25,067 nt of DNA, taken from IMG/VR virus record IMGVR_UViG_3300005329_000027, positions 1-25,067 of that record; one strand, given 5' to 3'. The DNA is from a virus. The notes beneath the pieces were generated by a model that saw only the letters and a list, made by a program, of their open reading frames with translations, ran no database searches and was not told where the DNA came from. A program made the position numbers and the translations under genes. Below are positions 1 through 25,067 of this stretch, piece by piece; positions within the stretch are counted from its first letter, which is position 1, and each line of letters begins with the position of its first letter.

Positions 1-294
1 GTAGGCGCGGGCGCGGCGTGGTTTGAGTCCTGGGCTGAAGTGCTGACCGGCTGGTCGGCACAGAAACAAACCGGCAGGCTCAACGGCGAAATCGAAATCA
101 CTTACTGGGGCTTGGGGACAAATTACTACAACGAGGCGCGAACCGCGTTGTCGTTTGTCACCGACCAGCCCGGCGGCGCGGAAGCCTGGGCGCGCTGCGA
201 GGAGACGATTGCGGCCAAGACCCTGGAGAGCGGCATCCCGATCCCGTGGGCCGACGACCCGACCTGGGCGGTGATCACGCCGCGGGGAGAGTAG
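1..294 (+). CDS. Unrecognised protein, C-terminal part (cut by window start)
   Basis: The frame is open from the first base of the window to a TAG stop, giving about 97 residues with no start seen, so this is the 3' end of a longer gene. The visible part is mixed in composition, rich in Trp, Gly and Ala, with no membrane segment and no motif I recognise. It ends only 9 bp before the stop of the convergent recombination operon, and I see no terminator hairpin between them. The first ATG in frame (position 40) has no convincing ribosome binding site, which also favours a gene entering from outside. Function unknown. Confidence 0.6.
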   Translation, partial: VGAGAAWFESWAEVLTGWSAQKQTGRLNGEIEITYWGLGTNYYNEARTALSFVTDQPGGAEAWARCEETIAAKTLESGIPIPWADDPTWAVITPRGE

Positions 295-303
295 CCCCGC
301 TCG

Positions 304-1464
304 TCACCGCGCCGCTGTCAGGCTCTCCTGTATCGCGTCGTACCGCGCCGGGTCCGCCTCCTTCAGCAGCCGTAGCGCGTGCTCGTTGTCGACGCGCAGC
401 GCGCCGCCGGGGATGCCGTCCTCGAGCTTGCCGCCGACCCAGTCCTCGAACAGCTCCCAGTCCCTTGCCGCCGGCCGCCGCGGCACGCTCCAACGGTGCG
501 TGGCGGGCGGGGGCGCATCTGCCTGCTCACCAGTAGACGAGGGGCCACCGGAGAGGCCCGTGGATGTAGCAGCCGCGCCGCTCTCGGCAGGCGCGGCATC
601 GGTAGGGTGCCCCCCGGCTGGCTCGGTCCAAGCGCTTCTCGGACCTGGGGCGGCGGCATCGGGCGGAAGCCGCTCGCTGGGGGGAACACCAGCCGGGGGT
701 TCTGTCGCCTCGGCAATGCGCAGCCGCTCGCGGATCGCGTCGGCATCGGCCTGGCGGGCCAGCAGCAGCAGCGCGCCCGGCTCCGCGGCCGTGCCGACAG
801 CCTCGCGCAGCAGCTCGCGCGCCTCGGGCGGCAGGCTGCGTAGGTGGTCGCGCAGGATTTGGGTGCCGCGCCGGGCGGCCTCGCGCGCATCGCGATCGAT
901 CCTGTCCCAGTCTAAGATTTCGCCGGTGTCCGGCGCGATTGCGGCGAACTGGTCGAGCTGGGCGCGGGTGTCGGCGGGCGCGGAGCGCTCGGCGCGCGGG
1001 ATGCCCTCAATCTCGCTCTCGTCGAGGAATCCGAGGCCGCAGATCGAGAGCGTGACGCGGCGCTTGGCTTTGGTCGTCGCCTTCATCATCGCGTTTGCGA
1101 GCGCTTCGCCCGTCAATCCCTTGACGCTGACGGCGCCCAGATCCTCGTCGGTTTTCCCGGTCGCGTTGGTCGCCCGGGCCCGCACGACATACAAATCGCC
1201 GACGTTCTCGGTGGCGGCGATCTGGACCGAGACACCGTGCATCTGGCGCAACTGGTCGGTTGCCTCGCGCCTGGCGTAGAGCACCAGCTTGCCGTTCAAG
1301 CTGATATATTCAAACGGCCGGGTGAACGGGTTAAGCCCGACGCTGCGGCAGACCTCGTTGTAGTAAGCGGTCTTTTCGATCGGCGTCAGCTTCGATAGAT
1401 CACCCTTGGTGATAACGGCTTCGATAATGTCGCCGCCGTCGCGGCGCACGGCCAGATCACTCAT
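304..1464 (-). CDS. RecT/Bet-like single-strand annealing protein
   Basis: 386 residues. The first ~160 residues look like the phage annealing proteins of the RecT/Redbeta group: TAYYNEVCRSVGLNPFTRPF (33-52), then LNGKLVLYARREATDQLR (56-73), then GEALANAMMKATTKAKRR (119-136) followed by a CGLGFLDESEI segment. Residues ~225-325 are Pro/Ala/Glu-rich and probably disordered, and a folded-looking tail (~330-386, with Trp pairs) follows. These proteins anneal single strands made by a partner exonuclease. The partner is encoded just upstream (YqaJ type), with one small gene between. The ATG overlaps the stop of that gene (ATGA), so translation is probably coupled. The family call comes from recalled motifs, not a search; the C-terminal part is unassigned. 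Confidence 0.75.
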   Translation of the reverse strand: MSDLAVRRDGGDIIEAVITKGDLSKLTPIEKTAYYNEVCRSVGLNPFTRPFEYISLNGKLVLYARREATDQLRQMHGVSVQIAATENVGDLYVVRARATNATGKTDEDLGAVSVKGLTGEALANAMMKATTKAKRRVTLSICGLGFLDESEIEGIPRAERSAPADTRAQLDQFAAIAPDTGEILDWDRIDRDAREAARRGTQILRDHLRSLPPEARELLREAVGTAAEPGALLLLARQADADAIRERLRIAEATEPPAGVPPSERLPPDAAAPGPRSAWTEPAGGHPTDAAPAESGAAATSTGLSGGPSSTGEQADAPPPATHRWSVPRRPAARDWELFEDWVGGKLEDGIPGGALRVDNEHALRLLKEADPARYDAIQESLTAAR

Positions 1465-1700
1465 TGTTTCGGCCCATAGATTATTTGCGTAACTCGTTCT
1501 TTCACTCCAATACAGAACGCCTCTACCAGCTCGTCCGGGTGCTGATTGTAGCGCACCGCGCTGGATGCGATCAGCCCGGCAGCCAACCCTTCCACAACGA
1601 CCATCTCGAGCGCGAACCGACCGAGCGCCGCCACGTCACGACCGACTTGCATCACCAGTGCCGTCGTCATCTCGTTGGTTTTCGCGACGTTATCACTCAA
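1461..1700 (-). CDS. Small unknown protein of the recombination operon
   Basis: 79 residues, mostly helical in character (long Ala/Val/Leu stretches, e.g. VVVEGLAAGLIAS), with no clear transmembrane segment or signal peptide. It overlaps the exonuclease gene by 8 bp at its start and the annealing-protein gene by 4 bp at its end, so it is certainly part of that transcript. In lambda, a nuclease inhibitor (Gam) is encoded next to exo and bet, but this protein shows no recognisable Gam signature. It might be an accessory factor for the exonuclease-annealase pair; that is only positional inference. Confidence 0.7.
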   Translation of the reverse strand: MSDNVAKTNEMTTALVMQVGRDVAALGRFALEMVVVEGLAAGLIASSAVRYNQHPDELVEAFCIGVKERVTQIIYGPKQ

Positions 1701-2577
1701 TGTCGGTCTCCCTGATTTTCAGCGCGCGGATGTCCCGTTCCGGGACGGTATATTCCGCGCGGTGATGGCGCCGGAAGCTGATCGAGTAGCCCGGCAGCCA
1801 TGCCGTGCTGGCCGGCCCGATCGTGTTCTTGATGCGATAGTCCAACTCGTTGAGCCGCGCCGCGAGGGCGCTCATTTCCGCTTTCAGGCCGCGGCGCTCG
1901 TCGAGCAGCTCGCGCATCTCCTGATTGTCCGACCAGTCCAAATACGTGCCGTCATCGAGCATGGCCTCGATCTCGTCCGCGCTCTGCGGCGGCGCGATCA
2001 GACCCGCATCATGCTGCTCCCACCATGCCTGCGTCGCCTCGATTATGCGCCGCTCGGCCTCGGCATGCCGCGGCACGTCGAACTCGTGCACCGGGTAGTC
2101 GGACGACAGCACCATGCAGGCGAGGACGCCGCGGGTGCGCCCGGTGCAGATCAGCCCGGTCAAGAGCTGGAGCAGATAACCGAGCGGCGGGCGGCCGTGC
2201 CACTTGTCCCAGACCTCGGGCCGCACCGTCTTGCATTCGATGAGACCGTCGTCGTCGAGGTAAGCGTCGGGTGTGGCGCCGAGCCGGTAATCCTCGATCC
2301 AGTAATAGTCGCGTGCCCGCGCGATGCGCCACTCCGGGTGCGTCTCGCGCAACGCCTCGATCACCGCCGCCTCGAGCACCCGGCCGCGCCGCATGCTCGG
2401 CGTGTCGCCCTTTGTGCTCTGGCCTCGCATCTCGCCGGCGAGCTGCTCGCGGGAGAGGTAGGGATGGGCGTCGAACAGCGCGCCGACCCGAGATGCCGTG
2501 ACGTGGCCGCGCCGCTGGTCGAGCCAGGCGCCGATGTCGTCGATCGGGCGGCTCTCGCGCCTGATGTCCTCGCTCAT
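1693..2577 (-). CDS. YqaJ-family viral recombination exonuclease
   Basis: 294 residues from the ATG at 2577. An in-frame GTG at 2598 would add 7 residues, but GGAGGG lies 4 bases before the 2577 ATG, which decides the start. The YqaJ/lambda-exo type nuclease core is visible in order: HVTASRVGALF (25-35), RRGRVLEAAVIEAL (63-76) with a conserved Glu, LGATPDAYLDDDGLIECKTV (99-118) giving the D...ExK catalytic set (D104, E114, K116), and the LLQLLTGL helix with Q137. The enzyme degrades one strand of duplex ends, producing single strands for the annealing protein two genes downstream. A coiled-coil-like stretch (~225-260) precedes the C-terminus. First gene of the leftward operon, behind an operator-bearing control region. 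Confidence 0.88.
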   Translation of the reverse strand: MSEDIRRESRPIDDIGAWLDQRRGHVTASRVGALFDAHPYLSREQLAGEMRGQSTKGDTPSMRRGRVLEAAVIEALRETHPEWRIARARDYYWIEDYRLGATPDAYLDDDGLIECKTVRPEVWDKWHGRPPLGYLLQLLTGLICTGRTRGVLACMVLSSDYPVHEFDVPRHAEAERRIIEATQAWWEQHDAGLIAPPQSADEIEAMLDDGTYLDWSDNQEMRELLDERRGLKAEMSALAARLNELDYRIKNTIGPASTAWLPGYSISFRRHHRAEYTVPERDIRALKIRETDIE

Positions 2578-2620
2578 CGACCCTCCGGCACCAGCCACTT
2601 AGGAAGGGTAGGATAGCGGG

Positions 2621-2653
2621 TTTTTATCGCACGTTGTAGATAAAAATCTGCAA
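2621..2653 (-). promoter_or_regulatory. Candidate leftward early promoter with operators
   Basis: Read leftward, TTGCAG (2653-2648) is followed after 18 bases by CGATAA (2629-2624), a plausible sigma-70-type -35/-10 pair feeding the exonuclease operon whose ATG is at 2577. The near-palindrome AGATAAAAATCT (2638-2649) overlaps the -35 end and spacer. A second GATAAAAA copy in the other orientation (2628-2621) covers the -10. The same 12-mer occurs at the promoter of the opposite early gene (3462-3473). A repressor bound here would block transcription, as CI does at lambda pL. The promoter elements are judged by eye; the repeated motif is certain. Confidence 0.5.
2638..2649. promoter_or_regulatory. 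Putative repressor operator, left copy
   Basis: AGATAAAAATCT: arms AGAT and ATCT around AAAA. An identical 12-mer lies at 3462-3473, directly before the divergent small gene on the other side of the repressor gene. An A/T-rich element repeated exactly in two control regions of a GC-rich genome is best explained as the binding site of the HTH repressor encoded between them. Confidence 0.6.
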
Positions 2654-2764
2654 TCCGCGACCTATCGATTGTGGGTTTTTGATCCGGCAGCCACACGGCT
2701 AAGATGCCGCTGCGGCGCACATTGGCGACAGAAACGCTCGCAAACCAGCGAAAACGGAGGCCGC

Positions 2765-3010
2765 GTGTCTAGGACAAACATATCCGATTACGTGCGGCCG
2801 ATAGCCGAAGCGCCGGTATTGGACGGGGTAGAGTATGGACCGTGCCTCCTGGGCCGGACCGATCGAGAAGAGGCATGGACGGTCGGGCGATGGAACGGAG
2901 AGGCGTGGATCGACAGTGATGGCTGGACCTTTGATCCAGTGGTCTTCGCCCCCTTGGGAACGCCTAGTGAGGTTCTGGCCTTTCTAAGTCTTGCTCAATC
3001 AGGCTCATGA
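2765..3010 (+). CDS. DUF551-like small phage protein
   Basis: 81 residues from a GTG at 2765, chosen because GGAGG ends 4 bases before it; the longer reading from an ATG at 2669 has no comparable site. The pattern is that of small phage proteins of the DUF551 kind: RPIAEAP near the start, VGRWNGEAWIDSDGW in the middle, and a closing aromatic/Pro segment (FDPVVFAPLG). The role of these proteins is unknown; they are common in early or accessory phage regions. Its last 47 bp overlap the 3' end of the convergent repressor gene. It lies downstream of the operator at 2638-2649, so it could be repressed together with the leftward operon. Confidence 0.6.
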   Translation: MSRTNISDYVRPIAEAPVLDGVEYGPCLLGRTDREEAWTVGRWNGEAWIDSDGWTFDPVVFAPLGTPSEVLAFLSLAQSGS

Positions 3011-3380
3011 TCAGGTGCATCACCCGCTTGGCCTCGTCGGTATTGGCATGCATCGGCACCCCCAACGAGATACACAGATGGGCGGAGACATGCGCGACCA
3101 TCGCCAGAAGGTGCAACACCGCCGAATCGGCCGGCGGTTTTTGAGTCTCGGTAAAAAGCAAATCCGCGGCCGGCACTTTCAGCGAGTTCGCCAGGGCAAG
3201 GATCGCGAGGATATTGCGCCCGCTGTAGGTCGTTTTCGATAGGTAGTCGTGAGCCAGGCCGGCTTTCAGGCAGACCTCACGGACCGTGCGGTGCTGCTGC
3301 TTGGCAATCGCCGCAACGCGCGCCCGGAACGCTTCGTCGTCCCATTCGCTGCCCTGCGTTTTCCCGTTGTCGGCGCTCAT
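2964..3380 (-). CDS. HTH transcriptional repressor (CI-like role)
   Basis: 138 residues from the ATG at 3380. AGGA lies just upstream at normal spacing, whereas the ATG at 3398 has none. Residues ~20-75 form an Xre/CI-type helix-turn-helix: ARVAAIAKQQHRTVREVCLK, then AGLAHDYLSKTTYSGRNILA, then ALANSLKVPAADLLF. The remainder (~80-138) is helical and probably mediates multimerisation. It is shorter than lambda CI and has no LexA-type Ala-Gly cleavage site or protease dyad that I can see, so induction is unlikely to be by RecA-stimulated self-cleavage. It lies between two early regions whose control regions carry the same near-palindrome, fitting a lysogeny repressor. Its 3' end overlaps a convergent gene by 47 bp. 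Confidence 0.75.
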   Translation of the reverse strand: MSADNGKTQGSEWDDEAFRARVAAIAKQQHRTVREVCLKAGLAHDYLSKTTYSGRNILAILALANSLKVPAADLLFTETQKPPADSAVLHLLAMVAHVSAHLCISLGVPMHANTDEAKRVMHLIMSLIEQDLERPEPH

Positions 3381-3415
3381 CGACTTCCTGACTACCATAA
3401 CGGCACGCCGCTCAC

Positions 3416-3427
3416 AGATTATTTTCT
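3416..3427. promoter_or_regulatory. Putative degenerate operator upstream of repressor gene
   Basis: AGATTATTTTCT shares the outer AGAT...TCT of the two perfect copies and lies 35 bp before the repressor start, where a repressor-gene promoter should be. It may serve autoregulation. It is weaker evidence than the two identical copies because the centre differs. Confidence 0.35.
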
Positions 3428-3451
3428 GTACTCCATCCCGGCCCGAAAGTC

Positions 3452-3481
3452 TTTACGGTTTAGATAAAAATCTATGATAAT
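3452..3481 (+). promoter_or_regulatory. Candidate rightward early promoter with embedded operator
   Basis: TTTACG (3452-3457) and GATAAT (3476-3481) with an 18-base spacer form a plausible sigma-70 promoter. TAGATAAAAATCTA (3461-3474), a 14-bp version of the operator, lies inside the spacer. Transcription would begin near 3488-3490, right at the ATG at 3489, which lacks a ribosome binding site. A leaderless transcript, as for lambda cI from pRM, would fit. Assigned by eye. Confidence 0.4.
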
Positions 3482-3488
3482 CGTCGGC

Positions 3489-3746
3489 ATGAGACTGTCT
3501 GCCGACGATCTGCTCTGCCTCGCCCGCGCCTATTCGGAGTGCGCCGGCGTCTCGCTGATCACGACGGGCGTTCGCGCCGCCGGCAACGATAAGCTGTTCG
3601 TTCGCCTGGCAACCGGCCGCACCTGCACGGTGCGCTCGCTGGAGCGCGCGGCGCGGTGGTTTGCGTGCAACTGGCCTGTCGGCCTGGACTGGCCGGAGGG
3701 CATTCCGCGCCCGGAGCCGTGCTCCGACCGAGACCGGGCAGCGTGA
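3489..3746 (+). CDS. Small Cro-like early protein (putative DNA-binding)
   Basis: 85 residues from the ATG at 3489 (an in-frame ATG at 3474 would add five). The shorter start is preferred because the candidate -10 box covers 3476-3481 and the sequence from MRLSADDLLCLARAY onward looks like the natural beginning. A divergent helix-turn-helix-like pattern can be read: LARAYSECAGVSLITTGVRA, a GNDKLFVRLATGRTCTVRSL segment, then an aromatic tail (RWFACNWPVGLDWPEGIPRP). It is divergent to the repressor gene and first in the rightward direction, the position of Cro in lambdoid phages. The parS-like palindrome begins on its last stop-codon base. Confidence 0.6.
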   Translation: MRLSADDLLCLARAYSECAGVSLITTGVRAAGNDKLFVRLATGRTCTVRSLERAARWFACNWPVGLDWPEGIPRPEPCSDRDRAA

Positions 3747-3761
3747 GTTTCACGTGAAACA
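3746..3761. promoter_or_regulatory. parS-like centromere sequence
   Basis: AGTTTCACGTGAAACA differs from the bacterial chromosomal parS consensus TGTTTCACGTGAAACA only at the first base. The inner 14 bp are a perfect palindrome. parS is bound by ParB/Spo0J, which spreads and works with ParA and SMC in chromosome partition; most parS sites lie near the chromosomal origin. The site starts on the last base of the upstream stop codon, inside a 114-bp gap before the next gene. No ParA or ParB gene is seen in the window, so host ParB would be the natural ligand. It could instead be an operator for a phage protein that reads the same palindrome. Confidence 0.7.
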
Positions 3762-3860
3762 CCGTCCCGCCCGGCCGCGCCGTGCCGCGTTGTCGCGAGC
3801 CTCCACGGCAGGGGGGCGCGTCGCCGGGCGGGGCCGCAAGAGCGGGCTGGGGGGCTGAGC

Positions 3861-4478
3861 ATGGACGGCGAACAGCCCGAAGCCTTCCCGCTTGTACGCT
3901 ACGACGAGATGTGCCGCGCCATCGACGCCGCCTATCAAGTCGATGAGGTCAAAGACATCAGGGACAAGGCGCGGGCGATGGAAGTCTACCTGCGCCAAGC
4001 CAAGAACACGGAAGCCGAGCGTCGCGCATGCGAGATCCGATTGCGGGCCGAAAGGAAGGCCGGGTCGCTTCTAGCCGAGAAGGAGAAGGCGAAAGCGGCT
4101 CCCGGCAATCAATATACTGGACCGGTAACACCGGTTGACTGGTCCAACTCGCCACCGACCCTTCGCGATCTCGGCATCTCCAAGAAGCAATCCTCCGATT
4201 GGCAGCGCCTTGCCGCCGTGCCGGAGGAGCAATTCGAGGCGGCGCTTTCCGATCTCAAGGAGAGGCCAACTACAGCCGGCATCATCGGCAGGGTTCATAA
4301 ACAAGAACCAGTCGAAGACGACGCCCTGTGGCTATGGGGCCGCCTCTTGGATTTCGAGCGGCGCGGGTTGCTGACCCGCAGCTTCGACGAGGTGTGCCGA
4401 ACGATGGTGCCACACATGCGCGAGACCGTCCGCGAATTGGCGCCGCAAATTTCCAAATGGCTAGGGAGGGATCAATGA
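3861..4478 (+). CDS. Conserved phage protein with probable DNA-binding segment
   Basis: 205 residues. It has a charged helical N-terminal half (AMEVYLRQAKNTEAERRACE at 35-54, then RLRAERKAGSLLAEKEKAK), a flexible Gly/Pro/Thr stretch, and a segment PPTLRDLGISKKQSSDWQRL (99-118) that resembles a helix-turn-helix; a further helical domain follows. I recall similar proteins in many temperate phages near replication genes, with no firm function. GGGGGG lies upstream of the ATG. First gene of the long rightward operon, and the first gene after the parS-like palindrome (about 100 bp), so a partition- or replication-related DNA-binding role is conceivable but unproven. Confidence 0.65.
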   Translation: MDGEQPEAFPLVRYDEMCRAIDAAYQVDEVKDIRDKARAMEVYLRQAKNTEAERRACEIRLRAERKAGSLLAEKEKAKAAPGNQYTGPVTPVDWSNSPPTLRDLGISKKQSSDWQRLAAVPEEQFEAALSDLKERPTTAGIIGRVHKQEPVEDDALWLWGRLLDFERRGLLTRSFDEVCRTMVPHMRETVRELAPQISKWLGRDQ

Positions 4479-4912
4479 AAGACAAAGACGCATCGCGCGC
4501 CTGGCAGATCGTGGGTGAGGTGTACGACCGCTGCCGTCATCAGGCTGAGGTTAGCCCCGCTTGGCTTGCAACACAGGTCTTGGTCGAGATCGGCGCCACA
4601 CGGGCGGAAAACGAGATCGAATATCTACTCGCCCATCTGCAAGCGCGACAGATTGCGCGCGACTTCTGCCGCAAGCGGATAGAGGACGACGAGACCGCAG
4701 AACGCGACGACTTGTTCCCCGGCACACTGCAACATCGCTATCCGCGTAAGCCCGACGTCAAAGGCGAAGAGCCGGTTTATGTGCTGCGCGATCTGATGAC
4801 CGATGAGGATGTTGCCTACAACGTGGCGCGGCTGCGCGACGAAGCCGATTCAAAACTGATGCACGCTGACGCACTCGAAGCCTGGGGAAAGGATCGAAAG
4901 CGGGCGGCATAA
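4475..4912 (+). CDS. Conserved hypothetical phage protein
   Basis: 145 residues from the ATG at 4475, which overlaps the previous stop (ATGA) and has GGGAGG four bases upstream. The longer open frame from 4328 lies inside the preceding gene and is not used. The protein is soluble and charged, with helical blocks. The C-terminal portion (VYVLRDLMTDEDVAYNVARL then HADALEAWGKDR) resembles a recurring phage protein of unknown role that I have seen beside nucleases and methyltransferases. It has one Cys-containing helix (ARDFCRKRI) but no metal-binding cluster. Confidence 0.65.
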   Translation: MKDKDASRAWQIVGEVYDRCRHQAEVSPAWLATQVLVEIGATRAENEIEYLLAHLQARQIARDFCRKRIEDDETAERDDLFPGTLQHRYPRKPDVKGEEPVYVLRDLMTDEDVAYNVARLRDEADSKLMHADALEAWGKDRKRAA

Positions 4913-4914
4913 CA

Positions 4915-5304
4915 GTGACCACCCAGCTCGAGCGCACGCTGCAGACCGAGATCCTCTACCGCCTCGCGCGCTACCCGGTGGTCGCCTGCGCCGTTCCCAA
5001 CGGCATCTGGCTGCCGGCGCACAACGAGAACGAACGCGCCGTCGTCGCCCGGCTGATGGCGCGGATGAAGTCGGACGGCATGCTGACGCCGGGTGCGCCG
5101 GACCTGGTGATCATGGGCGAGAAGCGCGCGGTCTGCGTCGAGTTGAAGCGGCCCGTGTCGCGCGACCTGTTCGGCCGCAAGCCGCGGGGCCGCCTCTCGC
5201 CGGAGCAGCGCGCCTTCCGCGACCGCTGCGTCGACTGCGGCGTCGAGTACCTCGTGGCGGAGTGCTGGGAAGACATCGAAGCCGTGTTGCCGGAGTTGTA
5301 CTGA
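4915..5304 (+). CDS. VRR-NUC domain nuclease
   Basis: 129 residues starting with GTG two bases after the previous stop. The small PD-(D/E)xK fold of the VRR-NUC family is visible: VPNG (27-30), GAPDLVI (60-66) with D63, VCVELKRP (73-80) with E76 and K78, and the SPEQRAF motif (95-101) with Q97, then CGVEYLVAE. Stand-alone phage VRR-NUC proteins resemble Holliday-junction resolvases or flap nucleases, so a role in resolving replication or recombination intermediates before packaging is likely. The stop overlaps the start of the methyltransferase gene by one base. Confidence 0.85.
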   Translation: MTTQLERTLQTEILYRLARYPVVACAVPNGIWLPAHNENERAVVARLMARMKSDGMLTPGAPDLVIMGEKRAVCVELKRPVSRDLFGRKPRGRLSPEQRAFRDRCVDCGVEYLVAECWEDIEAVLPELY

Positions 5305-5849
5305 TGCTGATCGCCTATGCCGACCCGCCCTATCCTGACTGCGCGCATTATTATCGCGATCAGCCGGACTATGCCGGCGAAGTCGATCATGCAGCCCTGA
5401 TCGATCGGCTCGAAGCCGATTTCGATGGCTGGGTATTGCACACCCATTCGCCGGGCATCGCGACCGTGGCGCCATTGCTGCCAGCGGGCGCCAGGTGGGG
5501 CGCTTGGGTAAAGACCTTCGCCTCATTTAAGAAGGGTGTTCGTCCTGCTTATGCCTGGGAGCCGGTGATATTCAAACCGGCACGCCGCATGGCTGCGGAC
5601 TACACCGGAAAGCAGATCGTACAGCGCGACTGGATCGCCTGCCCGATAACGCTGCGCCGCGGGTTCACCGGGGCAAAACCGGAGGCCGTTTGCCATTGGG
5701 CATTCGAGATTGTCGGCGCCGAACGCGGCGACGAACTGATCGACCTGTTTCCAGGCTCCGGCGCCGTGTCGCGTGCTTGGGAAAGCTGGCGCCCCCAGTT
5801 TGTCCTGCCTCTCGCTGCTGCTGAACACGTGCCTCCAGAACTCTATTAA
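5304..5849 (+). CDS. DNA methyltransferase, DPPY type (probably N6-adenine)
   Basis: 181 residues from the ATG at 5304, overlapping the previous stop (TGATG). The catalytic motif DPPY (7-10) comes first and the AdoMet-binding DLFPGSGAVSRAW (147-159) near the C-terminus, the circularly permuted order of beta-class amino-methyltransferases. It is short for a complete enzyme of this class (often 220 or more), leaving little room for a target-recognition domain. No restriction enzyme lies beside it, so it is an orphan. Orphan phage methylases can protect against host restriction or tune promoters. Target sequence unknown. Confidence 0.75.
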   Translation: MLIAYADPPYPDCAHYYRDQPDYAGEVDHAALIDRLEADFDGWVLHTHSPGIATVAPLLPAGARWGAWVKTFASFKKGVRPAYAWEPVIFKPARRMAADYTGKQIVQRDWIACPITLRRGFTGAKPEAVCHWAFEIVGAERGDELIDLFPGSGAVSRAWESWRPQFVLPLAAAEHVPPELY

Positions 5850-5864
5850 CCAGTGGAGACGACC

Positions 5865-6584
5865 ATGCGTACAATTGTATTATCGACCGCCGCTATCATC
5901 GCCCTCGCCCTCGGCATGGCGCCGGCGCACGCCGTTCTACAAATCGCCTGGGACTTCGGAGGAACGACCGGCGGCTGCGTCGACAACACCGGGTGCGACC
6001 TCAACCTGGCTGTTGGCACGCTTCAGATCGGTGACCAGAACATCGGCGGACTACAAATCAACGGGTCGATCCAGACGTCGGCCAAGGGCACGACCAACAT
6101 CCTCAACACGTCCTCGTTGAGCGTCGTCAACACGACCGGCGCCAGCATCGATTATGCCCTAGCAGTCGGCGACACCGATTTCGTCGGGCCGGTCACGAGC
6201 TTTAGTGCATCGGGCTCCGGCACATGGCAGACCGCCGCCGGGTCGACCATCACGATGAACTGGTACAACGACGCGGGCAACAATCAGGGCGCCGACACCA
6301 CAACCGACACGCCGGGCGTTTTGTTGCACACATTCAGCGATACCGCCGGGCCGCTGACCGACGCCTTCGCGACCTCGCTGGTGGGGCCGGCGAACGACCC
6401 CTCGCTGTTCAGCATGACCGAGACGGCGAGCGGGGCGCTGGTGGCCGGCGGGCAGCTTGTCAGCCGCGGCCAGACCGAGATCAAGGAGCTGGTCGCCACG
6501 GTGCCCGAGCCGGGCAGCCTGGCGTTGCTGGGCGGGGCGCTCCTGGGCATAGGCGCAATCCTTCGCCGGCGACGCCTCGGGTGA
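5865..6584 (+). CDS. Secreted PEP-CTERM sorting-domain protein
   Basis: 239 residues from the ATG at 5865, with GGAG six bases upstream; a GTG at 5853 would add four residues before the signal. N-terminal signal peptide: MRTIVLSTAAIIALALGMAP ending AHA (likely cleavage after residue 23). The mature part is Gly/Thr/Asn/Ser-rich and beta-like, with few charges and one Cys pair (GGCVDNTGC). The C-terminus is a textbook PEP-CTERM tail: VPEPGSLALLGGALLGIGAI (213-232), then a run of four Arg. In bacteria this tail is recognised by exosortase (EpsH family), which sorts the protein to the envelope or biofilm matrix. The gene is embedded in the phage early operon: 15 bp after the methyltransferase and with its stop overlapping the next start (GTGA). 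A phage-borne envelope protein suggests lysogenic conversion or superinfection effects. It needs a host exosortase. Confidence 0.85.
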   Translation: MRTIVLSTAAIIALALGMAPAHAVLQIAWDFGGTTGGCVDNTGCDLNLAVGTLQIGDQNIGGLQINGSIQTSAKGTTNILNTSSLSVVNTTGASIDYALAVGDTDFVGPVTSFSASGSGTWQTAAGSTITMNWYNDAGNNQGADTTTDTPGVLLHTFSDTAGPLTDAFATSLVGPANDPSLFSMTETASGALVAGGQLVSRGQTEIKELVATVPEPGSLALLGGALLGIGAILRRRRLG

Positions 6585-6844
6585 GCGCCGCAGAGGCCGA
6601 CGACCCGGCCGCCTTCGGCGCCGACGCCGACGCGCTCTTGGATCTCATCAAGCCGCTCCTGGCCGGGCAGTCGCCCGAGCTGCAGGGCGCCGTCATCAAC
6701 GATTTGGCGGCGATTTGGATAGCCGGCCATAGGGTTCCCGGCGATCGCGGCGAGGGCGACCGGACGCGCGAGGAGCTGCTGCGGATGCACGCCGAGCACG
6801 TGCGCGAGTTGGTCGCGATGTATGTGGGCGACGCGGATGGGTGA
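6581..6844 (+). CDS. Small acidic hypothetical protein
   Basis: 87 residues from a GTG at 6581 that overlaps the PEP-CTERM stop (GTGA), so translation is probably coupled. Mostly helical and acidic: DADALLDLIKPLLAGQSPEL, later EELLRMHAEHVRELVAMY. No membrane segment, no motif. Larger open frames reaching upstream to 6224 lie inside the PEP-CTERM gene and are discarded. Function unknown. Confidence 0.6.
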   Translation: MSAAEADDPAAFGADADALLDLIKPLLAGQSPELQGAVINDLAAIWIAGHRVPGDRGEGDRTREELLRMHAEHVRELVAMYVGDADG

Positions 6845-7070
6845 GTCGCCCCGGCCCGCGCCGCCCCCGCCCAACCGCGCGGTCGTCAGCGACGACGGCG
6901 TCATCCGGCTGATGGTCTACGCCTCCGGCATCGCCGACCCGCTCGGGGTCGTCGAGCTGTCGGCCGAGGCCGCGGCGCGGCTGGCGGCCGATCTGATCGG
7001 TGCCGCGGCGGCCCGGCTGGAGCGCGAGCGCAACGGCCGCATCGGCGTGCGAAGGGGGCCGGCGCAGTGA
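6837..7070 (+). CDS. Small hypothetical protein
   Basis: 77 residues from the ATG at 6837, overlapping the previous stop by 8 bp, with a GGCG-rich stretch upstream; an ATG at 6822 is possible but lies deeper in the previous gene. Pro-rich start (RPAPPPPNRAV), a short beta-like part (VIRLMVYASGIADPLGVVEL), then an Ala/Arg-rich helix. The stop overlaps the GTG of the radical SAM gene. Function unknown. Confidence 0.55.
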   Translation: MGESPRPAPPPPNRAVVSDDGVIRLMVYASGIADPLGVVELSAEAAARLAADLIGAAAARLERERNGRIGVRRGPAQ

Positions 7071-7906
7071 GCCGCCTGATCCGCGTCTTCCCGCGCCGCA
7101 CCAAGGCGACGCCCGACGACGACCTAGTGTATTGCGGACCGCCCGACCTGTTCGCCGAGGCGGACGAGGTGCATGTTTCGGTGTCGTTCACCTGGGACCG
7201 GGACCGCGCCGAGCAGCTCGCCGAGCAGTGGCGCTGGGTCGCCCCGGTCAAGGTCGGCGGCGTCGCGTATGGCGACGACAGCCTCGAGTTCATTCCAGGC
7301 CGCTACGTCAAGCCGGGGTACACGATCACCTCGCGCGGGTGTCCGCGGCGCTGCTGGTTCTGCGGCGTGTGGAAGAAGTGGCCCGAGCCGAACCTGCTCC
7401 CGATCGTGGATGGCTGGAACGTGCTCGACGACAATTTGCTGGCCTGCCCGACGCCGCACGTCGAGGCGGTCTTCGCCATGCTGCGCCGGCAGAAGCGGCG
7501 GGTCGAATTTACCGGCGGGCTCGAGGCGCTGGCGCTCGAGGACTATCAGGTTGAGTTGTTGGCGAGCCTCTCACCGCGCCCAACCATGTTCTTCGCCTAT
7601 GATCCTGGCGACGCGTTCGAGACGCTGGCGATCGCCGCGAGGAAGCTGCTTGCTGCTGGGTTCACGCGCGCTTCGCACCGAATGCGCTGCTATGTCCTGA
7701 TCGGGCATCCCAAGGACAGTTTCGACGCCGCGGCGGCCCGCCTCGGCCAGATGGTCGAGATAGGCTTTACGCCATTTGCCATGCTGTGGCGGCCGGAGAA
7801 GCACGAGCGGCGCTATACGCCTGGACCGCAGTGGCGAGCGTTCCAACGGCGGTGGGCGCGGCCGGCGATGATCCACGCGCGGCAGCCGCGGGGTCTCGCG
7901 GCATGA
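7067..7906 (+). CDS. Phage radical SAM protein
   Basis: 279 residues, GTG start overlapping the previous stop. The radical SAM signature CPRRCWFC (C92, C96, C99; CX3CX2C) sits in GYTITSRGCPRRCWFC, preceded by an N-terminal region with VHVSVSFTWD that could be a small Rossmann-like domain, and followed by strand-helix repeats of a partial TIM barrel (VEFTGGLEAL, PTMFFAYD, RCYVLIGHP). Such enzymes bind a 4Fe-4S cluster and cleave S-adenosylmethionine to start radical chemistry. Phage members are frequent but mostly without known substrate; nucleic-acid or protein modification is the usual guess. Next to a PAPS-reductase-like gene and with two methyltransferases in the same operon. Confidence 0.8.
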   Translation: MSRLIRVFPRRTKATPDDDLVYCGPPDLFAEADEVHVSVSFTWDRDRAEQLAEQWRWVAPVKVGGVAYGDDSLEFIPGRYVKPGYTITSRGCPRRCWFCGVWKKWPEPNLLPIVDGWNVLDDNLLACPTPHVEAVFAMLRRQKRRVEFTGGLEALALEDYQVELLASLSPRPTMFFAYDPGDAFETLAIAARKLLAAGFTRASHRMRCYVLIGHPKDSFDAAAARLGQMVEIGFTPFAMLWRPEKHERRYTPGPQWRAFQRRWARPAMIHARQPRGLAA

Positions 7907-8670
7907 GCGCGGTGAGCGAGCGCGCGGGGTGCATCGCGATCCCGCTGTCCTGCCATCGGTGCGGCCATGCCTGGGCGGACTGGCAGCCGCGCGATGTCAC
8001 GGTCGCGGCCTGGCTGGCGCGCGTGCTGCCGTTTCCGGTGCGCCGTGTAACGGCTGGCGACATCAAGCAGGGCATACGCGACCGGAGATCGGCACGTTCC
8101 GGGCGGTTCGCTGCCGTACCCTGGCACATCGCCAACCCCGACGGCAGCCTCGGCATGGGCGTCCGGCAATGCTCGGCCGAATACAAGCTCGAGCCGATCG
8201 CAAAGGAAGTGCGCCGCTTGCTCGGCAAGCCACATCCTGCCCGCATAGCGCCCGGCTCGGTGACAATGCTGCTCGGCATCAGCATCGACGAAGCGCACCG
8301 CATGAAGCCGCCCCGCCGCAAGTTCATGGTCAACAGCTACCCGCTGGTTGACCTCGGCATGCGCCGCTGGGACTGCCTGCAATGGATGAAGCGGGCCGGC
8401 TATCCCGAGCCGGGCAAGAGCGCCTGCATCGGTTGCCCGTACACCAGCAACGCACGCTGGCGGGATCGGCGCGACAACCAACCCGACGAGTGGCGGGAAG
8501 CTGTCGAGATGGACCGCGCCCTGCGCCAAGGCGATGCGCGCGGCATGCGCGGCCTCGAATACATGCACCGATCCTGCGTGCCGCTCGACCAGGTCGATCT
8601 GTCCACCGCTGCCGAGCGCGGCCAACCCGACCTGTTCGGCAACGAGTGCGAGGGCGTGTGCGGTGTTTAG
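7903..8670 (+). CDS. PAPS-reductase-like protein lacking the N-terminal PP-loop
   Basis: 255 residues from the ATG at 7903 (ATGA overlap with the radical SAM gene). The middle and C-terminal parts match the phage PAPS-reductase/adenine nucleotide alpha-hydrolase group: PFPVRRVTAGDI (44-55), VRQCSAEYKLEPIAKEVRRL (~87-106), then a WDCLQWMKRAGYPEPGKSAC-IGCPYTSNARWRDR block. The usual N-terminal ATP-binding SGGKDS loop is missing. In its place is a short segment with CHRCGHAW, which looks like the start of a zinc-ribbon phage protein. The gene thus looks like a deletion fusion, or a family version that lost ATP chemistry. The frame is intact for 255 codons, so it is not an obvious pseudogene. Confidence 0.7.
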   Translation: MSAVSERAGCIAIPLSCHRCGHAWADWQPRDVTVAAWLARVLPFPVRRVTAGDIKQGIRDRRSARSGRFAAVPWHIANPDGSLGMGVRQCSAEYKLEPIAKEVRRLLGKPHPARIAPGSVTMLLGISIDEAHRMKPPRRKFMVNSYPLVDLGMRRWDCLQWMKRAGYPEPGKSACIGCPYTSNARWRDRRDNQPDEWREAVEMDRALRQGDARGMRGLEYMHRSCVPLDQVDLSTAAERGQPDLFGNECEGVCGV

Positions 8671-8730
8671 CGCGCTTTGCACCTTGCCGCGGCCGGCGTG
8701 CGTCGCTTACGCTGTCCGGCGGAGTAATCC

Positions 8731-8930
8731 TTGGGAGAAATATCCCGGAAATAGCAAAACCCGCCGAGGCGGCGGGTCTGCATATTCGGCGATGCGGGGA
8801 ACAAAGCCCCCGAGCTCAGTGCGTTGCAACGCTGAGCTTTCCCCACATCGCCGGCTTTTGCAAGCCCGAAGTTCGGGCCACGGGAATCGTGCGCCCGAAT
8901 GCCGCCTCCAGCCGGGTTGCGCCCGCAACC
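8731..8930. other. Structured non-coding block before the replication gene
   Basis: The only gap above 120 bp in the 3861-12626 operon. It holds a chain of inverted repeats: GGGA/TCCC (8733-8746), ACCCGCC/GGCGGGT (8759-8777), a 15-bp stem CGGCGATGCGGGGAA/TTCCCCACATCGCCG (8787-8801 with 8839-8853, one C-A mismatch) enclosing AGCTCAG/CTGAGCT (8813-8838), then GCCCGAA/TTCGGGC (8864-8878) and GGTTGC/GCAACC (8915-8930). Several arms have two possible partners. It ends directly at the ribosome binding site of the DUF1376 gene. It could be a cis-acting RNA switch or attenuator, a small RNA, or a replication origin. I recognise no known family. Confidence 0.6.
8759..8777. terminator. Hairpin ACCCGCC-GAGGC-GGCGGGT, possible leftward terminator
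   Basis: Perfect 7-bp stem with a 5-base loop. On the plus strand it is preceded by AAAA but not followed by a T-run; read leftward it ends in GGGTTTTGC. It resembles an intrinsic terminator for leftward transcripts, or simply the first hairpin of the structured block. Confidence 0.35.
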
Positions 8931-8945
8931 AGGGGAGCATGACGC

Positions 8946-9761
8946 ATGATTAAACTCCGGCACGTACCCTTTTTCTCGGACGAGTGGCTGGTCGGGACGG
9001 CAACGATGCCGGTTGCCGACGTGGGCGTCTACATCCAGGCCGTTGCGCTGATCTACAGCCACGGCGGCGAGGTCGAGTCTGACGAGTTGCGGCGCATCGT
9101 GCGATGCCGGAAACAGGTCTTTGAGGCGTCGCTCGGCAGGCTGCTGGCGGCCGGCAAATTGACCCTGCATGGAACCCGACTGCGGTCGGAACGCTGCACG
9201 ACGACGATACGAACGTGTCGTGAAAGAGTCCTGAAGCTGACAGATAACGGTCGCAAAGGAGGACGTCCTCCGAACGAAATCAAGGACTTGCCGAAACCAA
9301 ATGGTTCTTACGCGCGCGCGAAAGGGAACCAGAGTCTAAAAGAAGATTCTTTAAGAGAAGAAGGGGAGGGGCTGGGTCGCTGCGCTCCCTCAGAGGAGGT
9401 CGCCGCAGAGGGCAGCGACCCGCCGGCACCTGCCGTCATCGAACCGGAGGACACCGAACCCAGCGTCGAGGTGGACGCCCTCGTTGCGTCTGCCGTTGCC
9501 CACCTGGAAGGCAAGCGGACGCGGGTCGCCGACCCCGTGGCGTACCAGCGCGGCATCGAGGCCGCCAAGTGGCAGAACTGGCTCGCCAGCCTGCATCCGC
9601 TGGTCGCCCAGCATCTTTCCGGCGCGGCGCTCTGGCCTGCCTACCAAGCCATCAGCGACGCACAGGCGGCCGGGTCGCGGGAGGCGACCCCGCGGGACGT
9701 CCGGGATGTGCTCAACCGCATCGCCAAACTCCGCCCGCCCGAGATGAGGGCCGCCGCATGA
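8946..9761 (+). CDS. DUF1376 / YdaU-like replication protein
   Basis: 271 residues. GGGGAG lies eight bases before the ATG at 8946; an earlier ATG at 8939 opens only a four-codon frame. The N-terminal ~110 residues match the DUF1376 winged-helix type: FFSDEWLVGTATMPVADVGV (9-28), a YIQAVALIYSHGGEVE helix, IVRCRKQVFEASLGRLLAAG, ending in NGRKGGRPPNE. A Glu/Pro-rich linker (~135-170) and a helical C-terminal region follow. Phage proteins of this type sit where lambda encodes O and are thought to act in replication initiation or primosome loading. The hairpin-rich block directly upstream may contain its binding sites. The downstream HNH gene starts inside its stop codon. Confidence 0.8.
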   Translation: MIKLRHVPFFSDEWLVGTATMPVADVGVYIQAVALIYSHGGEVESDELRRIVRCRKQVFEASLGRLLAAGKLTLHGTRLRSERCTTTIRTCRERVLKLTDNGRKGGRPPNEIKDLPKPNGSYARAKGNQSLKEDSLREEGEGLGRCAPSEEVAAEGSDPPAPAVIEPEDTEPSVEVDALVASAVAHLEGKRTRVADPVAYQRGIEAAKWQNWLASLHPLVAQHLSGAALWPAYQAISDAQAAGSREATPRDVRDVLNRIAKLRPPEMRAAA

Positions 9762-10333
9762 GCGCGGAAGAACATCGCCCCTGCGAACGGTTATGCGAGG
9801 GACCGTGCGGGAGGTATAAACACCACAGCCGGTTTCGGAGTTGGCGGGACTCCAGACACGGTACGGTGTCTGTGTACTTCAGACCCGTGTGCAAGGATTG
9901 TGAGCAGAAGGCCCGCAACGAGAAAAAGAATGCTGATCGACCGCATGCGATCATCGAACAAAGAGCACGAACAGCCGCAACCAGAGCCGGTGCCTCTTTA
10001 GAGTTCTTTTGGATCGAGATGAACTATCAGAGCCTCGTCCCGATACTTCGCGCGCTGATGACGCCTGAAGGTCGATGCCAAGGTTGTGGTCACGAGTTCG
10101 TGAACGAGCGTGACATTCAAATAGAGCACTGCGAGCCGCCGCAACATTCTCAGGACTGGGCGCGATTGCATACACGAAACCTGCGGCTGTTTTGTGGGTC
10201 GTGCAATAACACGAAAGGCAAGAAGCCCTTCTCACAGTGGCTCGACGAGCAAGAAGAATGCCGTCTAAGCAACAAACAACAACCGCCAAAAAGCCGTCAG
10301 ATCGACCTGTTTGAAGGCATGGGTCAGCCATGA
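9758..10333 (+). CDS. HNH endonuclease with zinc-binding cysteines
   Basis: 191 residues from the ATG at 9758 (ATGA overlap). Two cysteine groups: N-terminal C9/C13/C17 with C45-x2-C48, and an HNH module with C107-x2-C110, H124 (QIEHCEPP), N141 (TRNLRLFC), C146-x2-C149 and N150/N151. The order C-x2-C, H, N, C-x2-C is that of HNH nucleases with a structural zinc. Located in the replication block, not beside the terminase, so it may be a homing-type or replication-linked nuclease rather than the packaging HNH (a separate one is at 13225). The region of 9.8-10.3 kb looks less GC-rich than its surroundings, which could mark a later acquisition. Confidence 0.82.
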   Translation: MSAEEHRPCERLCEGPCGRYKHHSRFRSWRDSRHGTVSVYFRPVCKDCEQKARNEKKNADRPHAIIEQRARTAATRAGASLEFFWIEMNYQSLVPILRALMTPEGRCQGCGHEFVNERDIQIEHCEPPQHSQDWARLHTRNLRLFCGSCNNTKGKKPFSQWLDEQEECRLSNKQQPPKSRQIDLFEGMGQP

Positions 10334-10599
10334 CCGACGCCACCGATAACCCGGCGTGGCCCGACTGGCTCGCCGCGATCTACGGCCCGGCGCCGAAGGG
10401 GCCACGGCTGCGCGCCGAAGCCTTGCGCAAGGACGCCGAACGCAAGGCCGCGATCGACCGGCGCCTCGACGCCATGCCGTTCCGGCGGCTCGAGGACGAA
10501 ACCAGGCCGCCCCCGCCGCCGCACACCTACACCGCCGACGAGCTGCGCCGCGCCCGCATCGCGCTCGGCCTCGAGCCGCAGCAACAGGCAGCGGAGTAG
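10330..10599 (+). CDS. Small hypothetical protein
   Basis: 89 residues, ATG overlapping the HNH stop (ATGA). Trp-rich start (NPAWPDWLAAIYGPAPKGP), a basic helix (RLRAEALRKDAERKAAIDRR), a Pro run, then TYTADELRRARIALGL, a short helix reminiscent of small phage proteins near replication genes. No membrane segment or known domain. Function unknown. Confidence 0.6.
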   Translation: MTDATDNPAWPDWLAAIYGPAPKGPRLRAEALRKDAERKAAIDRRLDAMPFRRLEDETRPPPPPHTYTADELRRARIALGLEPQQQAAE

Positions 10600-10605
10600 C
10601 CCGCC

Positions 10606-10785
10606 ATGATCGTCCGCCTCACGTACACCAACGCCATGCCGGTCCCGGTCGAGATCCGCTCGAACGTGGCCAGCGACCAGCCGCTCCAGCCCAGCCAAGC
10701 GCTCGAACTGACGCTCGAGCTGCACGAGGGCGCGGACGGCATCGCCGAGTTGCAACTCGCCTGCGCGCCAGGGACACCGCCATGA
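10606..10785 (+). CDS. Very small hypothetical protein
   Basis: 59 residues: starts MIVRLTYTNAMPVPVEIRSN, ends CAPGTPP, with an acidic beta/helix pattern in between. It begins six bases after the previous stop and its TGA overlaps the next ATG (ATGA). That tight tiling, and codon use like its neighbours, are the reasons to accept so short a gene. No recognisable domain. Confidence 0.5.
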   Translation: MIVRLTYTNAMPVPVEIRSNVASDQPLQPSQALELTLELHEGADGIAELQLACAPGTPP

Positions 10786-10937
10786 TCGCCACCCTGTGCC
10801 TCGTCGTCGCGCTGGCCTTCGCCTTGCTGTCCGCCACCGGCGTTCCCGAACACCCGCGCTGGCGCCACCTGCCGGCGGCAATCGCGTTCCTCGTGCTGGC
10901 ATTGCTGCTGGCCCGCCTGCCGTGGATGCCGCCATGA
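10782..10937 (+). CDS. Small two-helix membrane protein
   Basis: 51 residues with two hydrophobic helices, MIATLCLVVALAFALLSATG (1-20) and AAIAFLVLALLLARL (~33-47), joined by a short basic loop (EHPRWRHLP). It overlaps both neighbours by 4 bp. A holin-like topology is possible, but its position in the early/middle operon and its very small size make a superinfection or membrane-modulating role equally likely. Function unknown. Confidence 0.5.
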   Translation: MIATLCLVVALAFALLSATGVPEHPRWRHLPAAIAFLVLALLLARLPWMPP

Positions 10938-11173
10938 CGCTGGCCGAGGTGCTGGCGGCGGTCGACCGCGACAGCCGCGACGCGCTGGTGCTGGCGGTCG
11001 AGGACGCGCTCGCCGGCCACGAGGCCCCGGAGGTGTTCATCGTCTGCTGCTACTTCACCGCGCTCGCCATCGCTCGCATGCCGTGCGGCGATTGCGACGC
11101 GCTACTCGACGACATGCCGCGGATCTTGCGCGGGGTCATCGCCAGCGAACTCGAGACGGTGACCCGGCAGTGA
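10934..11173 (+). CDS. Small helical hypothetical protein
   Basis: 79 residues from the ATG at 10934 (overlapping the previous stop). Starts MTLAEVLAAVDRDSRDALVL and has a Cys-containing middle (VFIVCCYFTALAIARMPCGD-CD) followed by an amphipathic helix. CC and C-x2-C spacing could bind metal but is not a known motif. Its stop overlaps the GTG of the methyltransferase gene. Confidence 0.55.
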   Translation: MTLAEVLAAVDRDSRDALVLAVEDALAGHEAPEVFIVCCYFTALAIARMPCGDCDALLDDMPRILRGVIASELETVTRQ

Positions 11174-12105
11174 GCGTGCGCCTCCTCACCGGCGATTGCC
11201 GCGACGTCCTCAAGACGCTGCCCAGCGAGAGCGTGCATTGCGTCGTGACCAGCCCGCCGTACTACGGGCTGAGGGATTATGGCGTTGCCGGGCAGATCGG
11301 GCTTGAAACATCGCCGGCCGAGTATGTCGCGGCGCTGGTGGAGGTGTTTCGCGAGGTTCGAAGGGTGTTGCGAAGCGATGGTACATGCTGGGTCGTGATC
11401 GGGGATAGCTACGCGAGCGGAGGACGATCGACGTTCCGCAGTAGCGCGAGCAAGAACAAGGGCCAGCAAGTGCAAGACGATATGTTGCGGCCGGTTGATC
11501 CTGAAGGGATTAAACCGAAAGACCTTCTCGGCATTCCCTGGCGTGTCGCTTTCGCGCTTCAGGATGACGGCTGGTATCTGCGCCAGGATATAATCTGGTC
11601 GAAACCGAACCCGATGCCGGAGAGCGTCACCGACCGCTGCACAAAGGCGCATGAGTATGTGTTCTTGCTGAGCAAGTCGCCGCGGTATTACTACGATGCG
11701 GAGGCGATTTCTGAAGCGTCGGCTTATCCTGGTGATGAGCGGCATCTTAGAACTGATAAAACAATCGAGTTCGCGATGCCTGATGGTGGATCACGCGCAC
11801 GAACAGCTAATCCGACAGGATTGACCCGCAACCGCCGCTCCGTGTGGACCGTCGCCAGCCAACCCTATGCGCAAGCCCACTTCGCCACATTTCCCCCGGC
11901 GCTGGTCGAGCCGTGCATCCTGGCCGGTTGTCCGAAAGGCGGAATCGTGCTCGACCCGTTCGCCGGCGCCGGCACGACATGCCTGGTCGCGGACCGGCTC
12001 GGCCGCAGCGCCATCGGGATCGAGCTCAATCCCGACTACGGCGGCATGGCACATCGGCGCGTCGTCGACGATGCCGGCCTCTTTGCGCAGGTGGCCGCCG
12101 AATGA
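11170..12105 (+). CDS. DNA methyltransferase, TSPPY type (N4-cytosine or N6-adenine)
   Basis: 311 residues from a GTG at 11170 that overlaps the previous stop. Motif IV TSPPYYGLRDYG (27-38) is near the N-terminus and motif I DPFAGAGTT (262-270) followed by GIELNPDY near the C-terminus, the beta-class order of the N6/N4 methylase family. SPPY is more usual for N4-cytosine enzymes, while the methylase at 5304 has DPPY, so the two probably make different modifications. Residues ~95-240 hold the variable target-recognition part. No restriction partner is present. Likely roles are protection from host restriction or regulation of gene expression. Confidence 0.88.
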   Translation: MSVRLLTGDCRDVLKTLPSESVHCVVTSPPYYGLRDYGVAGQIGLETSPAEYVAALVEVFREVRRVLRSDGTCWVVIGDSYASGGRSTFRSSASKNKGQQVQDDMLRPVDPEGIKPKDLLGIPWRVAFALQDDGWYLRQDIIWSKPNPMPESVTDRCTKAHEYVFLLSKSPRYYYDAEAISEASAYPGDERHLRTDKTIEFAMPDGGSRARTANPTGLTRNRRSVWTVASQPYAQAHFATFPPALVEPCILAGCPKGGIVLDPFAGAGTTCLVADRLGRSAIGIELNPDYGGMAHRRVVDDAGLFAQVAAE

Positions 12106-12626
12106 GCCGCGCGTCCCGTTTCCTGGCCGCCTTGGATGCCACGTTGCCGCCCGAGCGCCTGCAGCATGGCCGGGTCGAGCGGGTGAGCGAGACGGTGGCG
12201 GACAGCGCCGGCGGCATCGGGCGGCCATACATCGCCGAAGGGCTTCTCAGCATGCTGGAGCGGCGGGGCCAGATCAGCCGGGCGCAGCGCACGGCCGGCG
12301 AGCAATTCGCGGAGTGGTTCCGACTGGCCGCCCTCGACCCGCTGCGCGCCGCCGACATGGGCCAGCGCATCCCCTCCGGCAGGGCCACGACTGGCGTCGC
12401 GATCGAACACGCGCGGCGCCGCGTCAACGCCGCGCTCGACGCCTGCGGCGGCATCGGCAGCCCGTGCGGCTGCGCCTGCTGGTATGTGCTCGGCCTCGAG
12501 TTATCGATCGCCGAGTTCGCCCGCCGCGAAGGGTGGGCCGGCAGGCCGATGCGCCACGAGACGGCCCGGCACCTGCTGGTCGGTGCGCTGAGCGTCTTGG
12601 CGGCGCACTACGGAAAAACCGGTTGA
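12102..12626 (+). CDS. DUF6456-like protein, probable late-gene regulator
   Basis: 174 residues from the ATG at 12102 (ATGA overlap). The second half resembles the DUF6456 region found at the end of many alphaproteobacterial regulatory proteins: LLSMLERRGQISRAQRTAGE (~48-67), then ARRRVNAALDACGGIGSPCG, a WYVLGLELSIAEFARREGW helix-turn-helix-like stretch, and ETARHLLVGALSVLAAHYG at the end. No catalytic motif. As the last gene before a TTGACA promoter and a strong terminator that precede all structural genes, it sits exactly where lambda encodes its late antiterminator Q. Late-regulator function is inference from position and DNA-binding look. Confidence 0.6.
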   Translation: MSRASRFLAALDATLPPERLQHGRVERVSETVADSAGGIGRPYIAEGLLSMLERRGQISRAQRTAGEQFAEWFRLAALDPLRAADMGQRIPSGRATTGVAIEHARRRVNAALDACGGIGSPCGCACWYVLGLELSIAEFARREGWAGRPMRHETARHLLVGALSVLAAHYGKTG

Positions 12627-12652
12627 CAAGCCGTGGAATTTATTTGGATGAT
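12623..12652 (+). promoter_or_regulatory. Candidate late promoter
   Basis: A perfect -35 TTGACA (12623-12628) overlaps the stop of the regulator gene. GATGAT (12647-12652) follows after 18 bases as a weaker -10. The A/T-rich spacer stands out in a GC-rich genome. A terminator follows about 50-80 bp downstream, as in lambda pR'-tR'. The -10 match is only 4 of 6, so the exact start is unsure. Confidence 0.45.
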
Positions 12653-12681
12653 TTATGCAATCCCTTCGAATTGTCACTCCA

Positions 12682-12699
12682 CGGTGGGCATACCCACCG
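12682..12699 (+). other. Hairpin CGGTGGG-CATA-CCCACCG
   Basis: Perfect 7-bp stem with a CATA loop, lying between the putative late promoter and the terminator. It overlaps a 10-bp inverted repeat, CACTCCACGG (12675-12684) / CCGTGGAGTG (12754-12763), whose arms bracket the terminator; CCGTGGA also occurs at 12631-12637. It may be a pause or antiterminator-loading element. Confidence 0.4.
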
Positions 12700-12702
12700 G
12701 AG

Positions 12703-12731
12703 CCCGCCCGGAACCATCCGCGGCGGGTTTT
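12703..12731 (+). terminator. Rho-independent terminator before the late genes
   Basis: CCCGCC-CGGA-ACCA-TCCG-c-GGCGGG: ten base pairs with one bulged C and a four-base loop, followed by TTTTGCGTTT. It would stop early transcription after the regulator gene and require antitermination or a later promoter for the structural genes. Confidence 0.75.
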
Positions 12732-12834
12732 GCGTTTAAGTGCGCTGGGAAGCCCGTGGAGTGGCCTGTTTGCCGGACCCGACCCGGAATAGCCAAAAGC
12801 CGCCTCATGGCATCAGGTGGTCACGGCAGGCGAT
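12732..12834. other. Non-coding stretch, no clear content
   Basis: Lies between the terminator and the end of the leftward secreted-protein gene. Apart from CCGTGGAGTG (12754-12763), one arm of the inverted repeat around the terminator, I see no gene or strong hairpin. A 103-codon open frame running through 12633-12944 has low-quality composition and no ribosome binding site and was not accepted. Confidence 0.4.
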
Positions 12835-13077
12835 TTAATGGCCTGTTTGACGCGCAGCCTTCTCCCGCTCGCTCTTCTGTAGGACGTAGATCATCCGCGC
12901 TGTTTCCAGATTGCGACGACACCGGGCAGCATCGCTCACGCTGAGCAACGCTACCGGAAGCGCGCATTCCGGCGCCCGCGCAAGGGCAATGGCCTCGATC
13001 GCGTCCGCACGTTCCTCCGCGACTGCCGGGCCCGCCAACACCAGGCCCGCAGTCACCAGATACGCCAACCACCGCAT
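12835..13077 (-). CDS. Small secreted protein encoded antisense to the late operon
   Basis: 80 residues from the ATG at 13077, chosen because GGGAG stands eight bases upstream and a signal peptide starts exactly there: MRWLAYLVTAGLVLAGPAVA followed by EERADA. The mature part (~58 residues) has two Cys (APEC, ARCRRN) that could form a disulfide, and a charged helical end (KSEREKAARQTGH). The open frame continues upstream to 13377, but that extension overlaps the HNH gene and lacks a signal. The only leftward gene in the structural half, it needs its own promoter and is a candidate lysogenic-conversion gene. No homologue recognised. Confidence 0.6.
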   Translation of the reverse strand: MRWLAYLVTAGLVLAGPAVAEERADAIEAIALARAPECALPVALLSVSDAARCRRNLETARMIYVLQKSEREKAARQTGH

Positions 13078-13224
13078 GTACCGTACTCCCACCATACCGG
13101 CATACACAGGTAGGGAATCGCTTGCCGTGCCGCTTGCTGGTTTCGGCCAATTACTTGATATCGGCGCATGACGGGTAGATCTGCTGGCCGGTCGAGCGGG
13201 CGCTGACCGAAGGTAGAGGACGTT

Positions 13225-13587
13225 TTGGCCCGAAACGGTCAGTACAAGAAAGGCGATAGTTTCTATTGGAGTCCGCAATGGCGCGCGTTGCGGCGCCGCG
13301 TCCTGCAACGAGACGGGTATAGATGCGTGGTGTGCGGTTGTGATGTATCCGCACCAGGCGCCGCCCGGATCGATCATATCAAGCCACGGTCAACACATCC
13401 TCACCTCGCATTTGATATCAATAATCTGCGCACGCTGGACGCACGGTGCGATGCACAAGGTCACCGCGAGAAGCGAAACCCCAATCGTCATTCAAGAGAT
13501 GAGCGGTTTGTTTATGGTTGCGATGATCACGGCATGCCGCGCGATCCGCAACACGCATGGCGGCGGGGCCGGATAGGTACAGTTTGA
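13225..13587 (+). CDS. HNH endonuclease of the packaging module
   Basis: 120 residues. The start is TTG at 13225 with AGAGGA four bases upstream. HNH core: C34-x2-C37 (YRCVVCGCD), DHIKP with H51, NN at 66-67 (FDINNLRTL), then C75 and H80 (RCDAQGH). In HK97-like phages a small HNH protein encoded immediately before the terminase genes works with the terminase in cos cleavage and genome packaging; that is established for HK97 and relatives. Size and position here match. It suggests cos-type packaging. Confidence 0.85.
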   Translation: MARNGQYKKGDSFYWSPQWRALRRRVLQRDGYRCVVCGCDVSAPGAARIDHIKPRSTHPHLAFDINNLRTLDARCDAQGHREKRNPNRHSRDERFVYGCDDHGMPRDPQHAWRRGRIGTV

Positions 13588-13708
13588 GACAAATACTATG
13601 TAACAGGATGCGGGCATCAGACCCACGGGGGGGGTCCGAAATGGCCCGTGCTTTGTAACAGCCGGGGTTGGTGTCGATCTTTGCCACCTTTGACGTGAGG
13701 TATCCTTA
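13588..13708. other. Gap between HNH and TerS; possible cos/packaging region
   Basis: 121 bp without a gene. It contains a run of eight G (13627-13634), a CACGGG/CCCGTG inverted repeat (13625-13630 with 13645-13650) and two copies of TGTAACAG (13599-13606 and 13654-13661). Cos sites of HNH-terminase phages lie near these genes, so this is a reasonable place to look, but nothing here proves it. Confidence 0.3.
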
Positions 13709-14140
13709 ATGCCGCGTACTTCCGCCCAGGAACGGGCGGCCGCGTTTTACCGCGCGGACAACACCGTTCGGGAACCACCGAGAGAGTTGTCGCAGCGGGC
13801 AAAGGCGATATGGCGTGAAATCGTCAGATCGAAGCCGTTCGACTGGTTCGACGGCGGTTCCTTTGGTTTGTTGGCCGATCACTGTGAGACGCAGGCACGT
13901 CTGGAGGAGTGTTGGGTAGTTCTGCGGAAGTTGCCGGCGGGTTGTAACGATGCGCGGGCGATCATGGCGGAAGTGAAGATTTTGCGGCCAAACTTCGGCA
14001 GAAGCGCGGCGCTGTTGCGGTTGCCGGTGCAGTACACGGTCGACCGGCGGGCGACGCTGGCCGGCGAGAAGGCGCCGGAGGGGCAGGGTGATGTGCTGAT
14101 CGGCGGGCAGGCGGCCGAGCGGTTCAGGGTGGTTGGGTGA
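13709..14140 (+). CDS. terS: Terminase small subunit, P27 family
   Basis: 143 residues. YRADNTVREPPRELSQRAKA (14-33) followed by IWREIVRSKPFDWFDGGSFG, then LLADHCETQARLEECWVVLR, is the typical P27-family pattern: a helical DNA-recognition and oligomerisation core, then a more variable C-terminal part contacting the large subunit. The protein recognises the packaging site and feeds DNA to the motor. Its stop overlaps the GTG of the large-subunit gene (GTGA), implying coupled synthesis. No strong ribosome binding site precedes its ATG. Confidence 0.85.
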   Translation: MPRTSAQERAAAFYRADNTVREPPRELSQRAKAIWREIVRSKPFDWFDGGSFGLLADHCETQARLEECWVVLRKLPAGCNDARAIMAEVKILRPNFGRSAALLRLPVQYTVDRRATLAGEKAPEGQGDVLIGGQAAERFRVVG

Positions 14141-15651
14141 GTGAGCTCCGGTCTGACCGGATCATCCGTTTTTGCGAGAAGTACCTGGTCGTCCCCGAGG
14201 GCGCCGACGTCGGCAAGCCGGTGCGGCTGCGCGAGTGGCAGCGCGACATAATTCGCCAGATCTACGACACGCCGACCCGGCAGGCGATCGTCACGATGCC
14301 GCGGAAGCAAGGTAAGACGGCGTTGTGCGCGATGCTGGTGCTGGCGCACGTCATCGGGCCGGAGTCGCAACGCAACAGCCAGGTGTACAGCGCGGCGCAA
14401 TCGCGGCAGCAGGCGGCGCTCGTGTACGATTTGGCGAGCAAGATGGTCCGCATGTCGCGCGAGTTGTCGGACCCCAACATGGTGGTGTGCCGGGAGCACG
14501 CGAAGGAGTTGTTTTCGCCCTACACCGGAGTGCGCTATCGGGCATTGGCGGCGGAGAGCTCGACGGCTTACGGGTTGTCGCCGGCGCTGGTGATTCACGA
14601 CGAATTGGGCCAGGTGCGTGGGCCGCGGTCGGAATTGTACGATGCGCTCGAGACCGCGATGGGGGCCCACCCGAACCCGCTGAGCATCGTGATCTCCACC
14701 CAGGCGCCGACCTCGGGCGACTTGCTCTCGCAACTCATCGACTATGCCGAGACCGGCGCGGACGAGCGGACGAAGTTGATCTTTTTCGGTGCCCCGGACG
14801 ACGCGGCGCTGGACGATCCGGCCACCTGGCGGCGAGCCAACCCGGCGCTTGGGGATTTTCTGAATTTCGACGAAATTCAAGGGCTCGCCGAGAAGGCGCG
14901 GCGGATGCCGGCGTTCGAGGCGAGCTTCCGGAACCTCCACCTCAATCAGCGCGTATCGGCCGACGCAGCGCTGTTCAGTGTCGGCGTGTGGACCGCCAAC
15001 GGCGCCGAGCCGGACATGGAGGCGTTTGCGGAGGGGCCGGTTTACGGCGGGCTCGACCTGTCGGCGCGGCAGGATCTGACGGCGCTGGTGCTGCTCGCGG
15101 AGAAGCCGAAAGGCTACTGGAACGTGTGGTGTCATTTCTGGACGCCGGCCGACACGCTGCGCGAGCGCGCCCAGCGCGACCGGGCGCCATACGATCTGTG
15201 GGCCGAGCAGGGCTGCCTGACGGCGGTGCCGGGGGTCAGCATCGACTACGGCTATCTGGCGGCGCGGCTGGCGACGCTGCGCAGCCAAGTGCGGTTCAGA
15301 ACGATTTTGTTCGACCGCTGGCGCATCGACGAATTGCGCATGGCGTTGCAGGCGCACGGTGTCGGCCAACTTCCGCTCGAGGAATGCGGCCAGGGCTACC
15401 GCGACATGGCGGGCGCGCTCGACGCGCTGGAGACGCTGGCATTGCAGGAGCGGCTGCGCCACGGCATGCACCCGGTGCTGACGATGTGCGCCAGCAATGC
15501 GACGGTGGTCACCGACCCGGCGGGAAACAGGAAACTGGAGAAGGCGAAATCGTCCGGCCGCATCGACGGCATGCAGGCACTTGCGATGGCGGCCAAGGGC
15601 GCCACCGCAACGACGGCACCGATGTTCGACCACAGGACGATGGTCGCGTAA
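14137..15651 (+). CDS. terL: Terminase large subunit (ATPase-nuclease)
   Basis: 504 residues, GTG start in the TerS stop. ATPase half: adaptor WQRDII (34-39), Walker A PRKQGKT (55-61), Walker B LVIHDE (151-156) with D155/E156, and a coupling STQAPTSGD motif (188-195 region). Nuclease half (RNase H-like): GGLDLSARQD with D307, ILFDRWR with D393, and GRIDGM with D477 as metal ligands. This is the HK97-type motor that cuts concatemers and pumps DNA into proheads. Length is normal for the family. A hairpin terminator follows the stop by about 30 bp. Confidence 0.93.
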   Translation: MSELRSDRIIRFCEKYLVVPEGADVGKPVRLREWQRDIIRQIYDTPTRQAIVTMPRKQGKTALCAMLVLAHVIGPESQRNSQVYSAAQSRQQAALVYDLASKMVRMSRELSDPNMVVCREHAKELFSPYTGVRYRALAAESSTAYGLSPALVIHDELGQVRGPRSELYDALETAMGAHPNPLSIVISTQAPTSGDLLSQLIDYAETGADERTKLIFFGAPDDAALDDPATWRRANPALGDFLNFDEIQGLAEKARRMPAFEASFRNLHLNQRVSADAALFSVGVWTANGAEPDMEAFAEGPVYGGLDLSARQDLTALVLLAEKPKGYWNVWCHFWTPADTLRERAQRDRAPYDLWAEQGCLTAVPGVSIDYGYLAARLATLRSQVRFRTILFDRWRIDELRMALQAHGVGQLPLEECGQGYRDMAGALDALETLALQERLRHGMHPVLTMCASNATVVTDPAGNRKLEKAKSSGRIDGMQALAMAAKGATATTAPMFDHRTMVA

Positions 15652-15679
15652 CCGCGGCTGGCTGCATCTGACGGCACCC

Positions 15680-15703
15680 AAGGCGCCTCCGTGCGCCTTT
15701 TTT
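15680..15703 (+). terminator. Rho-independent terminator between terL and the capsid gene
   Basis: AAGGCGC-CTCCGT-GCGCCTT stem followed by a run of six T (15698-15703). It lies in the 68-bp gap between terL and the protease-capsid start. A terminator inside a late operon could lower capsid-gene readthrough from early promoters, or be bypassed by an antiterminated polymerase. Confidence 0.75.
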
Positions 15704-15719
15704 CATTCGGACAAACGGC

Positions 15720-17675
15720 ATGGACCTGATCCGCAAACGCGAGGTTGCGGCGCCGCCCCCGGCCACGGACCCGCGCGAGTTCGTCATGTCGGATGGCAGC
15801 GTCGACCGCATGGGCGACGTGATCGAGCCGGACGGCTGGCGGCTGGAGCGTTTTCACCGCAACCCGGTAGCGCTGTTCAACCACAACCCGGAGTTTCCGA
15901 TCGGCACCTGGCGCGACGTCGCGGTGCGCAAGGGGAAACTCACCGGCCGGCTCGAGCTGATGGAGCCGGTGTCGTACCGGCTGAAGGAGCTGCACGAAGC
16001 GGTCGAGGCCGGCGTGCTGCGCGCCGTGTCGGTCGGGTTCCACAGCGACAGTTTCGAGCCGCTCGGCAAGTCCGGCGGCGTCCGGTTCACCGAGGCCGAG
16101 CTGGTCGAGTGCAGCTTGGTGTCGGTTCCCGCAAACCCGAACGCACTGGCGATAGCCAAGGCGCTCGGCCTCTCCCGCGAGACGCAGGGCCTGATCTTCG
16201 GCGAGCGCGCCTTTGATGAGGGTCGGTCCGCTCCTCGCGGTTCAACCGGCGAGCCAGCCAGGGACGACAATGCCAAGACAGGAAACCGAACGATGCTTTA
16301 CAGTGAGCGCATCGAGAGCGCGCAAAAGGAAGTCGTGACACTGCAGGACCAGTTGGCAAGCCTGCCGGATGCCGAGGACGTGGCGCGGGTCAGTGACCTG
16401 ACGGCACGCATCGGCGAGGTGAAAAACAAGATATTCGCCTGGACCGAGGCCGAGAAGGCGCTCGGCGAGAACGCGCCGATCACGGTGCCGAAGGATCGGA
16501 TCACGGTCTACTCACCGGCACAACCGTTGCCCGCGTCGGCGCCGAAAGCCTGGGCGCAACCGAAGCGCAAGGCGGCCGAGCCGGGCGACTATGTGATCCG
16601 GCACTTTTTGGCGAAGACGCTGGCTTTTGTCACCAAGCGGCCGGCCGAGGCAATACTTGAGGAGCACTACGGCGCGCACGGCGACTACGAGGCAACCCGC
16701 GGCGTCCACGAGTGGATCACGCGGGCCGCCACCGCGCCGGCGACGACCACGACCGCGGGTTGGGCGGCCGAGCTGGCGGTGACCGGCCAGGGCGAGTTCG
16801 TCAATCAGATCATGGCCGGCTCGGTGTTTCAGCCGGTCGCATCGCGCGGCATGCAGATCACGCTCGGCCGCTACGGCCAGATCAGCATGCCGACACGTGT
16901 GGCGACACCCACGGTGGCGGGGAGCTTTGTGCTCGAGGGCAGCCCGATTCCCGTCAAGCAGGCGGCGTTCACCACCGTGTCGATCGGGCTGAAAAAGCTG
17001 GCGGTGATCACGTCCTACACGCGCGAGATCGCCGAGCACTCGACACCCGAGATCGAGATGATCCTGCGCCAGCTCATCGTCGACGACACCGGGATCGCGG
17101 TCGACACGGTGTTTATCGACAACGTGGCGGCGACCTCGATCCGCCCGGCCGGGATCAGGGCGGGCATCGCCGGTCTGACACCAACGGCGGGCGGCGGGTT
17201 CGCGGCGCTGGTGGCGGACGTCAAGGCGCTGGTCGGGGCGCTGGCGACGGTCAACGCGCTGCGGCAGCCGGTGTGGATCATGAACCCGGTGCAGCAGATC
17301 GCCATATCGCTGACGCAAAATGCCGGCGGCGATTTTCCGTTCCAGGCCGAAATCAACGGCAATCGCATGCTCGGGTATCCGGTCGTCGTGTCGTCGACGG
17401 TGCCGGCCGGGATGGTGATCCTGATTAACGCCGACGATCTGATGGTGGTGCAAGGGGATAGCCCCAGGTTCGATGTATCGGATCAAGCGACTCTGCATTT
17501 TGAGGACACGTCCCCGTTGCAACTGGTAACGGGAGCCCAGGGGAGCGGAGTAGTCGCCAGTCCGAGTCGCTCACTTTTTCAAACCGACAGTCTCGCCCTC
17601 CGCATGATTCTACCAATGAACTGGGCGCTCTTGCGCACCGGCTCGGTGGCATGGGTGACGGGCGTCACCTGGTGA
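15720..17675 (+). CDS. Fused prohead protease-major capsid protein (HK97 type)
   Basis: 651 residues in one frame. Residues 1-~165 are an HK97-type prohead protease: VDRMGDVIEPDGW (28-40), LFNHNPEFPIGTW (52-64) with candidate His55, AVSVGFHSD (102-110) with candidate Ser104, and ECSLVSVPANPNA (130-142). Residues ~192-270 are a helical scaffold/delta-like segment, and ~290-651 an HK97-fold coat protein (GEFVNQIMAGSVFQP, GRYGQISMPT, KKLAVITSYTREIAEHSTPE, the GYPVVVSST strand). In most relatives these are two genes. An internal ATG at 16293 (residue 192, MLYSERIESAQ) with AGGA nine bases upstream could also yield free capsid protein. The protease would cut itself and the delta domain off during maturation. 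Confidence 0.88.
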   Translation: MDLIRKREVAAPPPATDPREFVMSDGSVDRMGDVIEPDGWRLERFHRNPVALFNHNPEFPIGTWRDVAVRKGKLTGRLELMEPVSYRLKELHEAVEAGVLRAVSVGFHSDSFEPLGKSGGVRFTEAELVECSLVSVPANPNALAIAKALGLSRETQGLIFGERAFDEGRSAPRGSTGEPARDDNAKTGNRTMLYSERIESAQKEVVTLQDQLASLPDAEDVARVSDLTARIGEVKNKIFAWTEAEKALGENAPITVPKDRITVYSPAQPLPASAPKAWAQPKRKAAEPGDYVIRHFLAKTLAFVTKRPAEAILEEHYGAHGDYEATRGVHEWITRAATAPATTTTAGWAAELAVTGQGEFVNQIMAGSVFQPVASRGMQITLGRYGQISMPTRVATPTVAGSFVLEGSPIPVKQAAFTTVSIGLKKLAVITSYTREIAEHSTPEIEMILRQLIVDDTGIAVDTVFIDNVAATSIRPAGIRAGIAGLTPTAGGGFAALVADVKALVGALATVNALRQPVWIMNPVQQIAISLTQNAGGDFPFQAEINGNRMLGYPVVVSSTVPAGMVILINADDLMVVQGDSPRFDVSDQATLHFEDTSPLQLVTGAQGSGVVASPSRSLFQTDSLALRMILPMNWALLRTGSVAWVTGVTW

Positions 17676-17752
17676 CATGGCAGCTCGCAGATACGGTTGG
17701 CGAACGCCAGGCAGACGTCTCGCCCGGCGGCTCGTTACAAAGGAGGGCACCA

Positions 17753-18130
17753 ATGCAAGCGATGCAAAGCAACCTGACGGAACAGCAGCAGGCCGCGAGG
17801 TCGGACTACGACCAGCAGAAGGAGCGGCGTGCGGCACTCACGAACTTGACGCTGCGGGTGACCGAGAGCGCGGTGCCGGCGCCGACTCAGGAGGAAATCG
17901 ACCTGACGAAGCTCGGCCTGTTGCACCCGGACGAGAAGAGCCAGGGCGCGGCGCCGGAGATGCCGGCCGTGGCCGCGCAACAGGAGTACCTCGCCTCGGG
18001 CGAGGGTAGGATGGAGCCGGTCGAGCGGAGAGACGCGAGGACGCCGCCGCCGCCGGCACACCGGCCGCAACCGGAACAGCGCCCGGCCGAACGCAACGTG
18101 CCGCGCCCGCCGGACAGCGACAAGCGCTAG
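17753..18130 (+). CDS. Hypothetical hydrophilic protein between capsid and portal
   Basis: 125 residues from the ATG at 17753, which has a near-perfect AAGGAGG six bases upstream; the open frame itself extends back to 17651 without such a site. Composition is Gln/Glu/Arg-rich, then Pro-rich: TEQQQAARSDYDQQKERRAA near the start, PPPPAHRPQPEQRP near the end. Likely a largely disordered protein; a minor head component or assembly factor would fit the position. No family recognised. The strong ribosome binding site implies high expression. Confidence 0.65.
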   Translation: MQAMQSNLTEQQQAARSDYDQQKERRAALTNLTLRVTESAVPAPTQEEIDLTKLGLLHPDEKSQGAAPEMPAVAAQQEYLASGEGRMEPVERRDARTPPPPAHRPQPEQRPAERNVPRPPDSDKR

Positions 18131-19534
18131 ATGGCGATTGCCTGGGGCGGGATGCTGCAACGCATCCTGCGCCCCGGGTCCAAGCATCGCTTGGACCGAG
18201 CCAAGGCCGCGCCCGTCACGCTGGCGACGGGCGGCTACATCCCGCCCTCGTGGCCGGCGAACTTCTGGCAGCTCGGCTACGACCCGCTCCGCGTCGGAGG
18301 CGGCGCGATCGTGCATTCGTGCATCGCGTGCTACAGCCAAACCGCGGCGATGTGCCCGCCGGCCCACTGGCGCTCGACCGGCGACGGCGGGCGCGAGCGG
18401 GTGACGAACTCGGCGCTATCGCGCGTGATGGTCAAGCCGAATGCGTACCAGAGCGGCTCGGACTTCGTCCTCAATCTGGTCGGCGCGCTGTACAGCGACG
18501 GCAACGCATACGCCTATGCGACGCGCAACAACCGCTACGAGGTCGCCGAGCTGCACCTGATGAGCAGCCCGTCGTGCGGCGCCTGGGTCGCCGGCAACGG
18601 CGAAATCTTCTACTCGATCGCCGGCAACCCGGTCGTCGAGCGCCTGCTGACCAAGGAAGCGGCCAAGGCCGTCCCGGCGCGCGATGTGCTCCACATCAAG
18701 CTCGATGCGCGCGATGGGGATCCGCTCAAAGGCGTGCCGCCCCTGACCAACGCGATGCTCGATATCGCGGCGAGTAACAGCATGGTTCGCCAGGCGCTCG
18801 ACTTCGCGCAGAACTCGGCCAAGCCGTCGGGCGTCCTGACCACCGACCAGCAGCTCGAAAGCTGGCAGACGGCCGAGATCCGCCAGGCGTGGCTCGACCG
18901 GACCACCGGCGCCAATGCCGGCGGCACGCCGATTTTGTCGTCGGGGCTCAAGTGGCAGCAAGTGTCGTCCACATCGAGGGACGCGCAGCTCGCTGAACTC
19001 CTGCAGATCGCGGATGGGCGGATCGCCACCGCGTACCGCATCCCGCTGCCGCTCCTGTCGCTCTGGGGAGCGCAGATGCAGGCGGGCGGTGAGGACCAGA
19101 TGCGCTTCTGGGTGAGCGGTGCGTTGGGGTTCTCATTGAACCACGTAGAGGACGCGATCGGCCGGTTCTTTGGCCTGGCGGGATACCCGAACGAGTATCT
19201 GGAATTTGATACTGCGGTCCTCTTGAGGAGCAACCAGAAGGACCGCGTCGCGGCGCTGGCGCAAGCGGTGCAGGGCGGGATCTATTCGCCGAACGAGGCG
19301 CGGGCGCTCGAAGACCTGCCGGCGGTGGAAGACGGCGACTCGCCGCGGGTGCAGCAACAAGTCGTCCCGCTCGAGGCGTGGTCGCAACCGCCTCCCAGTT
19401 CGCCGCGCCCGGATGCGCCGGGAGCACCGCCGGGGCCGGATGCGCCGGCCGCCAATACGAACGAGCCGCCGGACATCGAGGCGGCCAAGAGCGCCGGAGT
19501 AGCCGCGATGCGCAAAAGCTATGCCGGCGCTTGA
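18131..19534 (+). CDS. Portal protein (HK97 type)
   Basis: 467 residues, starting directly after the previous stop. Family pattern: VHSCIACYSQTAAMCP (~59-74), SDFVLNLVGALYSDGNAYAY (~110-129), VLHIKLDARDGDPLKGVPPL (~187-206), RIATAYRIPLPLLSLWG, LRSNQKDRVAALAQAVQGGI and SPNEARALEDLP near the end. The tail (~415-450) is Pro/Ala-rich. The dodecameric portal is the DNA entry channel and the docking site for terminase and connector proteins. In most HK97-like genomes portal precedes protease and capsid; here it follows them. Confidence 0.9.
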   Translation: MAIAWGGMLQRILRPGSKHRLDRAKAAPVTLATGGYIPPSWPANFWQLGYDPLRVGGGAIVHSCIACYSQTAAMCPPAHWRSTGDGGRERVTNSALSRVMVKPNAYQSGSDFVLNLVGALYSDGNAYAYATRNNRYEVAELHLMSSPSCGAWVAGNGEIFYSIAGNPVVERLLTKEAAKAVPARDVLHIKLDARDGDPLKGVPPLTNAMLDIAASNSMVRQALDFAQNSAKPSGVLTTDQQLESWQTAEIRQAWLDRTTGANAGGTPILSSGLKWQQVSSTSRDAQLAELLQIADGRIATAYRIPLPLLSLWGAQMQAGGEDQMRFWVSGALGFSLNHVEDAIGRFFGLAGYPNEYLEFDTAVLLRSNQKDRVAALAQAVQGGIYSPNEARALEDLPAVEDGDSPRVQQQVVPLEAWSQPPPSSPRPDAPGAPPGPDAPAANTNEPPDIEAAKSAGVAAMRKSYAGA

Positions 19535-20150
19535 CGAACTCGCCGCCTCGCTCGGCGGCGAACTCGGCGCCATCGCCGCGCGCATCGAGCGCGATCTGAT
19601 GCTGCGCTTTGCGCTGGAGGCCGAGCGGCTGCGGGCGCAAGAGGCCGAGTTCGAGCTGCGCGTGGAGCGTGCCGTCGCCGAGAAGCTCGCGACGCTCAAG
19701 GACGGCGAACCGGGGCCGCCAGGGGAAAGCATCGTCGGGCCGCCAGGCCCGCCGGGCGAGAGCATCGTCGGGCCGCCGGGAGCAGACTCGACAGTGCCAG
19801 GCCCGCCGGGTGAGGTGCCCTACGCCGGCGAGGTGTGCGGTCTGTTCGACCCGGAACGGGAATACCGCAAGTACGACCTCGTGAGCCTGCACGGGGTTGA
19901 GTGGCGCGCGAAGTGTGACGGCCCGGGGCCGCTGCCGGGCGATGGTTGGGCGCAGACGGCAGCAAAAGGCGAGCGCGGAAAGCGGGGCGAAATCGGCCCG
20001 CGGGGCGAGCGCGGCATGCCGGCGGCGAGCATCGCGGAGTGGCGTGTGCGCGACTACCGCGCCGTGCCGGTGATGAGCGATGGCAGCATCGGGCCGGCGC
20101 TCGATCTCAGCACGCTGTTCGAGCAATATCACACCGAGGCGGCCGAGTGA
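19521..20150 (+). CDS. Collagen-like protein with carbohydrate-binding-like segment
   Basis: 209 residues; starts inside the last 14 bp of the portal gene. Order: helical, probably coiled-coil N-terminus (1-60); collagen-type Gly-X-Y repeats (62-98) including two copies of GESIVGPPG; a segment with C106, Y118, W128 and C132 (YRKYDLVSLHGVEWRAKCDG then GDGWAQTAAKG) resembling carbohydrate-binding modules of the CBM5/12 type; a second Gly-X-Y stretch (150-166, GERGKRGEIGPRGERG); and a short C-terminal domain. Collagen-like trimers are common in phage fibres. A place between portal and connector genes rather than with the tail fibres suggests a head or neck fibre. Confidence 0.8.
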   Translation: MPALDELAASLGGELGAIAARIERDLMLRFALEAERLRAQEAEFELRVERAVAEKLATLKDGEPGPPGESIVGPPGPPGESIVGPPGADSTVPGPPGEVPYAGEVCGLFDPEREYRKYDLVSLHGVEWRAKCDGPGPLPGDGWAQTAAKGERGKRGEIGPRGERGMPAASIAEWRVRDYRAVPVMSDGSIGPALDLSTLFEQYHTEAAE

Positions 20151-20770
20151 GACCGCTCTACACCACCGTCGTGACGCCGGCGCTCGAGCGCAACCTGGTC
20201 AGCCTGGACGATTTGCGCGAGCAGCTCCGCGTGCGGCCCGGCGACGTCGCCAACGATGCGTGGCTTACCAAGGTGATCGCGCGGGCGAGCCTGGCGGCAG
20301 AACGCTACTGCAACCGCATATTCGCACTGCAGACCTACCTCGACACGTTCGCGGGCAATGTCACCGGACTGACCGGCGAGCCGCTGATGCTCAGCCAGGC
20401 GCCAGTCGATCCGGAAAGCCTCGAGGTGACGCTCGATGGGGCCGGGTTGGTTCAGGGCGACTTCGCGCTGGAGCCGCTCGCGGGGCATCTGTGGCGCATT
20501 ACCGATCCGCGCGCCTGGGTGGTTGGGGCCGGGTTGTCGGTCGTGTACGACGCCGGGTTCGACGTGATCCCGGCCGACGTGCAGCAGGCGGTGCTCGACC
20601 TTTGCACGATGGAATCCTCGGCGCGCGGGCGCGACCCGATGCTGCGCGCCACCGAGTCGCCGGGCCTCGGGCGTCAGGAGTTCTGGGTCGGCGGCGTGCC
20701 GGGCGGCAGCCTGTTGCCGCAGGACATTGCCTCGCTCCTGAACCCGTACCGGCGCGGCATGGTCGGATGA
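20147..20770 (+). CDS. Head-tail connector protein (HK97 gp6-like)
   Basis: 207 residues from a GTG overlapping the previous stop (GTGA). The pattern fits gp6-type adaptors: VSLDDLREQLRVRPGDVAND (near 19-38), WLTKVIARASLAAERYCNR, then a beta region with SLEVTLDGAGLV and WRITDPRAW, VVYDAGFDVIPADVQQAVLD (~130-149), closing helices with LLPQDIASLLNPYRRG. The protein forms a ring under the portal that receives the tail-side stopper. Long compared with HK97 gp6 (about 110), as usual for the longer class. Confidence 0.82.
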   Translation: MRPLYTTVVTPALERNLVSLDDLREQLRVRPGDVANDAWLTKVIARASLAAERYCNRIFALQTYLDTFAGNVTGLTGEPLMLSQAPVDPESLEVTLDGAGLVQGDFALEPLAGHLWRITDPRAWVVGAGLSVVYDAGFDVIPADVQQAVLDLCTMESSARGRDPMLRATESPGLGRQEFWVGGVPGGSLLPQDIASLLNPYRRGMVG

Positions 20771-21240
20771 TCTCGGCGCGCGACACGCTGATCGGCGCCA
20801 AGATGGATTTGAACGACACCCGGCTGCGGGTGCGGCTCGACACCATGCCGGAGAAGCTGCGCCGGCGGTTGGTTGCGACGATCGGCCGGTTGACCAACGA
20901 GCTCCTGCACAAGGTCGAGGCGCGCGAGCCGCACCGCACCGGGCGGTTGCGCTCGCTGACCGAAGACTACGTCGACGACAACCGGATCAAGAATTTCGTG
21001 CGCGGGCGGGTGCGGGTGCTGCGGCTCCGTGAGCACAACACCGCGGCGGCGGCCGGGGCGCTGGAGTACGGCAGCACCGGGAAGAGGTTTCCGGTCAGCG
21101 GCTACGTGCGTCGCGGCGCGCGTGTGCGCGGCTACCAGCGGGCCGGCGGCATCACCGAGATGCGGTTTCTGCGCGGTCCCGCCGCGGCGATGCTGCCCAA
21201 GGCGCGGGCCGAGCTGCGGCGGGTGCTGCAGGATCTCTGA
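20767..21240 (+). CDS. Neck/tail-completion protein (HK97 gp10-like)
   Basis: 157 residues, ATG overlapping the previous stop (ATGA). Basic, with MPEKLRRRLVATIGRLTNEL (27-46), HRTGRLRSLTEDY, then a beta region GALEYGSTGKRFPVSGYVRR and a C-terminal FLRGPAAAMLPKARAELRRV helix. The central ALEYGS...P pattern and conserved final helix are typical of gp10-like proteins that sit between connector and tail. Gene order (connector, this, tail terminator, tail tube) supports it. Confidence 0.75.
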   Translation: MISARDTLIGAKMDLNDTRLRVRLDTMPEKLRRRLVATIGRLTNELLHKVEAREPHRTGRLRSLTEDYVDDNRIKNFVRGRVRVLRLREHNTAAAAGALEYGSTGKRFPVSGYVRRGARVRGYQRAGGITEMRFLRGPAAAMLPKARAELRRVLQDL

Positions 21241-21251
21241 AGGACTGACAT

Positions 21252-21608
21252 ATGCCATTGGTTGTGCTCAACGGCCCGAGTATCGCGGCCGGTCAAAGCC
21301 TGTCGTCGGGGCTCGACTGCACGAGCGGCCGGCTGGTCCGTATCACGATGCCGCCAGCGTGGACGGGGGCCAACCTGAGCTTTCAGATATCCACGGACGG
21401 CGCTTTCTATAACGACCTGTTCGGCGTCGATGGGACCGAGGTGATCATCCCGGTCGTCGCGGGAACGGCGGTCGTGGTGGCACAGCTCGGCGCCGCGCTC
21501 GAGGCGATCCAGTTCCTCAAGCTGCGTTCCGGTTCGCGCGGCTATCCAGTCACCCAGCCGGCGCAACGGGACTTCGCGGTAGCAGTCGAGACCGCCGCCG
21601 CGCGATGA
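21252..21608 (+). CDS. Small structural protein, beta-rich
   Basis: 118 residues; AAGGA seven bases before the ATG. Beta-rich and neutral: VVLNGPSIAAGQSLSSGLDC, RLVRITMPPAWTGANLSFQI, then STDGAFYNDLFGVDGTEVII and LKLRSGSRG. I recall similar small proteins in head-tail regions of related phages, possibly decoration or neck proteins with an immunoglobulin- or jelly-roll-like fold, but no function is assigned. Its stop overlaps the next start. Confidence 0.6.
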   Translation: MPLVVLNGPSIAAGQSLSSGLDCTSGRLVRITMPPAWTGANLSFQISTDGAFYNDLFGVDGTEVIIPVVAGTAVVVAQLGAALEAIQFLKLRSGSRGYPVTQPAQRDFAVAVETAAAR

Positions 21609-22252
21609 ACCGCGAGGCCATCGTCGGCGCTCTGTTGGGTAAACTCAGCGGGCCGCCTCTGGTGGTGCCGTTCACCGCCGACACCACGACAGGATCGGCC
21701 ACGCTGGCCAATGTCAGCAGCACCACCGGCCTCATGGTCGGGATGCCGGTGGCGGGGGATGGTGTCTCGGACGGTGCGACGATCGCCACGGTGTCGCCCG
21801 AGGTGACGCTGTCATTGCCGGCAATAGCCGGCCGCACCGCGGCGCCGCTGCTGCAGGGGTTTCAGACGATCGAGCGGCGGCTGCGCGACCCGAACGCCGA
21901 GCAGGACATGCCGGCGCTCTACCTGGTCGAGCTGAACGAACTTCACGGCTACCGCGAATCGACGCGCGCGATGCTGGTCGAACTGAACTGCGAAGCGTGG
22001 ATCTTTACGCGGGTCGGCGCGGATCAGAATGCCGTGCCGGCCGGGATGCTCAACACGCTGATCGACGCGGTCGAGCGGGCGTTGGCGGCTGGGCCGACAG
22101 GCTTTCGCCAGAACCTCGGCCTCCACGGCGTGCACTACTGCCGCATCGAAGGCGAGCTGCAGAAAGATCCGGGGCACTCGGCACAAACCGCAATGGCGGT
22201 GATCCCGATCAAGATTGCCGCGGCGCAACATATCGACAACGTACCGGCTTAG
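21605..22252 (+). CDS. Tail terminator-like protein with inserted domain
   Basis: 215 residues, ATG in the previous stop. The beginning MNREAIVGALLGKLSG (1-16) and the rest from GFQTIERRLRDPNAEQDMPA (~85-104) to AMAVIPIKI near the end match alphaproteobacterial tail-terminator proteins, with ESTRAMLVELNCEAWIFTRV and TLIDAVERALAAG in between. Residues ~18-80 are an extra segment with LANVSSTTGLMVGMPVAGDG and ATIATVSPEVTLSL, a small beta motif often seen in other phage structural proteins. Without it the protein would have the normal ~150 residues. The terminator caps the tail tube at its final length. Confidence 0.7.
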   Translation: MNREAIVGALLGKLSGPPLVVPFTADTTTGSATLANVSSTTGLMVGMPVAGDGVSDGATIATVSPEVTLSLPAIAGRTAAPLLQGFQTIERRLRDPNAEQDMPALYLVELNELHGYRESTRAMLVELNCEAWIFTRVGADQNAVPAGMLNTLIDAVERALAAGPTGFRQNLGLHGVHYCRIEGELQKDPGHSAQTAMAVIPIKIAAAQHIDNVPA

Positions 22253-22262
22253 GAGTCTGCCT

Positions 22263-22775
22263 ATGGCAACAGCGACGATCAATATCGGCGCAAATCCGAA
22301 CATCGAAGGAACGCTGAAATTCGTCGGGGCAAACGATATCGGCCCGCAGGTCGAAATGACCCTGACGAGCGTGCAGTTCGGACCCGCCGCGGCGCTCAAT
22401 TTGATCGGCGACGAATACGGGCTGATCGAACTCGAGGGGCGGGTGCTGCTGGTCGACGGCAGTTTCGGCATCATGACCCACCCGGACGACGCTTTGGTTT
22501 CGCCGAACGTCCTGGGCTATTACGTCGGGACCGGCCTCGTCTCATGGCAGGCGGCCGGCGATTCGACATTTGCCGAACTCGGCAACTGCAACAGGTTCGA
22601 GTTCGAGCAGACGATCGAGCGCCTCGACCACATGCAGCACATGAACGGCATCCGGTCGCTCGATTATTCGCCCATCGTGCAGCAGAGCGCGGTTGTCCGG
22701 CTGACGCTCGATGAATGGACAGTCCCCAACCTGCAAATGTACCTGCTCGACGTCGCGGCAGTCGTAGTGCCCTGA
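22263..22775 (+). CDS. Major tail tube protein
   Basis: 170 residues; AGGAG seven bases before the ATG at 22263 (an upstream in-frame ATG at 22215 lies in the previous gene). Beta-rich: GTLKFVGANDIGPQVEMTLT (~16-35), GLIELEGRVLLVDGSFG, VLGYYVGTGLVSWQAAGDST, then IERLDHMQHMNGIRSLDY and VVRLTLDEWTVPNLQMYL. Position directly before the frameshifted G/GT gene is the standard place of the tail tube gene in siphoviruses. Stop overlaps the chaperone start by one base. Confidence 0.78.
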   Translation: MATATINIGANPNIEGTLKFVGANDIGPQVEMTLTSVQFGPAAALNLIGDEYGLIELEGRVLLVDGSFGIMTHPDDALVSPNVLGYYVGTGLVSWQAAGDSTFAELGNCNRFEFEQTIERLDHMQHMNGIRSLDYSPIVQQSAVVRLTLDEWTVPNLQMYLLDVAAVVVP

Positions 22776-23194
22776 TGGTCTCGCTGACGGACATCGTTCC
22801 GCAGACGCGCGAGGTCGAAACCACCCACGGTACGCTCACACTGCGCGGGTTGGGGTTGCGGCACATCGCGGAGTTGTTTCTACGGTTTCCCGAGGTGCGC
22901 AAGTTCTTCTCGGCCGGAGCACCCGAAATCGACGTGGCGGTGCTGCTCGCCGAGGCGCCGGACGCGATAGCCGCGATCATCGCCGAGGCCGCCGGGCAAC
23001 CTGATGCGGCCGAGCGGATCGCCGAGGCGTTCTCGCCGGACGACGCGGCGGCCTGCCTGCTCGCGGTGCAGGAACTGACCATGCCCGCCCCTTTTTTCGA
23101 TCGGCTCGGCGCCCTCCTGGGCAACGGCGCCGCAAGCGGGCGCCCCAATGGCAGGGCGGCGGATATGAGTTCGCCGCCGCCGCCGAGTACCTGA
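22775..23194 (+). CDS. Tail assembly chaperone G
   Basis: 139 residues, ATG sharing a base with the previous stop (TGATG). Acidic, helical: LRGLGLRHIAELFLRFPEVR (~23-42), DVAVLLAEAPDAIAAIIAEA, AERIAEAFSPDDAAACLLAV, then QELTMPAPFF where the slippery site lies, and a low-complexity end. In lambda-like tails this protein coats the tape measure protein together with the frameshifted GT product. The zero-frame end after the slippery site (Gly/Ala/Pro-rich) has little conserved look, as expected when the important C-terminus is in the other frame. Confidence 0.82.
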   Translation: MVSLTDIVPQTREVETTHGTLTLRGLGLRHIAELFLRFPEVRKFFSAGAPEIDVAVLLAEAPDAIAAIIAEAAGQPDAAERIAEAFSPDDAAACLLAVQELTMPAPFFDRLGALLGNGAASGRPNGRAADMSSPPPPST

Positions 23195-23382
23195 TCGCTG
23201 CGGGACACCCGCCGGATCACGTCATGGGCTACACGCCGCGGATGATCGCGGCGTTCGCCATGATCGCCGCGGACCGGCGCCGCCGCGAGCTCGCCGAGCA
23301 ATTCCAGATCCACGTCGTTGCCGCCCAGGGTGGCAAGGACGCCATCAAAAGCACGCTGAAAGAGTTGTCCGATGCCGGATAA
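22775..23382 (+). CDS. Tail assembly chaperone GT (-1 frameshift product)
   Basis: 202 residues predicted. Ribosomes read the G frame to T TTT TTC (23092-23098), slip back one base and continue from 23098 without any stop to TAA at 23380-23382. The added 94 residues start with a very basic linker (RSARRPPGQRRRKRAP), then YEFAAAAEYLIAAGHPPDHV and MGYTPRMIAAFAMIAADRRR, a compact helical T domain that looks much more conserved than the in-frame end of G. T binds the tape measure/tube proteins in lambda. The tape measure ATG (23372) lies inside the last codons. Frameshifting is inferred from the perfect heptamer plus the intact overlapping frame. Confidence 0.8.
23092..23098 (+). promoter_or_regulatory. 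-1 ribosomal frameshift site TTTTTTC
   Basis: In the G frame the codons read CCT TTT TTC, so the heptamer is T TTT TTC, a classic X XXY YYZ slippery sequence. It joins G to the T frame, and no stop interrupts the -1 frame for 94 codons. GC-rich sequence follows and could form a stimulatory structure, but none was worked out. Confidence 0.82.
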
Positions 23383-25067
23383 TCTGACGGTCGAAATCAG
23401 CGCCAACAGCGGCAAGTTCCGCGCCGAGCTGACGCTGCTCCAGAAACAGCTGCGCGATGTCAGAAAAGACCTCGCTGCGGCGGCGAATGCCGGCGATACC
23501 GCGGAGGTCAACCGGCTCTCCCTCGCTTATGAAAAGCTGGCGGCCCAGATACGCGGCACGAGCCGCGCGCTGTCGGCGCAGAATAGAGCGGTATCGGAGA
23601 CTTCGAGAAACTGGTCGGAACTAGGCATCGGTCTGAAAGAGGCGGCAACCGCATTCCTGGCTCTGGAAGGCGTGCGAAAAGTCGTCGATATATTCCGCGA
23701 CGTCACCAAAGAACTTACCGAGATCCGCAACACGGCAAAGGCCGCGGCGCTGTCGCCTGGCGACGTAAAGGTTTTCCAAGAGGTCGTCCAGGATACTGGC
23801 GAGAGTGCGGACGGCGCGCGCCAGGCGCTCGTCCACCTCACCGATCAGATCGCACAGACCCGTATCAAGTCGAAGGGCTTCGGCACGGATCTGGCCACCG
23901 GCGTCAATGTCATGCGCGGTTCGATTGGCGATGCCGTCGACTCGGTCAAAACCCTGCGCGGCAGTATGGGGGGCGGCAGTGGGTTCGGCGTCGAGGTCAA
24001 CCGGGGTGGACAGAAGGCGGCGAAAAGCGTCGAGGAACTGTCGGCTAAAATTAAGGAAAACGCCGCCGAGTTCTCGACGAACCGCGAGCGCATCCAATCG
24101 GTGTTCGAGCAACTCGGAGAATTACGGAAGCGGGACGCGGAGCTGGGAACAGCGGTCGGCGTCGATCTGCTCGGCAAAAAGTATGCGTTGTTTGCCGAAG
24201 CGATAGACCGCCTCGGCAAGGCGAATGCTTGGGATGAGGTAAAACAGCAGCTCCAGGCGCAAGGCCGGCTGCCGTCCGACGAAGCCATAAAGCGGGTGGA
24301 GGACTACAACAAGGCAGTCGACGATCTCGGGGACTCGTTTGAAAAGCTCAGGTTAGCGATTGCGCTGCCGTTGTTGCCAAGTGTCGCCGCCGGTGTCGCG
24401 AAGCTCGCGGAGATGGTCGAGAACTTCGACACGCTGAAGGCGAAGTACGAGAGCTTCCGCGATATCAGCGGGCTGGCGGCGATCGAAGAGAATATCGCCG
24501 GGCCGATCCGGCGCGGGATCACGAGCGCGCTCGATGCGCTGCGGCAATTCGGGCTCGACATACCGGGGCCGATCGGCGCCAGCTTCACGGTGCTGGCCGA
24601 CCTCATCAAAGTTAGCGTTGACGTGATCACCGGCGATCTCAGCGGCGCTCTCAACGATTTTAAAACGCTATCGAGCGATGTGTGGACTGCTGTTACCGGG
24701 CTTGTGACCGGGTTCGGCGACGCCATCAAGGGAGGCATCACCCTGGTCGGCTCGCTTATCGACTGGGTGGGTAAGCTCGCCAGCAGCATCGCTAATCTGC
24801 CGTCATCATTGTTTGGCGGCATCGGAACCGCACCCGCAGCCGTCCCCGGAGCCGTCTATGCCGCGGGAGGCCATGTGCGCGGCCCCGGCAGCGGCACGTC
24901 GGATTCGATCCTCGCGCGTCTCAGTAACGGCGAGTTCGTGATGCGCGCGGCTGCGGTGCGTGCCTGGGGGCCGCAGCTCCTCTCGGCGATGAACGCATTG
25001 CGCGGCCCGCTGCCCGGCTTTGCCGAAGGCGGCCTCGTTGGCGCCGCTGCCGGTGCGCCCGGTACGC
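23372..25067 (+). CDS. Tape measure protein, N-terminal part (cut by window end)
   Basis: 565 complete codons from the ATG at 23372, open to the last base. Start MPDNLTVEISANSGKFRAEL, then a coiled-coil region (LQKQLRDVRKDLAAAA, LSLAYEKLAAQIRGTS), long helical blocks, and hydrophobic stretches (LRLAIALPLLPSVAAGVAKL ~325-345). Near residue 496 begins AAGGHVRGPGSGTSDSILAR followed by LSNGEFVMRAAAVRAWG, the motif frequent near the end of tape measure proteins. So perhaps less than 100 residues are missing, and the protein would be rather short, predicting a short tail. It sets tail length and helps DNA ejection. It overlaps the GT stop by 11 bp. Confidence 0.88.
   Translation, partial: MPDNLTVEISANSGKFRAELTLLQKQLRDVRKDLAAAANAGDTAEVNRLSLAYEKLAAQIRGTSRALSAQNRAVSETSRNWSELGIGLKEAATAFLALEGVRKVVDIFRDVTKELTEIRNTAKAAALSPGDVKVFQEVVQDTGESADGARQALVHLTDQIAQTRIKSKGFGTDLATGVNVMRGSIGDAVDSVKTLRGSMGGGSGFGVEVNRGGQKAAKSVEELSAKIKENAAEFSTNRERIQSVFEQLGELRKRDAELGTAVGVDLLGKKYALFAEAIDRLGKANAWDEVKQQLQAQGRLPSDEAIKRVEDYNKAVDDLGDSFEKLRLAIALPLLPSVAAGVAKLAEMVENFDTLKAKYESFRDISGLAAIEENIAGPIRRGITSALDALRQFGLDIPGPIGASFTVLADLIKVSVDVITGDLSGALNDFKTLSSDVWTAVTGLVTGFGDAIKGGITLVGSLIDWVGKLASSIANLPSSLFGGIGTAPAAVPGAVYAAGGHVRGPGSGTSDSILARLSNGEFVMRAAAVRAWGPQLLSAMNALRGPLPGFAEGGLVGAAAGAPGT

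Follow-up and report, generated by a model that had tools for sequence, protein, structure and literature searches.

Partition sites in chromosomes, plasmids and phages

Phage-plasmids, such as P1 and the extrachromosomal mycobacteriophages, carry their own ParAB proteins and their own centromere. Phage-plasmids with their own ParABS are a known class (PMC7157519). In SGI1, two mimics of the IncC parS bind the plasmid ParB and raise the stability of SGI1 (PMC10954446). Lacachita-type phages are integrase-less and encode a ParB-like orphan (PMC10286716), a survey of ParB-like proteins in phages is available (PMC12704722), and lambda with a parS site has served as an imaging tool (PMC13190303). 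Among the matches listed in the open-licence literature, no report of a natural phage with a host-type parS was found.

Chromosomal parS sites include TGTTTCACGTGAAACA in Hyphomonas, t/cGTTt/cCACGTGAAAca in Caulobacter, TGTTCCACGTGGAACG in Myxococcus and AGTTTCACGTGAAACT in S. pneumoniae, and the review table from which these are taken gives both natural parS types for chromosomes (PMC7022226). PMC10197239, PMC7022226 and PMC4820964 each contain one of four site sequences. Exact GTTYCACGTGRAAC occurs merely 2–4 times per genome in eight proteobacterial genomes, and the reversed control is absent from them. The 14-mer was counted in 13 genomes, of which these eight have 2–4 copies, three have 0 or 1, and two have 14 and 80; the last five were chosen for their Cro-like gene. 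In the stretches read from three alphaproteobacterial genomes, seven sites have parA and parB candidates, recognized by motifs, no further than ∼3.5 kb away, and a further site in one of the three lies ∼13 kb from parB.

A parS-type palindrome in the window

The stretch of DNA analyzed here, termed the window, is the 25,067-b virus record IMGVR_UViG_3300005329_000027, of class linear and with a GC content of 66%. At the 3′ end of an early gene it contains AGTTTCACGTGAAACA, which agrees with TGTTTCACGTGAAACA at 15 of 16 positions; the sole mismatch is base 1, and the 14-bp core is exact (Table 1). An earlier sequence-only reading had proposed a near-perfect parS here, and a scan of the window bears this out: with up to three mismatches to TGTTTCACGTGAAACA allowed, this site is the single match against an expectation of 0.04, and 4 of 100 shuffled windows contained at least one match. 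AGTTTCACGTGAAACA falls under a definition of parS that admits natural variants of the 16-bp palindrome TGTTTCACGTGAAACA as well as the palindrome itself. There is one copy of the 14-mer in the window record. The earlier estimate that an exact 14-mer would arise by chance about once in 10,000 is correct for equal bases, and the event is even less likely in this DNA because of its 66% GC. The site had also been placed in a non-coding gap right after the Cro-like gene. This holds for bases 2–16, which lie inside the 114-b gap at 3747–3860 between ORF 3474–3746 and ORF 3861–4478; base 1 is the last letter of the TGA stop codon of the first of these.

Table 1. Features of the window around the parS-type site and elsewhere.
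Feature	Coordinates	Strand	Remarks
Probable recombinase	304–1464	−	By position
RecE/YqaJ-type exonuclease	1693–2598	−	Leftward early operon
CI-position repressor-type gene	2964–3398	−	Divergent; position, analogy with four named phages
Repressor/Cro control region	3399–3473		Promoter-like site 3452–3481 (+)
Cro-position gene, phrog_7669	3474–3746 (alternative start 3489)	+	Stop codon ends at base 1 of the site
parS-type palindrome AGTTTCACGTGAAACA	3746–3761		Core 3747–3760 exact; three sites in five records against 0.05 expected
GC-rich inverted repeat	3764–3834	+	Just 3′ of the site
Early gene, phrog_33995, unknown function	3861–4478	+	Family match
Terminase large subunit, HK97 type	14137–15651	+	Query for relatives

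In three alphaproteobacterial genomes these 14-mers are neighbours of parAB, and the phage therefore carries the host form. Together with the exact core, the sites in two relatives and the excess of the 16-mer in viral contigs, both described below, these comparisons of sequence give good support to the proposal of a chromosomal-type parS in a phage. The phage with this site probably infects an alphaproteobacterium; no close prophage was found, terminase identity to genome loci being at most 54% among the best 80 of 310 loci.

Genes and elements around the site

The gene that ends in the site had been called Cro-like. By sequence, ORF 3474–3746 belongs to phrog_7669, a family of ‘unknown function’, and no named Cro family was matched in family searches. 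It is divergent from the repressor-type ORF 2964–3398, which has no family match above the curated cut-off. The predicted fold is all-helical (pLDDT 87.8); its PDB matches, the best at E 0.68, are weak and for the most part to Xre-type HTH proteins. In named alphaproteobacterial phages the homologues occupy the cro position: in four of eight fetched they adjoin an annotated CI/Cro-type or phage repressor, and in the remaining four unnamed genes. The label thus rests on position and on the helical predicted fold with its weak matches, and ‘Cro-like’ is a reasonable name for where the gene lies rather than for a proven family. It is used in that sense below.

The phrog_7669 gene is present in 29 of the 385 Alphaproteobacteria genomes drawn and in none of 14 control genomes. 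When 30 alphaproteobacterial genome loci with this gene were inspected for parS-type sites nearby, these were seen in one, from a genome in which the 14-mer occurs 80 times. Named phages with the gene amount to 15 records, ∼10 of them distinct; eight were fetched, with RS1 and vB_PeaS-P1 left out, and no site with two or fewer mismatches was found in the stretches fetched, with several weak ones at three. A search of viral contigs with the Cro-like protein alone found no relatives. In Agrobacterium phage Rivra (L206:6249–6324) and Rhizobium phage RR1-A (L210:6263–6339), the phrog_7669 gene is followed directly by a tRNA gene.

Two other roles for the palindrome were considered and rejected. 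As an operator of the phage repressor it has a competitor, since the repressor/Cro control region bears a different repeated motif, AGATAAAAATCT, within 3455–3473 and again within 2631–2649; AGATTATTTTCT is also found in this region, at 3416–3427. As part of a terminator it fails in that 3350–3950 contains no terminator-like site, the window contains no Rfam family, and 3747–3860 is no more stable than its shuffles. The adjoining inverted repeat has a strong stem, no T-run and a stability no better than shuffles (z −0.66). It falls in a 75-b segment (3762–3836) that is 89% identical between the window and a relative, G007, with flanks on either side that are unalignable as DNA.

Elsewhere in the early region, ORF 304–1464 has no family match; the gene in its place in G007 is RecT (PF03837), and the likeness is confined to a stretch towards the C-terminal side. 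In G010, G011 and L296 the slot of the phrog_33995 gene codes for an orphan ParB-N-like protein. Further along, the window encodes a Radical SAM domain protein (7067–7906) and a protein that matches a PEP-CTERM motif (5853–6584), which has homologues in G007 and G010.

The site in related viral records

A terminase search identified 69 related loci and an exonuclease scan added to these; five records cover the early region (the window, G007, G010, G011 and L296; 142,268 b in total). The window is a fragment, ∼11 kb short by comparison with G007, whose record is taken as near full length because the window bridges its contig ends. Another record, G002, is 99.97% identical to the window from 13673 on and lacks the early region; near-identical records come from the metagenomes 3300005535 and 3300025944. 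No nucleotide relatives of the window were found among named phages, and a search of plasmids with the exonuclease gave no match. Among 22 records searched, the Cro-like gene is held by G007, G010 and G011 only; the Cro-like gene of L296 is the closest to that of the window (62–66%).

In the five records there are three sites within two mismatches of parS, against 0.05 expected. Across 1000 pairs of control palindromes the mean was 0.046 sites and one pair reached three, and 40 first-order simulations of the records gave a mean of 0.05. On these counts a chance origin of the site was rejected. In G007, TGTTCCACGTGGAAAC stands just after the Cro-like gene and before the same GC-rich hairpin, which is the same place as in the window; it agrees with TGTTCCACGTGGAACA at 14 of 16 positions and belongs to the other natural parS type, GTTCCACGTGGAA. 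In G011, TGTTTCACGTGAAACG has the exact core; it is flanked by two leftward ORFs, and the Cro-like gene is 2.2 kb away. Neither G010 nor L296 has a site within two mismatches. Absence from the same place in close relatives, which the earlier reading had named as evidence against its proposal, is therefore seen in part: sites are present in three of the five records, two of them at the same place and of different types, one is elsewhere, and two records have none. Strict conservation is disfavoured because L296, with the closest Cro-like gene, has no site.

The 12-bp core with one mismatch or fewer was found in 2 of 35 terminase relatives, G011 (exact) and G035 (one mismatch), and absence from the rest says little because many are fragments. 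G010 (L196:2374–2410) and L296 (reverse strand, 4294–4330) have a common block 3′ of the recombinase gene, with two imperfect CACGTG sites, TGACACACGTGAAACT ... CTGTTCACGTGG, which have more than two mismatches and were left out of the count.

parS-type sites across viral contigs

In IMG/VR, at least 120 stretches contain the perfect 16-mer, a lower bound in which the sample is the first stretches met, compared with 33 for the control palindrome TGTTTCAGCTGAAACA and 5 for TTGTTCACGTGAACAA, which has the same core and composition as the parS 16-mer. In the first 120 stretches, 94 of 148 14-mer sites have the T and A flanks of full parS; equal bases would give 1 in 16. From simple longest-ORF calls, with sites within 150 b of an end excluded, 57 of 132 16-mer sites fall within ORFs, in loci that are 84% coding, compared with 31 of 31 control sites; for sites with the 14-mer only, the count is 28 of 58. 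Two or more sites per locus were seen in 15 of 108 parS loci versus 0 of 31 controls. A second natural parS variant is present in the same locus in 5 of 169 parS loci, compared with none for ∼300 control palindromes. Arrays of parS-type sites are found in several viral contigs, with five sites in L029, five in L074, three in L087 and eleven, of the mixed variant, in L389.

Many of these sites are near a terminase gene. A phrog_38-type terminase was detected in 40 of 169 parS loci versus 0 of 38 controls, a comparison that leans towards the parS set because the profile was built from six of its terminases. In 18 viral loci an exact core lies 20–142 b upstream of a phrog_38-type terminase gene, as measured from the profile match (L403, L070, L421, L044, L413, L046, L399, L422, L385, L395, L033, L014, L109, L099, L116, L377, L390 and L074); they represent fewer independent cases because related groups are included, and the pairs compared for kinship were all chosen for having the site. 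In L399 (310–349), TGTTCCACGTGGAACA and TGTTTCACGTGAAACA stand 8 b apart before the terminase gene. No site with three or fewer mismatches was found in the 4–6.5 kb around the terminase in eight named relatives of this group (Pelagibacter phages HTVC027P and HTVC023P; 023Pt_psg01, DSL-LC04, MinM2, CRP-901, CRP-810 and Pam1). The terminase-adjacent cores are possibly a larger finding than the window site.

ParB_N was sought in the records of 44 of the 169 loci with parS, selected largely by length: seven matched at E 0.001, five of them over the cut-off. A phrog_9 terminase match was found in 8 of the 44, several of them weak (up to E 1.6e-4), and six of these eight had no ParB_N match. Canonical ParB was matched by tblastn in 3 of the 169 loci, in the stretches examined, and some of the contigs with parS may be bacterial DNA.

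A wider proposal is that host-type parS is a widespread and hitherto unrecognized element of tailed phages, with one or more perfect copies at set positions in diverse phages (after cro, as in the window, or 20–142 bp upstream of a terminase nearest to that of pelagiphages), where it would recruit host ParB, perhaps along with SMC, for segregation, positioning or packaging of the genome. We put this forward tentatively, as an idea somewhat short of an even prospect.

Candidate binding proteins and integration genes

With a threshold of E 0.001, seven of seven records had no match to ParB_N (PF02195; 10 of 14 control genomes positive), tyrosine integrase (PF00589; 14 of 14), resolvase (PF00239; 10 of 14) or rve (PF00665; 6 of 14). 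Canonical ParB proteins from three genomes had no tblastn match in the window or its relatives. In these sequences the phage-plasmid trait of an own parB gene was accordingly not found in canonical form, and the trait of a hijacker, a site with no canonical ParB of its own, was, in a window that is ∼11 kb short of G007.

Weaker, orphan ParB-N-like proteins are encoded in the early operons of G007, G010, G011 and L296. That of G007 matches PDB ParB chains at E 0.004 and the PHROG ‘ParB-like partition protein’ at E 2.7e-5, and because of this last match a phage ParB-like protein is conceivable as a binder. The protein of L296 matches ParB_N at E 0.03, that of G010 is accompanied by MT-A70, and the assignments in G010 and G011 come from reading of the sequence. 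Site and protein occur together in G007 and G011; the window has the site only, and G010 and L296 the protein only.

Possible functions of the site

The window site is a real, non-chance host-type parS, whose function would likely be to hitchhike on the host ParABS. Host ParB probably binds it. As the phage has no canonical ParB, the ParB of the host is proposed as the loader: a ParB–CTP clamp would load at 3746–3761 on infection or in a lysogen and spread along the phage DNA, host ParA, possibly with SMC, would move the ParB-coated DNA and hold it with the nucleoid, and each daughter cell would keep a phage copy. We infer that the prophage is extrachromosomal because there is a repressor/Cro-type switch and no integrase, resolvase or rve domain, as judged from the window and three relatives of 34–36 kb. 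Stable inheritance is the best fit among the proposed uses for the same reason, that none of these domains was found. The full proposal, in which a working host-type parS recruits host ParB and an extrachromosomal prophage is thereby segregated along with the chromosome, is one that we narrowly favour; that segregation or positioning would be the main use of the site is about as likely as not. Stable inheritance of an extrachromosomal prophage would be the simplest gain, with regulation of early genes as the main rival.

In that rival, which corresponds to the silencing suggested in the earlier reading, host ParB would bind and its use would be control, the spreading protein repressing or insulating early genes or competing with transcription, with no role in segregation. 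In the window and G007 the site follows the Cro-like gene and precedes the next early genes, a location consistent with this, and spreading of ParB or KorB silences neighbouring genes elsewhere (PMC4820964; PMC5521831). However, G011 has its site well away from the Cro-like gene, so that the position with respect to the early promoter is not constant, and many viral loci have the site upstream of the terminase instead. Control as the sole use seems unlikely.

The palindrome could also be the target of a phage protein, most likely the orphan ParB-N-like protein, or Cro/CI. Early operons in four relatives encode such proteins, and orphan fusions of phage ParB-like proteins and methyltransferases are known (PMC12704722, PMC10286716). 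Against this, the window site occurs with no recognized protein and G010 and L296 have the protein with no site, both natural forms of the host motif are represented among the sites, and the repressor region bears a repeated motif of its own. We consider a phage protein as the intended binder improbable.

More doubtful still is a reading of the motif as the target of some other host factor, or as a dispersed repeat, as might be suggested by an alphaproteobacterial genome of 1.8 Mb (G319; loci L492 and L465) with 80 copies of GTTTCACGTGAAAC, three of which, in the stretch read, are within a repeat of ∼115 bp, and by the 14 copies of the 14-mer in G161. The ∼115-bp unit was not seen by eye around the window site, most of the genomes counted (8 of 13) hold few copies, these are near parAB in the three examined, and the window record has a single one. 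The least probable reading, a functionless palindrome due to coincidence, could appeal to the two of five records with no site and to the few shuffled windows that match at three or fewer mismatches, but it must contend with the number of sites in the five records, the G007 site of the other natural type at the same place, and the excess of the motif across IMG/VR.

If host ParB does load on phage DNA, phages would join plasmid-borne elements as users of a foreign segregation machine, and the machine used would be that of the host chromosome itself. An integrase-less temperate phage could then be heritable with no partition genes of its own. The sites beside terminase genes raise the question of ParB in packaging or genome positioning during lytic growth.

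Comparison with known systems

The window site shares with chromosomal parS the same 14-bp core, and both natural types are represented in the two settings; it differs from the sites tabulated in PMC7022226 in being one phage-borne copy, away from a chromosomal origin. Lacachita-type phages are similar to several relatives of the window in that no integrase was found and an orphan ParB-like protein is present, whereas a host-type parS is not reported in the accessible text of PMC10286716 and the window has no recognized ParB-like protein. In phage-plasmids an extrachromosomal prophage is segregated by ParB at parS, which here is proposed only; they use their own ParAB, whereas the window and its relatives yielded no canonical ParB. 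A parallel in its logic is SGI1 (PMC10954446): both are mobile elements with a parS-type site for a ParB encoded elsewhere. SGI1 uses the ParABS of a helper plasmid through two sites, whereas the site in the window is of the chromosomal host type, is carried by a phage and is known from its sequence.

Follow-up and report, generated by a model that had tools for sequence, protein, structure and literature searches.

The region at positions 8683-8945 of the window (the whole 25,067-nt stretch of IMG/VR record IMGVR_UViG_3300005329_000027, probably a fragment of a virus genome) is likely to act as the structured 5' leader of the replication gene that follows; a predicted gene for a small counter-transcribed RNA overlaps it on the opposite strand. 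From the sequence we infer that both RNAs are made, that they would pair with each other and that this pairing would repress the replication gene. The features of the region are listed in Table 1. Their order is conserved among homologues and runs from the probable promoter through the hairpin GGGAGANNNATCCC, the element AGAAATAGCAAAA, hairpin P2 and an AT-rich linker to the long hairpin P3 (arm A, segment B, inner hairpin and arm C), followed by TTTTGCAAG or a variant of it, hairpins P4, P5 and P6, the Shine-Dalgarno sequence and the replication gene.

Table 1 Features of the replication-gene leader and of the predicted antisense RNA gene in the window
Feature	Position	Strand	Basis or remark
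Probable leader promoter, TTGCCG - 18 nt - TACGCT	8683-8713	+	Seen in sequence; putative
Two small hairpins, GGA-GTAA-TCC (8721-8730) and GGGA-GAAATA-TCCC (8733-8746)	8721-8746	+	
Intrinsic terminator of predicted antisense RNA, GC hairpin 8776-8760 then TTTTGCTATTTCC (8759-8747)	8747-8776	-	Terminator scan
Arm A, 5' arm of long stem	8787-8801	+	Complementarity; covariation with arm C
Competing hairpin A:B, CGGGG AACAAAGC CCCCG	8795-8812		On minus strand, hairpin 1 of predicted antisense RNA
Inner hairpin	8813-8838	+	Loop 8820-8831 complementary to 5' tail of predicted antisense RNA
Arm C of long stem	8839-8853	+	Complementarity; covariation
Predicted antisense promoter, CTTGCA 8864-8859 and AAAGCT 8840-8835, 17 nt from CTTGCAA heptamer	8835-8864	-	Spacing tests
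Predicted counter-transcribed antisense RNA, ~80 nt	8747-8828	-	Predicted from promoter spacing and terminator
Hairpins P4 (8864-8878), P5 (8879-8891) and P6 (8915-8930)	8864-8930	+	P6 immediately 5' of Shine-Dalgarno
Shine-Dalgarno sequence AGGGGAGC	8931-8938	+	
First replication gene, DUF1376 / phage primosomal protein	8946-9761	+	

The original prediction placed a long nested stem with a competing hairpin just before the replication gene, and its components are all present. Arm A CGGCGATGCGGGGAA is complementary to arm C TTCCCCACATCGCCG at 14 of 15 positions (93%), the enclosed AGCTCAG/CTGAGCT hairpin lies at 8813-8819/8832-8838, and CGGGG (8795-8799) can pair instead with CCCCG (8808-8812). 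The gene that follows immediately encodes a product with matches to PF07120 (E 1.3e-6, just under the Pfam cut-off) and to the primosomal protein family phrog_9327 (E 5.7e-16). The description of this region as the only large gap of the operon was too strong, given that the list of open reading frames shows others at approximately 6585-6821 and 12627-13224. The folding energy of the 72-nt block is -40.5 kcal/mol, compared with -23.0 ± 3.2 for shuffled sequences (z = -5.5; none of 200 shuffles as stable). Folding stability alone cannot pick the strand, because the entire gap 8671-8945 gave near-equal values for the plus (z = -5.0) and minus (z = -5.1) strands; counts of GU versus AC, made by eye and unscored, favour the plus strand. 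The putative leader promoter was missed by a simple consensus scan; it is kept in L072, L083 and L087, and a diverged form occurs in L071b, L100b and L102. No relevant Rfam family was found for the leader at gathering or permissive thresholds, and a pseudoknot joining the inner loop to P6, inspected by eye, was inconsistent across homologues.

The large terminase of the window is HK97-like and yielded 69 related loci. Relatives of the leader were identified by comparing gaps among these terminase relatives, by pattern searches, through the neighbouring PEP-CTERM gene and through DUF1376 alignment. A covariance model (R1), built from three leader copies, recovered 10 copies in eight phage records, each directly 5' of the first replication gene: the window, L071 (two copies), L016, L083 (also in L084), L087, L072, L100 (two copies) and L102. 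There was no further match elsewhere on the plus strand of those records. What follows the leader varies: at least three unrelated kinds of gene occur, namely one for a DUF1376 primosomal protein (in the window, L071 and L083), one for a DnaB-like helicase carrying an AAA_25 domain (L016, L072, L102) and one for a DnaD-like helicase loader (L087), a tally that covers seven of the eight phages, all but L100. Hairpins equivalent to P4, P5 and P6, with altered sequence, were recognised by eye in L016, L071, L072, L083, L087, L100 and L102. Other searches were less productive: blastn of the region against a phage collection gave no match, L087 as query gave chance-level matches only, and the DUF1376 protein as sole query found none among viral contigs. 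A pattern scan of a genome collection returned five matches, about the chance expectation and none with the rest of the element, and a P2-type pattern scan of viral sequences returned unrelated terminators and the already known L082 only.

Several features of these phages were noted alongside the leader. In two records a tandem pair of leaders with differing hairpin types precedes one replication gene (L071:1294 and 1501; L100:4988 and 5156). The GGGAGANNNATCCC hairpin at 8733-8746 is retained in 8 of the 10 copies from phages, has diverged in L102 and is lost from L100b; it is the most conserved piece among the phages, yet it is absent from pAgK84-type plasmids, and the antisense model leaves it unexplained. 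In the window alone, radical-SAM and PAPS-reductase-like genes (7067-8670) separate the gene at 6822-7070 from the leader. They are probably inserted cargo, because L071, L083 and L087 lack them at this position, and the leader acts like a module border in that these genes separate it from the gene directly preceding it in relatives. Further upstream, 5853-6584 encodes a phage protein with a PEP-CTERM motif that is kept in relatives upstream of the leader, and a single reading frame at 15720-17675 combines prohead protease (Peptidase_S78) and major capsid domains.

A check for compensatory changes had been set beforehand as the refuting test of the predicted folds, and the claim stood. Both-sided changes were found at 5 of 8 pairs of the long stem A:C, with a covariation score of 0.40 versus 0.19 ± 0.04 for shuffles (0 of 500 reached it) and 87.5% paired versus 76% in shuffles and at most 54% in slid controls; the alignment behind these values was hand-assembled from arm segments, and its R. 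leguminosarum row contains one additional base. All 16 homologues compared retain the competing A:B hairpin while its sequence varies; the homologues are kin, such that counts do not represent independent events. With test segments delimited by hand, the summed A:B stem length was 77, compared with 52.7 ± 3.4 (maximum 62) in 400 shuffles, and for the ten diverged homologues 49 compared with 32.5 ± 2.6. The mutually exclusive folds ahead of the replication gene are therefore real, one covarying and the other kept throughout.

On the minus strand, a terminator scan identified P2 as an intrinsic terminator, with hairpin and U-tract present in all copies and a mean of 5.9 U in the first 9 nt of the tract in homologues. 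At the P3/P4 border the minus strand of every leader reads CTTG, a candidate -35 element, which persists where the pairing of P4 does not depend on it (window, L083, L071b); in two Methylocystis plasmids, where the same holds, it reads CTTGAC. A candidate -10 element with A2 and T6 lies exactly 17 nt past the heptamer in 18 of 25 leaders, compared with no more than 3 of 25 at any of the other 18 spacings, and, in an out-of-sample test, in five of six further repA plasmid leaders. The pAgK84 group has good hexamers (TATGTT, TAGGAT, TATCTT); those of the phages are poor (AAAGCT in the window), and two copies fit at spacing 18 only. The distance between terminator and CTTG box is conserved. In homologues the predicted antisense RNA would measure 63-89 nt and comprise, from 5' to 3', an unpaired tail, hairpin 1 (B:A) and the terminator. 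Its part 5' of the terminator is barely above shuffle stability (mean z = -0.6), which, like the poor phage hexamers, counts against the model. As judged by sequence evidence only, a putative antisense gene with a terminator lies opposite the rep leader, the arrangement that marks a counter-transcribed RNA. Conservation of both terminator and promoter on the opposite strand points to antisense RNA control.

Under the proposed mechanism, successive hairpins would form along the plus-strand leader, with arm A paired to the distant arm C. Transcription of the antisense RNA would begin close to 8828 and stop at the terminator around 8747, and the single-stranded 5' tail of this RNA would be complementary to the loop of the inner hairpin of the leader. 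The competing hairpin would be the fold adopted by A and B when C is absent, as in the antisense RNA itself. Where the antisense RNA accumulates, for instance in a prophage or when copy number is high, it may pair with the nascent leader, cover A and B, release C and block A:C pairing, which would lower expression of the downstream replication gene through blocked translation or premature termination. Both routes are viable, because predicted accessibility of the Shine-Dalgarno sequence falls only slightly after the antisense-covered region is freed (mean 0.29 to 0.25; lower in 8 of 22, higher in 1 of 22).

The folds were originally read as a candidate RNA switch, comparable to riboswitches and attenuators. 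A leader acting purely in cis, as an attenuator or translational control in which A:C and A:B switch without any antisense RNA, would account for the conservation of both folds, for the retention of P6 beside the Shine-Dalgarno sequence and for L100b, which lacks P1 and hence indicates that parts are dispensable. We nevertheless regard it as unlikely, since it explains neither the conserved minus-strand U-tract nor the exact 17-nt spacing of the minus-strand promoter, and a plus-strand attenuator is unsupported because the U-run 3' of the long stem is not conserved (L100b; Shinella plasmid L125). It is more doubtful still that the minus-strand hairpin merely insulates against leftward transcription while the remainder is ordinary leader structure. 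P2 on its own does resemble an ordinary terminator, and three unrelated viral contigs have P2-like terminators without the rest, but the covariation of the long stem, the conserved distance from terminator to CTTG box and the conserved position before replication genes all argue against this explanation. It is very improbable that the replication operon begins with an RNA antiterminator resembling put of phage HK022: a chain of hairpins does lie just 3' of the probable leader promoter, the phage is HK97-like, and put RNA works without a dedicated protein factor (PMC9378689), but R1 as query against HK022 26-36 kb found nothing convincing (best 14.6 bits), there is one locus per genome, whereas put, of about 70 nt with two stems, has left and right copies, and the leader also precedes plasmid repA. 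A ligand-binding riboswitch for the DUF1376 gene, suggested by the mutually exclusive folds within a 5' leader, can practically be set aside, because the leader is shared by several unrelated replication genes and by plasmid repA, no Rfam riboswitch class was matched in the window at gathering score, and the long hairpin varies more than any other part, contrary to what a ligand pocket would show.

Copies of the leader also occur before repA on small plasmids of Alphaproteobacteria, in rhizobia-like hosts. On a Shinella plasmid (L125) the leader was detected at 29 bits (E 4e-5), 5' of an HTH_36 gene, and tblastn with the encoded protein retrieved 235 plasmid records, many annotated as replication protein A or repA, including pAgK84. 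By blastn or covariance model the leader was found in Shinella, Neorhizobium, R. leguminosarum and the two Methylocystis plasmids. Before repA of the pAgK84 group, the leader has diverged beyond the reach of the covariance model; inspected by eye, it retains the terminator hairpin, the long hairpin, P4 (GCAAGA...TCTTGC) and the hairpin adjacent to the Shine-Dalgarno sequence, in unchanged order. These plasmid relatives, the sole basis for host assignment, suggest that the phage hosts are Alphaproteobacteria. The R. leguminosarum copy, on plasmid pRLN3 (L130:4001-5431), is followed by an apparently broken repA, and the locus is apparently a decaying second replicon. The Shinella plasmid separately carries, next to nhaA, a match to the nhaA-I riboswitch that exceeds the gathering score (L125:1255-1311). 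A methylobacterial blast match (L126) was rejected as chance.

Among seven phage copies (21 pairs), identity was 86% in the frame and only 60% in the long hairpin, and the two tandem copies of L071 share just 53% within the long hairpin. In incompatibility RNAs a hypervariable target hairpin typically sits within a conserved frame, and the divergence seen here is the pattern that would be expected of an incompatibility determinant. We tentatively propose, as a possibility somewhat short of probable, that in a family of temperate phages of Alphaproteobacteria the replication genes are governed by a plasmid-type antisense module that passes as a cassette between phages and plasmids, and that the antisense RNA of the prophage would confer an RNA-based, type-specific replication immunity ('incompatibility') whose type is set by the variable hairpin, two types standing in tandem in one phage. 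If true, one exchangeable RNA module would link the replication control of phages and plasmids, and an RNA route to superinfection immunity would be open to test. A limited search of open papers found no report on this leader, and none describing such an RNA for pAgK84-type plasmids or their repA; these plasmids include the agrocin biocontrol plasmid. The kind of control is known from the repABC ctRNA and pMV158 RNAII; this family, and its placement ahead of helicase and primosome genes in phages, appear to be new.

In plasmids, control of replication-gene leaders by antisense RNA is a classic way of limiting copy number. Among the closest known parallels are the ctRNAs of repABC/repC replicons (RepE of pTi and the ctRNA of p42d, located between repB and repC), which are also small antisense RNA genes opposite a replication-gene leader and also found in Alphaproteobacteria. 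The repABC leader forms a large stem-loop without ctRNA (PMC3155836, PMC10194956), in which state it is expressed, and forms a terminator with ctRNA (PMC3155836). In contrast, the genes here encode DUF1376, DnaB-like, DnaD-like or HTH_36 RepA proteins rather than RepC, the predicted RNA is longer than the 55-59 nt of its repABC counterparts, and no conserved plus-strand terminator was found by eye before the start codon. Rfam ctRNA families were unmatched in 8671-8945 (to E 5), in L071-L073 (to E 3) and in the plasmid leaders (to E 1). The copG-RNAII-repB arrangement of pMV158 may be echoed on many pAgK84-type plasmids, where a CopG-family gene lies ahead of the leader and repA. In pMV158 the repressor CopG and antisense RNAII together limit repB (PMC4485353). 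The likeness is one of gene arrangement, pMV158 being a rolling-circle plasmid of streptococci, and no CopG gene was noticed beside the phage leaders. Among phages, oop of lambda is a short antisense RNA, transcribed leftward just upstream of the replication gene O and ending in a terminator; it is antisense to the end of cII, whereas the RNA predicted here would be antisense to the leader of the replication gene itself. In extrachromosomal mycobacteriophage prophages a noncoding RNA is needed for plasmid-like replication (PMC7157519); there the RNA region supports replication without RepA, whereas the RNA predicted here overlaps the leader of the replication gene.
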